A stretch of DNA of 64,000 bases from an uncultured Porphyromonadaceae bacterium (lineage in GTDB: Bacteria > Bacteroidota > Bacteroidia > Bacteroidales > Muribaculaceae): NCBI GenBank assembly GCA_947649495.1, contig CANSRU010000010.1:1-64000 (forward strand), read 5' to 3'. Below, in pieces: positions 1 to 64,000 of this stretch (the first letter of the stretch is position 1; each line of letters begins with the position of its first letter). The position numbers were made by a program, and so were the translations under genes. The notes beneath the pieces were generated by a model. The model was not told where the DNA came from. It searched no databases and saw nothing but the letters and a program-made list of their open reading frames with translations.

Positions 1-179
1 CAGGCAAGATAAAATCAAAAAACATAAACGTACCGTATCGTTCAACCACCTATAGTATAAATGAACATCCGTCAACATTTGCCATAGCCCTATCCTACAG
101 GTTCGGCTCCATCAACGCCCAAGTGAAAAAAACCGCCAAGTCAATCCAGAACGACGACCTGTCCGGACGGAAATTATAA
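1..179 (+). CDS. C-terminal end of an outer-membrane beta-barrel protein (partial)
   Basis: An open frame enters from the left edge (codons from position 3) and stops with TAA at 177-179. The visible ~58 residues contain the beta-strand-like segment FAIALSYRFG, followed by a basic and polar tail with KKTAKSIQNDD. In Bacteroidetes this kind of ending (alternating hydrophobic last strand, then K-T-x-x-S-I-x-N-D) is typical of large outer-membrane barrels of the TonB-receptor-like PF14905 type. The N-terminus, any plug domain and the start lie outside the window, so the substrate cannot be inferred. A hairpin follows directly. Confidence 0.6.
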   Translation, partial: GKIKSKNINVPYRSTTYSINEHPSTFAIALSYRFGSINAQVKKTAKSIQNDDLSGRKL

Positions 180-198
180 CATCAACCGACAATGATAA

Positions 199-232
199 AA
201 AAGGGAGGAACTCTCACGAGGGCCTCCCTTTC
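199..232. terminator. hairpin terminator between convergent genes
   Basis: An 8-bp stem (AAGGGAGG at 201-208, CCTCCCTT at 223-230) is flanked by an A-run on the left and a short T-run on the right. It sits between the plus-strand barrel gene and the minus-strand sodB gene, so it could end transcription from either side. Confidence 0.65.
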
Positions 233-283
233 CATTCATCACATTATGCTTATTAGTGCTATATCGTTATATCGTCGGATAGA

Positions 284-874
284 TTACACATCGTAGCGTC
301 CGCTTACCACATCCCAATCCACTATGTCCCACAACTTATGCAGGGCATCAGCACGTCGGTTCTGGTAATCGAGATAATAGGCGTGTTCCCATACGTCAAA
401 TGTGAGCAGCGGTGTCAGACCATCGGTAAGAGGATTACCGGCATTCTGAGCCTGGGTTATGCATAGCTTTCCTGACTGATCGGCCGAAAGCCATACCCAT
501 CCGCTGCCAAATAATTTTACTCCGGCCTCTTCAAACTCCTTCTTGAAATTTTCGAAAGAGCCAAAGTCGCGGTCTATGGCGTCGCGCAATGCGCCTTCCG
601 GTTCTCCACCTCCATCGGGCGAAAACGAGAAGAAATAAAATATATGGTTCCATGCCTGCGAGGCATTATTGAACAATGGACCTTCCGAGCTTTTTATAAT
701 ATCTTCCAGAGCCATATCTTCATAATCCGTACCTTCAATCAGTTTATTAAGATTGTCGATATAGGCTTTCTCATGCTTACCGTAATGGAAATCCACAGTT
801 TCCTGAGATATTGCTGGAGCCAGAGCGTCGGGAGCGTAAGGCAATTTAGGTTGGGAATAAATAGTAGTTTTCAT
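284..874 (-). CDS. sodB: superoxide dismutase, Fe-type or cambialistic
   Basis: This 196-residue protein has the usual length and architecture of Fe/Mn superoxide dismutases, which disproportionate cytoplasmic superoxide to hydrogen peroxide and oxygen. The four expected metal ligands are visible: His30 in FHYGKH, His77 in WNHIF, Asp160 and His164 in DVWEHAYY. Gln73 in FNNASQ matches the FeSOD pattern; cambialistic enzymes of anaerobic Bacteroidetes share it, so the metal cannot be fixed from sequence. No signal peptide is seen. The gene lies 69 bp downstream of the hydrolase gene on the same strand and may be read with it. The ATG at 874 begins MKTTIYSQPKLPY, as expected for the family. Confidence 0.95.
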   Translation of the reverse strand: MKTTIYSQPKLPYAPDALAPAISQETVDFHYGKHEKAYIDNLNKLIEGTDYEDMALEDIIKSSEGPLFNNASQAWNHIFYFFSFSPDGGGEPEGALRDAIDRDFGSFENFKKEFEEAGVKLFGSGWVWLSADQSGKLCITQAQNAGNPLTDGLTPLLTFDVWEHAYYLDYQNRRADALHKLWDIVDWDVVSGRYDV

Positions 875-943
875 ATACTGGAAATCGAATATTGATTACA
901 CTACTATAACAGCCCATCGGGTCAAAAGTTCACATCAGGAACT

Positions 944-1948
944 TCACTTATCGTTGGCCGACAACCATTGGAATAGATAAGTGTACAGTGGCTCACGCAC
1001 ATTTCTCGACGAGAGTACCAGGTCGTGCAGGCCACCATTTACCTTTACTGATGTCACATCGGGACCCAACATCCGGCCATATTTACGAATATCGGCCACG
1101 TCAAGCACCGCATCACTTCTTGACGCATCCAGAATCCAGGTATCGCTGTTGACACTATGCGATGAATACATAAGCAATATCGGTATATGTATATCCCCCT
1201 TATGTTTCCGGAGAAAATGCTGGGCATTATTGATAGCTCTCACCCACCCCAGACTCACCTTCGGAGAAACCCGCGATTTCCAGGCATCATTATACTCCCA
1301 CTCACCATGCTCTCCCTTTAGGAGGCTTTCGCTATACGCCGTGCCGCTACCTGATGAGATCTCCACATTCGGAAATAATTTACCGAGCGCAGACACAGCT
1401 CCAATGAAACATTCCAACTTGCCCATGTTCCAATCGAGGAATGGACTGTTTAGCACAAGAGCCTTGATGGGGGCATCCGGATGTGACATCATGTAACACG
1501 ACACAATCAATCCGCCGGTAGAATGTCCCATCAATACAATATCTTTAGCACCCGAGCTAACCATACACGACAATGCCGAATCTATATCGGCATAATATTC
1601 ACTGATATCGCGTGCCTGACACCGTTTCTGCCCGGGCATGAGCGAACGCCCGTATTTACGCAGATCCACTGCATAAAAATCGTAACAGTGCGCCGAGAAT
1701 CTCTCGGCCATCTCCTTTTGAAAGAAATAATCGTTAAAGCCATGCACATAAAGCACAGCCTTAGCATCCGCACAATCCGAACGGTGACGTATAATGGTAC
1801 TCCTGACCTTACCACTATAATCCTCTCCTTGCTGCACATAACGCATTTCAAATCCCGGCCCCAGGATATCTGGAAGCCAATTTTGCGCCGACGCAGAAAG
1901 CGCCAGCGCAAACATTATTATAAAATTGCAGATTCGCCGCATAATCAT
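944..1948 (-). CDS. exported alpha/beta hydrolase (serine aminopeptidase S33 / monoacylglycerol-lipase-like)
   Basis: The 334-residue product has an N-terminal signal peptide ending around SASAQ, then an alpha/beta-hydrolase fold. An early HGFNDY segment provides the oxyanion region, and the nucleophile elbow GHSTGG carries the predicted catalytic serine. A late GGLHDL segment supplies a candidate catalytic histidine. This resembles Hydrolase_4 proteins, many of which are lipases or esterases; the substrate is unknown. It starts 28 bp after the DUF4136 lipoprotein gene, which suggests one transcript. Two ATG codons (1948 and 1942) are possible starts; both retain the signal peptide. Confidence 0.8.
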   Translation of the reverse strand: MIMRRICNFIIMFALALSASAQNWLPDILGPGFEMRYVQQGEDYSGKVRSTIIRHRSDCADAKAVLYVHGFNDYFFQKEMAERFSAHCYDFYAVDLRKYGRSLMPGQKRCQARDISEYYADIDSALSCMVSSGAKDIVLMGHSTGGLIVSCYMMSHPDAPIKALVLNSPFLDWNMGKLECFIGAVSALGKLFPNVEISSGSGTAYSESLLKGEHGEWEYNDAWKSRVSPKVSLGWVRAINNAQHFLRKHKGDIHIPILLMYSSHSVNSDTWILDASRSDAVLDVADIRKYGRMLGPDVTSVKVNGGLHDLVLSSRNVREPLYTYLFQWLSANDK

Positions 1949-1976
1949 CTAAATAACGTAGCCATAAAGACCTTTA

Positions 1977-2594
1977 TTATCTAACCCTATATTGCGGCAA
2001 CATCGGTACAGGAAATTTAGAGAACAATGTTGCCACCGCCTGAGCTATTCCTTCAAGATTCCTGAACTGACCCTGGCCATTTCCATCAAGTATAGTGGCC
2101 ACCGACGATGAATACAATGGTAATTTCTTATCTATATTAACCATGTCCATAGTCAGCACGCCCTCCTTATACACACCGGTGATAACCTGAGCGTTCTGAT
2201 AATACTGTGGCCAATAGTACTGACGCGGATACATGAAGAACGGCGAATAAGGAGGTACCGGATACGGACCATAATACGGATAATAATTAGGTGGCATCAC
2301 AGGCTCGGTCTGCAACTCCTTATTAACCGTCAGACCAATGTTTATCAACAACGGCGACGATGAATCCTCACGAAATCCACGTTCCACCATCTGTTCCCGT
2401 ATGGCTGCTGCAATGTTATAATATGTAACCATCTGCATTCCGGGAGGCATCTTACCCTCATCAGGGGTGACTATCCGGAAGGTGGAATAGGATGCCAGAT
2501 CGGCATTGTTGTATATCTCACTGTTAACCAATGCATAAGGGCTGCATCCGGCAAATGCGGCGCATATAAGCAGAATTAGCGTTATCTTCTTCAT
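1977..2594 (-). CDS. DUF4136 domain lipoprotein
   Basis: This product of about 205 residues begins with a lipoprotein signal peptide and a lipobox ending FAGC, so it is probably lipid-anchored in the envelope. The body matches the Bacteroidetes DUF4136 pattern: an S-Y-x-T-F-R-I-V motif near the N-terminus, a proline/tyrosine-rich central stretch (many PYYGPYP-like residues) and a C-terminal helix with LFSKFPVP. No biochemical function is known for the family. ATG at 2594 is preferred over the in-frame TTG at 2600. It is the first gene of a probable operon with the following hydrolase. Confidence 0.8.
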   Translation of the reverse strand: MKKITLILLICAAFAGCSPYALVNSEIYNNADLASYSTFRIVTPDEGKMPPGMQMVTYYNIAAAIREQMVERGFREDSSSPLLINIGLTVNKELQTEPVMPPNYYPYYGPYPVPPYSPFFMYPRQYYWPQYYQNAQVITGVYKEGVLTMDMVNIDKKLPLYSSSVATILDGNGQGQFRNLEGIAQAVATLFSKFPVPMLPQYRVR

Positions 2595-2668
2595 TTTCAA
2601 ACATGTTATATGAATATTTAATTTTTATATTAAAAACACCACCGGCTATGGAAAAGTTTCTTAAAAAA

Positions 2669-2700
2669 TTTGTGTGTACCGCAATAAACTTTTAATTTTG
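2669..2700 (+). promoter_or_regulatory. Bacteroidetes-type promoter for the agmatine operon
   Basis: TTTG at 2669-2672 and TAATTTTG at 2693-2700 are 20 bp apart. This fits the TTTG-N19-21-TAnnTTTG consensus of the primary Bacteroidetes sigma factor. The first start codon downstream is at 2760. Confidence 0.7.
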
Positions 2701-2759
2701 AGATGTTAAAAATTAACATCTTAATCCAATAACACTTTAGTATTGCCGAAATTCCGGAC

Positions 2760-2993
2760 ATGGACGACATTACAACAATTTTCAACAATTATCTGCAGCA
2801 ATACGGAAGCACCGACATTGCCGAAGCCGAGTTCAAGAAAAGTATCCATGAGGATACCGAACTTAAAAAACAATACCGCCAATGGTGCGATGAAGTAGGA
2901 AGCACCGAGAAAAATGGTTTTTTCGATTACTGCGAAGAATATCTGAGCTCGCAAGATGACATCTGGAATTCTTTAAGCGATTACAATGAATAG
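2760..2993 (+). CDS. small acidic protein, first gene of the agmatine operon
   Basis: This 77-residue acidic, tyrosine-rich protein has no signal peptide or membrane segment. The sequence looks helical, with DDITTIFNNYLQQYG near the start and EEYLSSQDDIW near the end. I do not recognise a named family. Its reality is supported by a good promoter upstream and by translational coupling: its stop codon overlaps the agmatine deiminase start by 8 bp. A role tied to that operon is inference only. Confidence 0.7.
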   Translation: MDDITTIFNNYLQQYGSTDIAEAEFKKSIHEDTELKKQYRQWCDEVGSTEKNGFFDYCEEYLSSQDDIWNSLSDYNE

Positions 2994-4053
2994 CCACACC
3001 CCATACATACAGCAACCTGAAAGCACATCACTTCCATCTGAATGGACATGCCATGGAGCTGTACTGCTCGCTTGGCCTCACGAAAACACAGACTGGAATT
3101 ACATGCTTGAAGAGGCACAACAATGCTTCGCCAAGATTGCCGAGGCAATATCTGCATATCAAAGGCTAATAATAGTATCTCCTGACATTCCCTCCGTGCG
3201 AAAGCAGCTGTCGCATCTGAACTCTGAAAAAATCACATTCGTCAGTTGCCCGACAAACGACACTTGGTCAAGAGATTTTGGTCCGATAAGCGTCATAGAT
3301 TCTAATGGCCACTATCATGTCTGCGACTTTACATTCAATGGCTGGGGCCTGAAATTCGCGTCTGATCTCGACAATCAGGTGACACTTCATCTTTCAAAAA
3401 ACGGCTACATAACATCCGACTATATCAATTGCCGCAACTTCGTTCTTGAAGGCGGAGGCATTGAGAGCGACGGTAACGGCAGCCTTATGACAACCGCCCG
3501 ATGCCAGATGTCGCCCAACCGCAACGCATGGCTCAACGAAGACGAAATTAAAATATATCTGCAAAAAAGATTCAATGCACGGCAAATATTATGGTTAAAT
3601 CATGGAGCATTGACCGGCGATGACACCGACAGCCATATAGACACGTTGGCTCGATTCGCACCGGGAAATACGATAGTATATGTTGGTTGCGACAATCCCG
3701 ACGACGAACACTATGCCGAACTAAATGCCATGGAAGCCGAACTGAAACAGATGCGGACTATTGATGGCAATCCTTATAATCTAATCGCCTTGCCTCTCCC
3801 CGACCCTATATTCGACGAACACGACAACCGGCTTCCCGCCACATACGCCAACTTCCTTGCACTTCCGGAGGCTGTAATAATGCCCTCGTACGGCCAGCCG
3901 ATGAAAGACAAGCTTGCAAGCATGATTCTTGAAATGGCTTTTGAGCGACCGGTTGTGTCTGTCGATTGCAATGCTTTGATACGACAACATGGTTCTCTCC
4001 ACTGTGTCACAATGCAAATACCTCATCAAAACCTACCAGAATGCGAAAAATAA
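2986..4053 (+). CDS. aguA: agmatine deiminase
   Basis: The 355-residue protein belongs to the peptidyl-arginine-deiminase/agmatine deiminase family (guanidine-modifying fold). It converts agmatine to N-carbamoylputrescine and ammonia. Diagnostic motifs are present: WSRDFGP at 94-100, EGGG at 155-158, a DSHID histidine at residue 217 and the nucleophile Cys340 in GSLHC. It is cytoplasmic. The next gene encodes the enzyme for the following step and overlaps it by 13 bp, which strongly supports agmatine rather than peptidyl-arginine as the substrate. It provides the agmatine route to putrescine. Confidence 0.95.
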   Translation: MNSHTPYIQQPESTSLPSEWTCHGAVLLAWPHENTDWNYMLEEAQQCFAKIAEAISAYQRLIIVSPDIPSVRKQLSHLNSEKITFVSCPTNDTWSRDFGPISVIDSNGHYHVCDFTFNGWGLKFASDLDNQVTLHLSKNGYITSDYINCRNFVLEGGGIESDGNGSLMTTARCQMSPNRNAWLNEDEIKIYLQKRFNARQILWLNHGALTGDDTDSHIDTLARFAPGNTIVYVGCDNPDDEHYAELNAMEAELKQMRTIDGNPYNLIALPLPDPIFDEHDNRLPATYANFLALPEAVIMPSYGQPMKDKLASMILEMAFERPVVSVDCNALIRQHGSLHCVTMQIPHQNLPECEK

Positions 4054-4928
4054 AAGTTGCCATAATACAACTCTCCAAGACAGAATCAGTATCAGAAAAT
4101 CAAGCTCGTCTTGCTGATAAGATACGCACAGTCTGTGCAGAGCATAAACCTGACCTGATAGTGAATCAGGAACTGCACGATTCGCTTTATTTCTGTCAAT
4201 GCGAACTGACCCAGAATTGCGATTACGCTGTGACAATTCCCTCCGCCACAACTGAAATGTACGCCAATCTGGCTCGCGAATGCAATGTAGTTCTGGTGAC
4301 ATCCCTTTTCGAACGCCGCGCACCGGGACTGTATCACAACACAGCAGTGGTGTTTGAACGCGATGGCTCAATAGCCGGAAAATACCGCAAGATGCACATT
4401 CCCGACGATCCGGCTTACTATGAAAAATTCTATTTCACCCCAGGCGATATAGGTTTTGAGCCTATCGACACATCCGTTGGACGACTTGGTGTACTGGTGT
4501 GCTGGGACCAGTGGTATCCCGAAGCTGCACGCCTAATGGCACTGAAAGGCGCCGAACTGCTGATATACCCCACCGCCATAGGATGGGAATCGACAGACAC
4601 TCCGGAGGAACAGGAACGGCAACGTCAGGCATGGATTACAATCCAGCGGGCACATGGTGTGGCCAATGGGCTTCCTGTAGTGACAGTAAACCGTGTAGGC
4701 CACGAATCTGATCCATCCGGTGCCACAGGCGGCATACAGTTCTGGGGCACAAGTTTCGTAGCCGGACCACAAGGGGAACTTCTATATCAGGCGCCGGCAG
4801 ACAAAGAGGATATCATGGTTATCGATATCGATATGGAGCGCTCAGAACAAGTGCGCCGATGGTGGCCATTCCTTCGCGACCGGCGTATAGACTCCTATCA
4901 TGGCCTGACCAAAAGATACCTTGACTAA
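4041..4928 (+). CDS. aguB: N-carbamoylputrescine amidase
   Basis: This nitrilase-superfamily enzyme of 295 residues hydrolyses N-carbamoylputrescine to putrescine, carbon dioxide and ammonia. The catalytic triad is visible: Glu44 in NQELHD, Lys117 in YRKMHIP and Cys154 in VCWDQWYPE. The ATG at 4041 is chosen because the protein then begins MRKIKVAIIQLS, the expected first strand; an upstream extension in the same frame would run deep into aguA. The 13-bp overlap with aguA indicates translational coupling. Confidence 0.95.
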   Translation: MRKIKVAIIQLSKTESVSENQARLADKIRTVCAEHKPDLIVNQELHDSLYFCQCELTQNCDYAVTIPSATTEMYANLARECNVVLVTSLFERRAPGLYHNTAVVFERDGSIAGKYRKMHIPDDPAYYEKFYFTPGDIGFEPIDTSVGRLGVLVCWDQWYPEAARLMALKGAELLIYPTAIGWESTDTPEEQERQRQAWITIQRAHGVANGLPVVTVNRVGHESDPSGATGGIQFWGTSFVAGPQGELLYQAPADKEDIMVIDIDMERSEQVRRWWPFLRDRRIDSYHGLTKRYLD

Positions 4929-5119
4929 TAGCTTCAACTTTGATTCTTAAAAACGGTTTGCAAATAAATTTACAACACATCCGCTCATTTTAATCTTGAT
5001 TTATCTGTAACCTATATTATCGGTTATGGTAAAAAGGTGAGCCACAATAATGAAATTGGAAGCCAATCCAATTCCAAATCAGCTATACTTATACGATAAA
5101 TACCCGCCGACACACTGAT

Positions 5120-6271
5120 TTATATCGCTACATATCCAGGCAACCGGCGGCAATTATATTGCATTGCCATTATCTCACCGTATGCGCCGGCAGAACGAAA
5201 CGCAATCATATCACCACGATTAGTCAGAGGGAGCTCAACATCTTGTCCAAATGTATCCGATGATTCACATATTGGCCCTACGACATCATAATGAATCATC
5301 TTGTCAGTTTGATGCGATGTTATGTTCTGTATAAGATGGTGTGCCTGATACAGTGCCGGACGAATCAGGTCTGTAAATCCGGCATCGACAATTACAAAGC
5401 GCTTGTTAACACCCTGCTTCACATACAGAACCCTTGAAATCAAACTACCGCATTGAGCCACGATAGACCGTCCAAGTTCAAAGTGCACCTCCTGCCCTTT
5501 CCGGATGTTCAGTTCTGACTTAAATATATTAAAATAACTTTCAAAATCAGGAATGGGATTAGAATCGGGATTATCATAATCCACACCAAGTCCCCCACCT
5601 ACGTTTATCGTACTGAACCTCACGCCTATACTTTCATACTCATCCTGAAGCAAGTTTATTCTCTTGCACAACAGCCGATACGGATCCATTGTAGTGATTT
5701 GCGAACCGATATGAAAATGCAATCCGCATAGCTTTATACTATCGTATTCCATACATTTATCCACAATGGACCTCAGCATGGACATATCTATACCGAACTT
5801 ATTTTCAGAAAGCCCCGTAGTTATATAATGGTGGGTATGAGCATCAATATCAGGATTCACTCTCAATGCGACATTAACGCACACACCCTTATGCGATGCA
5901 ATCTGTGCAATTACATCCAGTTCAGCCTCTGACTCCACATTGAAACACCCTATACCGGTGTTTATGGCATAATCTATCTCCTCGTCGCTCTTCCCGACAC
6001 CGGCAAACACAATATCCGCAGGGTTGAAACCACATTCAACAGCTTTCTTTATCTCACCGCCGCTAACCGTATCCGCTCCAAATCCACGTGCGGAAATTGT
6101 ATTTAATATTTCGGAATTAACATTCGCCTTTACGGCATAATGCACTTTAAAACCGGGATAATCAGATGAAGCCGAAACGGCATCGAGAGTGGCACGCAAC
6201 AGCTCCAGATCATAATAATAAAATGGCGTGCGCCGATGTTTGAAATCTTCGACAGGAAATATTGAGGACAT
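5120..6271 (-). CDS. lysA: diaminopimelate decarboxylase
   Basis: This PLP-dependent fold-III decarboxylase of 383 residues performs the last step of lysine synthesis, meso-diaminopimelate to lysine. The PLP lysine is Lys48 in HYAVKAN. A phosphate-binding GGGLG is present, and the active-site cysteine lies in the GPICESSDTFG motif near the C-terminus, which favours a DAP substrate over polyamine-type homologues. ATG at 6271 is chosen; longer starts overlap the end of lysC. It lies 13 bp after lysC on the same strand. About 190 bp without a gene follow toward aguB, where I see nothing definite. Confidence 0.93.
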   Translation of the reverse strand: MSSIFPVEDFKHRRTPFYYYDLELLRATLDAVSASSDYPGFKVHYAVKANVNSEILNTISARGFGADTVSGGEIKKAVECGFNPADIVFAGVGKSDEEIDYAINTGIGCFNVESEAELDVIAQIASHKGVCVNVALRVNPDIDAHTHHYITTGLSENKFGIDMSMLRSIVDKCMEYDSIKLCGLHFHIGSQITTMDPYRLLCKRINLLQDEYESIGVRFSTINVGGGLGVDYDNPDSNPIPDFESYFNIFKSELNIRKGQEVHFELGRSIVAQCGSLISRVLYVKQGVNKRFVIVDAGFTDLIRPALYQAHHLIQNITSHQTDKMIHYDVVGPICESSDTFGQDVELPLTNRGDMIAFRSAGAYGEIMAMQYNCRRLPGYVAI

Positions 6272-6284
6272 AATCTGTTTGTAT

Positions 6285-7604
6285 TTATTTATTAAACAGA
6301 TGCGCACTGAGCATGTTCAGTGCTTTCACCTTGTCTTCCTTACGAACAAGCAATGATATGTTATAGTTGCTTCCGCCATACGAAATCATACGCACGGGAA
6401 TTTCCCGTAACGCATTGACCACCTCTGCCTCAAAACCGCGGTTCTGCCACTCAAGGTCACCTACAACACATATTATAACCATATCTTTATCCACAGTCAC
6501 AGTTCCGAATTTCTTCAAATCATCGACTATGGCCTGAAGATTATGCTCATTATCGATGGTTACGGAAACTCCCACCTCCGATGTCACAACCATATCGATT
6601 GGCGTGCGGTGTGTTTCGAAAATCTCAAAAACCTTACGCAGAAATCCGTAAGCCAGCAGCATCCTGCCGCTTTTTATCTTAATAGCTGTGATGTTGTCTT
6701 TAGCCGCCACTGCCTTTATGGTGTGAGTGGCCGGAGCATTGTAGATTACAGTTCCGGGGGCATCAGGACACATAGTATTGAGTAAGCGCACTGGAATATT
6801 GTTCAATTTAGCCGGCAACACACATGTGGGGTGCAGTATCTTGGCTCCGAAATAAGCCAACTCGGCCGCTTCTTCAAAATGCAGCTCGCCTACCGGAGAC
6901 GTCCCTTCGACATATCGGGGATCATTGTTATGCATACCGTCGATATCGGTCCATATCTCTATTTCCTCAGCTTTTACAGCCGCACCGACAATTGATGCCG
7001 TATAGTCACTGCCACCACGCTGTAGATTATCCACCTCACCATAGGCATTCAGACACACAAATCCTTGTGTTATATATAAATCAGCATCAGGATTTTCCGA
7101 TAATAAATCAGAAAGTCGACGGCTGATATAATCATTGTCAGGCTCTCCATTCTTATCCGTACGCATGAAATCCAATGCCGGTAACATAACAGCATTTACC
7201 CCTTGCTTACGGAGATACAGAAGCATAAGCGCAGTCGACATCATCTCGCCGCGCGCAAGCACCTCCTTCTCATCAAACATCGTGAACACCGGTTTATTAT
7301 ACCCGCGCACAAATTCAATGTTTTCTGTAATGGCATCGTTTGCCTGCTGCCGATATGCATCATCATCTCCAAAAAGTTCATCGACAGTAGCTCTATATTT
7401 AGCTTCCAACACATTCAGCGTCTCTTTGGCTCCGGCGGCATTACCTTTATATAGATAGTCGGAAATTTCCACAAGAGTGTTTGTCGTACCAGACATTGCA
7501 CTGAGAACCACTATATTCTTTCCCCTCGACATAACAAGTCGGGCCACGTCTTTGATACGCTGTGCAGAACCAACCGAGGTTCCGCCAAATTTCATTACTT
7601 TCAT
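6285..7604 (-). CDS. lysC: aspartate kinase (monofunctional)
   Basis: At 439 residues this is a stand-alone aspartokinase, making aspartyl-phosphate at the entry to lysine, threonine and methionine synthesis. The N-terminal KFGGTSVG is at residues 5-12. The substrate-binding segment RGGSDYTA and a nearby WTDIDGM follow. The C-terminal ~140 residues form tandem ACT domains, which in this family sense lysine or threonine; which one is not decidable here. No homoserine dehydrogenase domain is fused. It is the first gene of the lysC-lysA operon and has a well-formed promoter. Confidence 0.95.
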   Translation of the reverse strand: MKVMKFGGTSVGSAQRIKDVARLVMSRGKNIVVLSAMSGTTNTLVEISDYLYKGNAAGAKETLNVLEAKYRATVDELFGDDDAYRQQANDAITENIEFVRGYNKPVFTMFDEKEVLARGEMMSTALMLLYLRKQGVNAVMLPALDFMRTDKNGEPDNDYISRRLSDLLSENPDADLYITQGFVCLNAYGEVDNLQRGGSDYTASIVGAAVKAEEIEIWTDIDGMHNNDPRYVEGTSPVGELHFEEAAELAYFGAKILHPTCVLPAKLNNIPVRLLNTMCPDAPGTVIYNAPATHTIKAVAAKDNITAIKIKSGRMLLAYGFLRKVFEIFETHRTPIDMVVTSEVGVSVTIDNEHNLQAIVDDLKKFGTVTVDKDMVIICVVGDLEWQNRGFEAEVVNALREIPVRMISYGGSNYNISLLVRKEDKVKALNMLSAHLFNK

Positions 7605-7636
7605 CTGTCGAAAATACTATGAGTGAATATTTTTCG

Positions 7637-7667
7637 CAAATTTACTCATTAAATTTCAAAGTGCAAA
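7637..7667 (-). promoter_or_regulatory. promoter of the lysC-lysA operon
   Basis: On the minus strand, TTTG (7664-7667) is followed after 19 bp by TAAATTTG (7637-7644). This is a near-perfect Bacteroidetes promoter, about 33 bp upstream of the lysC ATG. Confidence 0.75.
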
Positions 7668-7694
7668 CATATATATGTCCACACTTATTCACGC

Positions 7695-8366
7695 TTATGC
7701 TCCCAGGTCCCTGAGTTCACGGTTCTCACATCTGAGAATTCTTGCCGGGAACTGCTCTACCAGCGACATGTTATGTGTAGCGACAATCACAGTCGTGCCC
7801 GACATCGCTATATCGTGAAGCCTCTGCATAATAAGAGAGCCGGTCACCGGATCAAGATTGCCCGTAGGCTCATCGGCCAGGAGTAATCTGGGATTATTCA
7901 ACATGGCACGTGCTATCACTATACGTTGCTGCTCCCCGCCCGAAAGTTCATGGGGCATCTTATAACTCTTCTTAAGCATTCCGACCTCAAGAAGCACCTG
8001 TTCTATTCTCGCATCTATTTCAGCCCGATTGTTCCAACCGGTGGCTTTCAATACAAATTTAAGATTGTCGAAAGCATTCCTGTCATGCAGCAGGCGAAAA
8101 TCCTGAAACACGATTCCTATTTGCCTGCGCAGAAATGGAATGTCCTTTTTACGCAGCGACGCCATATCAGCACCAAGCACAGTAGCTTCACCTGATGCTA
8201 TAGGAATTTCCGCGTACATGGACTTCATAAGACTGCTTTTTCCACTGCCCACCTTTCCGGTAAGATAGACGAACTCACCCTTATCCACCGTAAGGTCAAC
8301 ATGCTTAAGCACCCTCACATCCTGCCTGTGAAGCTCTACATTATTATATTCGACAACCGCTGCCAT
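7695..8366 (-). CDS. ftsE: FtsE-like ABC transporter ATP-binding protein
   Basis: This 223-residue single-domain ABC ATPase has Walker [10 protein letters not shown] (37-45), signature LSGGEQQR and Walker [14 protein letters not shown]. The GKVGSGKS variant and overall similarity point to FtsE, which with membrane FtsX regulates septal peptidoglycan hydrolysis at the division site. No ftsX neighbour is present here, so partnership is inferred. ATG at 8366 gives [10 protein letters not shown]. The gene lies 15 bp after recQ and is probably co-transcribed with it. Confidence 0.82.
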
Positions 8367-8381
8367 CAGCCACAAATTATT

Positions 8382-10562
8382 TCAAAAGCCCATTTCCGAC
8401 AAGAATTTGATACGAACCAACCGGATTTCCTCTTCAGTGTATTCGTCGCCAAGCTCCCGGTAGGCCTCGTCCAAATCGCCCTTCTCGCTTTCCTTGAAAT
8501 ACTCGAAGATATCAGCCTGTTGATCATCATCAAGCACTTCATCTATATAATAATTCAGATTTATCTTTGTTCCGGAATTGACTATTGCCTCAATATCATC
8601 CAGAAGTTCCGAGAACTCCATTCCTTTTGACCGGGCTATTTCCTCAAGCGGAATTTTTCTGTCTATAGCGTGAATTATGGCAATCTTAACCTTGCTCTTA
8701 TTGGCGACCGTGCGCACTATCAAATCCTCAGGACGGTCTATTTCGTTCTCCTCCACATGTTTTTTTATCACCTTCACGAACTCCTCGCCATAGCGTTTCG
8801 CCTTCCCGGTTCCAACACCGGCAATATTGGCAAGTTCATCTATAGTGATGGGGTAAGTGGTGGCCATAGCCTCAAGCGACGGATCCTGGAACAACACATA
8901 CGGTGGCAATCCTACCTTTTTGGCTTCCTTCTTTCTTAGATCCTTAAGTATAGAGTAGAGTTCGGGGTCAGCCGCACATCCGGCTCCGCTTTTCACCACT
9001 TCGGTCTCCTCATCGTCATTGAACTCGTTGTCCTCTACTATCTTGAACGAAACCGGTTTCTTAAGGAACTTCTTACCAAGCTCCGTTATTTTAAGCAGTC
9101 CGTAATTCTCTATGTCACGCTCAATATATCCGGCAATCACGCCCTGCCTTAGAACGGCATTGAGCAATTTTGCATCGGTCGCTTCCTCGCAACCAAACAA
9201 CTCCAAATCTTCGTGATGATACGATTTGACATCATTAGTCATCTTACCTTTCATCACGTCAATCACATGGTCGGCTTTGAATTTTTCCTTTAACGCCACT
9301 ATCGTTTCCAAAGCGGCACTTAAATAATCTTTAGCTTCCACTTTCTTCTTAGGATTTAAACAATTGTCACAGTTTCCACAATTATCCTTCTCGTACTTCT
9401 CTCCAAAATAATGAAGCAACGACATTCTACGGCACACACTCGATTCGGCATAGCTTGCCGTCTCAAGCAAAAGCTGACGACCGATTTCCTGTTCCGCCAC
9501 GGGCTTGTTCTGGATAAATTTCTCCATTTTCTGCAAATCGCGTGCGGCATAGAATGTGACACATAGTCCCTCGCCTCCGTCGCGGCCTGCACGTCCGGTC
9601 TCCTGATAATATCCTTCAAGAGATTTAGGCATATCGTAGTGTATCACAAATCTGACATCGGGTTTGTCTATACCCATGCCAAATGCGATGGTCGCCACTA
9701 TGACATCAACTTTCTCATACAGAAATGCATCTTGATTGGCCGAACGAGTGGCCACATCCATTCCTGCATGATAAGGCAAAGCCTTTATATCGTTCACCTG
9801 CAGCATCTCGGCAAGTTCTTCTACCTTTTTACGGCTCAGGCAATACACAATACCTGACTTGCCCTCCATACCTTTGATAAACTTAATTATCTCCTTATCG
9901 GTATTGGCAGTTTTTGGACGAATCTCGTAATATAAATTCTGTCGGTTGAACGACGATTTATACACCTTCGCATCCAGCATAGCGAGGTTTTTCTGAATAT
10001 CATGCTGCACCTTCGGAGTGGCCGTTGCTGTCAAAGCTATTACAGGGCGCTTCCCGATCTCATTGATTATAGGCCGTATACGTCTGTACTCCGGACGGAA
10101 ATCATGCCCCCATTCCGATATGCAGTGAGCCTCATCTACCGCATAGAACGAGATGGGCACATTCTTCAGGAATTCCACATATTCATCTTTGGTCAATGAT
10201 TCCGGAGCCACATACAGCAGCTTGGTCTTTCCTGATAGAATGTCACTCTTCACACGGTCTATCGCCGACTTGTTCAGAGATGAGTTGAGGAAATGAGCCA
10301 CACCATCCTCCTCGCTGTAATTGCGCATGGCATCAACCTGATTTTTCATCAGGGCTATAAGCGGAGATATCACAATAGCTGTACCTTCCATAAGTAATGA
10401 CGGCAATTGATAGCATAGTGACTTTCCGCCACCTGTCGGCATAAGCACGAACACATCATTTCCATCAAGCAGACTTCCGATAATGGCTTCCTGATTACCT
10501 TTGAATGTATCAAAGCCAAAATATCGTTTAAGAGCTTCAGTAAGCACAGTTTTTTGTGACAT
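8382..10562 (-). CDS. recQ: ATP-dependent DNA helicase RecQ
   Basis: The 726-residue superfamily 2 helicase unwinds DNA 3' to 5' in recombination and replication repair. Visible features are Walker A TGGGKS (43-48), DEAHC (143-147), the second RecA domain with QETGRAGRDGG, a four-cysteine zinc site ending CGNCDNC, an RQC winged helix, then an HRDC domain around residues 540-620. A C-terminal extension of ~100 acidic residues makes it longer than E. coli RecQ (about 610). It lies 42 bp downstream of clpX, apparently in the same transcript. Confidence 0.95.
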   Translation of the reverse strand: MSQKTVLTEALKRYFGFDTFKGNQEAIIGSLLDGNDVFVLMPTGGGKSLCYQLPSLLMEGTAIVISPLIALMKNQVDAMRNYSEEDGVAHFLNSSLNKSAIDRVKSDILSGKTKLLYVAPESLTKDEYVEFLKNVPISFYAVDEAHCISEWGHDFRPEYRRIRPIINEIGKRPVIALTATATPKVQHDIQKNLAMLDAKVYKSSFNRQNLYYEIRPKTANTDKEIIKFIKGMEGKSGIVYCLSRKKVEELAEMLQVNDIKALPYHAGMDVATRSANQDAFLYEKVDVIVATIAFGMGIDKPDVRFVIHYDMPKSLEGYYQETGRAGRDGGEGLCVTFYAARDLQKMEKFIQNKPVAEQEIGRQLLLETASYAESSVCRRMSLLHYFGEKYEKDNCGNCDNCLNPKKKVEAKDYLSAALETIVALKEKFKADHVIDVMKGKMTNDVKSYHHEDLELFGCEEATDAKLLNAVLRQGVIAGYIERDIENYGLLKITELGKKFLKKPVSFKIVEDNEFNDDEETEVVKSGAGCAADPELYSILKDLRKKEAKKVGLPPYVLFQDPSLEAMATTYPITIDELANIAGVGTGKAKRYGEEFVKVIKKHVEENEIDRPEDLIVRTVANKSKVKIAIIHAIDRKIPLEEIARSKGMEFSELLDDIEAIVNSGTKINLNYYIDEVLDDDQQADIFEYFKESEKGDLDEAYRELGDEYTEEEIRLVRIKFLSEMGF

Positions 10563-10604
10563 AGAGGTAGAGTATGGTATATGGGTGTGAAATCTGTATT
10601 TACC

Positions 10605-11879
10605 TTATAATTTATTTACTTCAAAATTGGCTTTTTTAAGTTGCTGCAGAACGTAGGAATCTGAAACGACAAATTCCTCAACATTCTGCGACGGGATGTC
10701 GAACATGGCGTCCATCATCACCGTCTCCACTATCGAGCGCAGACCACGGGCGCCCAACTTATATTCTATGGCCTTGTCCACAATCATGTCAAGTGCGCCG
10801 GGAGTGAACACAAGTTTCACATTGTCCATTGAGAACAGCTTCTCATACTGCTTGACAATGGCATTTTTAGGCTCGGTCAATACACGTCGCAAAGCATCAC
10901 GGTCAAGGGGCTCAAGATGGGTCAATATAGGTAGACGCCCTATTATCTCGGGAATAAGCCCGAACGATTTCAAGTCCTGAGGCGCTACATATTGAAGGAA
11001 ATTATTACGGTCCACACCTTTACGGGCAGAATTGCTGTAACCTACCACATGCGAGTTAAGACGTTGGGCAATCTTGCGCTCGATTCCGTCAAACGCGCCT
11101 CCGCAAATAAACAGTATGTTCTTGGTATCTACAGCAATCATGCGCTGCTCAGGGTGTTTGCGCCCACCTTGCGGCGGAACATTGACCACGGAGCCCTCAA
11201 GCAACTTCAGAAGTCCTTGCTGCACCCCTTCGCCGCTCACATCACGGGTTATAGAGGGATTATCACCCTTGCGGGCTATCTTATCTATCTCATCGATAAA
11301 CACGATACCACGCTGAGCTTTTTCCACATCGTAATCGGCCGCCTGCAACAAACGGGTGAGAAGGCTCTCTATATCCTCCCCCACATAGCCGGCCTCAGTG
11401 AGCACTGTCGCATCCACTATAGTAAACGGCACATCAAGCATACGGGCTATAGTCTTGGCCAACAGCGTCTTTCCAGTACCTGTCGGACCGACCATAATTA
11501 TATTGCTTTTCTCAATATCGACATCGTCGTTATTCTGCGCCAACCGCTTGTAGTGGTTATATACCGACACAGACAGATACCGTTTGGCCGAGTCTTGACC
11601 AATCACATACTGGTCAAGAAATGCACATATCTCTTTTGGCTTAGGTATGCCATCCAAGGATAGTGCAGCGTCCTTATCTTGTCCTGCCGCCCCTGCGGTC
11701 GTGGAAACATCACCATAATATTCCTTTATGGCCGTGTGCAGATGGTCCACACAATCAGAACATATATATGCCTTATCATCGAATGGACTCGGCACCATTA
11801 CCCTCGTTCCGTCGGCAGGTTCGCCACAAAACGAGCAGTATACGGTACTGGAATCCCTTTCATTACGTTTCTTTGCCAT
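10605..11879 (-). CDS. clpX: ATP-dependent Clp protease ATP-binding subunit ClpX
   Basis: This 424-residue AAA+ unfoldase feeds substrates to ClpP. The N-terminal zinc-binding domain has Cys15, Cys18, Cys40 and Cys43. Walker A GPTGTGKT, Walker B VFIDEIDK and the pore-loop GYVGED are intact. The ClpP-docking loop, IGF in E. coli, reads VGY here (within SHVVGYSN). The gene starts 27 bp after clpP, forming the usual clpP-clpX pair. Confidence 0.96.
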
Positions 11880-11906
11880 ACATCAAAGTATGTTTACATT
11901 ATAATG

Positions 11907-12587
11907 TCAATGCTTTGCTCTGACAAGCACCTCATCAATCATGCCATACTCACGGGCCTCTTCCGATGTCATCCAATAGTCGCGGTCGGAATCACGTTCC
12001 ACCTTTTCAAATGGCTGACCGGAATGGTCGGCTATTATTGTATACAGCTCCTTCTTCAGTTTCTGTATTTCACGGGCTGTAATCTCTATATCTGAAGCCT
12101 GCCCCTGCGCGCCACCCATAGGCTGATGTATCATGACACGCGAATGGCGCAACGCGAAGCGCTTTCCTTTCGCTCCTGCCACAAGCAGAACGGCAGCCAT
12201 CGAGGCAGCCATACCGGTACAGATAGTGGACACATCGCTTGATATATATTGCATAGTATCATAAATACCGAGACCGGCATATACGGAACCGCCGGGGGAA
12301 TTTATGTAAATGCTGACATCTTTTCCGGGATCGGTAGAGTCCAGATACAACAGCTGCGCCTGAATAACATTGGCGGTATAATCATTCACATCTGTACCGA
12401 GAAATATAACCCGGTCCATCATCAGACGGGAAAACACATCCATCTGAGCCACATTGAGCTGACGCTCTTCTATAATGGTAGGAGAAATATAGCTTGAGGT
12501 AATACCGGATGCGGCGGCATATTGATCCAGCGCCAATCCATTCATACCTAAATGCTTTACAGCAAAATTTCTAAAGTCCTTGTTCAT
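11907..12587 (-). CDS. clpP: ATP-dependent Clp protease proteolytic subunit
   Basis: This 226-residue serine peptidase forms the barrel chamber of the Clp protease. The catalytic triad is Ser129 in GMAASMAA, His154 in VMIHQP and Asp203 in DRDYW. SPGGSV of the oligomer handle region is present. ATG at 12587 ([10 protein letters not shown]) is preferred over an upstream GTG at 12611. A strong promoter lies immediately upstream, separating it from the GH92 gene. Confidence 0.96.
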
Positions 12588-12632
12588 ATCAAGTATCGTT
12601 ATTGCCTCCACTCGGAGGTTTCATTATTTATT

Positions 12633-12663
12633 CAAAGTTAATATTTTTTTCAAAAACACCAAA
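12633..12663 (-). promoter_or_regulatory. promoter of clpP-clpX
   Basis: On the minus strand, TTTG (12660-12663) and TAACTTTG (12633-12640) are separated by 19 bp, an exact consensus match about 45 bp before the clpP ATG. Confidence 0.78.
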
Positions 12664-12690
12664 ATAAGGATTTGCAATTCATGGTATTTT

Positions 12691-14931
12691 TCACCGGACA
12701 TCATACCATATATGTCCCGGCTCATCCACCATTTCAAACTCCACTTCGGCACCCGACATTATTTGCTCGTGCGTAATATAACTTTTATGATACGGCTGAC
12801 CGTTGATCTTCATTGACTTTATATATTTATTATCGCGCGTAAGCCCGGGTGCGGATATCCGGAACACCTTGCCATTCGATAAATTCATCTTTATCTCCTT
12901 AAACAAAGGCGTACCAATTTCATATTGGCCTGACACCGCATCAACAGGATAAAATCCCATGGCACTGAACACATACCATGCCGACATCTGCCCACAATCC
13001 TCGTTGCCACACAGCCCCGCAGGTGCATTGAAATACAACTTTCTCATCACCTCCGAAACATAATCGGCAGTTTTCCATGGCTGCCCCACCTTATTATAAA
13101 GATATATCACATGGTGGCTCGGCTCATTGCCATGTGCGTACTGCCCTATCATTCCTGTGCTGAATATAGGCAATTCCTCATTACCCTTAGGCACATACGT
13201 AAACATACTGTCGAGTTTAGCCGCAAATTTATCAGCACCACCAGTAAGCGATATCAATCCGGGCACATCATGCTGCACAGACCAGAAGTAATGCCAACCG
13301 TTGCTTTCGCATATATGCGCTGTATATTCATCGGGAGAGAAACCAGGCTGCCAAGCGCCCTTGCTGTCGCGCGGATGCATGAAACCCGACACGGGATTAA
13401 ACACATTCCTGTAATTTTGAGAACGGGCATAGAATTCATCGGCAATATCTTTTTTGCCCATCTTTTCAGCCATCTTAGCTATGCAGTAATCATCGTAAGC
13501 ATATTCGAGCGTGCGCGAAAGCGACCAGTTCTCCGAGTTATGCGCATCCACTACGTCATACGGCACATAGCCCAACTTTTTATATAGCCCTATTCCTCTG
13601 TAGTCATCAAGATTAGCTGTTGCCACACACGCAGCCAATGCTTTTTCAGCATCAAAATCACCGATACCTTTAAGATAGGCATCGACTATAACCGGAACAG
13701 AATGATAGCCAATCATCATATCAGTCTCACCGCCCCAGAAATTCCAAACCGGCAGACGGCCGTTCTGCTCATAAAATGCAATAAACGATTTTACCATATC
13801 ATTCACCCTTGCAGGTTCTGTATAGGTGAACAACGGATGCGATGCTCTGAATGTGTCCCACAGCGAAAATGTGCTGTAGTTAGTCCATCCGTCAGCCTGG
13901 TGCACCTGCTTGTCAGGACCAAAATAGCGGCCATCGACATCTGAATATATGGTAGGCGCAATCATACTGTGATACAAAGCGGTATAGAAGCAAACCTTAT
14001 CGTCCACACTGTCGCCCACAACCTCAATTCTCGACAGTTGATCATTCCAGCTACGACGGGTCTGCTCAAGATATTTGTCAAAATCATCGTCGGGCACTTC
14101 GGCCGCAAGATTTCCGGCGGCACCTTCCTCGCTCACACCGGATATAGCGGTGCTCACAGTAAGCTGCTCTCCATCTTTTGTTGTGAACTCAAATCGAGCC
14201 ACAAGCCCCTTACCGTCCACCTTGGCATCAGCATTTTCATAAACAATCTTTGCAGTATCGATTGTCAATGCATCCCACGGACGTGAGAAACGCGAACGGA
14301 AATATACCCGTTGGTCGCGTGCCCACCCCTTGGAATACCGGTAACCTTCCACCGTTACAGAATCAACCACATTAATTTCAGTATCAACTGTGGCATCCCA
14401 GTTCATGGCCTTGGCCAGATTCAGGAAAACGGCGGCATTGCCAGCCGGAAAAGTATACCGCTGGATACCGACACGCTCTGTGACTGTAAGTTCCACCTTA
14501 ATGCCATAATCTTTAAGCACCACGCTGTAGTATCCGGCTGAAGCCACCTCATCGTCGTGAGAAAACTTGGAATGAATTCCCAAGGGAGCATCAGCTTCCT
14601 TATACGGAATCATTACCGGCATGAACGATATATCGTAAAGATCTCCTGCTCCGGTACCCGACAGATGTGTATGGCTGAATCCGGCTATAGTGCTGTCAGG
14701 ATAGAAATAGCCCGATATGCGGTCCCATCCGGGCAATCCGTTGTCAGGACTTAACTGAACCATTCCGAAAGGAGCCTGCGCACCGGGATAGGTATTACCG
14801 GTAAAGTCCGTTCCAATCATCGGATTGACCAAAGATGCGTAGTCCTGACCGGCTACATCAGCCTGCATCCTATCGCATGCCATGAGCGACAACGCTCCTA
14901 AAGTAGTATAGATAAATAATCGTGGGTTCAT
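12691..14931 (-). CDS. GH92 family alpha-mannosidase lipoprotein
   Basis: This 746-residue protein has a lipoprotein signal with Cys19 (SLMAC), then the GH92 pattern: VNPMIGTD near the N-terminus, PFGMVQLSPDN, the central TFRASHPL and CESNGWHYFW segments, and GNEDCGQMSAWYVFSAMG near the C-terminus. GH92 enzymes are calcium-dependent exo-alpha-mannosidases acting on mannans and N-glycans. The glutamate in CESNGW fits the position expected for the general acid, but linkage specificity cannot be read from sequence. It probably sits at the cell surface or in the periplasm. It lies between tig and clpP with its own promoter and behind the tig terminator. Confidence 0.93.
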   Translation of the reverse strand: MNPRLFIYTTLGALSLMACDRMQADVAGQDYASLVNPMIGTDFTGNTYPGAQAPFGMVQLSPDNGLPGWDRISGYFYPDSTIAGFSHTHLSGTGAGDLYDISFMPVMIPYKEADAPLGIHSKFSHDDEVASAGYYSVVLKDYGIKVELTVTERVGIQRYTFPAGNAAVFLNLAKAMNWDATVDTEINVVDSVTVEGYRYSKGWARDQRVYFRSRFSRPWDALTIDTAKIVYENADAKVDGKGLVARFEFTTKDGEQLTVSTAISGVSEEGAAGNLAAEVPDDDFDKYLEQTRRSWNDQLSRIEVVGDSVDDKVCFYTALYHSMIAPTIYSDVDGRYFGPDKQVHQADGWTNYSTFSLWDTFRASHPLFTYTEPARVNDMVKSFIAFYEQNGRLPVWNFWGGETDMMIGYHSVPVIVDAYLKGIGDFDAEKALAACVATANLDDYRGIGLYKKLGYVPYDVVDAHNSENWSLSRTLEYAYDDYCIAKMAEKMGKKDIADEFYARSQNYRNVFNPVSGFMHPRDSKGAWQPGFSPDEYTAHICESNGWHYFWSVQHDVPGLISLTGGADKFAAKLDSMFTYVPKGNEELPIFSTGMIGQYAHGNEPSHHVIYLYNKVGQPWKTADYVSEVMRKLYFNAPAGLCGNEDCGQMSAWYVFSAMGFYPVDAVSGQYEIGTPLFKEIKMNLSNGKVFRISAPGLTRDNKYIKSMKINGQPYHKSYITHEQIMSGAEVEFEMVDEPGHIWYDVR

Positions 14932-14974
14932 GAATATTATTTGCGGTTATGAAACATATTATTGGTTATAGTGA

Positions 14975-15006
14975 CAAAGTTAATAATTACAACAATCCAT
15001 TGCAAC
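14975..15006 (-). promoter_or_regulatory. promoter of the GH92 gene
   Basis: On the minus strand TAACTTTG occupies 14975-14982. A TTG-containing -33 element (GTTG) lies 20 bp upstream at 15003-15006. Confidence 0.65.
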
Positions 15007-15062
15007 CCCTCCAACATTTTATCTACACAATTCCCATATATTAACCAAACATACATAAACAG

Positions 15063-15094
15063 AAAAAGCGACGCCCTGATGGACGCCGCTTTTT
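15063..15094 (-). terminator. terminator downstream of tig
   Basis: Complementary arms AAAAAGCG (15063-15070) and CGCTTTTT (15087-15094) form a hairpin with A/T flanks just past the tig stop codon. It uncouples tig from the GH92 gene. Confidence 0.7.
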
Positions 15095-15116
15095 GTTATC
15101 TAAACCGGAGACTTAA

Positions 15117-16478
15117 TTAAAGATTACCGGCTATTTCCTTAAATTCATCAAGCGACACAGTAGACTCATCAAGAGTAACGTCGTTTTTCAACGCGTCAAA
15201 CAACTTGATATCGCCCACCTGCTCTATGAGGCGACCGCGATAGTTCTTGTCATCAAGGATGTTCTGGGCATAACGGGTTATGGTTTCATCGTCCATATTG
15301 GTCATGCCATACTGTGCAAACTGACGGGCTGCCATATTCTTTGCAAAATCAAGCAGGTCGCTCTGCTCTATCTTAACGCCGAGCTGAGTGGCAATCTGCT
15401 CCTTGATAAGCTGCCATTTGAGATCAGCTTCCATTCTGCCATATTCCTCATCAACATTTTCGGCGGTGATATTCTCATTGCGGCTTATAAGCCATGCTTT
15501 CAATATAGCTGCCGGCAATTCCATATCGCCGTACTTAGCCATAAGTTCCTTTCGGGCAGAGAAGCGGAATATCATCTCGCTGTTACCGCTGAGTTCATGT
15601 GCAATCAGATCTTTAACTGCTGCAGTATATTCCTCCTCATTGTGCACCTTATCCTTACCAAATACATTAGTATAGAATTCTTCGCCTGATTCGGCAGGAC
15701 GCACCACGATTATTTCAGAAATAGCCATTTCGAAATCGCCCTGAACAGCTGCTGTACGTTCCTTATCGATGTTCAGCATTGAGGCGAGCTCAGTGATATT
15801 TCCATCGGCAGCCTTACGGGGATTGAACACAACCTTGTCGCCTACCTTCTTTCCATCAAACTTGGCAGCCTCTTCCTTGTCTACGAAATACATCGGAGCC
15901 ACAATTCCACTCACCACCTGAATGGCATCGTCGCCCTCTTTCACAGAACCATCCTCGTTAAGCTCCATTATGGCACCCTTAACCAACGCATCAGGCTCAA
16001 ACTCCTCGCCGGGAACCTGAGCACCGAAACGCTTGCGGAAAGCGGCATCCTGCTCCTTCACCATATCATCGCTAACTGCGATATTATAATAAGGAATGTG
16101 GAGATCCTTACCGAGCTGAATGTCGAGCTTGGGAGCTATAGCAAGATCATATTCAAAAGTGAAATCCTTGTTATTCTTGAGGTCAAGTTCCTTAACTTCC
16201 ACGGGCATGGGCTGTCCGAGTACATTGAGCTTGTTGTCCTCTATATATTTCATTACAGCGTCGAAAACCACCTGATTGATTACATCGCTCGTAACCTGAC
16301 GGCCAAAACGACGCTGAAGATCAGCCACGCTGATATGACCCTTACGGAAACCAGGGATAGTGTGGGTGCGGCCGATTTTCTTCAAATCTTCTGTAACTTT
16401 TGCCTTGTAATCATTTTCTTCTACCGACACGGTAAGACGCATGCTCACAGCATCGGTATTGTTAGCAGTTAAATTCAT
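15117..16478 (-). CDS. tig: trigger factor
   Basis: This 453-residue ribosome-associated chaperone and peptidyl-prolyl isomerase has the three family parts. The N-terminal ribosome-binding domain carries GFRKGHIS at 43-50 (consensus GFRxGxxP, with the final proline replaced by serine). A divergent FKBP-like middle domain follows at about 155-245, then a long helical C-terminal domain. Sequence similarity outside the signature is low, as usual for Bacteroidetes trigger factors. Confidence 0.92.
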   Translation of the reverse strand: MNLTANNTDAVSMRLTVSVEENDYKAKVTEDLKKIGRTHTIPGFRKGHISVADLQRRFGRQVTSDVINQVVFDAVMKYIEDNKLNVLGQPMPVEVKELDLKNNKDFTFEYDLAIAPKLDIQLGKDLHIPYYNIAVSDDMVKEQDAAFRKRFGAQVPGEEFEPDALVKGAIMELNEDGSVKEGDDAIQVVSGIVAPMYFVDKEEAAKFDGKKVGDKVVFNPRKAADGNITELASMLNIDKERTAAVQGDFEMAISEIIVVRPAESGEEFYTNVFGKDKVHNEEEYTAAVKDLIAHELSGNSEMIFRFSARKELMAKYGDMELPAAILKAWLISRNENITAENVDEEYGRMEADLKWQLIKEQIATQLGVKIEQSDLLDFAKNMAARQFAQYGMTNMDDETITRYAQNILDDKNYRGRLIEQVGDIKLFDALKNDVTLDESTVSLDEFKEIAGNL

Positions 16479-16521
16479 AATTTCAGTTATGATGATTGTT
16501 TGTAATTATTCAATTGAAGTG

Positions 16522-16553
16522 CAAAATTAATATATAATAATTGATTGCGCAAT
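16522..16553 (-). promoter_or_regulatory. promoter of tig
   Basis: Minus strand: ATTG (16550-16553), 20 bp, TAATTTTG (16522-16529), ending 44 bp before the tig ATG. Confidence 0.65.
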
Positions 16554-16640
16554 TTAACTTAACGTAAATTCACACACAGACCGGTATTTACCAATTCGGA
16601 TGTAAATACCGGCCCATACGCCGTGAACGGCACGTCCCTA

Positions 16641-16871
16641 TCAGTCGTCATCATCGTCGTGATGATGCTTTTTATGGTGTTTCTTATATTTTTTATATTT
16701 CTTATGCTTTTTATGTTTCTTGTGATGACCATGCCCGTCAAAATCAGTATAGTAATCATTTTCCACACCCCAGTAACTGTGCATCGTCCCACAACTGGAA
16801 ACTGACACCCCGCACGATACCGCAAGTATCAATGCCACCATAAGCATCGCGATGTATTTACGTTTCTTCAT
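16641..16871 (-). CDS. small lipoprotein with His/Lys-rich and poly-Asp tail
   Basis: This 76-residue protein starts with a basic n-region and hydrophobic stretch, followed by two possible lipobox cysteines, Cys20 and Cys27 (VSSC fits best). After ~25 residues the sequence becomes almost entirely His and Lys with a few Tyr, and ends in five aspartates. Such a tail could bind divalent metals or polyanions; that is inference. I recognise no family. It lies upstream of tig on the same strand, between tig and the divergent prfA. Confidence 0.6.
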   Translation of the reverse strand: MKKRKYIAMLMVALILAVSCGVSVSSCGTMHSYWGVENDYYTDFDGHGHHKKHKKHKKYKKYKKHHKKHHHDDDDD

Positions 16872-16941
16872 AGTTGTAATATATCAAATAGTTGTACGTA
16901 TATTTTAATATCGCCATTTAGCACTTAATTGTTCACTCACA

Positions 16942-16972
16942 TTGGCAATATGCCCTATTTTTACTAACTTCG
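16942..16972 (+). promoter_or_regulatory. promoter of prfA-pyrF
   Basis: TTGG (16942-16945), 19 bp, TAACTTCG (16965-16972). It matches the Bacteroidetes consensus except one base in the -7 element and lies 31 bp before the prfA ATG. Confidence 0.6.
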
Positions 16973-17003
16973 CAAAGAATTTAACCCCTATTCAGTCCCA
17001 CTT

Positions 17004-18113
17004 ATGGCCGACAACTCACTGCTATCGCGACTCGAAGGAATAGACGCACGCTTTGAAGAGGTAAGCACCCTCATAACAGACCCTGCCGTTATCGCTGACA
17101 TGAAACGCTATGTCCGCCTCACCAAAGAATACAAGGAACTTGAGCGTTTGCTCGGCGCCACCAGGCGTTACCGTACCCTGATTTCCAACATCGAGGAGGC
17201 CCGCCAGGTACTTGACACTGAAAACGATGAGGAACTGCGCGAAATGGCCAAGGATGAACTCGATGAATCCACTGCAGCCATTCCTGCCCTTGAAGAAGAA
17301 ATAAAACTCTTACTCATCCCTGCCGACCCTGAGGATGGGAAAAACGCCATACTTGAGATACGTGGAGGTACCGGAGGTGATGAGGCTGCCATATTTGCCG
17401 GCGACCTTTACAAAATGTACACACGCTATTGTGAATCTAAAGGCTGGAGTGTTGCGGTAACATCATTCAGCGAGGGTGCCGCCGGCGGATTCAAGGAAAT
17501 AGTGATGGCAGTAACCGGCGACAATGTCTACGGGACACTGAAATACGAAAGTGGTGTGCACCGTGTGCAGCGTGTACCTGCCACAGAAACCCAGGGGCGT
17601 GTGCACACATCAGCAGCCACTGTGGCCGTACTCCCCGAGGCAGAGGCATTCGATGTCGAGATTAACGAGGGTGAGATAAAATGGGACACATTCCGTAGCG
17701 GCGGTGCCGGAGGTCAGAACGTAAATAAAGTGGAATCGGGTGTCCGGCTTCGATATATGTGGAAAAACCCCAATACCGGTGTAACCGAAGAGATACTTAT
17801 AGAATGTACCGAGACACGCGACCAGCCTAAAAACAAGGAACGCGCACTGAGCCGTCTGCGAACATTCATCTACGACAAGGAGCATCAGAAATATCTCGAC
17901 GACATAGCATCCCGCCGCAAAACAATGGTCTCCACCGGCGACCGCTCCGCAAAGATTCGCACCTACAATTATCCACAAGGACGCATCACAGATCATCGCA
18001 TCAACTACACCATATATAATCTGCAGGCATTTGTCGACGGTGACATACAGGATTGCATAGACCACCTGATAATCGCTGAAAATGCCGAAAAGCTGAAAGC
18101 TTCAGAACTTTAA
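17004..18113 (+). CDS. prfA: peptide chain release factor 1
   Basis: This 369-residue class I release factor recognises UAA and UAG. The PxT codon-reading tripeptide is PAT at 192-194, within the RF1-specific VQRVPATE context. The catalytic GGQ is at 236-238 in GAGGQNVN. The protein is full length and has no frameshift site of the RF2 type. It is followed after 15 bp by pyrF on the same strand. Confidence 0.97.
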   Translation: MADNSLLSRLEGIDARFEEVSTLITDPAVIADMKRYVRLTKEYKELERLLGATRRYRTLISNIEEARQVLDTENDEELREMAKDELDESTAAIPALEEEIKLLLIPADPEDGKNAILEIRGGTGGDEAAIFAGDLYKMYTRYCESKGWSVAVTSFSEGAAGGFKEIVMAVTGDNVYGTLKYESGVHRVQRVPATETQGRVHTSAATVAVLPEAEAFDVEINEGEIKWDTFRSGGAGGQNVNKVESGVRLRYMWKNPNTGVTEEILIECTETRDQPKNKERALSRLRTFIYDKEHQKYLDDIASRRKTMVSTGDRSAKIRTYNYPQGRITDHRINYTIYNLQAFVDGDIQDCIDHLIIAENAEKLKASEL

Positions 18114-18128
18114 ATCCAACATTACGAT

Positions 18129-18947
18129 ATGAAAAGAGAAGAACTTGTTGAGAACATTCGCCGCAAAGGCTCGTTTTTGTGCGTAGGTCTTGATACCGAC
18201 CCGCTTAAGATTCCCGCACATATTGCTGAAGGCCCCGACCCGATATTTACTTTCAACCGCGCCATAATTGACACTACAGCCCCCTACTGCGTGGCCTATA
18301 AGCCCAACATGGCTTTTTACGAAAGTTTCGGAGCTGCCGGATGGGATGCGTTAGAACGTACCATAGCATACATCAAGACCAACTATCCCGACCAATTTAT
18401 AATAGCCGATGCCAAACGCGGCGATATCGGTAACACATCCAAACTATACGCACGCAGTTTCTTCGAGCATCTTGATGTCGATGCCATCACTGTAGCGCCA
18501 TACATGGGTGAAGACAGCGTGACTCCGTTTTTGGGTTACGAAGGGAAATGGGTGATATTGCTGGCCCTCACCTCCAATAAAGGTTCGCACGATTTCCAGC
18601 TGATACGCGACACTGAAGGCACCCCGCTCTTTGAGACTGTAATCCGTAAATCAAGCCAATGGGCCGGTACTGACGAAATGATGTACGTGGTTGGTGCCAC
18701 ACAAGGACGCATGTTCGAGGACATACGCAAAGTAGCTCCGCGGTCATTCCTGCTCGTTCCGGGTGTAGGCGCCCAGGGTGGTAGCCTTGAGGAAGTGTGC
18801 CGCTACGGCATGCTGCCCGATGAATGCGGCCTGCTTGTCAACTCCTCGCGTGGTATCATCTACGCATCATCGGGAACAGACTTCGCCGAAGCCGCCGCTA
18901 CCGAAGCCCGCAAACTACGCGACCAGATGGCCGGATTGCTGAAATAG
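18129..18947 (+). CDS. pyrF: orotidine 5'-phosphate decarboxylase (type 2)
   Basis: The 272-residue protein converts OMP to UMP, the last step of pyrimidine synthesis. The catalytic Asp/Lys/Asp cluster is in [11 protein letters not shown] (Asp94, Lys96, Asp99). Length and the GNTS ending put it in the longer type 2 subfamily. VPGVGAQGG near the C-terminus is the phosphate-binding region. The operon with prfA is conserved in Bacteroidales as far as I recall. Confidence 0.95.
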
Positions 18948-18973
18948 ACCTGTTCAAAGAACATACAATTTAT

Positions 18974-19019
18974 AAATCCGCAATCGCACAGTGTTTACTG
19001 CATGATTGCGGATTTTTGT
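18974..19019 (+). terminator. rho-independent terminator after pyrF
   Basis: A perfect 12-bp stem (AAATCCGCAATC at 18974-18985 with its complement at 19004-19015) is followed by T-rich sequence. Confidence 0.85.
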
Positions 19020-19105
19020 TATTCCAACCCCTATCATAATGCCCACCAAATATTCTGTTTTGATTATTTTGCAATACGCTGGATGTAATTTCGGAAATAT
19101 TTCAT

Positions 19106-19113
19106 TAATTTTG
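19106..19113 (+). promoter_or_regulatory. -7 element of the pgk promoter
   Basis: TAATTTTG matches TAnnTTTG exactly and lies 53 bp before the pgk ATG. No convincing -33 TTTG is found at the expected distance. Confidence 0.55.
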
Positions 19114-19166
19114 CGTACACATAAATTCAAGTAATTTATCAACCTAATAATAAAACATTTATCAAA

Positions 19167-20414
19167 ATGACAATCGACGATTTCAACTTTGCCGGCAAGA
19201 AGGCAATTGTACGCGTTGACTTCAACGTGCCTCTGGACGAAAACGGTCACATCACAGACGACACCCGCATACGCGGTGCCCTCCCCACCCTCAAGAAAAT
19301 ACTCAACGATGGTGGCAGCCTCATCATCATGAGCCACATGGGCAAGCCCAAAGGCAAGGTTAATCCCAAATTCTCTCTCGCCCAGATTAAGGACGATGTA
19401 GCAAAAGCTCTTGGTACAGACGTGAAGTTTGCTTCCGATTGCGCTAACGCCGCCGAAGCCGCTGCCGCCCTCAAGCCCGGCGAAGTACTCCTGCTCGAGA
19501 ACCTCCGCTTCTATCCTGAAGAAGAGGGCAAGCCTGTAGGTATTGACAAAGAAGATCCTGCCTACGATGCTGCTAAGAAAGAGATGAAAGAACGTCAGAA
19601 AGAATTCGCCAAGACACTCGCAAGCTATGCCGATGTATATGTAAACGATGCATTCGGTACAGCTCACCGCAAGCACGCATCCACTGCAGTTATCGCCGAC
19701 TATTTCGACGCTCAGGACAAGATGCTCGGCTATCTCATGGAAAAAGAAGTGAAGGCCGTGGACAACATCCTCAGCGATATCAAGCGCCCCTTCACCGCCA
19801 TTATGGGTGGTTCAAAGGTGTCTACCAAAATAGGTATCATCGAAAACCTCATGGACAAGGTGGACAACCTTATTCTTTGCGGTGGCATGACCTACACATT
19901 TGCTAAAGCTATGGGCGGCAAAGTTGGCGATTCAATCTGCGAGACCGACAAACTCGACCTTGCTCTTGACATTATGAAGAAGGCCAAGGAGAAAGGCGTG
20001 AACCTCGTTCTCGGAACCGATTGCGTGGCCGGTAACAAATTCAGCAACGATGCCGACACTCAGATTTGCTCCGTAATGGATATCCCCGAAGGTTGGGAAG
20101 GAATGGATGCCGGTCCTGAATCACAGAAAGCATTCGCCGCCGCCATCACTCCCGCCAAGACTATACTTTGGAACGGCCCCGCCGGTGTATTTGAGTTTGA
20201 CAACTTCACCGCAGGCTCACGTGCCATTGCCAATGCCATAGTAGAAGCTACCAACAATGGTGCATTCTCGCTCGTAGGTGGCGGTGACTCCGTTGCATGC
20301 GTCAACAAATTCGGTCTTGCCGATCAGGTATCGTATGTATCTACTGGTGGAGGCGCACTCCTCGAAGCCATCGAAGGCAAAGTGCTTCCTGGTGTAGCCG
20401 CAATCAAAGGCTAA
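19167..20414 (+). CDS. pgk: phosphoglycerate kinase
   Basis: This 415-residue glycolytic enzyme transfers phosphate from 1,3-bisphosphoglycerate to ADP. The N-terminal VRVDFNVPL substrate motif, SHMGKPKG, the hinge-region [10 protein letters not shown] and the C-terminal nucleotide motif [11 protein letters not shown] are all intact. It is monocistronic, with terminators before and after. Its GC-rich, regular codon choice suggests high expression. Confidence 0.97.
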
Positions 20415-20431
20415 TAAATTACCTCAATAAA

Positions 20432-20467
20432 TAATAAAAGCAGAGCCATTGGCTCTGCTTTTATTAT
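20432..20467. terminator. bidirectional terminator between pgk and the EamA gene
   Basis: A long, nearly perfect palindrome is centred at about 20450 (GCAGAGCCA paired with TGGCTCTGC) with AT-rich flanks on both sides. It works for both convergent genes and overlaps the stop codon of the EamA gene. Confidence 0.85.
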
Positions 20468-21402
20468 TTACCTTTATAGCGCAGACGTGGAAACAGTTTG
20501 CGTATACGCGTAAGCCGCGGATGTATCGCGGGCGATGCCACAACACCACTCACAGCCACAACTATCATTATCAGTCCGGCTATATCGCGCACTGTAAGCA
20601 CCTCGCCAAATACAAGCACTCCGAAAAACACAGCTGTAACCGGTTCGAGAGCCCCGAGTATGGCTGTAGGTGTTGACCCTATATACTGTATGGCCGCCGT
20701 GGTACACAGAAATGATATCGCGGTAGGAAAAATGGCCAACGCTGCCACACATCCCCATAGATACCATCTGTCGGCCGGGGGCACCTGAACTACACCCGTA
20801 ATGGCAAGCCTTACAGCAAAAAGCGAAAGCCCGAACAGCAGCACATAGAATGTCACCGTGAGAGTTGCCACATTGCGCAACCCGGTCTTATTCACCGCTA
20901 CTATATATATGGCATAGGACAATGCCGAAGCCATTACAAGCATTGTGCCGGTAAAGCTCAATGTGGCATCACCTCCACCTTTATACAGCATCGCAATTCC
21001 GGTGAGAGCCAACGCTATACAAGCAATGGTTATGGCCGATAACCGCTCGCGGAACATCGCCGCCATAATAACCGCCACCATTATGGGGTAGACAAACAGC
21101 ATGGTTGATGCTATCCCGGCATCCATGTAGTTGTAACTGAGAAACAAACCGAGCGACGAGAAAGCGACAACCAATCCCATTATAATCAATGTAGCCAACT
21201 GCCTGCCGCTCACCTTGAAGCTACGCCCGCGGGCTACAATCATAATGGCTAACAGCGGGATTGCAAACAGATAGCGGAAAAACAGCACCGAATCGGCAGT
21301 CATCCCCACATTATAAAGCGGTAGCGTGAAGAGAGGATTCATGCCATAAGTAGCCGCAGCCACCGCACCGAGAAGATAACCTTTGGCCTTGGTTCCCGCC
21401 AT
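20464..21402 (-). CDS. EamA/DMT-family transporter
   Basis: This 312-residue integral membrane protein has about ten hydrophobic segments arranged as two EamA repeats. Examples are LLAIMIVARG near residue 55 and AGLIMIVVAVSGVVA near 280, with the repeat feature LGALEPVTAVFFG in the second half. The family exports or imports small metabolites such as amino acids and nucleotides. It is the last gene of a minus-strand operon and follows ddl after only 3 bp, so its cargo may relate to D-alanyl or cell-wall precursor metabolism (inference). Confidence 0.85.
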   Translation of the reverse strand: MAGTKAKGYLLGAVAAATYGMNPLFTLPLYNVGMTADSVLFFRYLFAIPLLAIMIVARGRSFKVSGRQLATLIIMGLVVAFSSLGLFLSYNYMDAGIASTMLFVYPIMVAVIMAAMFRERLSAITIACIALALTGIAMLYKGGGDATLSFTGTMLVMASALSYAIYIVAVNKTGLRNVATLTVTFYVLLFGLSLFAVRLAITGVVQVPPADRWYLWGCVAALAIFPTAISFLCTTAAIQYIGSTPTAILGALEPVTAVFFGVLVFGEVLTVRDIAGLIMIVVAVSGVVASPAIHPRLTRIRKLFPRLRYKGK

Positions 21403-21405
21403 AAG

Positions 21406-22596
21406 TTAACGTTTTGCTCCCTTACAGCCTTTGCCTCCTTTCAGACCGCCACCCAACGAAAAGATATTCTGGTCGTAGCTAATGGTCTTCATGCCCTGCT
21501 CACGTTTACGCTTCAATGCGAGTTTCACCAGACGGTCCATCAGTTTGTCAAAAGGCAACCCTGTGGCTTCCCACAGATAGAAAGACAGCGAACCGGGTAT
21601 TGTATTTATCTCATTGACATATATTTCGCCATTATCTGCATCCATTATCACGTCCACACGGCTCACACCATGGCACGAAAGCACACGGAAAGTCTCTCCG
21701 GCAAGAAAACGGATACGGTCGCTGACATCTACAGGCAGATCGGCCGGTATGCGTTTCTGTGAAGCCTGCATACCCTTGGCACCCTTGGTTCCACCCATGT
21801 ATTTATCCTCATACGACAGAATTTCACCGCTTTTTATCGGCTCCTCACACACCGATGTCTCATACTCGTCGCAGTCACCAAGTACCGAGCAATTCACTTC
21901 ATGAAGATTTTCCACCATGTGTTCTACGATAATTCTGGTGGAATAGCGTTCGGCATCCTCCACTTTCGCCAATAATTGCTCTCGGTCCTTGGCTCGTCCT
22001 ATGCCGACGCTCGACCCGAGGTTGGCCGGTTTCACTATCACCGGATAGCCGAGTTTCGACTCAACCCTTGCTATCAGTTCATCCCGCTTTGCAAACCATT
22101 CCTTATCGGTAAACCATACATATTTCACCACGGGAATGTCACATGCCTGAAGAATCATCTTCATCGTTATCTTATCCATACCGTTGGCCGATGCAAGCAC
22201 ATTGCAACCGGCGTATGGGATACCTATTGCATCAAGGATGCCTTCAAACGTGCCATCCTCGCCATACGAACCATGAAGCACAGGAATCACCACATCGAGT
22301 TTGGTTACCACACCGTTGCCAAACAGAGGACGCTTGCGTGAGTACACATTGTAGTCACCCCTCACCGGCTCCATGTAGATCTCGCGGCACTTTGCAAGCA
22401 ATGCCGGTATGTCACGGTAATTGGCCACATCCAGCAACGCATCGCCGGTGTACCAATGTCCCTGCTTTGTTATATATATAGGTGTAACATCGTAAACATC
22501 GCGGTCTATAGCACTCATGGCCTGTGATGCCGATATGACAGAAATCTCATGCTCGGTGGAACAACCGCCGAAGAACACTCCTATGTTAGTTTTCAT
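21406..22596 (-). CDS. ddl: D-alanine--D-alanine ligase
   Basis: This 396-residue ATP-grasp enzyme joins two D-alanines for peptidoglycan. Visible motifs are GGCSTEHEISVISA with the substrate glutamate, PANLGSSVGIG with the serine, and SYEDKY with the tyrosine typical of D-Ala-D-Ala rather than VanA-type enzymes. VDVIMD and VNEINTIPGS are the metal site. The omega-loop after EDKY is long and Gly/Lys-rich, and the C-terminus ends in a Gly/Lys-rich tail, both unlike E. coli DdlB (306 residues). It lies between a membrane Mur ligase and a transporter, so it may be a second, specialised Ddl. Confidence 0.9.
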   Translation of the reverse strand: MKTNIGVFFGGCSTEHEISVISASQAMSAIDRDVYDVTPIYITKQGHWYTGDALLDVANYRDIPALLAKCREIYMEPVRGDYNVYSRKRPLFGNGVVTKLDVVIPVLHGSYGEDGTFEGILDAIGIPYAGCNVLASANGMDKITMKMILQACDIPVVKYVWFTDKEWFAKRDELIARVESKLGYPVIVKPANLGSSVGIGRAKDREQLLAKVEDAERYSTRIIVEHMVENLHEVNCSVLGDCDEYETSVCEEPIKSGEILSYEDKYMGGTKGAKGMQASQKRIPADLPVDVSDRIRFLAGETFRVLSCHGVSRVDVIMDADNGEIYVNEINTIPGSLSFYLWEATGLPFDKLMDRLVKLALKRKREQGMKTISYDQNIFSLGGGLKGGKGCKGAKR

Positions 22597-22629
22597 TGCT
22601 AATATGTTATTTTTTGATTGTAATCCTGT

Positions 22630-24234
22630 TTATTTAAATGTATCGGGAAGGTCATTTTCATACAATACCGTATCTCCGCCACGTAGCATAGCTGACAGAA
22701 GTTGCTGTGCCTCGCTGAAAGTTGCGGCCTCATGGACCTCTATGGAGCTATTACCTGTACTTCCGATTCCCTCCACTATGGCCGCGCGGTTATACTCACC
22801 CACTACTATTGCAACATCGGCCGAAACCGCTATTTTAGCACCAAACTCACGGTTTAGTTCATATTGTCTCTCACCAAGTTCAATCATGCCCGGAGTCACC
22901 ACATAGCGGCGTCCGCCGGCCATCGATGCGAGCACATCAAGAGCCATAGCCGAACCGGTCGGATTGGAATTGAATGCATCGTCTATTATAGTCACCCCTC
23001 CTGCCGTGCGCTTCATATTGAGACGATGCTCCACCTGCTCTATCTTTTCCACAGCATGCCGTATCTTTGATTCCGGAACGTCAAGATGAAGAGCCACCAC
23101 AACAGCCGCAATCAAATTGGACACATTGCACTCCCCGACAAGTTTGGTGTGAAGTGTTATTTCCTTTCCATCGCCTTTAACGGTAAAGGTGGTTCCGTAT
23201 GCATCATACACTACATCGGTGGCGACAAATGCCACTTTCTCGCAATTTGCCACGCCATATCGCACACACGCCACATTCCCAACTTTACGCGAAGCAATAA
23301 ATGGAAAGTCATTATTTATAACCGCCAGACCATCGGCAGGCAATGCATCTATCAGTTCAAATTTAGTACGCTGCACATTCTCAATGCTCTTGAACGATTC
23401 AAGATGCTGAGGCCCTACGGCGGTAACAATACCTATCTGTGGATTTACCAAGTCGCATATTTCCTTTATATCGCCCGGTTGTTTGGCACCCATCTCGCAT
23501 ATAAACACCTCCGTATATGGCTGCATATACTCCCTCACCGTACGTATCACCCCTAGTGTGGTATTATAGCTTCCGGGGGTCATCAGCACATCGTAACTTT
23601 CCGAAAGTATACGATGTAAATAATGCTTGGTGCTCGTTTTTCCATAACTTCCGGTTATTCCTATCACCTTAAGTCCTGGCATTGATTTAAGTATTGCCGA
23701 AGCCTCATTGTAATAACGGCGGTTTATATGGCGTTCCATCGGACCCAGCATATATACAGCCAGCATTGTAATGACATGCGACAGACAATACATCAACAAA
23801 AACACCACTGAAACAAAATATATCCCATGAAGCATATTCTGCCGACATGCAATTGCATAAGCCACAGCTGCAACAGCCGCTCCAATCAGAACCATCACCG
23901 TATATATCCGCTTCACCCTGTTGGTCCATACCAAAGGCTTCTTATATTTCTTTCTTAAAAGTGTTATGGCCGAACCGGCGGAAAACAGCCCTATGAGCGC
24001 CATGGCCCAGACGTCGGTATTGAACGAGACAAGGGATACCAACATGACACACATACCCACAAGGCGAGGATACGATGTTGTGTCGCCCGAAGATCGTAGC
24101 CAACGCATATATCGGTCGGGGCGATACGAATTCTGCTGCATCATCATCAGATCGCGGGCCAATTCCGCCAAGAAATTCACCGCGGCCAGCAGCATCACGA
24201 AAACAAATGTCAAAATCAAGACTAAAGGAGTCAT
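22630..24234 (-). CDS. membrane-anchored Mur ligase (MurF-like)
   Basis: This protein of 534 residues has no canonical MurF domain 1. Residues 1-165 hold about five hydrophobic segments (around 4-22, 57-73, 77-93, 110-130 and 136-163). The Mur ligase ATPase core follows: P-loop GITGSYGKTSTK from 192, the EMGAKQPGDI segment with the conserved Glu, IDDAFNSNPTG for the central-domain adenine contact, and a C-terminal domain with TPGMIELG. It ends ENDLPDTFK. The family adds D-Ala-D-Ala or another dipeptide to a precursor; the immediate ddl neighbour fits this. The actual acceptor is unknown; a membrane-bound acceptor is inferred. Confidence 0.85.
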   Translation of the reverse strand: MTPLVLILTFVFVMLLAAVNFLAELARDLMMMQQNSYRPDRYMRWLRSSGDTTSYPRLVGMCVMLVSLVSFNTDVWAMALIGLFSAGSAITLLRKKYKKPLVWTNRVKRIYTVMVLIGAAVAAVAYAIACRQNMLHGIYFVSVVFLLMYCLSHVITMLAVYMLGPMERHINRRYYNEASAILKSMPGLKVIGITGSYGKTSTKHYLHRILSESYDVLMTPGSYNTTLGVIRTVREYMQPYTEVFICEMGAKQPGDIKEICDLVNPQIGIVTAVGPQHLESFKSIENVQRTKFELIDALPADGLAVINNDFPFIASRKVGNVACVRYGVANCEKVAFVATDVVYDAYGTTFTVKGDGKEITLHTKLVGECNVSNLIAAVVVALHLDVPESKIRHAVEKIEQVEHRLNMKRTAGGVTIIDDAFNSNPTGSAMALDVLASMAGGRRYVVTPGMIELGERQYELNREFGAKIAVSADVAIVVGEYNRAAIVEGIGSTGNSSIEVHEAATFSEAQQLLSAMLRGGDTVLYENDLPDTFK

Positions 24235-24261
24235 TCCAATTATATGTTTATATGTAAAATA

Positions 24262-25026
24262 TTACGAACCTGATGTAAGGAAACTTGCCAGCACAGCTGC
24301 AAACTGACGCGGATTGTCAAGGAAACTATAGTGACCGCAACCGGGGAAGCTCACCAAACCGGCATCCGGTATCAGACGCTCCATTATTTTGGCATCGCCC
24401 AACGGAGTGGCCGTATCATTCTCCCCCCATATAAGCAACGTAGGGGCTTTGACATCCGGCATCACTGCCTTGAGGTCTTCATTTACCACCTTACTGAGAA
24501 TAGCTCTCATTGTAGGCGTGGCGTTAGCATAATCGTCAGAACCACGTTTAGCCCGCTGTCTGTCTATTATCGCATCAGCCTGCTTACGTCCGTGCAACAG
24601 ACGCAGCCACCGCTTCATAAGTTTAAACGAATACACCTTAATATAATATTTCAACTTGCGACGCGGTTTTACACCTGCGGCATCAACGAGTATCAGCTTG
24701 TCTACTTCATTGCGCGAAGCATACAGAATGCCTACACGGCCTCCGAATGAATGCCCGAGCAACGACGGTCGCTCTATCCCAAGCTTATGCACCATCTTCT
24801 CTATAAGAAGGGTATACTCTTCGACGCCCCACACCGAATCCGGCTCAGGAGTTTCGCCAAATCCCGGGAAATCCACATTATACACCGTGTGGCTTTGCGA
24901 CGCCACAGCCTCGACAGAAGCCAGAGTGGAGTGATTGCACCCCCAGCCGTGCATCATTATCAGCGGTTTACCACTACCCGACACCGTATAATGCAATGGT
25001 ATATTATCAATATCTATAGTCTGCAT
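24262..25026 (-). CDS. alpha/beta hydrolase of the Mur ligase-Ddl operon
   Basis: This 254-residue cytoplasmic alpha/beta hydrolase has oxyanion motif HGWGCNH, nucleophile Ser93 in GHSFGG, an acid in WGENDTATP and His in GCGHYSF. ATG at 25026 is preferred over a TTG at 25035. There is no signal peptide. It opens the four-gene minus-strand operon, with a 27-bp gap to the Mur ligase gene. The substrate is unknown; the position next to Ddl and the Mur ligase suggests an ester or peptide related to envelope precursors. Confidence 0.82.
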   Translation of the reverse strand: MQTIDIDNIPLHYTVSGSGKPLIMMHGWGCNHSTLASVEAVASQSHTVYNVDFPGFGETPEPDSVWGVEEYTLLIEKMVHKLGIERPSLLGHSFGGRVGILYASRNEVDKLILVDAAGVKPRRKLKYYIKVYSFKLMKRWLRLLHGRKQADAIIDRQRAKRGSDDYANATPTMRAILSKVVNEDLKAVMPDVKAPTLLIWGENDTATPLGDAKIMERLIPDAGLVSFPGCGHYSFLDNPRQFAAVLASFLTSGS

Positions 25027-25048
25027 GACAGGCAACTTTTCATCGCAG

Positions 25049-25056
25049 CAAAGTTA
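25049..25056 (-). promoter_or_regulatory. -7 element of the hydrolase-Mur ligase-ddl-EamA operon
   Basis: TAACTTTG on the minus strand, 22 bp before the hydrolase ATG. The -33 element is not obvious. Confidence 0.55.
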
Positions 25057-25188
25057 AGCATAATAGTTGACAATCCCCCGAGTTTATCAAGCCATTATCA
25101 ACCGAACCTCAACGGCAATCAATAACATACTTCCATGCATACATATCTTCATATTTTTACTAACTTTACACTGTAAAAACAATTAATC

Positions 25189-26553
25189 ATGCTTATATTC
25201 CTCATTTTAATATCATTGCTGCTTTGCGCAGCCTTATTCTGGGCGTTTCGCACCTCACGCAACAGTTCGGATTTCCGGGAACAAGCCGTCAGGATTCAGG
25301 AACGGCTGCTGCTTGCCGAAGCCGACAGGCAACGTCTGGAATCCGAGCTTAAATCCACAAGAGCAGAACGTGATTCTGCCGTGACCCTCAATGCCACATT
25401 AAACGAACAAGTGCGCCATGGAGCCGAAGACAACGCCAGATTGCAAAAACAGATACAGGAACTCAAGGATAGCCACAACGAAGAGATAAAGAAGGCCGCC
25501 GACCTGCAGAAACAACTTTTGCAACAGTCCGAGTCCAATTTCCGTTTAATGGCAAACGACATAATGGAACGTCACTCGGCCACGTTCCGCCAACAGAACG
25601 AACAACGCCTTGGTGAGATACTCACACCTCTGAAAGAGAATATTGATAAATTCAGACACGATGTTGCCGAATGTTATTCGGCCGAAGCACGCGAACGCTT
25701 CTCCCTGCAAGAAAAAATCAAAGACCTCATCGAAGCCAACAACAATATAGGACGGGAAGCGAAAGAACTCGCAAGCGCACTTCGCGGTAACTCGAAAAAG
25801 CAAGGCGACTGGGGCGAGATGGTGCTTGAATCCATCCTTGAGCAATCAGGATTACGCCGGGGAGAAGAATTTCTGGTACAACAGCAGACTGACGATTCGG
25901 GCTGCGCCTTGCGCGATGACGACGGACGCGGGCTGCGTCCGGATGTAGTTGTGCGCTACCCGGGTGGACGCGTAATGGTGATTGACTCAAAAGTATCCCT
26001 TACGGCATTTGTGGACTACGTAAACGCCGAGGACCGCGAGCTGCAGGAACAATACGGACGCCTCCACCTGCAGTCGGTGCTGAAGCATATCAACGAACTG
26101 AGTGCAAAAAAATATCAGGACTACATAGGCTCCGAGAAGCTTGATTTCGTTATGATGTTCATCCCTAACGAAGGTGCCTATGCCGCAGCCATGACCCTTG
26201 ACCCCACCCTATGGCAGAAAGCCTACGACAAACGCGTGTTAATGGCATCGCCCACACAACTCGTGGGAGCATTGAGACTGATATCGCAACTATGGACTCA
26301 GGACCGGCAGACACGCAACTCTCTTGAGATAGCCCGCCGTGCCGGACGCATGTATGAGAAATTCGTAGGCTTTGTAACCGACATGGAACGCATAGACAAA
26401 AGCATTGAATCGACGCGCACAGCTTACGAAAACGCCATGAAGAAACTCCGTCAGGGCAACGGCAATCTGGTATCACAGGCCGAAAAGCTACGGGAACTTG
26501 GCATAAAGACAGAAAAACGCATTCCGGGAAGCGAGGACTACTCCGCTGAATAA
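25189..26553 (+). CDS. rmuC: DNA recombination protein RmuC
   Basis: The 454-residue protein starts with a single membrane segment (about residues 2-20). A long predicted coiled coil rich in Glu, Arg and Gln follows (about 25-160), then the RmuC domain with KKQGDWGEMVLE, RPDVVVRYPGG and MVIDSKVSLTAF. That core has a PD-(D/E)xK nuclease-like fold. RmuC limits inversions and is implicated in defence and repair; its exact reaction is unsettled. Its last 16 bp overlap the convergent sigma factor gene. Confidence 0.94.
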   Translation: MLIFLILISLLLCAALFWAFRTSRNSSDFREQAVRIQERLLLAEADRQRLESELKSTRAERDSAVTLNATLNEQVRHGAEDNARLQKQIQELKDSHNEEIKKAADLQKQLLQQSESNFRLMANDIMERHSATFRQQNEQRLGEILTPLKENIDKFRHDVAECYSAEARERFSLQEKIKDLIEANNNIGREAKELASALRGNSKKQGDWGEMVLESILEQSGLRRGEEFLVQQQTDDSGCALRDDDGRGLRPDVVVRYPGGRVMVIDSKVSLTAFVDYVNAEDRELQEQYGRLHLQSVLKHINELSAKKYQDYIGSEKLDFVMMFIPNEGAYAAAMTLDPTLWQKAYDKRVLMASPTQLVGALRLISQLWTQDRQTRNSLEIARRAGRMYEKFVGFVTDMERIDKSIESTRTAYENAMKKLRQGNGNLVSQAEKLRELGIKTEKRIPGSEDYSAE

Positions 26554-27047
26554 TCCCTCAACTGCACACGTAACTTTTGTCGCGCATAGTATATACGGCT
26601 TTTAATTGTCCCTACCGGAAGATTCATCTGCTCAGCAATTTCCGCATAGCGGTAACCTGCAAGATGCATGGAAAACGGCACTCGATATTCAGGCGAGAAA
26701 CTATCGATAGCCTCATGTATCTCCCTTATGGCATAAGTATTGTCGGGTGTCTCGTTACTTGAATCACGCGGCAAATTGAGATGATAAAGATCGTCGGTTG
26801 TGTCAACCTTTGTGGCACACCGCACCGTACGGCGATAATTATTTATAAAAATATTACGCATTATTGTAAATACCCATCCCTTGAAATTGGTGTTTTCCGC
26901 ATACTTTTCCTCATTATCGAGCGCCTTGAGGGTAGTATCCTGCAACAGATCGTATGCATCATCCCGATTGGAAGTCAGGATAAATGCGAAATTCAACATA
27001 TTGCCCTGAAGTTCCAACAGTTTTTTCTGAAAATTCTTATTAATCAT
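26538..27047 (-). CDS. ECF-type RNA polymerase sigma factor
   Basis: This 169-residue sigma-70 family factor has region 2 (about 15-85, with DAYDLLQDTTLKAL and FKGWVFTIMRNIFINNYRR) and region 4 (about 108-160, with YAEIAEQMNLPVGTIKSRI). Regions 1 and 3 are missing, as in ECF factors. ATG at 27047 gives MINKNFQKK; an upstream start is less likely. No anti-sigma gene is adjacent, which is common for this Bacteroidetes type. The 276 bp upstream, to the deaminase gene, contain no recognised TAnnTTTG promoter on this strand. Confidence 0.92.
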   Translation of the reverse strand: MINKNFQKKLLELQGNMLNFAFILTSNRDDAYDLLQDTTLKALDNEEKYAENTNFKGWVFTIMRNIFINNYRRTVRCATKVDTTDDLYHLNLPRDSSNETPDNTYAIREIHEAIDSFSPEYRVPFSMHLAGYRYAEIAEQMNLPVGTIKSRIYYARQKLRVQLRDYSAE

Positions 27048-27291
27048 AGTATACCTCAATAAAGATAAAGTGTTCAACGGAATCAGGCGCCCACCCTTAC
27101 ACCCTCTATTATATATCTAAGAAACCTGCCACCGGCCTCTTATGTTCCGGAAAGACACTGCCGCACAGCCTTATTTATGAAAAATCATATATTTTTGAAA
27201 CTTTTTATATTAAAATCCGCTTATAACATCAGTTAAATCTCACTGAAACAAAATATCCATCTGCAAGACACCACCATAACAAAAAAGTGCG

Positions 27292-27299
27292 TAACTTTG
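27292..27299 (+). promoter_or_regulatory. -7 element of the dCMP deaminase operon
   Basis: TAACTTTG, an exact consensus match, lies 24 bp before the ATG at 27324. Confidence 0.6.
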
Positions 27300-27323
27300 C
27301 AAAATATCTGTAATCTGACGACT

Positions 27324-27761
27324 ATGGACAATCAAGAGAAACAAGAAGTGATAGACCGCCGGTATCTTCGTATGGCCGCGATATGGGCGGAAAACTCATA
27401 CTGCCGCCGTCGGCAGGTTGGTGCCATATTGGTCAAAGGACAAATGATTATTTCCGACGGATTCAACGGAACTCCCGCCGGATTTGAAAATATATGCGAG
27501 GATACAGACGGCAGCACCAAACCATACGTGCTTCATGCCGAGGCCAACGCCATAACCAAAGTGGCCCGCAGCAACAATTCCTCCCAAGGTTCAACCCTTT
27601 ATGTCACCGCTTCACCCTGCCTTGAATGTGCCAAACTTATTATTCAGGCAGGAATTACACGAGTGGTGTACAACGAATTATATCGGATAACCGACGGTCT
27701 TGATCTTCTCTCCCGCGCCGGAATAGATTGTGTGCATATAGAATCTTTAGTAGAAAAATGA
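27324..27761 (+). CDS. dCMP/cytidine deaminase family protein
   Basis: This 145-residue zinc-dependent deaminase has ligands His71 (with catalytic Glu73) in HAEAN, and Cys99 and Cys102 in SPCLEC. The overall sequence, with RRRQVGAILVKG and GFNGTPAGF, matches deoxycytidylate deaminase (ComEB-like), which makes dUMP for thymidylate synthesis. ATG at 27324 is chosen; the upstream extension would start before the -7 element. It overlaps the protease gene by 4 bp. Confidence 0.9.
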   Translation: MDNQEKQEVIDRRYLRMAAIWAENSYCRRRQVGAILVKGQMIISDGFNGTPAGFENICEDTDGSTKPYVLHAEANAITKVARSNNSSQGSTLYVTASPCLECAKLIIQAGITRVVYNELYRITDGLDLLSRAGIDCVHIESLVEK

Positions 27762-29401
27762 ATCCCAATTTCAAACGCACGGGAGTATGGATACCCGTGA
27801 TTGTGGCCGCTACATTTTGTATAGGTTTGTTTATAGGTGCCCGCTTTTTCGGGCATAAATCCCCATCTGGTGCGATATACAACAAAATCGACGCTATAAT
27901 GGACCTTATAACAGAGGAATATGTTGATGAAGTAGACACCGACAGTCTTCTCGAAGTATCCATCCCCGACATTCTCGCCAAGTTAGACCCCCATTCAAGC
28001 TACATATCAGCCCAGGACATACAGGGCGCAAACGACGAACTTGATGGCTCGTTCAGTGGCATAGGCATCTCATTCAACATGCTCACCGATACCATAACGG
28101 TGCTTGAAGTAATTTCAGGCGGCCCGTCGGAAAAGGTGGGGATAATGCCCGGCGACCGCATAATTGCAATCAATGACTCCACCGTGGCAGGACAGCGTTG
28201 GAGCACCGAACGAGTGATGCGTACACTCCGTGGCCCACGGGACTCGAAAGTAAAACTCGGAGTGAGCCGTGCCACTGCGCCGGAGCTGCTGACATTTGAG
28301 GTGAAACGCGGCGATATACCTGTTACATCCATCGATGCAGCATATATGGTAGATGAAAACACCGGCTACATAAAGGTTAATAAGTTCGGACGTTCAACAC
28401 ACGCTGAATTCCTGACATCGCTTGTCAAACTACGCGACAGCGGAGCTGAAAAGTTCATAATAGACCTTCGCGGAAATGGTGGCGGATTCATGGAGATGGC
28501 GATACTGATGGCCAATGAATTCCTTCCAGCCGGAAGCCCCATTGTATCGACCCACGGACGCATCCCGTCATCTGAAAGCATAACCATGGCCGACGGGACC
28601 GGCGCTTTCCAGCAGTCGGAAGTAATAGTTCTGATGGATGAATACTCGGCAAGTGCCAGCGAAATTCTTGCCGGAGCCATACAGGACAATGACCGCGGAC
28701 TTATAATAGGACGCCGTTCTTTTGGCAAAGGATTGGTACAACGTCAGATAGAGCTTCCCGACAGCAGTGCCCTGCGCCTCACAACCGCACGTTACCACAC
28801 CCCTTCCGGACGTTGCATCCAGAAAACATACACACGAGGCAATCTCGACAGCTACAGCCTTGAGATAATAGACCGCTACAACCATGGCGAAGGTTTCAAT
28901 GCCGACAGCGTGCGGCTTGACACCACCCAGACATTCCACACATTGCATGGCCGCATGGTGTATGGCGGAGGCGGAATAATGCCAGATGTCTATGTGCCTA
29001 ACGATACAGCAGGAATATCTTCCTATTATATAAATGTGCTCAACGCCGGGCTTCTTCAGAAATTCGCATTCAAATTCGCTGACAGCCGACGCTCATACCT
29101 GAAGCAGGCCAAGGATGTGACATCGTTAATGAAACTCCTGCCCAACGACGATGTGCTGATTCAGGATTTCGCTACATTCGCCCATCAGACCGGAGGCATA
29201 CCGCCACGGTGGTACTACATAAACATTTCACGCGATCTGATTGTTAATCAACTGAAAGCTCTTATAGCCCGCGATGCACTCGGTGTGTCAGGTTACTATG
29301 AGGTAATCAATCAGACCGATCCATCTTATCAAAGGGCTATAAAAGAACTAAAGACCGGCAATGCGGAATTTCCGGTGTCGGTCGGCATTTCAAAACATTG
29401 A
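27758..29401 (+). CDS. S41 family C-terminal processing peptidase (CtpA-like)
   Basis: The 547-residue protein has an N-terminal membrane anchor (about 9-28), a PDZ domain (about 95-170) and the S41 protease domain. The Ser/Lys dyad is predicted as Ser299 in YSASASEILAG and Lys324 in RRSFGKGLVQ. It is likely a periplasm-facing protease that cleaves C-termini of envelope proteins. The ATGA overlap with the deaminase gene indicates coupled translation. A 5-FCL gene follows after 13 bp. Confidence 0.94.
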   Translation: MNPNFKRTGVWIPVIVAATFCIGLFIGARFFGHKSPSGAIYNKIDAIMDLITEEYVDEVDTDSLLEVSIPDILAKLDPHSSYISAQDIQGANDELDGSFSGIGISFNMLTDTITVLEVISGGPSEKVGIMPGDRIIAINDSTVAGQRWSTERVMRTLRGPRDSKVKLGVSRATAPELLTFEVKRGDIPVTSIDAAYMVDENTGYIKVNKFGRSTHAEFLTSLVKLRDSGAEKFIIDLRGNGGGFMEMAILMANEFLPAGSPIVSTHGRIPSSESITMADGTGAFQQSEVIVLMDEYSASASEILAGAIQDNDRGLIIGRRSFGKGLVQRQIELPDSSALRLTTARYHTPSGRCIQKTYTRGNLDSYSLEIIDRYNHGEGFNADSVRLDTTQTFHTLHGRMVYGGGGIMPDVYVPNDTAGISSYYINVLNAGLLQKFAFKFADSRRSYLKQAKDVTSLMKLLPNDDVLIQDFATFAHQTGGIPPRWYYINISRDLIVNQLKALIARDALGVSGYYEVINQTDPSYQRAIKELKTGNAEFPVSVGISKH

Positions 29402-29414
29402 CAGTTGACCAATT

Positions 29415-29969
29415 ATGAAGAAAGATGAAATACGCCGTCGTGTAAAAGCCCGCAAAAGTCTACTTACTGAGCAGGAAAGGGACATTGCCGCCCGGATGGT
29501 ATTTGAGAAGCTCGAATCGCTTGCTGCATTTGCCATGAGCGACAGCATTTTAATGTATCATTCACTTCCCGATGAACTGTCTACGCACAGATTCATCGAT
29601 AAATGGCACGACAGGAAACGTTTTTTTCTTCCGAGAGTCAACGGCATGCATCTCGAGATATTACCTTACGACCGCTCACGCATGCACATAGGCGCTTTCC
29701 ACATAGAGGAGCCGACAGGCAACGACACCACACATGTTGACGAAATGGAGATGATTGTTGTCCCGGCCGTGGCATACGATGCCAACGGCAACCGTGTAGG
29801 CCGTGGCAAGGGATATTACGACCGTCTTTTAGCGGAATCCCGAGCTATAAAAATCGGTGTTGCATACGACTTCCAGATGGTTGATGAGATTGAGACCGAC
29901 GATTTCGATGTTCCGGTTGACATTGTAATAACAGAGACCCACACCTACACCCGCCGCCGTCCACACTGA
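29415..29969 (+). CDS. 5-formyltetrahydrofolate cyclo-ligase
   Basis: The 184-residue cytoplasmic enzyme converts 5-formyl-THF to 5,10-methenyl-THF with ATP. It has the family signature GRGKGYYDRLL, the N-terminal KARKSLL basic motif and VVPAVAYDANGNRVG. Length is normal. It is the last gene of the deaminase-protease-cyclo-ligase operon. Confidence 0.93.
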   Translation: MKKDEIRRRVKARKSLLTEQERDIAARMVFEKLESLAAFAMSDSILMYHSLPDELSTHRFIDKWHDRKRFFLPRVNGMHLEILPYDRSRMHIGAFHIEEPTGNDTTHVDEMEMIVVPAVAYDANGNRVGRGKGYYDRLLAESRAIKIGVAYDFQMVDEIETDDFDVPVDIVITETHTYTRRRPH

Positions 29970-30008
29970 CATGTGACCGGGACATAAATACATCGGGATT
30001 TCCACAGA

Positions 30009-30039
30009 TTGTCTGTGGGGAAAATAAATTGTAACTTTG
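30009..30039 (+). promoter_or_regulatory. promoter of the first ABC-F gene, overlapping a hairpin
   Basis: TTGT (30009-30012), 19 bp, TAACTTTG (30032-30039). A perfect 7-bp inverted repeat with a 3-nt loop (CCACAGA/TCTGTGG, 30002-30018) covers the -33 element and could be an operator. Confidence 0.65.
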
Positions 30040-30061
30040 CAGTCTATTATACAGACTCGAA

Positions 30062-32020
30062 ATGGTATCTATTCAGAATCTAAGCGTGGAGTTCAGTGCA
30101 AAATCGCTGTTCGACAACATAAATTATGTAATAAACCGCAAAGACAAGATAGCGCTCGTAGGCAAAAACGGGGCCGGAAAGTCGACTATGCTTAAAATAA
30201 TAGCAGGCCTCCAGCAACCGACTTCAGGAAAAGTGGCTGTGCCGCAAGGTCTGACCATAGGCTACCTCCCCCAGCAGATGGAGATAAACGATTCGCTTAC
30301 CGTTGTGGAAGAGGTGCGCAAAGCTTTCTCGCATGTTGACGACATGCACTCCACCTACGACCGTCTCACCGCTGAGCTTGCACAGCGCACCGACTACGAT
30401 TCGCCCGAATATGGACAGCTGATTGAACAAGTTACCAACATGGCCGACCGTCTCGCCATGGAAAGCAGTGAAAACCATGAAGCTGAGATGGAAAGGACTC
30501 TTATGGGTCTTGGATTCCTGCGCACTGATTTCAACCGCAACACATCGGAATTCAGCGGTGGATGGCGCATGCGTATCGAACTTGCCAAACTACTGCTCAC
30601 CCACCCTGATGTGCTTCTGCTTGACGAACCGACCAACCACCTCGACATTGAGTCCATACAATGGCTGGAACAATTTCTGACAACCAAGGCCAACGCAGTA
30701 GTGCTCGTGAGCCACGACCGTGCATTCATTGACAATGTGACAAACCGCACAATAGAGATATCACTTGGAAAAATATACGACTATGCCGTAAACTATTCCA
30801 AATACGTCATTCTGCATCAGGAACGTATCGAGCAGCAGCTGCGAGCCTATCAGAACCAGCAGAAACAGATTCAGGACACCGAAGAGTTCATTGAACGTTT
30901 CCGCTATAAAGCCACAAAAAGCGTACAGGTTCAGAGCCGGATAAAACAGCTTGAAAAAATAGAGCGCATAGAGGTGGACGAGGTAGACACATCGCACCTC
31001 AACCTCAAGTTTCCCCCGGCACCGCGATCGGGCGACTATCCAATTATAGCCGATAATGTCGGTAAAGCCTACGGTAGCCATCAAGTTTTTGATAACGCCA
31101 CATTTACCATAAAGCGAGGCGAAAAAGTGGCATTTGTAGGTAAAAACGGAGAGGGAAAATCAACCCTTGTAAAATGTATAATGGGCGAAATACCTTATAC
31201 CGGCACACTGAAAATAGGCCACAATGTCAAAATAGGATATTTTGCACAGAATCAAGCCCAATTGCTGGACAAGGATGTGACAGTGTTCGACACCATAGAC
31301 CGAGTGGCAGTGGGCGATATACGCACAAAGATACGCGACATACTCGGAGCATTCATGTTTGGAGGAGAGGCTTCGGATAAAAAGGTAAAAGTGCTGTCGG
31401 GAGGCGAAAAAACACGTCTGGCCATGATACGCCTGCTTCTCGAACCGGTAAATCTGCTTATACTTGACGAACCAACCAACCATCTGGACATGCGCACTAA
31501 AGATGTGTTGAAACAAGCCATCAAGGACTTCAACGGCACAGTGATTGTGGTGAGCCACGACCGTGAATTTCTCGACGGACTTGTGGAGAAAGTCTATGAA
31601 TTTGGCAATGGAAAGGTGCGTGAATGCCTCGGTGGCATCTATGAATTTCTCGAAAAGAAGAAACTCGCCTCATTGTCAGAACTTGAAATCAGCCGGCCGA
31701 CACCAACTGAAACAAAAAAAGAATCAAACTCCGACCAATCCAACTCAACCCACCCCACAGCCGGTAAAACACAACGCCAACTTTCTTACGCCGAACAAAA
31801 AGAGCAGGAAAAACTTCTTCGCCGTGCCCGAAAGAAAGTGGAGGATGCTGAAATTGAGATAGCACGCATTGAAAACGACTTGGCCCAGATAGAGCAGACC
31901 ATGGCTTCAGGCGAATATTCGCAGGAGCTGTCTGAACGCCACGCAACCTTGCAGAAAAGCCTCGACAATGCTATGAGCCTATGGGAACTGGCCACCATGG
32001 AACTTGAGTCTTTAGAATAG
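30062..32020 (+). CDS. ABC-F family ATPase (Uup-like)
   Basis: At 652 residues this protein has two ABC domains and no membrane segments. The first has Walker A GKNGAGKST and signature SGGWRMR; the second has GKNGEGKST and LSGGEKTR. An inter-domain linker of about 80 residues carries many Gln, Arg and Lys. A C-terminal coiled-coil extension (about 555-652) matches the Uup-type ABC-F architecture. ABC-F proteins act on ribosomes or nucleic acids; whether this one gives antibiotic protection cannot be told. Confidence 0.9.
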   Translation: MVSIQNLSVEFSAKSLFDNINYVINRKDKIALVGKNGAGKSTMLKIIAGLQQPTSGKVAVPQGLTIGYLPQQMEINDSLTVVEEVRKAFSHVDDMHSTYDRLTAELAQRTDYDSPEYGQLIEQVTNMADRLAMESSENHEAEMERTLMGLGFLRTDFNRNTSEFSGGWRMRIELAKLLLTHPDVLLLDEPTNHLDIESIQWLEQFLTTKANAVVLVSHDRAFIDNVTNRTIEISLGKIYDYAVNYSKYVILHQERIEQQLRAYQNQQKQIQDTEEFIERFRYKATKSVQVQSRIKQLEKIERIEVDEVDTSHLNLKFPPAPRSGDYPIIADNVGKAYGSHQVFDNATFTIKRGEKVAFVGKNGEGKSTLVKCIMGEIPYTGTLKIGHNVKIGYFAQNQAQLLDKDVTVFDTIDRVAVGDIRTKIRDILGAFMFGGEASDKKVKVLSGGEKTRLAMIRLLLEPVNLLILDEPTNHLDMRTKDVLKQAIKDFNGTVIVVSHDREFLDGLVEKVYEFGNGKVRECLGGIYEFLEKKKLASLSELEISRPTPTETKKESNSDQSNSTHPTAGKTQRQLSYAEQKEQEKLLRRARKKVEDAEIEIARIENDLAQIEQTMASGEYSQELSERHATLQKSLDNAMSLWELATMELESLE

Positions 32021-32044
32021 CGCAGCTATATCCATAAAATAACC

Positions 32045-32092
32045 GACGGTAACAAAGCCCGACAAAATCAACGTCGGCACCTTGTTACCGTC
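32045..32092. terminator. hairpin terminator between convergent genes
   Basis: An 11-bp perfect outer stem (GACGGTAACAA at 32045-32055, complement at 32082-32092) encloses a second 5-bp stem (32059-32063/32073-32077). It lies between the ABC-F gene and the convergent SH3 gene. Confidence 0.7.
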
Positions 32093-32111
32093 AATTTATA
32101 CCAGTCAGTGT

Positions 32112-32717
32112 TCAATCAAATTCAGAGAACTCAGCTCCATTAAAATATAACGTGCTATTGAACTCATCATATCCCACCGGGATAGGCTTATCAAGCGGTT
32201 CTCCCATTTCCTCCATTATCTCTTTCAGAGGCCTGTCCGTATCAATATATATGCCAGAGCTGTATTTTGCCACAACTTTGCCATCTTTTATCTCGGCTAT
32301 ATAGGTATAAGATTCCGCTGGAAGGTTCACACGCATCCATTCCATGTGTATGGCAGCATGTGTGCCATCTATCTTATCTATCCGTATTGTTCCCTGATGG
32401 CGTATTTTGTCCCATGGTCCCGTCGATGTAATATCCTTTCCGAACATCTCGGCCGGAATCTCTGCATCGCAGGTTGAAGCTACGCTTTGGGACACATACG
32501 CCACCTTACCGTTGAAATCGATTTTATACCATCCATCAATTTCATCAAGGCATGGCATCAAGTCAGATTCCGTAAGAGTTCCGACCTTTGTCGCAGTGGT
32601 GGTGGGCAAACTGCGCACATTCACCTTACCCTTCATTGAAGATACATAAGAAGTCTGCGCATTGCTTCCGACAAATACGAAAAACATACTGAGCGCAAGA
32701 AAAATCACCTTTCTCAT
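32112..32717 (-). CDS. secreted bacterial SH3 domain protein
   Basis: The 201-residue protein has a signal peptide (cleavage near SNAQ). A bacterial SH3 domain follows at about 23-80: VSSMKGKVNVRSLPTTTA, then DGWYKIDFNGKVAYVS. The C-terminal half (from about residue 90) is a second, unrecognised region rich in aromatic residues. SH3b domains usually bind peptidoglycan or protein ligands in the envelope. It has its own promoter. Confidence 0.8.
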   Translation of the reverse strand: MRKVIFLALSMFFVFVGSNAQTSYVSSMKGKVNVRSLPTTTATKVGTLTESDLMPCLDEIDGWYKIDFNGKVAYVSQSVASTCDAEIPAEMFGKDITSTGPWDKIRHQGTIRIDKIDGTHAAIHMEWMRVNLPAESYTYIAEIKDGKVVAKYSSGIYIDTDRPLKEIMEEMGEPLDKPIPVGYDEFNSTLYFNGAEFSEFD

Positions 32718-32775
32718 AGTGTGTCAATGTTTAGTTTATTATAAATATTTGAGTTTACAACTTTGATATTCAACA

Positions 32776-32806
32776 CAAATATACTAAATAATCCACTATA
32801 GGCAAA
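32776..32806 (-). promoter_or_regulatory. promoter of the SH3 protein gene
   Basis: Minus strand: TTTG (32803-32806), 19 bp, TATATTTG (32776-32783). Exact consensus; the leader before the ATG at 32717 is about 50 nt. Confidence 0.7.
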
Positions 32807-32844
32807 CAAGCCCCGGCATGCCTGACTATACTTTGAGATGGTGA

Positions 32845-33909
32845 TTACCTGAAGTTCTCGATATAGAACGCTGCAATCTCATCGAATGGTATTATATCTA
32901 TCCGGTCGTACAAATCGGTATGGGATGCTCCCTTTATAGTAAGCAACTGTTTATTATCGCCACGTAACATAGCGAAAGTATCCTTGCCGAAATAATAAGA
33001 GTGAGCCTTGTCTCCGTGCACTATCATCACCGCACGTTCGAGTTCGGAAGCATATTCAAAGAACTTGAAATTAAGGAACGGCATATTTGACGTCACGTTC
33101 CATCCGCCATTGGAATTCAGCGAACGCGCATGATACCCACGCGATGTCTTGTAATAGGCATGGTAGTCTTTTACAAATTGAGGCGCATCGTCAGGAATAG
33201 TATCGGCCACACCTCCCCCGAGCTTATAATAACCGTTGCGATAATCCTCCGTGCGTTGCGCCGACATCGCCGCACGCTTTGCATTTCTATTTTGGGACGA
33301 ATTCTCAGCATCAAAATAACCGTTGGCATTCACCCGAGTCATGTCGTACATTGTCGATGCCACCGTGGCTTTAATTCTCATATCGTTGATGGCAGCCTGT
33401 ATGGCGATACCGCCCCATCCACAGATGCCGAGAATCCCGATACTATCCGATGCCACATCCTCCCGACAAGAAAGATAGTCAACAGCAGCACTGAAGTCTT
33501 CGGTATTTATGTCGGGGGAAGCTACAAAACGTGGGGATCCACCACTCTCTCCGGTGTATGACGGGTCAAACGCAATAGTGAGGAATCCGCGCTCAGCAAG
33601 CTGCTGGGCATAGAGACCAGACGATTGCTCCTTGACAGCTCCAAACGGGCCACAGACAGCAATTGCAGGCAATCGTCCCGATCTATTTTTAGGTTTATAT
33701 AAATCTGCGGCAAGAGTAATGCCATAACGGTTTACGAAAAGAATTTTCGAGTGCTCTACCTTATCACTTTCAGGAAATACCTTATCCCATTCATCGGTCA
33801 GTGTGAGTTGTTCCATTTCCATATCATTAATTTTAGTCTGATTTTGCGCATCAATCCGTGTGGCCATCACTATCATTGCCGACACGCACAATATTCCACC
33901 CAGATTCAT
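32845..33909 (-). CDS. alpha/beta hydrolase with cysteine nucleophile (dienelactone hydrolase/YcjY-like)
   Basis: This 354-residue protein has an N-terminal signal-like segment (ends near DAQNQ) and an alpha/beta-hydrolase domain. The nucleophile elbow reads GICGWGG, placing Cys163 where serine is usual, as in dienelactone hydrolases and YcjY-like proteins. FDPSYTGESGG and a C-terminal GASHTD (His330) complete the site. Substrate unknown. It overlaps the acetyltransferase gene upstream by 1 bp, so the two are co-translated. Confidence 0.82.
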   Translation of the reverse strand: MNLGGILCVSAMIVMATRIDAQNQTKINDMEMEQLTLTDEWDKVFPESDKVEHSKILFVNRYGITLAADLYKPKNRSGRLPAIAVCGPFGAVKEQSSGLYAQQLAERGFLTIAFDPSYTGESGGSPRFVASPDINTEDFSAAVDYLSCREDVASDSIGILGICGWGGIAIQAAINDMRIKATVASTMYDMTRVNANGYFDAENSSQNRNAKRAAMSAQRTEDYRNGYYKLGGGVADTIPDDAPQFVKDYHAYYKTSRGYHARSLNSNGGWNVTSNMPFLNFKFFEYASELERAVMIVHGDKAHSYYFGKDTFAMLRGDNKQLLTIKGASHTDLYDRIDIIPFDEIAAFYIENFR

Positions 33910-34478
33910 TATTGTGTTATTATTTTTATAAACTTAGCGGGGACTCCGCCTACCATAGTGTTTGGCTCCACATCTTTTGTAACCACAGCCCCTGCAGCCA
34001 CAATAGCGTTATCGCCTATCGTCACGCCCCCGAGCACCGTCACATTCGCTCCAATCCATACATTTTTACCAATATATATAGGCGCCGGTATGACATCGGC
34101 TCTATGAGCAGGACGAAGATCGTGATTCAATTTAGCCAACACACAATTATGACCAATCAAAGAGCCATCGCCAATATATACACCTCCATGGTCCTGAAAT
34201 TTACATCCGGAATTGACGTACACATTCTTACCGAAATGTATGTTTTTCCCAAAATCGGCCTGAAAAGGAGCCATCACCTTTACAGTTGAATGCACATCGG
34301 CACCAGTAAGCCTCCTCAATAATGCGGTTGCCACCTCCGCATCGTGCACGGAATTGTTATACTCCATTGTTATACGCTGAGCCTCATCGTAAGCCCGGTG
34401 CATGAACTGATGAGCGGGAGACCCGGCCGGAATAGGCTCTCGTCGCTCTACAAGTTGTAGATATTCCTCAAGTTCCAT
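33909..34478 (-). CDS. sugar O-acetyltransferase (LacA/Maa/NodL family)
   Basis: The 189-residue left-handed beta-helix acetyltransferase has an N-terminal helical Mac domain ([15 protein letters not shown] to about 60), then hexapeptide repeats such as [13 protein letters not shown] and [16 protein letters not shown]. The catalytic histidine is His119 in LNHDLRP. Members move acetyl from acetyl-CoA to sugars such as maltose or galactosides. The sugar here is unknown. It forms a two-gene operon with the hydrolase. Confidence 0.88.
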
Positions 34479-34507
34479 AGTAATATAAACTGGTCTGATT
34501 ACGATGG

Positions 34508-34515
34508 CAAAGGTA
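34508..34515 (-). promoter_or_regulatory. -7 element of the acetyltransferase-hydrolase operon
   Basis: TACCTTTG on the minus strand, 30 bp before the ATG at 34478. No clear -33 element. Confidence 0.5.
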
Positions 34516-34585
34516 CATCTACATCACAACATGGATTAAACCCCAATGCGGGAAATAATTACCATTTTCACCTGAGTGCTTCCAT

Positions 34586-34807
34586 CTATTTTTGTATGGA
34601 ACGGGTCCGTGTGTTAGGTGAGACCGATGCGGTATTCACTGCTATAGCAGCATACAATGCGGCCTTTGCATTCGCTTTTATTGCGATAATTGATTGTCTT
34701 TGTTCGGTTGTGGCCGCAACTATCAGCGCCATTTCCGCCTTAAGAATTGCATTGCAAATCCCATAGTTACCGTAACAAGCATTACCTACAACAAATCTCC
34801 AATTCAT
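34586..34807 (-). CDS. small alanine-rich protein of unknown function
   Basis: This 73-residue ORF begins MNWRFVVGNACYGNYG and continues with an Ala/Ile-rich, probably helical part and a basic polar tail. I recognise no family. It follows a 35-residue ORF on the same strand after 23 bp and lies in a stretch of small ORFs with different composition from the flanking genes. A 6-bp inverted repeat (34580-34585/34596-34601) surrounds its stop codon. It may be a real small gene or a remnant. Confidence 0.4.
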   Translation of the reverse strand: MNWRFVVGNACYGNYGICNAILKAEMALIVAATTEQRQSIIAIKANAKAALYAAIAVNTASVSPNTRTRSIQK

Positions 34808-34830
34808 AATAAGGGAAATCAGAAACAGAA

Positions 34831-34938
34831 TTAGAGCTTGGGAGCGGAGTCGGATATAATTGGCTCTAATTCTACAAGCTTTTTTTTGACATCTTCAAGG
34901 CATTCAGAATATATACCGAATTGTAAATTATCTGCCAT
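34831..34938 (-). CDS. 35-residue peptide ORF
   Basis: ATG at 34938, TAA at 34831. The sequence begins MADNLQFGIYSECLEDV and ends IISDSAPKL; it is acidic and amphipathic with one cysteine. The A-rich leader before the ATG is typical for this genome. No family is recognised. It may form a pair with the 73-residue ORF that starts 23 bp downstream. Confidence 0.35.
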   Translation of the reverse strand: MADNLQFGIYSECLEDVKKKLVELEPIISDSAPKL

Positions 34939-34998
34939 TGCTATTTTTTAATGTTTTATAGTATGTTTTTATAATCCGTTACTCTCGAAGTTTTTTCG

Positions 34999-35006
34999 TA
35001 TCTTTG
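34999..35006 (+). promoter_or_regulatory. -7 element of the small membrane protein gene
   Basis: TATCTTTG, exact TAnnTTTG, lies 13 bp before the ATG at 35020, implying a very short leader. No good -33 element is seen. Confidence 0.45.
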
Positions 35007-35019
35007 GCAAATAAATCAG

Positions 35020-35205
35020 ATGGTTATGAATTTCAATTTCGGAGGCTTCTTATTTTTCAATGCACTTTGTGATTTGTTTGATAAAGTCGCAGAGACGCCT
35101 TCTGCGCCCTCCAACCAACCGATGCCGACTAAAATCGTGGTGGCGGCGATTGCTTTTGTAGTGTGTACTATTGCCACGCTAATAATAATTGCTTGCACCA
35201 TTTGA
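35020..35205 (+). CDS. small single-pass membrane protein
   Basis: An ORF of 61 residues (59 if the second ATG at 35026 is used) with an aromatic N-terminus (NFNFGGFLFFNALCDLF), a proline-rich middle and a C-terminal hydrophobic helix of about 22 residues. The layout resembles tail-anchored peptides or small holin/toxin-like proteins; no family is recognised. It is transcribed divergently from the 35-residue ORF, with 81 bp between them, and has a consensus -7 element. Confidence 0.45.
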   Translation: MVMNFNFGGFLFFNALCDLFDKVAETPSAPSNQPMPTKIVVAAIAFVVCTIATLIIIACTI

Positions 35206-35259
35206 TGAAGGATTGCTATTTGTCCTTAGAGCGATTTTAACACCTACGCCCATCCATCG

Positions 35260-35676
35260 CTATGCGTTGCGCCTTATCGTCAGTTTTCGGTAAAGTTTCT
35301 CCGAGTCTATCGCCTTAGAAATATTGCGTTTGCGCATTCTCTCCGGTTCCTGATAGTCATAGTCATAATACCCTTTGTCTATCAGCATAAGTGTTATGAA
35401 GTCCGCGCTATCGATACACCAATAGCGTAGCCACGACCAGAATCCGTAATTACCGTAAAGAGCCTTTATCTTCTCGTTGTCGGACGATGCTTGGAACGCG
35501 CTGCCGACTTGCTGTCCTCCTCCTTTTTCGGCGAAGCGTCCTCGTCCAACATACTTTCCGCTGATGCATTTCTCTCTTGCATCTGACTGACGGCGTTGCC
35601 AACCTGCATCGTAGAGAGTACGAGTGCTCGTTTTGAGCTTCCCAAGTTGGCCAAATAAAATTTGTCTTACGACAAC
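35260..35676 (-). pseudogene. open frame of 138 codons without a start codon; probable decayed gene
   Basis: The frame is open from 35676 to TAG at 35260-35262 but has no ATG, GTG or TTG until near its end. Its C-terminal half looks protein-like (for example ALYGNYGFWSWLRYWC and YYDYDYQEPERMRKR). In another frame of the same strand, 35654-35466 reads from a TTG and also looks protein-like (QVGNAVSQMQERNAS, then an acidic/basic linker). Joining the two frames near 35480-35500 would give a protein of about 125 residues, so a frameshift is likely. No family is recognised. Confidence 0.35.
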
Positions 35677-35783
35677 TTATGCAACAACTTTGAAGTTCAT
35701 ACCTGATCAAACAGAGCGCTATTTCGCTCCACCCAACAGCTTAATTAGACAGCGCAACCTATTTACAGCATCATCAACGTTAA

Positions 35784-36029
35784 TCAGACTGATTGCTTGC
35801 GGCACGGTACAGAGGTGGCAAGCGACATCATGCCCCGCTCAGTATCTCGCTTCACATAGTAGCGGATAATGGAATATAACATGGCCTGAAAGGGGGTGAG
35901 CATCTCATCAGGGTCAGAACCAAGAAGCAATTCCGAAGCCAGAGCATCGGCTATGGCCTTACGTTCAGATTCGGGAAGAGATTTAATGGTATTCACAACA
36001 TGCGGAGTGATGATCATTGCCGATTCCAT
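35784..36029 (-). CDS. small helical protein of an accessory region
   Basis: An ORF of 81 residues from ATG at 36029 (alternative M5). The N-terminal part is coherent and helical: VVNTIKSLPESERKAIADAL, then LTPFQAMLYSIIRYYV. The last ~15 residues (after DTER) look unlike a normal end and may reflect a 3' truncation or frameshift. I recall similar short proteins in Bacteroidales accessory regions but cannot name the family. It faces the decayed frame at 35260-35676 on the same strand. Confidence 0.5.
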   Translation of the reverse strand: MESAMIITPHVVNTIKSLPESERKAIADALASELLLGSDPDEMLTPFQAMLYSIIRYYVKRDTERGMMSLATSVPCRKQSV

Positions 36030-36924
36030 AATAATAAATTTGAGGTGGTAGAGAAAATGAATTTTTGTTATATCGCAAAGTTAAGTGTAGGATAGTGCTT
36101 GTATAGACGCACCGCAATGTTAATTACTGTAAATTATGCCTACCAATTTACCGTTATCGGGAATCGCGCAGAAAGTATCACAACACTACACAACTCGAAA
36201 TAAGCAAATCTCAGGCGCCAAACACCTGCATACACCAAAATATAATATGACAAAATTTATAACAATAAAGTTATTAACATTAATATTGTACATAATCCGC
36301 TTAATAATGTTAATCACTGCTAAATAAGCTATTAGGAGAGTAATAAACCATTAAAAAAGTTTATTGCCTAAAACCAAATCCAAAACAATAATTGTTATAA
36401 AAACGAATACCTACTAATTATCAGGCACTTAGAGAAGTGCTCGGCAATAAAACAAGATTGATGCATTCGTAAATTCAATATCGTAAACACCAATATGCAA
36501 TTTGGATTTAACCACAGATTTACAAACGCAACGAGTTTTCAAAAGAAAAAATATTAACGTGTAGTTAATTGTTATTTTACAATCGAGAATACACATCTAC
36601 CCATATCTAAATTGCAAACTACGCATACCCAAAGTGTTTACATATCACGAATTATGCCGCAAAACAAACATTAACATATAGCTAAATACGCTATAAACCA
36701 CATACATTACACTAATTATCCATACCATTACTTTAATATTTTACCACATACCCACACCTCCACTTCCAATATCCACACACGCAATACAACAGACGTGTAA
36801 TAATCAGCAATTTACGGTGATTATCTGTATTTTATATTTAATTAAAATCTCACTATTTGCAAATCCAAAATAACAAACGCAAACAATGGATTCTCAAACG
36901 GAATTACTAATTTCATTTCGCAAA
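36030..36924. other. very AT-rich stretch of about 900 bp without a convincing gene
   Basis: The base composition is markedly AT-rich relative to both sides. The only ORF of note (63 codons, plus strand from 36136) has low-complexity composition and no promoter, so it is not called. ATTAAC/GTTAAT words recur (around 36119, 36275, 36310, 36553 and 36671). Two copies, at about 36553 and 36671, share a longer pattern ATTAAC..(G/A)TAG.TAA. A few DnaA-box-like words (such as TTATCCATA near 36718) occur but do not form a clear cluster. Confidence 0.5.
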
Positions 36925-36962
36925 TTTGCATATCACATTTTTAATGATTACATTTGCATATC
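36925..36962 (+). promoter_or_regulatory. promoter with repeated operator-like word upstream of the XRE regulator
   Basis: TTTG (36925-36928), 20 bp, TACATTTG (36949-36956) is an exact Bacteroidetes promoter. Both elements are part of the same 10-bp direct repeat TTTGCATATC (36925-36934 and 36953-36962), 28 bp apart. The first copy also overlaps the palindrome GCAAATTTGC (36920-36929). A protein binding the repeat would cover -33 and -7, as expected for autoregulation. Confidence 0.6.
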
Positions 36963-36986
36963 GTAATTACAAAAGTGAATTTACAA

Positions 36987-37529
36987 ATGGATATCACGTC
37001 TCGGCTTAAGGAATTCATAAATATGATGGGAATACCGGTAACACAGTTCGCCGACAAGTGCAACATACCCCGCCCTACCATGTCGCAACTTCTTAATGGA
37101 CGCAACAAAAAAATATCAGATGCCGTGATAGGGAAAATCCATGCTGCATTTCCCGAGATTTCCGTGCTGTGGTTGATGTTTGGCGAGGGGGATATGCTTC
37201 ACAACGCAAATAAGCCAACCTCATCGGCTCAAAATGGCTCAATTTTCGACTTCCCAGACGAGGAAACTCCTCAGGTTGAGAGTATTGCCACAAGCATAGA
37301 CTTCGAATCCAGCTTCACTGATCAACATTCAAATAATTATTCAGCCGAAAAAGTAGAAGTTCCGGCAATAAATTCCACCCCTGTTGATATCAACACAGAA
37401 AATACAGATGATGCTGATTCTAAAACCACCATCACCTTCAATCCATTTCAGAATAAAAAAATAGTAAACATAATTGTTTACTATGACGACAACAGCTTCG
37501 AATCATTCATCCCCGGCTCCAAGAAGTAA
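36987..37529 (+). CDS. XRE-type helix-turn-helix transcriptional regulator
   Basis: The 180-residue protein has an N-terminal XRE helix-turn-helix (residues 1-65: RLKEFINMMGIPVTQFADKC, then RPTMSQLLNGRNKKISDAVI). A long acidic, Ser/Thr-rich linker follows, then a short conserved-looking C-terminal segment KKIVNIIVYYDDNSFE. The architecture is familiar from Bacteroidales regulators of unknown target. ATG at 36987 is chosen because upstream codons lie in the promoter. The repeated operator-like word upstream suggests autoregulation. Confidence 0.82.
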   Translation: MDITSRLKEFINMMGIPVTQFADKCNIPRPTMSQLLNGRNKKISDAVIGKIHAAFPEISVLWLMFGEGDMLHNANKPTSSAQNGSIFDFPDEETPQVESIATSIDFESSFTDQHSNNYSAEKVEVPAINSTPVDINTENTDDADSKTTITFNPFQNKKIVNIIVYYDDNSFESFIPGSKK

Positions 37530-37644
37530 AATATAGAACCCGGGCATTCCGCATAAGCAATATCAAGAATCAATCCAATTTGTTACTCATGGTTGTCGAG
37601 TAACAAACGAGTAACAAAAACGAGAGAAAAAGGATAAAAAAGGG

Positions 37645-38226
37645 TTATTTTAACGAACTGAAGAACTCATTACGGAGATTCACATTCCCGTCAAAAACTC
37701 CGGTTGAAGCAATGGTTACAGTTTCAGAATCCTGCTTCTGCACTCCACGCATCATCATGCACATGTGGCGTGCCGTGCACTGCACTATGACGCCCTCACA
37801 CCCCAAAGCATCCTGCAATGCCTCGCACAGTTGGGATGCAAAACGCTCCTGAACCTGAAGACGCCGGGCATACATGTCGACCATTCTGGCCAGTTTACTT
37901 ATCCCCACAATCCTATCGCCCGGAATATAGGCCACAGACACATGTCCGAAAAAAGGCAGTATATGATGCTCACAAAGCGAATAGAATTCAATATCCCTCA
38001 CCATAACCATGCTGTGGCTTTCGGCCTTGAACAAAGCGCCATGTATCACATCCTGCGCATTCTGACGGTAACCGCGTGTGGCATAATACATGGCTTTAGC
38101 CGCTCTTACCGGAGTCTTCAACAATCCTTCCCGGGAAACATCCTCACCCAACAGTTCCAATATCGCTTTATAATGCGATGCAATCTTATCAATGATTTCA
38201 GATTCGTTATCCTTTACTGAATTCAT
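37645..38226 (-). CDS. folE: GTP cyclohydrolase I
   Basis: The 193-residue enzyme converts GTP to dihydroneopterin triphosphate at the start of folate synthesis. Zinc ligands Cys85 and His88 (LCEHHILPF) and Cys156 (RHMCMMMRG) have the same 71-residue spacing as in E. coli. GISKLARMVDMYARRLQVQER is the conserved core. It lies 36 bp after the SPOR gene in a minus-strand run whose order (DUF1599, DoxX, tpiA, SPOR, folE) I recall from Bacteroides. Confidence 0.96.
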   Translation of the reverse strand: MNSVKDNESEIIDKIASHYKAILELLGEDVSREGLLKTPVRAAKAMYYATRGYRQNAQDVIHGALFKAESHSMVMVRDIEFYSLCEHHILPFFGHVSVAYIPGDRIVGISKLARMVDMYARRLQVQERFASQLCEALQDALGCEGVIVQCTARHMCMMMRGVQKQDSETVTIASTGVFDGNVNLRNEFFSSLK

Positions 38227-38262
38227 GCCTGAATAAAAAAGAGTTAGATTGACATTTTTCCT

Positions 38263-38742
38263 TTACTTCGCGCCTCTCACCTGCTCGCGCACAACGCGAA
38301 TCTCCCGATTATATGCAGGAAAAGCCCGCCGCAACTGCTCGGCCGCAGCATCGGCTTCGTCCTGAGTGGCGAAATCGCCTACACGCAGACGCCAATATGG
38401 CGAAGTGAATGTAACATAGGTGCGGAATTGTGGAAACCGTGCGGCTATACGGTGAGACTGAGAGCGGGCCTCATTTTTAGCCGTACGTGCGTTATTGTCG
38501 GAAAATACCTGCACTTTATAGACTATGGTCTGTTTCTTAGGCTTAGCCTGTGGTTTCTCATATCGGAGCAGTTCAAGGATATCCTCCGACTGGATAATAA
38601 CATGCAGACTGTCGGACACAATATGTCCCACAATATCCGGTTCGACATCATCGGGCCCGGGAGCCACAGACTGAGCATTAAGCTGACCATAGCATAGAGC
38701 CATGGCCATAATGCCGGATATTCTGAGAAAGCGTTTGGTCAT
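38263..38742 (-). CDS. exported SPOR domain protein
   Basis: The 159-residue protein has a signal peptide (cleavage near LNAQ) and a C-terminal SPOR domain (about 75-155; YKVQVFSDNNARTAKNEA and YWRLRVGDFATQDEADAA). SPOR domains bind denuded peptidoglycan glycan strands, often at the septum. Cellular role is inferred only. It lies between tpiA and folE and probably has its own promoter in the inverted repeat upstream. Confidence 0.85.
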   Translation of the reverse strand: MTKRFLRISGIMAMALCYGQLNAQSVAPGPDDVEPDIVGHIVSDSLHVIIQSEDILELLRYEKPQAKPKKQTIVYKVQVFSDNNARTAKNEARSQSHRIAARFPQFRTYVTFTSPYWRLRVGDFATQDEADAAAEQLRRAFPAYNREIRVVREQVRGAK

Positions 38743-38761
38743 AGGTCGATATATATTCGCA

Positions 38762-38821
38762 CGTATACAATTTAGGCTACAAAAATAGTAAAATATATTT
38801 TTGTAGCCTAAATTGTATACG
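38762..38821. repeat. perfect 26-bp inverted repeat carrying back-to-back promoter elements
   Basis: Arms at 38762-38787 and 38796-38821 are exact complements, separated by 8 bp. Each arm contains TATTTTTG, a consensus -7 element, oriented outward: on the minus strand it reads toward the SPOR gene (38780-38787), on the plus strand toward tpiA in antisense (38796-38803). The spot lies between the tpiA stop and the SPOR start. It could be a tpiA terminator, a symmetrical promoter/operator, or both. Confidence 0.85.
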
Positions 38822-38839
38822 ATAAAATCCCTGCGGGAA

Positions 38840-39595
38840 TCAGAATGCAGTCACTATGCCCATAAACGATTCTGCATCGAGGGAAGCGCCGCCGATAAGA
38901 CCGCCGTCGACATTGGGTTTGGCGAAGAGAGCCTTTGCATTTGAAGGCTTGCAGCTGCCACCGTAAAGAATCGATGTATTCTCAGCCACTTCATTGCCAT
39001 ACTTCCCGGCGATAACGTTGCGGATGAATGCGTGCATTTCCTCTGCCTGATCGTCGGTAGCGGTTTTGCCGGTTCCGATGGCCCATACGGGTTCGTAAGC
39101 AAGAATTAGTTTTGAGAAATCGTCGGCAGAAAGACCAAATAGGGCGTCCTCTATCTGTGTCTTCACAACATCGAGATAAGTTCCATTCTCGCGTTCCTCA
39201 AGAACCTCACCGATACAGAATATAGGAGTAAGATTATTGGCAAGTGCAAGATTAACCTTTTCCTTAAGTGTCTCGGAGGTCTCACCATAATACTGACGGC
39301 GTTCTGAGTGGCCGAGAATCACGTAATTGGCACCTGTTGATGCAACCATGGGAGCCGATACTTCGCCGGTATAGGCACCTGAAACATGGTCTGCACAGTT
39401 TTCAGCACCGAGACCGAGCTTGCTCTTATCTATAACTTCATTGATAGACGCGAGGTGAGTGAAAGGAGCGGCTATTATCACATCGCACTTTGCATCTACA
39501 CCTTTAAGGGCGTCATTCACAGCCTTGGCCAAAGCCACACCTTCAGGCAGGGTGGTATTCATCTTCCAGTTACCTGCAACAATATTCTTTCTCAT
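38840..39595 (-). CDS. tpiA: triosephosphate isomerase
   Basis: The 251-residue TIM barrel interconverts dihydroxyacetone phosphate and glyceraldehyde 3-phosphate. Active-site residues Asn9, Lys11 (GNWKMN), His96 (ILGHSERR) and Glu168 ([11 protein letters not shown]) are all present. The flexible loop 6 (WAIGTGKTA) is normal. A consensus -7 element overlaps the end of the upstream DoxX gene, so it can be transcribed separately. Confidence 0.97.
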
Positions 39596-39672
39596 TTTGT
39601 AATTTGAAATATAGTAGTTATTGAATATATTTAATCGTCAGACCCAATGGCTACAAGCCAATTTATCTTGCA

Positions 39673-39680
39673 CAAAGTTA
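39673..39680 (-). promoter_or_regulatory. -7 element of tpiA
   Basis: TAACTTTG on the minus strand, overlapping the last codon and stop of the DoxX gene; about 78 bp before the tpiA ATG. Confidence 0.5.
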
Positions 39681-40958
39681 CTCATTTTTTCGGGATTTGA
39701 CATCGGGTGACTGTCTTTTTAAATATCTGGCTCCCCTATCGGCCGCATATAGCAGGAACAATGCCGCAAGCAGCCCGCATGTCAACCACAACATCAGCAT
39801 CGGGCCATCATAATCCAGTTGCTGCATGGCATCCGTTTTTCCATCAAGATTCAAAGAATCGACATCAACAGACGATAACGAACGTTTCCACACAATATGT
39901 CCATCGACAAGATACACCAGCGACATAACTCCGCGCGACAGTTCTTTCAGCGTTGTCGACTCAGCCCTGTATATGGGATAATTGGCCATGGACAAATCAC
40001 GCCATTCTTCAATCCTGTCCTGAGGAATAGATGCAATTTCCACCAGCGAGCCTCCACGCATCGACATATAGCGGTCAAGTTCATTGACCGCGTATGTGAA
40101 CGAAGGGTCCACGCGGTTGTACTGAGGCAGAACCACCAGCAATTGTTCCCCTTCTGATGCAAGCACCTCGGAGGTCACATCCTCGTCGCCATCGAGAATA
40201 ACAAGTTCCGTCCGCTCGTCAGCTTGCGTTCCGGAAACAATACGCCGCTCGACGAATGACCATGTGGCGTCAGGAACACTATCGGCGCTGCAAACCAACT
40301 GCTCACCATCGCGCTCGTAAATGAACTCGAAATCCACATCGTCTGCCTCATCTATGTCAGCCGACGCCAAATCCCGTCCTACCGGGAAAGAGCGGAAATC
40401 AACCAACGGCTGTATGTTGAACCCAAACAACCCTACAGCCACTATGTATAGTGCACACAAGGCGGCTGAAATCCATTGCAGATATGGGTGGTAAAGCCCC
40501 GGCACCCGGGTGTTACCGATAAAGAGACAGGCCAGGGCCGCGGTTATGCCCAGATTCTTGTAAAATGTAGCTGCATTGGACAACTTCACAAAGTCGCCGA
40601 AGCATCCGCAATCCGGCACAGGCGAAGCTATGTAGACATACAGTGTGAGCGGAAGCATGAAAGCCATCATAGCCATCAATCCCCAAAGAGCAGTGCGACG
40701 GTAAGCCCCGACAGCGAGCATGCATCCAAGCAGAAATTCACCGCCCGACAAAGCAATGGAAAGCATGACTACGAGCGATCGCGGTTGTTCCATGTTCCAT
40801 GCCGTAAGATACTCTTCAATTTTGAACACGAAGCCCCATATATCAATAGACTTCGCCACCCCTGACACAATGAACACACAGCCTACGACAATACGCAGCG
40901 ACCATACCGTGAGCGGACTGCGGCACACCGATATAAGCCGTGACACAATATTGTTCAT
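39678..40958 (-). CDS. DoxX/MauE-type membrane protein (BT_3928 family)
   Basis: This 426-residue protein has an N-terminal membrane domain of five or so helices (to about 190) of DoxX/MauE type. A CxC pair is present (Cys117 and Cys119 in PDCGCFGDF). A soluble region of about 200 residues follows, then one C-terminal hydrophobic helix (LMLWLTCGLLAALFLL). I recall this as the BT_3928 family of Bacteroidales. The CxC and MauE similarity suggest a thiol redox role; that is inference. It overlaps the DUF1599 gene by 4 bp. Confidence 0.82.
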   Translation of the reverse strand: MNNIVSRLISVCRSPLTVWSLRIVVGCVFIVSGVAKSIDIWGFVFKIEEYLTAWNMEQPRSLVVMLSIALSGGEFLLGCMLAVGAYRRTALWGLMAMMAFMLPLTLYVYIASPVPDCGCFGDFVKLSNAATFYKNLGITAALACLFIGNTRVPGLYHPYLQWISAALCALYIVAVGLFGFNIQPLVDFRSFPVGRDLASADIDEADDVDFEFIYERDGEQLVCSADSVPDATWSFVERRIVSGTQADERTELVILDGDEDVTSEVLASEGEQLLVVLPQYNRVDPSFTYAVNELDRYMSMRGGSLVEIASIPQDRIEEWRDLSMANYPIYRAESTTLKELSRGVMSLVYLVDGHIVWKRSLSSVDVDSLNLDGKTDAMQQLDYDGPMLMLWLTCGLLAALFLLYAADRGARYLKRQSPDVKSRKNE

Positions 40959-41491
40959 TCCGTGAGCTTGATTATTCCAAACACAGCGTAGTTCATCATG
41001 TCCATATAGTTTGAACCGATTCCCTCAGAAACCTCTGTCAGCCCATCATGGTCCTCAATCTGTTTCACCCGCTGTACCTTGGTCAATATAAAGTCTGTGT
41101 AGGATTTTACACGCATAGACCGCCAGGCTTCGCCATAATCGTGGTTCTTGGCCAGGAACAGATTGCGCGTCACGGCAATATATTTATCGTAAAGTTCAAG
41201 TGCGCGGCCGGCATCCATATCCGGTTCATCTACCCAACCGAGCTCAAGCTGTATCAATCCTACGGCACCATAATTAAGAATGGCCATAAACTCTCCGAGC
41301 ACATCCTCATCAATCATAGCGTGCCCGGCCTCCTCGATGGAGCGTATGCGCTTGGCCTTAATATATATCTGGTCTGTTATGGAACACGGACGCATAATGC
41401 GCCATGAAGCGCCGTAGTCGGAAAGCTTATGTGCGAACACATCACGGCAACGCGCGAGAGCCGCATCAAATTGTTGTAGAGTATCAGCCAT
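40955..41491 (-). CDS. DUF1599 protein (nucleotide-modification-associated domain) with internal duplication
   Basis: This 178-residue cytoplasmic protein is built of two similar halves. KLSDYGASWRIMRP...ILNYGAVGLIQLE in the first matches KNHDYGEAWRSMRV...MMNYAVFGIIKL in the second. DUF1599 is seen in nucleotide-metabolism or modification contexts; the reaction is unknown. It heads the DoxX-tpiA-SPOR-folE run. Confidence 0.85.
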   Translation of the reverse strand: MADTLQQFDAALARCRDVFAHKLSDYGASWRIMRPCSITDQIYIKAKRIRSIEEAGHAMIDEDVLGEFMAILNYGAVGLIQLELGWVDEPDMDAGRALELYDKYIAVTRNLFLAKNHDYGEAWRSMRVKSYTDFILTKVQRVKQIEDHDGLTEVSEGIGSNYMDMMNYAVFGIIKLTE

Positions 41492-41511
41492 TTCTTAAGA
41501 ATATGTTCACA

Positions 41512-41519
41512 CAAAGTTA
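41512..41519 (-). promoter_or_regulatory. -7 element of the DUF1599 gene
   Basis: TAACTTTG on the minus strand, 20 bp before the ATG at 41491. The -33 element is weak. Confidence 0.5.
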
Positions 41520-41543
41520 GCAATTATTTCCAACACGTAAAAA

Positions 41544-41571
41544 ATGCCATAACTTTTTAAAGCCATGGCAT
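41544..41571 (-). terminator. terminator of the small membrane protein gene
   Basis: A 7-bp stem (ATGCCAT 41544-41550, ATGGCAT 41565-41571) is followed on the minus strand by six T residues. Confidence 0.75.
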
Positions 41572-41597
41572 AATAGAGAATCTCTTACAGTATCTTT

Positions 41598-41771
41598 TCA
41601 TTTGGGCGTGCGGGTGACATATCCCACCAATACAAGGATAAATGCCACCAACGACAATCCGGCACCGATAGATGGGTAGATCACATTGTTTCCACCTACA
41701 AACATTGTCGCAACAAGGAATCCGATTGCAGCTATTGCAAAAATAACAGCTAAAACGACTAAGAATTTCAT
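41598..41771 (-). CDS. small two-helix membrane protein
   Basis: ATG at 41771 and TGA at 41598-41600 define 57 residues, too short for many gene callers. The protein starts MKFLVVLAVIFAIAAIGFLV and has a second hydrophobic stretch (GAGLSLVAFILVLVGYV) after a short Gly/Asn turn, ending TRTPK. Terminators on both sides (41544-41571 and 41867-41898) make it a separate unit. Function unknown. Confidence 0.65.
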   Translation of the reverse strand: MKFLVVLAVIFAIAAIGFLVATMFVGGNNVIYPSIGAGLSLVAFILVLVGYVTRTPK

Positions 41772-41866
41772 AACTAAGGATATTAGAGGATTAATTTAAT
41801 ATCATAACATCCGAGTCAAGCATAGAGATGAGAGACTTCACATCATTTAACATCCTCAAAAAAACA

Positions 41867-41898
41867 GAAAGCGGAATGCCATCCCGGCAACCGCTTTC
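41867..41898 (-). terminator. terminator after the TPR gene
   Basis: Two stacked stems, GAAAGCGG/CCGCTTTC (41867-41874/41891-41898) and TGCC/GGCA inside, are followed on the minus strand by a seven-T run. Confidence 0.8.
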
Positions 41899-41956
41899 CT
41901 GAAGAAGATATTTATTAAATCGTTTTACTATTTAAAGTCTCTTTTATTATGTGGCA

Positions 41957-43183
41957 TCACATGTTTTTCCACAGTTCGGTCTTATCCTCATAGCCCGGAC
42001 CAAGACGGTAATACAGGCGGTAAAGAATACCCGGAATCTGATTCATGGAATTTTCATCAATGCTGTATGCTTTCTCAAAGAGTTCGGCAGCCTTGATAAG
42101 ATCGGGAACCACCTCTTCATTGCGGCTTCCTGTCACAGAACCCTCCTCATCAAGCTTGATGGCACGGTTGTAGATTATACGACCGAGGTCGAAGTAGGGT
42201 TTAGCAGCAGAGGGATCAATGTCTATAGCTTTCTGGAAGTTTTCAGAAGCCTTGTCCATATCTTCTTCCTGCTCATAAACATAACCGAGAGCATCGTAAA
42301 GCTGCGAACGCATCACGGCATTGGAGTCGGGAGTTGTGGTAAGAGCACGTTCAATAAGCTCACGTCCGGCTGTATAATTTTTTGTAGCAAGCTTATCGTT
42401 TATAAGCTGACCGATGAATGAGAAATCCTCGTTACCGAACTTATCGCATCCGGCCTGTGCAAATTCAAGCATGGTGATTGTATCGTTCAGTCGGCCGGCT
42501 GCATCCATACCCACTCTGTAGAGATTGACATTCTCTATCCCGAGTTCGCGGGCACGCTGCACCTTTTCGAGAGATTTAGCGTAGTCACTGACAAAGTACT
42601 TGGCCAAAGCCTGATAGAATACTATCTGACCCAACAGATCATCAGGATCGGCAGCAGGAGCATTCTTACCAAGCGCCGGATTGCCGGGGAGATTTACATA
42701 AAGTTCCCACACATCGTAAGCAGCAGGATAGTCCTGAGCGTCGTAGAGGAACACGCCGGCATTTCTGAGCTGGGCCGACGAGCCACCGAGAGTTTTAAGT
42801 ATTTCCTTTGTTTTCTTGCCTACAGGCTTACCTTTTTCGTTTAGCTTCTGGCCATTTTCGAGAGCTTTCATGTAAGCATGGTATCCTTCGAGAGTAGCCT
42901 TTCCTGCAGCAAGTTTCTGCTCGTTGTTGAGCGGAGTGCCGAGGCTTTCCTGAATATAGGCATTATCATATATGCCATAGTTGGCTTTACCGGAAAGATA
43001 CCACGGCATTTCAAGACCTTCAGTTTCAGGATTGGTCAATGCCGGCTGCAAAACTTTAAGCGCCTCCTCATAGTTGGGCGACGAGGCTTTGATCATGTGC
43101 TCAGCCTCTTTCACAACATTGGCCTGTGCCGAAGCAACCAATCCGGCAAACATGCACATGGCAAACATGCTGATCTTTTTCAT
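41957..43183 (-). CDS. exported tetratricopeptide-repeat protein
   Basis: The 408-residue protein has a signal peptide (cleavage near ASAQA) and TPR-like helical repeats. The clearest is YDALGYVYEQEEDMDKASENFQKAIDIDPSAAKPYFDLG; the first part of the protein is more divergent. TPRs mediate protein contacts; no enzyme domain is seen. It follows gyrA after 32 bp, an arrangement I recall from Bacteroides genomes. Confidence 0.85.
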   Translation of the reverse strand: MKKISMFAMCMFAGLVASAQANVVKEAEHMIKASSPNYEEALKVLQPALTNPETEGLEMPWYLSGKANYGIYDNAYIQESLGTPLNNEQKLAAGKATLEGYHAYMKALENGQKLNEKGKPVGKKTKEILKTLGGSSAQLRNAGVFLYDAQDYPAAYDVWELYVNLPGNPALGKNAPAADPDDLLGQIVFYQALAKYFVSDYAKSLEKVQRARELGIENVNLYRVGMDAAGRLNDTITMLEFAQAGCDKFGNEDFSFIGQLINDKLATKNYTAGRELIERALTTTPDSNAVMRSQLYDALGYVYEQEEDMDKASENFQKAIDIDPSAAKPYFDLGRIIYNRAIKLDEEGSVTGSRNEEVVPDLIKAAELFEKAYSIDENSMNQIPGILYRLYYRLGPGYEDKTELWKNM

Positions 43184-43215
43184 AATTCTTGGTGTTATTG
43201 AGTTATTAAGGTAAT

Positions 43216-45774
43216 TTATTCTTCATTATTGTCCGATTCAGCGCCTTCGTTCTCCACAGCATCGCTGTCGGATGTCGTTTGCACTTCGCCTGACATAGTA
43301 TTATCCATTTCTTCATCGTCCATATCCTCATTGTCGGAATCGACACAGCATACGGATGCTATTGTATCGGCACGTTTCTCAAGGTTGATAACGCGCACGC
43401 CTTGTGTCGCACGACCCTGGACACGCAAATCGGCCACCTTAAGTCGCAATGTGATACCGCTCTTGTTGATAATTACCAGATCGTTATCATCATTGACACT
43501 CTTTATAGCCACAAGACGTCCTGTCTTATCGGTTATAGTCATGGTCTTGACGCCCTTGCCGCCACGGTTTGTTATACGATAGTCGTCGAGCACCGACCGC
43601 TTGCCGTATCCGTTTTCCGACACTACCAACACATTATTTGTAGTATCAGCCGGCATGCATATCATACCAACAACTTCATCGTCACCGCCATCAATGGTCA
43701 TACCGCGAACACCGGTCGACATTCGGCCCATCTCTCTCACTTTGCTTTCGTGGAAACGGATGGCACGGCCATTACGGTTGGCCATTATAATCTCTGAATT
43801 TCCATCAGTGAGCTCAACGGCTATCAACTGATCGTCATCGCGTATTATAATTGCGTTCACGCCATTGGCACGCGGACGTGAATACGCTTCCAGACTTGTC
43901 TTCTTAATCACACCGTTGCGAGTACAGAACACGAGATTGTGGCTTGTAACAAACTCCTTGTCATCAAGACCTTTCACACGGATAAACGCATTTACCGCAT
44001 CGTCAGGCTCGATATTGAGCAGATTCTGTATGGCTCTGCCTTTGGAGTTCTTACCACCTTCGGGGAGCTCATATACCTTCAGCCAGTAGCAGCGGCCCTT
44101 CTTGGTGAAGAACAACATGTAGTTATGCATCGATGCGGGATAGATATACTCGATAAAATCCTCATCGCGGGTGTCGCTGCCTTTGGCGCCTACACCACCG
44201 CGGTTCTGAGTGCGGAATTCGCTTAACGGTGTACGTTTTATATATCCCATGTGCGATATGGTTATTATCATATCGTCGTCGGCATAAAAATCCTCGGCAT
44301 TGAAGTCGCCTGCTGTATAATCGATATCAGTGCGGCGTTCATCGCCATATTTTTCTCTTACCTCTATGAGTTCGTCCTTTATGAGATTCCAGCACACGGC
44401 ATCGTTATTCAGAATTTCCTCGAGACGACCTATTTCAGCCATCACCTCATTGTAATTGTCGCGCAGTTTATCCTGTTCCAGACCGGTGAGCTGTTTGAGA
44501 CGCATCTCGACAATGGCCGCGGTCTGAGCCTCTGAAAGATTGAATCGTTCGCTCAATGTGGTGCGGGCGGCTTCAGTAGAGGCCGAATTGCGAATTATGT
44601 GTATAACCTCGTCGATGTTCTGGGAAGCGATAATCAATCCCTCCAATATATGGGCACGCTCGCGGGCCTTGCGGAGTTCGAATTGAGTACGGCGTGTCAC
44701 CACATCATGGCGATGGTCAATGAATGCCTCGAGTATCTCTTTAAGGTTCAATGTTTTTGGACGACCATGCACGAGAGCCACATTGTTAACGCTGAAAGAT
44801 GCCTGCATCTGAGTCATCTTATAGAGCTTATTCAACACCACATTGGCATTGGCATCGCTTTTGAGTTTGATAACGATACGCATTCCCTTGTAATCGCTCT
44901 CATCGTTGATGTCGGCTATTCCATCGAGCTTCTTATCCTTAACCAAATCGGCTATATAGGCTATCAGCAATGCCTTGTTGACATTATAGGGAATCTCGGT
45001 CACAATGATATTATCGTGATTGGCCTCGGTTTCTATCTCGGCCTTGGCACGGATTATTATGCGTCCACGGCCGGTCTCGAAAGCATCGCGTACACCGTTA
45101 TAACCATATATTGTACCACCAGTGGGGAAATCAGGCGCCTTTATATATTGCATCAGTTCCTCTATGGTAAGGTCGCGGTTATCAATCAGCGCCACGCTGG
45201 CATTGATGGCCTCGGTAAGGTTATGCGGCGGAATATTTGTGGCCATTCCGACAGCGATACCCGAGGCGCCGTTGACCAGCAAATTGGGGATACGTGTAGG
45301 CAACACCACCGGCTCCTTGCGGGAATTATCATAGTTAGGCTGGAAGTCCACAGTCTCACACTCAATATCGCTGAGCATCTCCTCTCCGATCTTCTCAAGA
45401 CGCACCTCGGTGTAACGCATGGCGGCTGCACCGTCGCCATCGACCGAGCCGAAGTTTCCGTGACCGTCGACAAGCGTGTAGCGCAATGACCAATCCTGAG
45501 CCATTCGCACAACAGTGCCATAAATCGAGGAGTCGCCGTGGGGGTGATACTTACCCATCACTTCGCCGACACAGTTAGCCGACTTTTTGTGGGGATGATC
45601 CGAAGTATTACCCATCTCGTTCATACCGTAGAGCACACGGCGGTGCACCGGCTTCAGTCCGTCGCGGACATCCGGCAACGCACGCGACACTATAACCGAC
45701 ATCGAATAGTCGATATAGGCCGACTTCATTTCATTTTCGATATTAATCTTTAAAATGCGGTCTTCTTCCAACAT
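43216..45774 (-). CDS. gyrA: DNA gyrase subunit A
   Basis: This 852-residue type IIA topoisomerase subunit cuts and religates DNA. The catalytic tyrosine is Tyr121 (MRYTEVRL). The quinolone region reads HPHGDSSIYGTVVRMAQ, with Ser82 intact but Gly86 at the site of E. coli Asp87. The C-terminal beta-pinwheel contains the GyrA box-like segment QGRATQG. An acidic tail of ~40 residues (Asp/Glu-rich) ends the protein. It is divergent from clpC. Confidence 0.97.
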   Translation of the reverse strand: MLEEDRILKINIENEMKSAYIDYSMSVIVSRALPDVRDGLKPVHRRVLYGMNEMGNTSDHPHKKSANCVGEVMGKYHPHGDSSIYGTVVRMAQDWSLRYTLVDGHGNFGSVDGDGAAAMRYTEVRLEKIGEEMLSDIECETVDFQPNYDNSRKEPVVLPTRIPNLLVNGASGIAVGMATNIPPHNLTEAINASVALIDNRDLTIEELMQYIKAPDFPTGGTIYGYNGVRDAFETGRGRIIIRAKAEIETEANHDNIIVTEIPYNVNKALLIAYIADLVKDKKLDGIADINDESDYKGMRIVIKLKSDANANVVLNKLYKMTQMQASFSVNNVALVHGRPKTLNLKEILEAFIDHRHDVVTRRTQFELRKARERAHILEGLIIASQNIDEVIHIIRNSASTEAARTTLSERFNLSEAQTAAIVEMRLKQLTGLEQDKLRDNYNEVMAEIGRLEEILNNDAVCWNLIKDELIEVREKYGDERRTDIDYTAGDFNAEDFYADDDMIITISHMGYIKRTPLSEFRTQNRGGVGAKGSDTRDEDFIEYIYPASMHNYMLFFTKKGRCYWLKVYELPEGGKNSKGRAIQNLLNIEPDDAVNAFIRVKGLDDKEFVTSHNLVFCTRNGVIKKTSLEAYSRPRANGVNAIIIRDDDQLIAVELTDGNSEIIMANRNGRAIRFHESKVREMGRMSTGVRGMTIDGGDDEVVGMICMPADTTNNVLVVSENGYGKRSVLDDYRITNRGGKGVKTMTITDKTGRLVAIKSVNDDNDLVIINKSGITLRLKVADLRVQGRATQGVRVINLEKRADTIASVCCVDSDNEDMDDEEMDNTMSGEVQTTSDSDAVENEGAESDNNEE

Positions 45775-45880
45775 GGTTAAAAATCTATCTTTTTACTTTA
45801 TACTATTGGTTATCAATCTACGCTTCCGAACTTTCTGCAATATGGCTGTCGTAGCCGTGCAAAGTGGCCGAAAGAACAAG

Positions 45881-45911
45881 CAAAGATAACGATTTTTGCC
45901 GACAAACACAA
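45881..45911 (-). promoter_or_regulatory. promoter of gyrA
   Basis: Minus strand TATCTTTG (45881-45888) with a TTG 20 bp upstream (45909-45911). The predicted leader before the gyrA ATG is about 100 nt. Confidence 0.55.
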
Positions 45912-46039
45912 TTTTTACCGATATAGATTGGCGATTTTCGTTTTTATAAGATTTTTATGTGTAATTTAGTCGCCACACGCCGCCACTGAGTGATAAAACA
46001 GGGTGATTTGCCCCCTCTCGATGACAGAATCCTGATATT

Positions 46040-46055
46040 TGGCACAATTATTGCA
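46040..46055 (+). promoter_or_regulatory. sigma-54-type -24/-12 promoter of clpC
   Basis: TGGCAC-N5-TTGCA, with GG at 46041-46042 and GC at 46053-46054, exactly 12 bp apart. It matches the RpoN consensus TGGCACG-N4-TTGC except for the G after TGGCAC. The predicted start, about 12 bp downstream, lies ~36 bp before the clpC ATG. Sigma-54 use needs an activator whose site is not identified. Confidence 0.55.
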
Positions 46056-46101
46056 TTGTTTACGTTATATACTTATAAATACTCCATCAGACCGCATATA
46101 T

Positions 46102-48669
46102 ATGAATATAGTTTTTTCAAAAGAGTTGCACGCAGCTCTCGACAACAGCAAGAATATCGCCGTGACCCACAACGCCTCGGTGATTCGGCCTGAGCACGTG
46201 CTGCTGTCGGTGATATCCGACCACACAGGCCCGGCAGCCCAGCTGATAGACAGGGCGGCCAACGGCACGTCGGCCTACTATCTGTCACAGCAACTTGACA
46301 AGGAAATTTTTGAAGACACAATCGGCAATCCCCCGGTAGCACCTGACTCCGAGATGTCAATCAGCGACTCAGTAAGCCGGCTTATAAGGCTATGTGTGCT
46401 TGAGGCACGCATGCTACATGCAGATATTGTCGACGTCGAACATCTGTTAATAGCGATATTTCACAATTCAGAACTGTTAGATATGAAATACATCAATCCG
46501 TTTAGAAAAGCCGGAATCACATACGAACGACTTTACAACATCTTAGCCGAGCAGACCGGGCGTCCACGTATGGGCAGCAACTTCAATGAGGACACAGAAG
46601 ACGATTATGACGAACAACCGGATGGCGACGACAGCCAGGCCATGAGTTCCGACAGTGGCTCATCATCACAATCCACCCCGAGGAACAGCTCCAACAAAGG
46701 TAGCGGTGACACCCCCACCCTCGATAAATATGGCAACGACATGACACGCGCTGCCGAAGAAAACAGGCTCGATCCGGTGGTGGGACGCGAAGTGGAGATA
46801 GAACGTCTGGCACAGATATTGAGTCGCCGCAAAAAGAACAATCCGGTGCTGATAGGCGAACCCGGAGTGGGTAAATCGGCCATTGTAGAGGGACTTGCCC
46901 TGCGGATAGTGCAACGGAAAGTATCGCGGGTATTATTCGGAAAAAGAGTGGTATCGCTCGATATGGCCTCCATTGTTGCCGGAACCAAATACCGCGGACA
47001 ATTTGAAGAACGAATAAAAGCAATACTCAATGAGCTGTCCAGAAACAAGGACGTGATATTGTTCATTGACGAAATCCACACGATAGTAGGTGCCGGAAAC
47101 GCCGCCGGGTCCATGGATGCCGCCAACATGCTCAAACCCGCACTCGCGCGTGGCGAGATACAATGTATCGGTGCGACAACCCTCGATGAGTACCGCAAAA
47201 ACATTGAAAAAGATGGTGCGCTGGAGCGCCGCTTCCAGAAGGTGATGGTCGAGCCCACCACCGAAGACGAGACATTGCAGATTCTGACAAACATCAAGGA
47301 CAAGTACGAGGCTCATCATAATGTATATTATACACCTGAAGCGCTGAAAGCGTGCGTCAAACTTACCGAACGCTACATGAGCGACCGTAATTTCCCCGAC
47401 AAAGCGATTGATGCACTCGACGAAGCAGGCTCGCGCGTTCATATCTCCAACATATCTGTACCCAAAGAAATAGAACAGCTCGAACAGAATATCGAGGAGA
47501 CGGCCGCTAAGAAATTGCAGGCAGCACAAAGTCAGGACTTTGAAAAAGCCGCCGGTTACCGCGACAAGGAGCAACAATTGAAACGTGAGCTTGATGAAGC
47601 CAAGCAAAAATGGGAAAAGCATCTTGACACCCACCGCGAAACTGTGGACGATGACAAAGTGGCCGAGGTTGTGGCCATGATGACCGGGGTTCCGGTCCAG
47701 CGCATCGCACAGGCCGAAGGGCGACGGCTACGCGAGATGGCGCCACGTCTCAAATCAGAAATAATAGGTCAGGACTCAGCCATAGATAAAATAGTTAAGG
47801 CAATCCAACGTAATCGCATCGGACTTAAAGACCCGAACAAGCCGATAGGCACATTCATGTTTCTTGGACCGACCGGTGTGGGCAAGACCCATCTGGCCAA
47901 AAAACTCGCCGAATATCTGTTTGACTCGGCCGACACACTGATACGCATGGACATGAGCGAATACATGGAAAAATTCACTGTTTCGAGATTGGTCGGTGCC
48001 CCTCCCGGATATGTGGGATACGAAGAGGGTGGCCAACTTACCGAGAAAGTAAGGCGACGGCCATATTCAGTGGTGCTTCTCGATGAAATTGAGAAGGCTC
48101 ATCCCGATGTGTTCAATCTGCTGCTTCAGGTGATGGACGAAGGGCGCTTGACCGACAGCCTCGGACGTAGAATCGACTTCAAGAACACCATTATTATAAT
48201 GACCTCGAACATCGGCACACGCCAGCTCAAGGAATTCGGAACCGGAGTCGGATTTACAACCCCTGCTGCCAACGACAAGAACTATGCGCACGGTGTTCTT
48301 CAGAAAGCTCTCCAGAAAGCGTTTTCTCCGGAGTTCCTAAACCGCATCGACGATATAATAATGTTTGACCAACTCGACAAAGATGCCATTTTCAAGATTA
48401 TCGACATCGAGCTTACCGGTTTCTACAAACGTATCAAATCGCTTGGCTACACTCTGACGCTGACCGATGCCGCGAAAAACTATATCGCCGAAAAGGGCTA
48501 CGACATACAATATGGTGCCCGACCGCTCAAACGTGCCATCCAGAAATATCTCGAGGACGAGCTTGCCGAGATGATAATCAATTCCGACATCCCCGCCGAC
48601 AGCACTATAAAAGTGGACTATGACAGCAAAACAGACAAAATAACGCTTGACATTACAGACGACATGTAA
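46102..48669 (+). CDS. clpC: Clp protease ATP-binding subunit ClpC
   Basis: The 855-residue Hsp100 protein has an N-terminal Clp-N repeat domain (about 1-140), an acidic linker, AAA+ module 1 (Walker A GEPGVGKSA), a UVR-like segment (FEKAAGYRDKEQQLKRELD) and AAA+ module 2 (GPTGVGKTH). It ends with a D2-small domain. The loop GTGVGFTT corresponds to the ClpP-binding VGF, so it is ClpC- rather than ClpB-like. The start at 46102 (MNIVFSKELHAAL) fits the N domain; the longer upstream frame would include the promoter. Confidence 0.93.
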   Translation: MNIVFSKELHAALDNSKNIAVTHNASVIRPEHVLLSVISDHTGPAAQLIDRAANGTSAYYLSQQLDKEIFEDTIGNPPVAPDSEMSISDSVSRLIRLCVLEARMLHADIVDVEHLLIAIFHNSELLDMKYINPFRKAGITYERLYNILAEQTGRPRMGSNFNEDTEDDYDEQPDGDDSQAMSSDSGSSSQSTPRNSSNKGSGDTPTLDKYGNDMTRAAEENRLDPVVGREVEIERLAQILSRRKKNNPVLIGEPGVGKSAIVEGLALRIVQRKVSRVLFGKRVVSLDMASIVAGTKYRGQFEERIKAILNELSRNKDVILFIDEIHTIVGAGNAAGSMDAANMLKPALARGEIQCIGATTLDEYRKNIEKDGALERRFQKVMVEPTTEDETLQILTNIKDKYEAHHNVYYTPEALKACVKLTERYMSDRNFPDKAIDALDEAGSRVHISNISVPKEIEQLEQNIEETAAKKLQAAQSQDFEKAAGYRDKEQQLKRELDEAKQKWEKHLDTHRETVDDDKVAEVVAMMTGVPVQRIAQAEGRRLREMAPRLKSEIIGQDSAIDKIVKAIQRNRIGLKDPNKPIGTFMFLGPTGVGKTHLAKKLAEYLFDSADTLIRMDMSEYMEKFTVSRLVGAPPGYVGYEEGGQLTEKVRRRPYSVVLLDEIEKAHPDVFNLLLQVMDEGRLTDSLGRRIDFKNTIIIMTSNIGTRQLKEFGTGVGFTTPAANDKNYAHGVLQKALQKAFSPEFLNRIDDIIMFDQLDKDAIFKIIDIELTGFYKRIKSLGYTLTLTDAAKNYIAEKGYDIQYGARPLKRAIQKYLEDELAEMIINSDIPADSTIKVDYDSKTDKITLDITDDM

Positions 48670-48700
48670 TTTTGGCAGTAAAGTTTGACAATATTTCACG

Positions 48701-48732
48701 AAAATGCCATACCTCAGGGTATGGCATTTTTT
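48701..48732 (+). terminator. terminator after clpC
   Basis: GCCATACC/GGTATGGC stem (48706-48713/48718-48725) inside A and T flanks, with a run of eight T residues following. Confidence 0.9.
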
Positions 48733-48786
48733 TTGCTTGTTTGTTAAGTATAGAAGTATTGTAACTAATCAAAAACATATAAAAAT

Positions 48787-50835
48787 ATGAGCATACAGAA
48801 AGGCACTATCGGAGTAACCACCGACAACATCTTCCCGGTTATAAAGAAGTTTCTCTACAGCGATCACGAGATATTTCTCCGCGAACTCGTATCGAACGCC
48901 ATCGACGCCACTCAGAAACTGAAAACATTGGCATCGTTTGGCGAATACAAGGGCGACCTTGGAGAGATGAACGTCAAAGTCACCGTCGACAAAGAAGCCG
49001 GCACACTCACCGTAAGCGACCATGGCATAGGTATGACAGCTGATGATGTGGAGAAATACATCAATCAGATAGCATTTTCAGGCGCAGAAGAATTCCTCGC
49101 TAAATACAAGGACAATGCCAACGCCATAATCGGCCATTTCGGACTTGGCTTCTATTCCGCGTTCATGGTAGCGAAGAAAGTGGAGATACGCTCACTTTCC
49201 TACAAGGATGGAGCCACAGCTGTGAAGTGGGAATGCGACGGTTCGCCAGAATACACCATGGAACAGATTGAGAAGGACGGTCGTGGCACCGACATAATTC
49301 TTTATATCGACGACGAAAACAAGAAATTCCTCGAACAAGGCGAAATCGACATGCTTTTGAAGAAATATTGCCGATTCCTCCCCGTGCCTGTAGTTTCAGG
49401 CAAAGAACAGGAATGGAAGGATGGAAAATATGTTGATACAGACCGCGACAGGGTGATTAACGACACCGAACCTGCATGGACCAAGAAACCTGCCGAGCTG
49501 ACCGACGATGATTACCGAAATTTCTACCACGAACTGTATCCCGGCCAGGAAGACCCATTGTTCTGGATTCACCTCAACGTGGACTATCCGTTCAATCTCA
49601 CCGGAGTTCTATTCTTCCCGAAAATCAAAAACAATTTTGAAATTACCAAGAACCGCATACAGCTCTACTGCAACCAGGTTTATGTAACCGACTCCGTAGA
49701 GGGTGTTGTGCCGGAATTCATGATGCTGCTTCAAGGAGTGATAGACTCACCCGACATTCCGCTCAATGTGTCCAGATCATATCTTCAAAGCGACACCGCA
49801 GTGAAAAAAATATCGGGATATATCACCAAAAAAGTAGCATCGCGTCTCGAAGAGATATTCAAGAACGACCGTCCTGACTTCGAAAAGAAATGGGACGATA
49901 TAAAGATATTCATTGAATACGGCATGCTCACTGACCAGAAATTCTGCGACGCGGCCATGAAATTCGCCCTGCTCAAGGACACCGACAGCAAATACTATAC
50001 TTTTGATGAATACCGCACATTAATCGAAGGCTCACAGACCGACAAAGACGGCAACGTGGTATATCTGTACGCCACCGACCCCATAGCACAATACACATAC
50101 ATCAACGCTGCTACCGAAAAAGGCTACAATGTGCTGCTTATGGACGGCCAGCTCGACAGCCACTTCATCGGTCTACTGGAAAGCAAACTGGAAAAATCGC
50201 GGTTCGTGCGTGTCGACTCCGACGTTGTGGAAAACCTGATTCCCTCAACCGAGAAGAAAGACATCAACCTCTCGTCAGATAGCCGCGACATGCTCACCGA
50301 AATTTTCCGGTCGCAGTTACCAAAAGTTGATAAGGCAGAATTTCTCGTATCGTTTGAAGCCCTTTCGCCGGAAGCAAACCCCATTCTGATAACACAGAAC
50401 GAATATATGCGACGCATGAAGGACATGGCCGCAATGCAACCGGGCATGAGTTTCTACGGAGAACTTCCCGACAGTTATAACTTAATTGTCAACGTTGAGA
50501 ATCCTGTGGTGAAGCGCATCATGGAACATGCCGACGGGGAACTGATGCCGGAACTCAAACCGATATTCGCCACAATCGCCGACAATAACGCAAAGTCGCA
50601 GGCTATACGCGACAATGCCAAAGATGGCAAGATGACCGATGATGAGCAAAAACAGGTGGAAAACTATGATGAATCAACCACACACCAACGCTCGGAAGAG
50701 AAGAAACTTGCCACAGCATACGCAGCCTCTCAACCATTAGTCAGACAGGTGATTGACCTCGCACTTCTGGCCAACGGTCTTCTCCGCGGACAGGAATTGA
50801 ATGAATTTATCAAACGCTCGGTGAAGCTACTCTAA
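48787..50835 (+). CDS. htpG: molecular chaperone HtpG (Hsp90)
   Basis: This Hsp90-family protein has 682 residues. The N-terminal GHKL ATPase contains FLRELVSNAIDA, DHGIGMTADDV and GHFGLGFYSAFMVA. The middle domain starts near residue 240 (TDDDYRNFYHELYP) with the catalytic-arginine region LNVSRSYLQSD. The C-terminal dimer domain is somewhat longer than E. coli HtpG (624). It follows the clpC terminator, so a separate promoter is expected; a weak candidate lies near 48740-48770. Confidence 0.96.
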   Translation: MSIQKGTIGVTTDNIFPVIKKFLYSDHEIFLRELVSNAIDATQKLKTLASFGEYKGDLGEMNVKVTVDKEAGTLTVSDHGIGMTADDVEKYINQIAFSGAEEFLAKYKDNANAIIGHFGLGFYSAFMVAKKVEIRSLSYKDGATAVKWECDGSPEYTMEQIEKDGRGTDIILYIDDENKKFLEQGEIDMLLKKYCRFLPVPVVSGKEQEWKDGKYVDTDRDRVINDTEPAWTKKPAELTDDDYRNFYHELYPGQEDPLFWIHLNVDYPFNLTGVLFFPKIKNNFEITKNRIQLYCNQVYVTDSVEGVVPEFMMLLQGVIDSPDIPLNVSRSYLQSDTAVKKISGYITKKVASRLEEIFKNDRPDFEKKWDDIKIFIEYGMLTDQKFCDAAMKFALLKDTDSKYYTFDEYRTLIEGSQTDKDGNVVYLYATDPIAQYTYINAATEKGYNVLLMDGQLDSHFIGLLESKLEKSRFVRVDSDVVENLIPSTEKKDINLSSDSRDMLTEIFRSQLPKVDKAEFLVSFEALSPEANPILITQNEYMRRMKDMAAMQPGMSFYGELPDSYNLIVNVENPVVKRIMEHADGELMPELKPIFATIADNNAKSQAIRDNAKDGKMTDDEQKQVENYDESTTHQRSEEKKLATAYAASQPLVRQVIDLALLANGLLRGQELNEFIKRSVKLL

Positions 50836-50857
50836 CAGACAACACATTTGTATAACA

Positions 50858-50900
50858 GACCGGAGATATTCCCATAGTGGAAGTCTCCGGTCTTGTTTTA
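50858..50900 (+). terminator. terminator after htpG
   Basis: A perfect 9-bp stem GACCGGAGA/TCTCCGGTC (50858-50866/50884-50892) is followed by T-rich sequence. Confidence 0.85.
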
Positions 50901-50923
50901 TTCATAGCTACCATGTACATTTG
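50893..50923 (+). promoter_or_regulatory. promoter of the acyltransferase gene
   Basis: TTG (50893-50895), 20 bp, TACATTTG (50916-50923). It overlaps the T-rich end of the htpG terminator; the leader is about 35 nt. Confidence 0.65.
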
Positions 50924-50964
50924 CAGTCCTATACAAAACATAATAGACCACAGCTGAACCTCAC

Positions 50965-52032
50965 ATGATACTCCCCTTGCAATCTTTGCGCGGCATATTC
51001 GCACTTGTAATCTTTTACCATCATTTCCTTTATCAAGGCAAAGGAGTGTTTGCCGCAGGAGGCGACTTTGGAGTATCTTTCTTTTTCATGCTCAGCGGTT
51101 TTTTCGCTTATCTTACCCATGGGTCGAAAACATCGGTCGGAACATACGGAAGCCCATCTACCCCCCCCCACGACTTTTCCCTGATTTACAATCAATTACC
51201 TAAATTCTTCCCATTACATATATTGTGTTTCGCACTAACTGTCGGACTGGGACAAGCTCAATTATCTGAAGCCAATTTACGCACAGCCATTGCCAACCTC
51301 ATGTTGGTTCAAAGCTGGATTCCCATTCCATCGGTATACTTCTCCTTCAACTCCGTATCATGGTTTCTGAGCACACTGGTTTTCCTGTACATTATTTTCC
51401 CTGTTATCAGGTACATTATTTCCTGCAAAACAGCTGTAGCAGGCACCATAATTCTATGCCTATTGGCTATTTACACTTATGTCTGTGTCACCATACCTGA
51501 AAATATGTGCAATACCGTAATCTACATATTTCCCCTGATGCGCATACCTGATTTTCTAATAGGAATAATAGCCGGCAGACTCCTGATGCAAAACCGGTAT
51601 GACATCAGATTATCCGACATGGGATATGCACGACAATCACTGATTGAACTCATTATCATAATATTGTCTGTTACAACGACATTCTTATGGTACCACATCA
51701 CACCTCGTATAGGCTCGGCATCGCTGTGGTGGATTCCATGCCTTGCCATAATAATGGTTTTCTCACACAATAATGGCGGATTTATATCCCGGCTTATATG
51801 CTCACGGCCGCTCATTTACCTCGGCAAAATAAGTCTGCCATTCTATCTGCTTCACGTAATAATAATACGCATAGTCTGCAATAATGTCGATACCGACACT
51901 CCAATAGCCTGCGCACTGTGGTCAATATTCACAATTGCCATAACCGTGATTGTATCTGTAATTATCAATCATTATTATGTAATTCCGATAAGAAATATGT
52001 TGACAAAATTACTGGCCGGAGGTCAGAAATAA
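50965..52032 (+). CDS. acyltransferase family 3 membrane protein (OafA-like)
   Basis: The 355-residue integral membrane protein has about ten hydrophobic helices. The R-x10-H active-site pattern of acyltransferase family 3 is present as Arg9 (SLRGIFA) and His20 (FYHHF). Members O-acetylate surface polysaccharides or peptidoglycan. The substrate is unknown. A run of nine C residues at codons 66-68 could cause slippage. The last 10 bp overlap the convergent gene. Confidence 0.87.
   Translation: MILPLQSLRGIFALVIFYHHFLYQGKGVFAAGGDFGVSFFFMLSGFFAYLTHGSKTSVGTYGSPSTPPHDFSLIYNQLPKFFPLHILCFALTVGLGQAQLSEANLRTAIANLMLVQSWIPIPSVYFSFNSVSWFLSTLVFLYIIFPVIRYIISCKTAVAGTIILCLLAIYTYVCVTIPENMCNTVIYIFPLMRIPDFLIGIIAGRLLMQNRYDIRLSDMGYARQSLIELIIIILSVTTTFLWYHITPRIGSASLWWIPCLAIIMVFSHNNGGFISRLICSRPLIYLGKISLPFYLLHVIIIRIVCNNVDTDTPIACALWSIFTIAITVIVSVIINHYYVIPIRNMLTKLLAGGQK
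51161..51169 (+). repeat. poly-C tract (C9) inside the acyltransferase gene
   Basis: Nine consecutive C residues lie in the early coding region (Thr-Pro-Pro-His codons, about residues 66-69). Gain or loss of one base would shift the frame and remove the last ~285 residues. Confidence 0.8.
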
Positions 52033-52847
52033 CGGTTTACAAGGCAATCATAGGTAACAGAACCCTTGAACCGACCGAGCATAGCGTTTATCGAATCCAA
52101 TGCCACAGCATCATCCTTTCTCATAAGCCATGACTGAAACTGAGTGAACGACACTGCCGTTGAAATATCCACATCAGGATAATCAGATACCAAAGCACGC
52201 GCAACACGTTCATTGATTACAGCCCTCGGAATCTCTCCCACGGCCGTGAGCAGAAACAGTTGTTCCGCACCATAAAGGCTATCCTGTCTAACCATAATGG
52301 TATCACCAATTTCAGCAGATAGATTTCGTAAACGTGTAACGGCCGGAGTATTGGCCACTACCCATACCTCACGACCGGCAAGTTCCAACTGCGACAAGAC
52401 ATCGACCTTGCCGGCTGAGTCGCGCAACTGTACCAAAACCTGCTTGTCAAGATATACCGGCTCGGTTGAGACGAATCTATCCTGATAATCAAGCGTAACC
52501 GGAATATCCGCAACAACGATATCAAACATACCCCGTCCCAATCCGTCGATTGCAGCATTCAACGACACCAATGGATGGAATTTCAGATTGAGCCCATTTA
52601 TCCTGGCCATCTCCCGCAACAAATCGTAATTGAACCCGCCAAGCGTATCGCCATATTCATATAGCGACAGCGGAGAATATTCAATAGCGACATCTAAAGT
52701 ATCACCGCCCGACGCACGATATTCACGGGAATAGGATGGCGACGGAGTGCTGCACAACCGGAGCGTCCACATGAGGAATACCGCTGCTGCCAGCACAACC
52801 ACATAAATCAGCACCCGGGATGTCCCTTTTCGCTCCAGACGTTTCAT
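52023..52847 (-). CDS. membrane-anchored solute-binding-protein family 3 domain protein (MltF-like without lytic domain)
   Basis: The 274-residue protein has an N-terminal membrane helix (about 11-30), then a periplasmic type-2 binding fold: LDVAIEYSPLSLYEYG, FNYDLLREMARINGL, MFDIVVADIPVTLDYQDRF. This is the SBP family 3 pattern also found in MltF, but no transglycosylase (SLT) domain follows. No ABC transporter genes are nearby. It may bind an amino acid or a muropeptide (inference). It lies 16 bp after the porin gene on the same strand. Confidence 0.8.
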   Translation of the reverse strand: MKRLERKGTSRVLIYVVVLAAAVFLMWTLRLCSTPSPSYSREYRASGGDTLDVAIEYSPLSLYEYGDTLGGFNYDLLREMARINGLNLKFHPLVSLNAAIDGLGRGMFDIVVADIPVTLDYQDRFVSTEPVYLDKQVLVQLRDSAGKVDVLSQLELAGREVWVVANTPAVTRLRNLSAEIGDTIMVRQDSLYGAEQLFLLTAVGEIPRAVINERVARALVSDYPDVDISTAVSFTQFQSWLMRKDDAVALDSINAMLGRFKGSVTYDCLVNRYF

Positions 52848-52863
52848 TACACTCTACGTTGGT

Positions 52864-54852
52864 TCAATTGGCAAAATCAATCGATACCCCCATTTGAAAA
52901 TGTCGCGGATTCATTGGATAATGGGGCATTGAGAAATAATTATTTCCTGTAAGACCCTGATTTACATGGCTCATCATTATATAGAAACGAGCACGCTTCA
53001 ATTTCATGTTGGCATACAGATTCATAAACGGATATCCTCCGACCTTCACTTCGCGTTGATTGTAAAAGCCCATTGTTGCAGGCTGATAGCCCGGAGCATA
53101 ATATTTAGTATAGTAATTGCAATCTATACCAAATTGCACATCAAGCACCTTTGCCACCTTGAACAGCAGAAACAGATTTGAATAAACCGCCAGTTTTGGC
53201 AAAGCAAGCACATCCTGATTGGAAGATGTCTGATACGTGATTTTATTATTCCAATTGAGTATCCCCACCCTGAAATCCTGATGCAAGGTAGCACTGAGCA
53301 CCTGCACACTGCCGCCATGCTGCACCGGCAGGGACTTATCGTTGAAATATATATGGTTCTGCACATTCTCCACACCGACATTTATGTATGTCTTTGTCTG
53401 CGGAATGTTCAGATATCCTCCTACTCTGAATCGTCGTATCTTTCCAAAATCATTATGCCAGATGAAATAATTTGACACATAATTATTCATTAGATAAGGT
53501 GCCGTTTCGTTGGCAAACATTCCATAGCCGGTAACCGAAACTGTGTCACCAAGCAGTTTGAAACGTGTCGACACATTTCCATTTACATGAATCTCACCTG
53601 CTGCCGGACCTATGACACCTATCTTGGCCGTGGCCTCATATCTCAGAATTTTACCACGCTGCTTTGTCAACTGCGCCCCTACCCAGAGTAAATTTTCAGT
53701 TGCCCGCGGAACTATCTTATTCTCATAGGGATAAGGAGTAAGCAATTCAGGCCGGTCGGCACCTGATAGCGGAATAGTGTCAAGCACTTGCTTATATTTG
53801 CGAATCTCATGTGTGACGTATGCTGCAAGCCCGGCTTTTGCATACTTATTAAAGCCTTCAAGCAACGACACACCAAAGGTGTTGCGCATCGACCAATAGC
53901 TTGTCGGATTTTCCGATTCGCCGGTTGTAAGATATGTATTGTCCCAAAAATCAGCGGCGTCGGTAGGTGAATTATTGGTAAACGTATGTTGGCCGTCGCG
54001 ATAGTCGAATGTCCATATAAAACTCGACACCGGCACATAGCGTCTGTGCTCCACCGTATCGTCAGGAAGCGAATCGTTCTTAGGCAATGTTTCCCAAAAG
54101 CCTATTTTATACCGGTGGTTCATATAGAACTCTTGCCCCTTCATGCGCGTGCGAGCCTTGTTAAGACGTGTAGGTATGCTTAGCGCCTCCACATCTGTCT
54201 CACCACCTTGTAATTGCGCAGGATCAGTTATGTAAAGGTCGTTGGTGATACCGCCGTTATCTTGATTCAAGCCATTGTAATGATTGAAGAAAGCCTGATA
54301 CTCATAACGGTCGCCCATATACGAGCTTGACAATCCCCATGCCATGTGCTTAACAGCCTGATTGGCATACGAACCTTTGGAATACAGATAATCGACACTC
54401 GCCCCGAATTGCAACTTTGCATTCACATTTCCCGAGAATGTCGCTTCGAGACGGTCCTGCTTGTCCTCCTTACCACCACCGGTGTTATAACTCAACAGCG
54501 TCATTGGGATTCGGGTATTATAGAACTTATGGTTCCCCAGCTCGGGAAGCCATTCCCTCATGGCATCGTGGAAAAAGAAGTCGCTCATCGGCTTCCGGTC
54601 AAAATATATCATATTCATGCCCGCACCACCGAGATTGCCGGTCGATGCGTAAGCCATGGTCTGTGCCGACGGTATTGAACGCTGGTAATAATTATATAGG
54701 GCTGTGTCTATGGTGGCCGCTTCGTGCAATCCAAGCGGAGGCAGCAATTGCCATGCGTACGACGGAGCTATTTTCGGGCCCTTGGCCGCAAAGGCCAACC
54801 CCGAAATCATAATCAATAGTCCGGCGATGATAAAAATACGTAATTTAGTCAT
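52864..54852 (-). CDS. outer-membrane porin (Porin_10 family)
   Basis: The 662-residue protein has a signal peptide (cleavage near AFAAK) and a long beta-rich body with many aromatic alternations, such as KLQFGASVDYLYSKGSY and VQHGGSVQVLSATLHQDF. It ends HFQMGVSIDFAN with a terminal strand. The pattern and length fit the Bacteroidetes putative porin family (Porin_10, PF14121). Its solute is unknown. Confidence 0.85.
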   Translation of the reverse strand: MTKLRIFIIAGLLIMISGLAFAAKGPKIAPSYAWQLLPPLGLHEAATIDTALYNYYQRSIPSAQTMAYASTGNLGGAGMNMIYFDRKPMSDFFFHDAMREWLPELGNHKFYNTRIPMTLLSYNTGGGKEDKQDRLEATFSGNVNAKLQFGASVDYLYSKGSYANQAVKHMAWGLSSSYMGDRYEYQAFFNHYNGLNQDNGGITNDLYITDPAQLQGGETDVEALSIPTRLNKARTRMKGQEFYMNHRYKIGFWETLPKNDSLPDDTVEHRRYVPVSSFIWTFDYRDGQHTFTNNSPTDAADFWDNTYLTTGESENPTSYWSMRNTFGVSLLEGFNKYAKAGLAAYVTHEIRKYKQVLDTIPLSGADRPELLTPYPYENKIVPRATENLLWVGAQLTKQRGKILRYEATAKIGVIGPAAGEIHVNGNVSTRFKLLGDTVSVTGYGMFANETAPYLMNNYVSNYFIWHNDFGKIRRFRVGGYLNIPQTKTYINVGVENVQNHIYFNDKSLPVQHGGSVQVLSATLHQDFRVGILNWNNKITYQTSSNQDVLALPKLAVYSNLFLLFKVAKVLDVQFGIDCNYYTKYYAPGYQPATMGFYNQREVKVGGYPFMNLYANMKLKRARFYIMMSHVNQGLTGNNYFSMPHYPMNPRHFQMGVSIDFAN

Positions 54853-54911
54853 TGCGCCACAAAATTACGAATTTTTCGTCACCACATGAAAAAAAGTTGG
54901 TCATATTGACA

Positions 54912-57326
54912 TCAGAAGTCTATAGTAAGACGAACATTGAATTGCCGACGTGTAAGATAATTGGGTACGGCATATTGAATATTGTTGACATCCGTAACCC
55001 AATAATAACTACCTACATTCGATATGTCAAATAGATTGAACACATCCACACCAAGCCAGATGCTCTTGAAGTGACGGAGGAAACCACTGCGTGCCTCCCC
55101 TTCTTTTAGAGGTGTGAGCAATCCGTACATAAGCCCTATATCCACACGCTTGTAGGCAGGAGTCCGGAAATATCCCTTGTCGCGCGAACTGCGGGGAGAT
55201 ATAGCCGGAAGACCATCATTGAATATACCGCGCAGACTGAATTTCAGTTTTGGAAATTTCGGGAAATAATCAGTGAAGAAAAGAGCGAAGCCATAACGAC
55301 GGTCGTTAGGTCTGGGCACTTTCACGCCGTGGAGTGTCTCCTGAGTCTTCATCAACGAGAAACTTATCCACGAATCGCTTCCGGGAACGAATTGTCCGAA
55401 AAGTTTCAGATCAAGTCCGGCCGCAAAACCACTCGTTTCATTCTTGCCTGAGTAGGCAACCTTCAGATTGTCTATTTCGTATGGCACCATATTGCCCAGC
55501 ACCTTATAATATAACTCGCCGGAAAGCTTGAACGGACGGTTGAATGCGCGGAATGTGTAGTCGCTGCCGAGAATAAAGTGGATGCTGCGCTGCGACTTTA
55601 TATCTTTATTAAGCTGAACCGACACATTGCCATCTTCGTCAGCCACAGGCATACGAAATTCCTTGTAGAACGGAGACTGATAGTACAATCCCGATGCGAA
55701 CCTGAACGCCCACCGGGTGTTGCGTTCAGGAATAAAACCCACATTGACACGCGGACTTACCAGAAATTCCCGGTTATAATCCCAGTAGGTCATACGTACG
55801 CCATAGTTCAGATTGAAATACCCGGCAGATGTATTGAATCGGAAATTATCCTGAACGAAAGCACTTATACGTGATGACGACAAGTCCTGACGCGACGACA
55901 GATTATAGACCATTTTAAGAGCATCGGGGGCGTTTGGCAAAGAAAATCCCGCCGAATCGCGCATCTCCCATTCTTTTGCCCGTTCCATTATAGCTTCACG
56001 CTTGAACGTCAATCCATAAGCCAGATTGTGTTTACCAAGTGCCGACCGGCCTTTTAATGACAAATCAAACACACTTGCTTTCAATCGGTTTCGTGCATGC
56101 TCCATATAGCGGCCTACACCAAGCTCACCACCGATACCGTCGCTGCCACCGGTTCCTGCCTGGTCAAGCCAATATTCTCCCGATATATCGTATGTGACAA
56201 GTTCGTTGGATAGGAACGCCGACACGATTAACGACAATTCGTTTGCCTTGTTCGGCTTGAAATCGAGCGTGTATGCACCGAAAAAAGTCTCGAATTTATC
56301 TTTTTCGTGACCATCGAAATATACCGTAAACTTTTTGGCATCCTCGGCTGTCCCGAAATTGGTTGTCCGGTTGACAGGTGTGAACTTATAGTTGTTAACT
56401 GCTATATTTCCCAACACCGACATTTTCCATTTAGGAGATATCTTATAAACCATACTGGTCTGATAGTCAATGAATGTCGGGTCGTACTCTCCCTTGGTTT
56501 CCAAGGAACTCAAAAGTGATGTATTCCGTTTGTACCTCACACCGTGAAGTTGGGAGAAACGTTTTGAGCTTTGACCTATAGCCAGATTACCACCCATCAG
56601 GCTCAACCCGATCGAGCCTTCGAAGGCTTCGGGCTGACGGTAAGTGATGTCCAGCGCCGATGACATTTTATCGGCATATTCTGCAGTAAAGCCACCGGTA
56701 GAGAATCCGATCGCCCCTACCATATCAGGATTTATAACTGACAAACCCTCCTGCTGCCCTGAAGATATAAGTAGAGGACGATACACCTCTATCCCATTTA
56801 TATACACACTGTTTTCATCGTATGTACCGCCACGCACCGAATATTGCGACGACAATTCGTTTGAGGAACTGACGCCCGCCAGAGTGGTGAGCAACGATTC
56901 GACACTGCCTCCGGTTGCATCGGCGGCAAGTTTGTAGTCCGTAGCATCTATGGTCTGCATAGACCCTGTCTGCTTGCGTATTTCAGTAACCTCCACCTGT
57001 TCCAGCTCCTTGACTTTTTCGCGCATTCGCATATTCAAGGTTATGTCGCCCGATGGATTTACAAGCGTACGACTTTCATCTTCATAGCCTATACAGCTGA
57101 ATCTGACAACAATGGTATCGGATTTGGGTGCCGACAACCGGTAGTTACCCTCCAGACCGGTAACCGTTCCTACTGCCGTACCCTTAACCTTCACTGTCGC
57201 AAACTCTATAGGTTTGTTTGCCTGGTCTATGACTTTCCCATGAATTGTAACCTGCGACCATGCCTCAAAAGGCATAGCCATGCACAATACCGTATATATT
57301 ATTGTATGTAAGTATATTTTTCGCAT
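54912..57326 (-). CDS. TonB-dependent receptor with carboxypeptidase-like domain
   Basis: The protein has about 804 residues (ATG at 57326; ATG at 57350 and 57341 are alternatives). A signal peptide (ends near EAWSQ) is followed by a carboxypeptidase regulatory-like domain (VTIHGKVIDQANKPIEFATVKV), then a plug domain (GGSVESLLTTLAGVSSS, YSVRGGTYDENSVYINGIEV) and a large barrel ending FNVRLTIDF. It is energised by TonB/ExbBD for uptake across the outer membrane. No SusD partner is present, so the ligand may be a small molecule or metal complex. It lies 59 bp downstream of the divergent ugd start region. Confidence 0.9.
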   Translation of the reverse strand: MRKIYLHTIIYTVLCMAMPFEAWSQVTIHGKVIDQANKPIEFATVKVKGTAVGTVTGLEGNYRLSAPKSDTIVVRFSCIGYEDESRTLVNPSGDITLNMRMREKVKELEQVEVTEIRKQTGSMQTIDATDYKLAADATGGSVESLLTTLAGVSSSNELSSQYSVRGGTYDENSVYINGIEVYRPLLISSGQQEGLSVINPDMVGAIGFSTGGFTAEYADKMSSALDITYRQPEAFEGSIGLSLMGGNLAIGQSSKRFSQLHGVRYKRNTSLLSSLETKGEYDPTFIDYQTSMVYKISPKWKMSVLGNIAVNNYKFTPVNRTTNFGTAEDAKKFTVYFDGHEKDKFETFFGAYTLDFKPNKANELSLIVSAFLSNELVTYDISGEYWLDQAGTGGSDGIGGELGVGRYMEHARNRLKASVFDLSLKGRSALGKHNLAYGLTFKREAIMERAKEWEMRDSAGFSLPNAPDALKMVYNLSSRQDLSSSRISAFVQDNFRFNTSAGYFNLNYGVRMTYWDYNREFLVSPRVNVGFIPERNTRWAFRFASGLYYQSPFYKEFRMPVADEDGNVSVQLNKDIKSQRSIHFILGSDYTFRAFNRPFKLSGELYYKVLGNMVPYEIDNLKVAYSGKNETSGFAAGLDLKLFGQFVPGSDSWISFSLMKTQETLHGVKVPRPNDRRYGFALFFTDYFPKFPKLKFSLRGIFNDGLPAISPRSSRDKGYFRTPAYKRVDIGLMYGLLTPLKEGEARSGFLRHFKSIWLGVDVFNLFDISNVGSYYWVTDVNNIQYAVPNYLTRRQFNVRLTIDF

Positions 57327-57384
57327 TTTTCCATTGAACATCAATTTCATAACGAAGAAAAGGGATTTAAATTATAAAAATAGC

Positions 57385-57392
57385 TAATTTTG
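57385..57392 (+). promoter_or_regulatory. -7 element of the ugd promoter
   Basis: TAATTTTG, exact consensus, 25 bp before the ugd ATG. The -33 element is poor. Confidence 0.55.
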
Positions 57393-57417
57393 CGTGTTTA
57401 AAATTCAGTTTTGACTA

Positions 57418-58728
57418 ATGAAAATCGCTATAGTTGGCACAGGTTATGTTGGACTCGTATCGGGTGCATGCTTTGCCGAAGTGGGTATTGATGTGACATG
57501 CGTGGATATCGATGCCACCAAAATATTAAATCTGCAGGAAGGCATAATACCCATCTACGAACCTGGACTTGACGACATTGTGAAACGCAACACCGCTGCC
57601 GGCCGATTGCATTTCACCACATCGCTTGCCGAATGTATCAACGATGTCGAAGTAGTGTTCTGCGCCGTAGGTACCCCACCCGACGAAGATGGTTCGGCCG
57701 ACCTCAAATACGTAAAGGAAGTGGCACGGACTTTTGGCCAGAATATAGAGCAATATGCAATTTTTGTAACCAAAAGCACTGTTCCTGTAGGTACCTCCCG
57801 AATAGTGCGTGAGACTATTGAGGAAGAACTGAAGCGACGAGGCGCCGACATTCCGTTTGAAGTGGCGTCAAATCCTGAATTCCTCAAGGAAGGAGCCGCA
57901 ATAAAAGATTTCATGTCACCCGACCGCGTGGTGATAGGCATCGAGAGCGACAGAGCCCGGAAAGTAATGGAACGCCTTTACCGGCCGTTCCTACTTAATA
58001 ATTTCCGTGTCATATTCATGGATATCGCATCGGCCGAGATGACCAAATATGCCGCAAATTCCATGCTTGCCACACGTATATCGTTTATGAACGATATAGC
58101 CAATCTGTGCGAACTCGTAGGCGCGGATGTCAATATGGTTCGCAAAGGAATAGGCTCAGACGCACGCATAGGCACTAAGTTCCTTTATCCTGGATGCGGA
58201 TATGGAGGAAGTTGCTTTCCCAAAGATGTAAAAGCACTTGCCCACACCGGTCGGGAAAATGGATACACCATGCGGATAATCGAGGCCGTGGAGGCTGTCA
58301 ACGAATCACAGAAAGGTGTTGTCTTCAACAAGATAAAGAAGCATCTTGGCAAGTTGGATGGGAAACGCATTGCCATCTGGGGATTGGCCTTCAAACCGGA
58401 AACAGACGATATGCGCGAAGCACCAGCCATAGTGGTGATAGAGCGGCTTCTAAAGGAAGGAGCGCAGGTTATGGTGTTTGATCCGGTAGCCATGGATGAA
58501 TGCCGACGACGCTTTGGCGACAGGCTATCGTATGCACGCGATATGTACGAAGCCGCCATCGATGCCGATGCTTTGGCACTCCTGACAGAATGGAAGCAGT
58601 TCAGAGTTCCATCGTGGCGAGTGTTGAAAAAAGCAATGCGGGGAACCCTCATTGTGGACGGCCGAAACATATACGACCGCACCGAACTCACCGAAGAGGG
58701 ATTCGAGTACAGCTGCATAGGCCAATAA
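57418..58728 (+). CDS. ugd: UDP-glucose 6-dehydrogenase
   Basis: The 436-residue enzyme oxidises UDP-glucose to UDP-glucuronate with two NAD+. The Rossmann motif GTGYVGLVSGACFAE starts at residue 7. TKSTVPVGT and the active-site Lys210/Asn214 pair (MTKYAANSML) are present. The catalytic Cys266 is in CGYGGSCFPKDVKAL. UDP-glucuronate feeds capsule or surface polysaccharides; no such cluster lies in the window. Confidence 0.95.
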   Translation: MKIAIVGTGYVGLVSGACFAEVGIDVTCVDIDATKILNLQEGIIPIYEPGLDDIVKRNTAAGRLHFTTSLAECINDVEVVFCAVGTPPDEDGSADLKYVKEVARTFGQNIEQYAIFVTKSTVPVGTSRIVRETIEEELKRRGADIPFEVASNPEFLKEGAAIKDFMSPDRVVIGIESDRARKVMERLYRPFLLNNFRVIFMDIASAEMTKYAANSMLATRISFMNDIANLCELVGADVNMVRKGIGSDARIGTKFLYPGCGYGGSCFPKDVKALAHTGRENGYTMRIIEAVEAVNESQKGVVFNKIKKHLGKLDGKRIAIWGLAFKPETDDMREAPAIVVIERLLKEGAQVMVFDPVAMDECRRRFGDRLSYARDMYEAAIDADALALLTEWKQFRVPSWRVLKKAMRGTLIVDGRNIYDRTELTEEGFEYSCIGQ

Positions 58729-58773
58729 ATAATATGCTATTATCAATAAAAAACATCGAAAAAGCCCCCAGAT

Positions 58774-58805
58774 ATTGCGAACTTAAAATGTTTTCATTAA
58801 ATTTG
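58774..58805 (+). promoter_or_regulatory. promoter of rpmH
   Basis: ATTG (58774-58777), 20 bp, TAAATTTG (58798-58805), 44 bp before the rpmH ATG. Confidence 0.7.
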
Positions 58806-58849
58806 CACCCTGAATTGTGAATAATCAAAACGAAAAATAAGATACGGCA

Positions 58850-59005
58850 ATGAAAAGAACATTCCAACCTTCTAACAGAAAGAGAGTTAACAAGCATGGT
58901 TTCCGCGAAAGAATGTCCACTCCCGATGGACGTAAGGTTTTGGCCCGTCGTCGTGCCAAAGGTCGCGCCCGCCTTACAGTAAGCGATTCCATAGCCGGCA
59001 AGTAA
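58850..59005 (+). CDS. rpmH: 50S ribosomal protein L34
   Basis: ATG at 58850 to TAA at 59003-59005 encodes 51 residues starting [18 protein letters not shown], followed by [20 protein letters not shown]. This is the unmistakable L34 signature. It is short enough to be missed by length filters. It has its own promoter and a strong terminator, and is not next to dnaA or rnpA here. Confidence 0.97.
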
Positions 59006-59034
59006 ATTTCAGCCGCATCGCTGCTTGACAACGA

Positions 59035-59076
59035 ATAATAAGTTCCGTCAGGACATGTCCTGACGGAACTTATTAT
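59035..59076. terminator. 42-nt perfect palindrome, terminator after rpmH
   Basis: Two 21-nt arms (59035-59055 and 59056-59076) are exact complements with no spacer. The core of the right arm is TGTCCTGACGGAACT. AT-rich flanks make it a bidirectional terminator candidate. Confidence 0.85.
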
Positions 59077-59153
59077 CTATATACATACCATCTCTCTCCA
59101 CCGCAGCCACGTTATACTCCCCGTCAGATAAGTATTATCTGCGAAAAAAATCG

Positions 59154-60809
<1,656 letters not shown>

Positions 60810-60859
60810 AACTGCACATCTCTCAAATCCAGAATCATCAAACAAAAAAATAGCACTCA

Positions 60860-61153
60860 ATGATACGCCATATAGTAACATTTCAATTTTCGGGAACTCC
60901 ATCTGAACGGACAGAGGTGGCACAAGCCTTTAAAGAAGCTCTTCTGGCACTCCCAGCCCAGATAGCGGAACTAAAAAGCATGGAGGTAGGAATAAACGAG
61001 AATCCGGCCGAAACATGGGACCTGACATTAATCGCCGAGGCTGAAACCATGGAGGATGTAGCTAAATATTCCGCACATCCCGCACATCTTGCTGCGGTAG
61101 AGATAATCGCAGGCCATAAAGCCCAACGCGCCTGTGTGGATTACACAATCTAA
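60860..61153 (+). CDS. Dabb (stress-responsive alpha-beta barrel) protein
   Basis: This 97-residue protein has the Dabb pattern: MIRHIVTFQF first strand, a central helix, EVGINENPAETWDLTLIAEA and a closing SAHPAHLAAVE. It probably forms a dimeric alpha-beta barrel in the cytoplasm. The substrate or partner is unknown. It follows the ABC-F gene after 50 bp. Confidence 0.85.
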   Translation: MIRHIVTFQFSGTPSERTEVAQAFKEALLALPAQIAELKSMEVGINENPAETWDLTLIAEAETMEDVAKYSAHPAHLAAVEIIAGHKAQRACVDYTI

Positions 61154-61183
61154 TCCTTTATAGGCAGGAAACTGCAGAATGTA

Positions 61184-62221
61184 TCATATCACAATCTTAC
61201 CCGGAGCGGTAAGAATGTGGAACATAAGGTCGTGAAGTAGATTAAATTCCGATTGACGGCTTCCTATTCCTTTGCTTTTGGCGTCAAAGTCGCGCAATGC
61301 CGATATGATTTCTATCGTTTTATAGGCATTGTAATTTCGCATACCCTGGTTATATCGCGACAGCTGGCTGTCCCATTTCAAACCCAAAGCAGTTTTAAGC
61401 GATGACGGAGACTTATCGCGGGTGAACTGAGCCACCAGAAGGCCGGAAAAATAGCTGAATACAGCCGACACAGTTAGAATCGCCGGATTTTTCTTGGGAT
61501 TACTCCGAAAATAGTCCACTATCTCAAACACCTTTCTGGTATTCTTGGCAGCCAAAGCATCCACCAGCTCGAAGTTATTATAGTCTTTACTTATACCCAC
61601 ATTGCGCTCAATGCTCTCAGGGGTTATCATAGCCCCCGGGCCAAGAATAAATGCAAGCTTATCTATCTCATTGTATATCTTAGCCGCATCCGCGCCGAGA
61701 TAGTCGCACAACATGGACAGACCTTTAGGTTCTATGTTAAGACCTTTTTCCTTGACTATATCTGACACTACCGAACCAATATTGCGGTCTGTCAATTTCT
61801 TTGATTCAAATATCACACCTCCATTACCCTTTACAGCAGCAAGGAAGTCTTTTCCCTTTGCCTGCGCACCACGGAAACACACCACAAGAACAGTGGTGGA
61901 TGTCGGCGCCTCGGCATAAACACTGAGTTTATCTATGATATTGGCGTTGACCGCCTGCGCCTCTTTAAGCAGCACTACCTGCATATCGGCCATTATGGGG
62001 TATCTCCTGCAGGTGACTCCTACCAATTCAGGATCAATCTCAGGAGCATACAGTGCGTAATAATTGAAATCGCGTTCATCCTCAGGCACCAAAGCCTCAA
62101 AGGCTTTTGCCAATTCATCGATAAAATAGCTTTCTTCTCCATGCAGCACATATATAGGCGCAAGTTTGCGGGTGTTTATTTGCCGGCGTATATCGGCATA
62201 AGTGGGAGTTGATACAGCCAT
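61184..62221 (-). CDS. holA: DNA polymerase III subunit delta
   Basis: This clamp-loader delta protein of 345 residues has an N-terminal AAA+-like domain without Walker motifs (PIYVLHGEESYFIDELA, then DFNYYALYA). A helical lid and a C-terminal collar region follow (AVFSYFSGLLVAQFTRD). Delta opens the beta sliding clamp. ATG at 62221 is chosen; the in-frame TTG at 62242 is less likely. It is divergent from the HsdR-N gene. Confidence 0.9.
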   Translation of the reverse strand: MAVSTPTYADIRRQINTRKLAPIYVLHGEESYFIDELAKAFEALVPEDERDFNYYALYAPEIDPELVGVTCRRYPIMADMQVVLLKEAQAVNANIIDKLSVYAEAPTSTTVLVVCFRGAQAKGKDFLAAVKGNGGVIFESKKLTDRNIGSVVSDIVKEKGLNIEPKGLSMLCDYLGADAAKIYNEIDKLAFILGPGAMITPESIERNVGISKDYNNFELVDALAAKNTRKVFEIVDYFRSNPKKNPAILTVSAVFSYFSGLLVAQFTRDKSPSSLKTALGLKWDSQLSRYNQGMRNYNAYKTIEIISALRDFDAKSKGIGSRQSEFNLLHDLMFHILTAPGKIVI

Positions 62222-62300
62222 ATCGGTGGATGTTTGATACAAAAAGTTTTTGTAAATTTACACAATAAATCAAAGTCTCCCAAATTTATAGATTCAGGAT

Positions 62301-62768
62301 ATGCTGCCGACACTTAATTTACCACCCGCGTCCCTTGACATAAAGTCAGACAAATCAGGACGCCAATTAGTGTTCGACACCCTGCGCGGAAAGTGGATTG
62401 TACTCACACCCGAAGAGTGGGTAAGACAGAATTTCATCCACGCGCTTATTTCAGAAAAGGGTTACAGCAGACACAGCATGGCCAATGAAATATCGCTCAC
62501 GCTCAACAACACGGCACGGCGATGCGACACGCTGGTATTTGACCGGCAACGGCAACCATTGATGGTTATTGAGTATAAAGCGCCACACATACCTGTAACT
62601 CAACAGGTGTTTGATCAGATTGTACGCTACAACATGGTGCTGCATGCAAGATTCCTCACCGTGAGCAATGGCATGGCCCACTACTGCTGCGAGATAGACT
62701 ACACTAAAAACACCTACAGATACCTCACCGACATTCCATTATATACGGAAATAATGTCCGGCCTATAG
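62301..62768 (+). CDS. standalone HsdR N-terminal (PD-(D/E)XK) domain protein
   Basis: The 155-residue protein matches the type I restriction R-subunit N-terminal domain (HSDR_N family). RRCDTLVFDRQRQPLMVIEYKAPH holds the nuclease-like Asp...Glu-x-Lys core, and QVFDQIVRYNMVLHARFL supplies the QxxxY-type motif. There is no helicase, HsdM or HsdS gene beside it. I recall it next to holA in Bacteroidales, which suggests a housekeeping rather than a restriction role (inference). Confidence 0.85.
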   Translation: MLPTLNLPPASLDIKSDKSGRQLVFDTLRGKWIVLTPEEWVRQNFIHALISEKGYSRHSMANEISLTLNNTARRCDTLVFDRQRQPLMVIEYKAPHIPVTQQVFDQIVRYNMVLHARFLTVSNGMAHYCCEIDYTKNTYRYLTDIPLYTEIMSGL

Positions 62769-62800
62769 ACACTGTCCGGCGCAATGTCGCGCACTACCCG

Positions 62801-63493
62801 TCATTTAAGATGGAACATATAGGAAATCGCGACCTGAATCGATGTACCGCGCGAGGCCGAAAACTCATCCTTTTTAGATGCTGAGAATATATTGCCGAGA
62901 CCATAATAATAACGTCCCTCCAACAGCACCGAATGTTTACGTTTTATAATTAATTCCACACCGGCGCCCGCAAGAATACCGTAATCAAACTTGTTCTTTA
63001 CAGGCATCTTCATCTGGTTGACATGACGGTTTATATCAGGAAATCCCTCGACTGACGATGGATTGGAATAATCAAAATTCGACGATATCCTGTCTGATAT
63101 CATGTATGCCACCGACGGACCGAGATTCAGGAACCCTTTGATAATATCATTGCCAAAATACACATGCGTGAGCAAGGGCAACTGTATGTAGGTGAGCTGA
63201 CGCTGATAGCTCAGGGCGTCATTATCGAAATCCTCCTGCCATCCGCGTTGCTCCACATTAAGCTCCGCTATCAGACCGAAAAATTTCTCTTCAGTATATC
63301 GCGCAACCACACCGAAAGTCGTTCCGGCAATCATGCCCTGCTCGATATTCGGAGTAAAAGCCACATTTGACAAAGTAACTCCACCTTTTGCTCCTATGGC
63401 GAAACGTGGCCGGTAATAGCGCTGTGCCGACACCGACAGTCCGGCGACCATGGAGCACAACAATATGGTTAGAATTAACAGTCTACGCGACAT
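62801..63493 (-). CDS. PorT-like outer-membrane beta-barrel protein
   Basis: The 230-residue protein has a signal peptide (ends near SVSAQ) and an eight-strand-like barrel: FAIGAKGGVTLSNVAF, YIQLPLLTHVYFGN, FDYGILAGAGVELII, closing IQVAISYMFHLK. This fits the OMP_b-brl_2/PorT family (PF13568) of Bacteroidetes. Its role is unknown. Confidence 0.85.
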   Translation of the reverse strand: MSRRLLILTILLCSMVAGLSVSAQRYYRPRFAIGAKGGVTLSNVAFTPNIEQGMIAGTTFGVVARYTEEKFFGLIAELNVEQRGWQEDFDNDALSYQRQLTYIQLPLLTHVYFGNDIIKGFLNLGPSVAYMISDRISSNFDYSNPSSVEGFPDINRHVNQMKMPVKNKFDYGILAGAGVELIIKRKHSVLLEGRYYYGLGNIFSASKKDEFSASRGTSIQVAISYMFHLK

Positions 63494-63510
63494 TTTTGAT
63501 TATTCTATAA

Positions 63511-64000
63511 TTATAGAGCCGTTTTATATGTCATCTTCCCGGGGAAGAAGTTTATAATATACATTTCATCGTTAATCCATCCCCCGTCAAACCCGGCACG
63601 ACGGAAATGAAATCCGTTCTGCACTCCTTCGTAAGCCGGTGTCTCAACATTGAAATCCCCACCGTTAGCTGCAATAGCCTTGAGCAGATACATTCCGCAA
63701 TCAAATCCATAAAGCCCCTGACTGGGCATGGCGGGCAAGAATTTCGGACCATACCAATAGGAGAAGCGTTCCTCCACAGCATCCTTCTGGGCATCGTCTA
63801 CCGCCGAGTAGAACCGCGAGAAAATATAGGTGTTTACCTCATGCATTCCGTCGAGAGTCTCACCTCTGAACGTAATCCATTCGGGATAACCCCACAGACG
63901 GTAATTGGATGAATAACCGGAATCTTTCAACAATTGTTGCAACGCCGGCAATATGTAATTCAACTCATCGCGCTTTGACGACACCGGAATGAAAGCATAA
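63511..64000 (-). CDS. periplasmic-binding-protein-like domain protein (N-terminus outside window)
   Basis: The frame is open to the right edge (reads YAFIPVSSKRDELNYILPAL from about 63999), so it is the C-terminal part of a longer protein of at least 163 residues. PSQGLYGFDCGMYLLKAIAANGG and GFDGGWINDEMYIINF resemble the ligand-binding-receptor fold seen in Bacteroidetes LysM plus receptor proteins. No LysM domain is visible here, so that assignment is tentative. It precedes the PorT-like gene by 17 bp on the same strand. Confidence 0.55.
   Translation of the reverse strand, partial: YAFIPVSSKRDELNYILPALQQLLKDSGYSSNYRLWGYPEWITFRGETLDGMHEVNTYIFSRFYSAVDDAQKDAVEERFSYWYGPKFLPAMPSQGLYGFDCGMYLLKAIAANGGDFNVETPAYEGVQNGFHFRRAGFDGGWINDEMYIINFFPGKMTYKTAL

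Follow-up and report, generated by a model that had tools for sequence, protein, structure and literature searches.

A hydrolase, a membrane-domain MurF-like ligase and a variant Ddl form a conserved gene module that probably stands in for canonical MurF and Ddl

We analysed a stretch of 64,000 nucleotides from an uncultured Porphyromonadaceae bacterium (contig CANSRU010000010.1; hereafter the window), in which the minus strand carries the genes for four proteins: an alpha/beta hydrolase (ABH), a Mur ligase resembling MurF but with a membrane domain (mMurF), a variant D-Ala-D-Ala ligase (Ddl) and an EamA-family transporter (Table 1). The gene coordinates confirmed the layout given in a preliminary description of this DNA, with gaps of 27 bp (mMurF/ABH), 33 bp (Ddl/mMurF) and 3 bp (EamA/Ddl). 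That description ended the ABH gene at an in-frame ATG at 25026; a TTG start is also present at 25035. It also reported a single -7 element, which we could see as a candidate, TAACTTTG, resembling what we take to be the Bacteroidetes-type -7 consensus; no -33 element was seen at the usual spacing from it, and promoter and terminator scans found little.

Table 1. Genes and features of the operon in the window
Feature	Position	Strand	Remarks
EamA-family transporter	20464-21402	minus	312 aa; EamA match in two stretches; downstream of the trio
Variant D-Ala-D-Ala ligase (Ddl)	21406-22596	minus	396 aa; Dala_Dala_lig_N and Dala_Dala_lig_C
mMurF (MurF-like Mur ligase)	22630-24234	minus	534 aa; Mur_ligase_M and Mur_ligase_C
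mMurF membrane domain, in place of UDP-MurNAc-binding domain 1	23677-24234	minus	
Alpha/beta hydrolase (ABH)	24262-25035	minus	257 aa from TTG; Abhydrolase family
Possible Bacteroidetes-type -7 element TAnnTTTG, TAACTTTG	25056-25049	minus	upstream of the operon; read from the sequence

In mMurF, a helical membrane domain (residues 1-186) precedes the Mur middle and C-terminal domains (residues 187-534). The Mur_ligase domain 1 (PF01225), which was detected in 3/3 canonical MurF proteins scanned, gave no match in the window mMurF or in the three other mMurF proteins scanned. By hydropathy, the window mMurF has four hydrophobic segments, the number ranging from three to five in the other members displayed. 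In the AlphaFold2 model (mean pLDDT 91.3) residues 3-183 are almost entirely helical, and we read them as five predicted membrane helices, of which the helix 55-68 falls under the hydropathy threshold. These observations together bear out the earlier claim that a membrane domain has replaced domain 1. The membrane-domain residues Q33, Y37, K98, T104, R106, R109, P165 and E167 are each conserved in 48/48 mMurF proteins and fall in stretches predicted to be cytoplasmic.

The remainder of mMurF resembles MurF (TIGR01143) in having the Mur middle and C-terminal domains with the ATP-site residues; its best sequence and fold matches are MurF, and the E. coli MurF residues G107, G110, K111, T112, E158, H188, K202, R316 and D331 are retained in 48/48 members. 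The roles that we attach to these positions, and to those of DdlB below, are partly presumed. Unlike MurF, it has the helical membrane domain with no detectable domain 1, together with a constant hydrolase partner, and at 246.1 bits it stays under the curated TIGR01143 cut-off of 288.6. Three positions that are fixed in 20/20 canonical MurF proteins are substituted (K432 to E in 47/48, S434 to D in 48/48 and H372 to N in 48/48), and the C-terminal KGSR motif of MurF reads ENDLPD. In trees, mMurF and its cross-phylum relatives formed one clade apart from MurF; two of these trees omit MurD, MurE and L225, and one of the two also omits L244. MurT of the MurT/GatD pair is likewise a Mur ligase missing domain 1, and according to the accessible part of PMC6113224 it acts on lipid II; its N-terminus is just short and flexible, and it carries a zinc ribbon and partners with GatD. 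However, mMurF scored 25-26 bits against MurT model cut-offs of 800, and its neighbours are ABH and Ddl instead of GatD. Amino-acid lipid synthesis by mMurF was also considered and dropped, since 23/24 sampled Bacteroidales of other families had no membrane-domain match.

The variant Ddl resembles the known Ddl enzymes in exceeding the subfamily cut-offs (283.2 against 245.65 bits for TIGR01205 and 340 against 262 bits for NF002528) and in retaining all 12 catalytic DdlB residues that were checked, E15, K97, K144, S150, E187, K215, Y216, R255, D257, E270, N272 and G276 in 55/55 variant sequences. It differs from them in the absence of residues 277-280 (E. coli DdlB numbering; 55/55), a gap whose exact position depends on the alignment, as a second alignment places it elsewhere, and in a long Gly/Lys-rich omega-loop and a basic tail. 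Ser281 is retained in 54/55. The loop and tail had been pointed out before and are evident in the sequence, with low confidence in the model, where residues 268-278 and 383-396 fall under pLDDT 50. In a 46-row tree the variant formed its own clade (99% SH-aLRT); a wider Ddl tree did not resolve it as a single clade.

In the hydrolase, the triad S96-D207-H235 (numbered from the TTG start) and the GSxDY motif are invariant, the former in 125/125 aligned family members after exclusion of matches that scored below 120 bits or spanned fewer than about 200 residues. The nearest NCBIfam model, the EstV family lipase (NF058580), shares the serine hydrolase triad. The ABH family reaches 122-157 bits against it (122.3 for the window ABH), about half of the cut-off of 300, and differs from the lipase in its invariant GSxDY and its linkage to Ddl and mMurF.

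The preliminary description had suggested comparing gene neighbourhoods across phyla, and the adjacency proved to be widespread. The full trio was found in the order ABH-mMurF-Ddl at 26/30 order-level loci, counting that of the window, at 62/82 further loci, and in 11/11 Clostridia-like genomes having mMurF only. Among the 82 further loci, the available stretch had no Ddl match at nine, no ABH match at two and neither at seven; some of these stretches stop close by. An arrangement this frequent is well beyond what chance would give. One class has the genes mostly apart from one another, and there ABH was present in 18/18 genomes with mMurF versus 0/6 without it, and the deletion-type Ddl in 21/21 versus 0/4; the Ddl counts leave aside five weak second ATP-grasp matches (L274, L277-L280) having no Ddl motif, which were also excluded from the residue alignment. 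ABH, mMurF and Ddl are thus a module whose order is conserved across phyla. The transporter, earlier regarded as part of the system, is a local addition outside this module: EamA was linked to the trio in 5/13 relatives and had zero matches in 80 loci of other genomes. Fusion of ABH to mMurF, considered for the long frames of GC-rich genomes, was rejected from the one locus that was read (L090), where the ABH match lies in a different frame overlapping the extra N-terminal part of the mMurF frame; mMurF genes in GC-rich loci were called by homology and not as the longest frame. Other neighbours included a nucleotidyltransferase, an FtsX-like protein and glycogen enzymes, which recurred mostly among members of a single family in the other class.

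The distribution of mMurF was then set against that of standalone MurF, as raw counts that ignore kinship. At the order level, the 36 genomes that were at least 90% complete had either mMurF (17, including that of the window) or MurF (19), with none having both or neither. The other class gave 57 genomes with mMurF, 12 with MurF, none with both and one with neither (G183) among 70, and a Clostridia-like class gave 11, 61, none and two (G424 and G460), respectively, among 74. In the other class, a genome was called mMurF when a long frame had a murF match that began no earlier than profile position 59; the membrane-domain model also matched 52 of the 57 calls and did not confirm five (G195, G356-G359). 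Of the 11 Clostridia-like mMurF proteins, those of G436 and G403, whose genomes measure 0.8-0.9 Mb, have short N-termini to which the membrane-domain portion of the query did not match. A second MurF-like match in G432 was rejected as mMurF, as its alignment with canonical MurF begins near the start and it has no ABH or Ddl neighbours. Among 40 genomes outside Bacteroidota picked for mMurF, eight also hold MurF above the cut-off, so that one enzyme does not bar the other and their roles may be different.

The trio Ddl is the sole Ddl found in the genome. At the order level, 53/61 genomes had any PF01820 match, each of them exactly one, and the seven genomes of the window's own family without mMurF (63-88% complete) were also without Ddl. 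The only other full-length MurF-type match of comparable score in this genome is a MurF-Alr fusion (PRK11930), which like mMurF is a diverged MurF relative. It could be the working MurF of this lineage, with the trio serving some other envelope product, and its 836-aa frame retains the ATP-binding GKT motif. We consider this very unlikely. The fusion of this genome, the one scanned, gave no match to PF01225 or PF02875 (domains 1 and 3), and the DxYNANP motif is absent from the consensus of the aligned fusions. MurF-Alr forms a clade separate from mMurF, and its frames also occur in Bacteroidales having standalone MurF, so that in those it is not replacing MurF. (In G013, a frame of 495 aa whose MurF match fell below the cut-off was treated as a presumably truncated fusion.) The matches listed for the other class at E ≤ 1e-40 included no fusion, and mMurF is the sole MurF-like protein there aside from weaker matches of 140-158 bits that are putative MurE.

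The preliminary description had taken the operon for an additional envelope system and had allowed that it might instead hold the sole housekeeping enzymes. The latter is largely what we found, as there is no second Ddl, the only further MurF candidate is the fusion lacking matches to domains 1 and 3, and the order-level module carriers show no standalone MurF. We therefore rejected the reading as an additional system; the housekeeping step itself seems to be replaced, which makes the finding stronger.

The computation establishes the architecture, conservation, co-occurrence and mutual exclusion; the chemistry that follows is inferred throughout. The trio is probably a co-inherited module that replaces canonical MurF and Ddl in the final stem-peptide step of making the peptidoglycan precursor. 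Counting against this are the eight genomes with both enzymes, the three with neither, the loci without a Ddl or ABH match and the substituted positions of mMurF. From its conserved residues, the variant Ddl would use ATP and two D-Ala to make D-Ala-D-Ala. Four to five membrane helices would anchor mMurF and leave its ATPase and C-terminal domains on the cytoplasmic side, and the enzyme would activate the acceptor carboxylate of the tripeptide as an acyl phosphate, a step of Mur chemistry suggested by its conserved residues and fold, and then add D-Ala-D-Ala. ABH would probably be a putative editing or unmasking esterase or peptidase that acts on the D-Ala-D-Ala donor or product. Of the earlier proposal that the operon builds or recycles a D-Ala-D-Ala precursor at the membrane, the trio is real and the building is probable; we found no support for recycling.

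As the UDP-binding domain is lost and a membrane domain stands in its place, the acceptor may not be the soluble UDP-MurNAc-tripeptide but a lipid-linked one, either undecaprenyl-PP-MurNAc-tripeptide or lipid II-tripeptide; we judge the chances of a lipid-linked acceptor to be about equal either way, and the membrane domain may serve just to localise mMurF. MurT, with its action on lipid II in the absence of domain 1, offers a precedent. It is a serious possibility, though not one we would bet on, that mMurF uses the soluble UDP-MurNAc-tripeptide in the textbook order, with the membrane domain anchoring it near MraY or binding UDP. The MurF-like catalytic residues of the middle and C-terminal domains and the MurF fold matches agree with this, and the eight genomes out of 40 with both enzymes could be expected of equivalent alternatives. 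Against it, domain 1, which contacts the UDP moiety in the MurC-F enzymes according to the accessible part of PMC6113224, was not found. The conserved membrane-domain residues would need to make a new UDP site. The constant hydrolase partner would also be left without a reason. A more specific version of the lipid-linked reading, which we regard as unlikely, is that D-Ala-D-Ala is added by the membrane MurF after lipid linkage, to undecaprenyl-linked tripeptide, with ABH needed because the donor goes through a form in which its C-terminus is masked or has to be edited. Such a route would explain both the joint remodelling of the carboxylate-side pockets of Ddl and MurF and the esterase-like partner that travels with them.

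Both MurF and Ddl are essential and almost universal, and they have long been studied as antibacterial targets. In the textbook order the MurF step precedes MraY; a lipid-linked acceptor would reverse this order. Our literature search did not find a description of the module, and a search on Peptoniphilus or Finegoldia with murF gave unrelated papers alone. The module seems to displace MurF and Ddl in this family, in a second Bacteroidota class and in some Clostridia and Bacilli, with ABH as a constant third enzyme having a putative role in peptidoglycan synthesis. If this is true, neither the annotation of MurF nor the spectra of inhibitors nor the order of MurF before MraY could be assumed to hold universally.

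The alteration of K432, S434 and H372 in mMurF raises the possibility that its donor differs from D-Ala-D-Ala. The stem might end otherwise, for example in D-Ala-X, in which case both the subsite of Ddl and the pocket of mMurF would have been altered to fit X. The loss in 55/55 variant Ddl sequences of four residues from the loop beside Ser281, the region that seats the second D-Ala carboxylate (accessible part of PMC5717164), would suit such an end, as would the charge reversal at K432/S434 and the co-travelling of the variant Ddl with mMurF. We nevertheless hold it to be highly improbable. The Ddl Tyr216 is retained, and the Van-type D-Lac and D-Ser ligase models, among those listed, gave at most 231 bits against cut-offs of at least 495. 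Peptoniphilus grossensis ph5 gave no MurF-like match at E ≤ 1e-40 besides mMurF and no Ddl match besides that of the trio, and the accessible text of PMC3569384 reports this strain as vancomycin-susceptible, which fits D-Ala-D-Ala ends. Likewise, 30/30 Peptoniphilus isolates of one survey were vancomycin-susceptible (accessible part of PMC8398781), P. grossensis being the one species of that survey in which we examined the presence of the module.

In a domain family search, the Mur middle and C-terminal domains were matched in the Mur ligase of the window and no match to domain 1 (the UDP-MurNAc-binding domain, PF01225) was obtained; residues 1-186 are a hydrophobic domain, in which the hydropathy analysis gave four segments. 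The membrane domain that the preliminary description had placed instead of domain 1 was thus borne out. The AlphaFold2 model of this membrane MurF, here mMurF (mean pLDDT 91.3, pTM 0.79), has helices at residues 3-34, 39-49, 55-68, 74-94, 105-129, 134-150 and 152-183, and in our reading this region comprises four to five helices in the membrane. Under the positive-inside rule, a cytoplasmic location is predicted for residues ~23-56 and ~95-111 and for the catalytic part; K98, R106 and R109, which are invariant in the membrane domain, would lie in a stretch at the cytoplasmic face. The best Foldseek matches to the model were MurF structures. The match to the Acinetobacter MurF covered 360 columns (TM 0.58 for the whole query), so that well over 150 mMurF residues are outside it, and none of the three mMurF proteins scanned reached the curated NCBIfam cut-off for MurF.

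Positions of the genes discussed
Feature	Position	Strand	Remark
Alpha/beta hydrolase (ABH)	window 24262-25035	-	trio
mMurF	window 22630-24234	-	trio
Variant Ddl	window 21406-22596	-	trio
EamA transporter	window 20464-21402	-	downstream of trio
Decarboxylase and adjoining kinase	window 5120-7604	-	
MurF-alanine racemase fusion (L123)	G000:C8:32730-34004		same type in other Bacteroidales

We observed the order ABH-mMurF-Ddl at 26 of the 30 loci in Bacteroidales, the window's own counted. At two of the exceptions (L026 and L038) one neighbour was missing inside the short stretch examined; at L031 the ABH was displaced, and at L041 the Ddl was located elsewhere. A scan of named genomes, from which 80 loci were kept of at least 580 confirmed, detected full-length mMurF relatives in records labelled as Bacteroidota groups, Clostridia, Tissierellia, Bacilli and Poribacteria, and also in bins carrying the labels Chloroflexi, Nitrospirae and Thiomargarita. 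In a wider set of 82 loci (70 from the 80 kept and 12 added later), the complete trio was present in order at 62, which answers the earlier proposal to examine the hydrolase-Mur ligase-Ddl neighbourhood across phyla. The other 20 comprised nine loci with ABH and no Ddl match, two with Ddl and no ABH match, seven with neither, one (L186) having all three genes in a different order and one (L228) that is not an mMurF. We concluded that ABH-mMurF-Ddl is a module and no chance operon. The EamA gene, earlier counted as a member of the system, was linked to the trio in 5 of 13 relatives and had no match at 80 loci from other genomes, and is therefore placed outside the module.

Next, we compared the distribution of mMurF and MurF in 61 Bacteroidales genomes. 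The membrane domain was found in 30 of the 37 genomes of the window's family, in one of them (G002) as fragments only, and in one genome of another family, G057. A standalone MurF (reading frames 426-468 aa long, scoring above the curated cut-off) was present among the matches listed, which extend to well below such scores, in 21/24 other-family genomes and in 0/37 of the window's family. The three other-family genomes without it are G057, which has mMurF, and G045 and G053, with completeness of 88% and 70%, respectively. Of the 36 genomes with a completeness of 90% or more, 17 had mMurF, 19 had MurF, and none had both or neither. In the seven window-family genomes that lack mMurF, whose completeness is 63-88%, no Ddl was matched either, as expected if a shared operon fell in an assembly gap. 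Every genome having any Ddl (53/61) had exactly one. These association counts and those given below come from sampled classes with shared ancestry left in, which Fisher tests ignore, and such tests were not relied on. We concluded that the module appears to replace MurF and Ddl; with at most one Ddl per genome and no standalone MurF listed in the 37 window-family genomes, the additional envelope system suggested earlier was not supported.

Most of the 61 genomes also encode a MurF-alanine racemase fusion. It coexists with standalone MurF in other Bacteroidales, domains 1 and 3 had no match in the single fusion scanned, and the DxYNANP motif is absent from the consensus of the aligned fusions; these features make it an unlikely candidate for the functional MurF. 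The ATP motif is kept in the fusion L123, and its MurF part may have a regulatory or structural role.

In a second Bacteroidota class, probably Rhodothermia as judged by the named relatives Rhodothermus, Salinivenus, Balneola and Gracilimonas, 57 of 70 genomes had mMurF, 12 had MurF, none had both and one had neither; no fusion was among the matches listed (E <= 1e-40). For the class to which Peptoniphilus grossensis belongs (74 genomes, E <= 1e-52), the corresponding numbers were 61 with MurF, 11 with mMurF-like proteins, none with both and two with neither, and the trio was in order in all 11 mMurF genomes. Genomes with neither match at the cut used (G183, G424, G460) may reflect assembly gaps or another MurF form. 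In two genomes of 0.8-0.9 Mb, G436 (L225) and G403 (L227), the mMurF N-terminus is short and unmatched by the membrane-domain part of the query. Coexistence of mMurF and MurF does occur in a minority: 8 of 40 genomes picked for carrying mMurF also had a MurF above the cut-off, seven of these eight having a second Ddl match close to MurF, and 27 of the remaining 32 had a single Ddl match. In some Tissierellia-like genomes the trio occurs together with a canonical MurF that has a canonical Ddl of its own close by (L231-L236 with L153, L160, L162, L167, L174 and L176), and G388 (L200) has two frames resembling mMurF and two matches to Ddl.

In the second Bacteroidota class, mMurF adjoined no Ddl in 21/21 genomes tested. 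The best Ddl was nevertheless the variant, with the NEINTIPGS[FL]SFYLW-type motif, in all 21, and of the ordinary type in 4/4 MurF genomes (counted without five weak second matches). An ABH relative scoring 164 bits or more was present in 18/18 mMurF genomes, unlinked in 12, and in 0/6 MurF genomes at E <= 1e-15. As the variant Ddl and ABH track mMurF though scattered, the partners are likely to be functionally coupled, beyond linkage.

In the trees, MurF and the fusion fell outside a single mMurF clade (SH-aLRT 95 and 100; 100/100 in the third tree). The mMurF of the window's family grouped with mostly Bacillota sequences, joined by Thiomargarita- and Tenericutes-labelled bins; the second Bacteroidota class was placed apart from it (94/82 and 98/94). 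Forcing the two Bacteroidota groups together was mildly rejected (p-AU 0.029). This suggests that they acquired mMurF separately, and thus repeated replacement. The linked Ddl formed one clade in the narrower tree (99); in the wider tree, where branching near the base is weak, the variant rows did not.

We then compared residues with the E. coli K-12 proteins. mMurF keeps G107, G110, K111, T112, E158, H188, K202, R316 and D331 in 48/48 sequences, and K432 is changed to E (47/48), S434 to D (48/48) and H372 to N (48/48), three positions fixed in 20/20 canonical MurF rows. Other Mur ligases suggest, by analogy, that K432 and S434 of MurF bind the dipeptide carboxylate. The variant Ddl keeps E15, K97, K144, S150, E187, K215, Y216, R255, D257, E270, N272 and G276 in 55/55. 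Residues 277-280 are missing in 55/55, a gap that pairwise alignment splits in two, and S281 is kept in 54/55; the available text on DdlB places the second D-Ala carboxylate at Ser281 and Gly276 in the oxyanion pocket (PMC5717164). The core of the variant Ddl model is good (mean pLDDT 87.8), and the omega-loop and tail are of low confidence. The ABH triad is kept in 125/125; its nearest NCBIfam model, EstV lipase, scored about half the cut-off.

In the proposed pathway, the variant Ddl would make D-Ala-D-Ala, the target bound by vancomycin, and mMurF would join it to a tripeptide acceptor. The genome of Peptoniphilus grossensis ph5 gave a single MurF-like match at E <= 1e-40, mMurF, and a single Ddl match, the Ddl of the trio. 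This strain is described as vancomycin-susceptible (PMC3569384), as were 30/30 Peptoniphilus isolates in a survey that included three of P. grossensis (PMC8398781). Susceptibility of a module-only strain makes a D-Ala-D-Ala terminus the most likely product.

For the acceptor, in the available text on the MurT/GatD structure, its authors place the pyrophosphate of the UDP-substrate where the N-terminal and middle domains meet, and argue that for lipid II the UDP-binding domain is unneeded and would probably collide with the membrane (PMC6113224). Unlike MurT/GatD, mMurF puts membrane helices where that domain would stand. By analogy, these helices and the invariant K98, R106 and R109 slightly favour a lipid-linked tripeptide, a UDP substrate being nearly as probable. 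The constant presence of ABH could be explained either by editing of wrong dipeptides or by unmasking of a blocked donor.

A membrane MurF or the trio was not described among the open-access literature matches listed, nor in the available text of a Bulleidia paper (PMC12786226); subscription papers or preprints may hold a description. Elsewhere in the window, a PLP-dependent Orn/DAP/Arg-type decarboxylase, possibly lysA, adjoins an amino acid kinase with an ACT domain, possibly aspartokinase; these genes are ordinary chromosomal surroundings.
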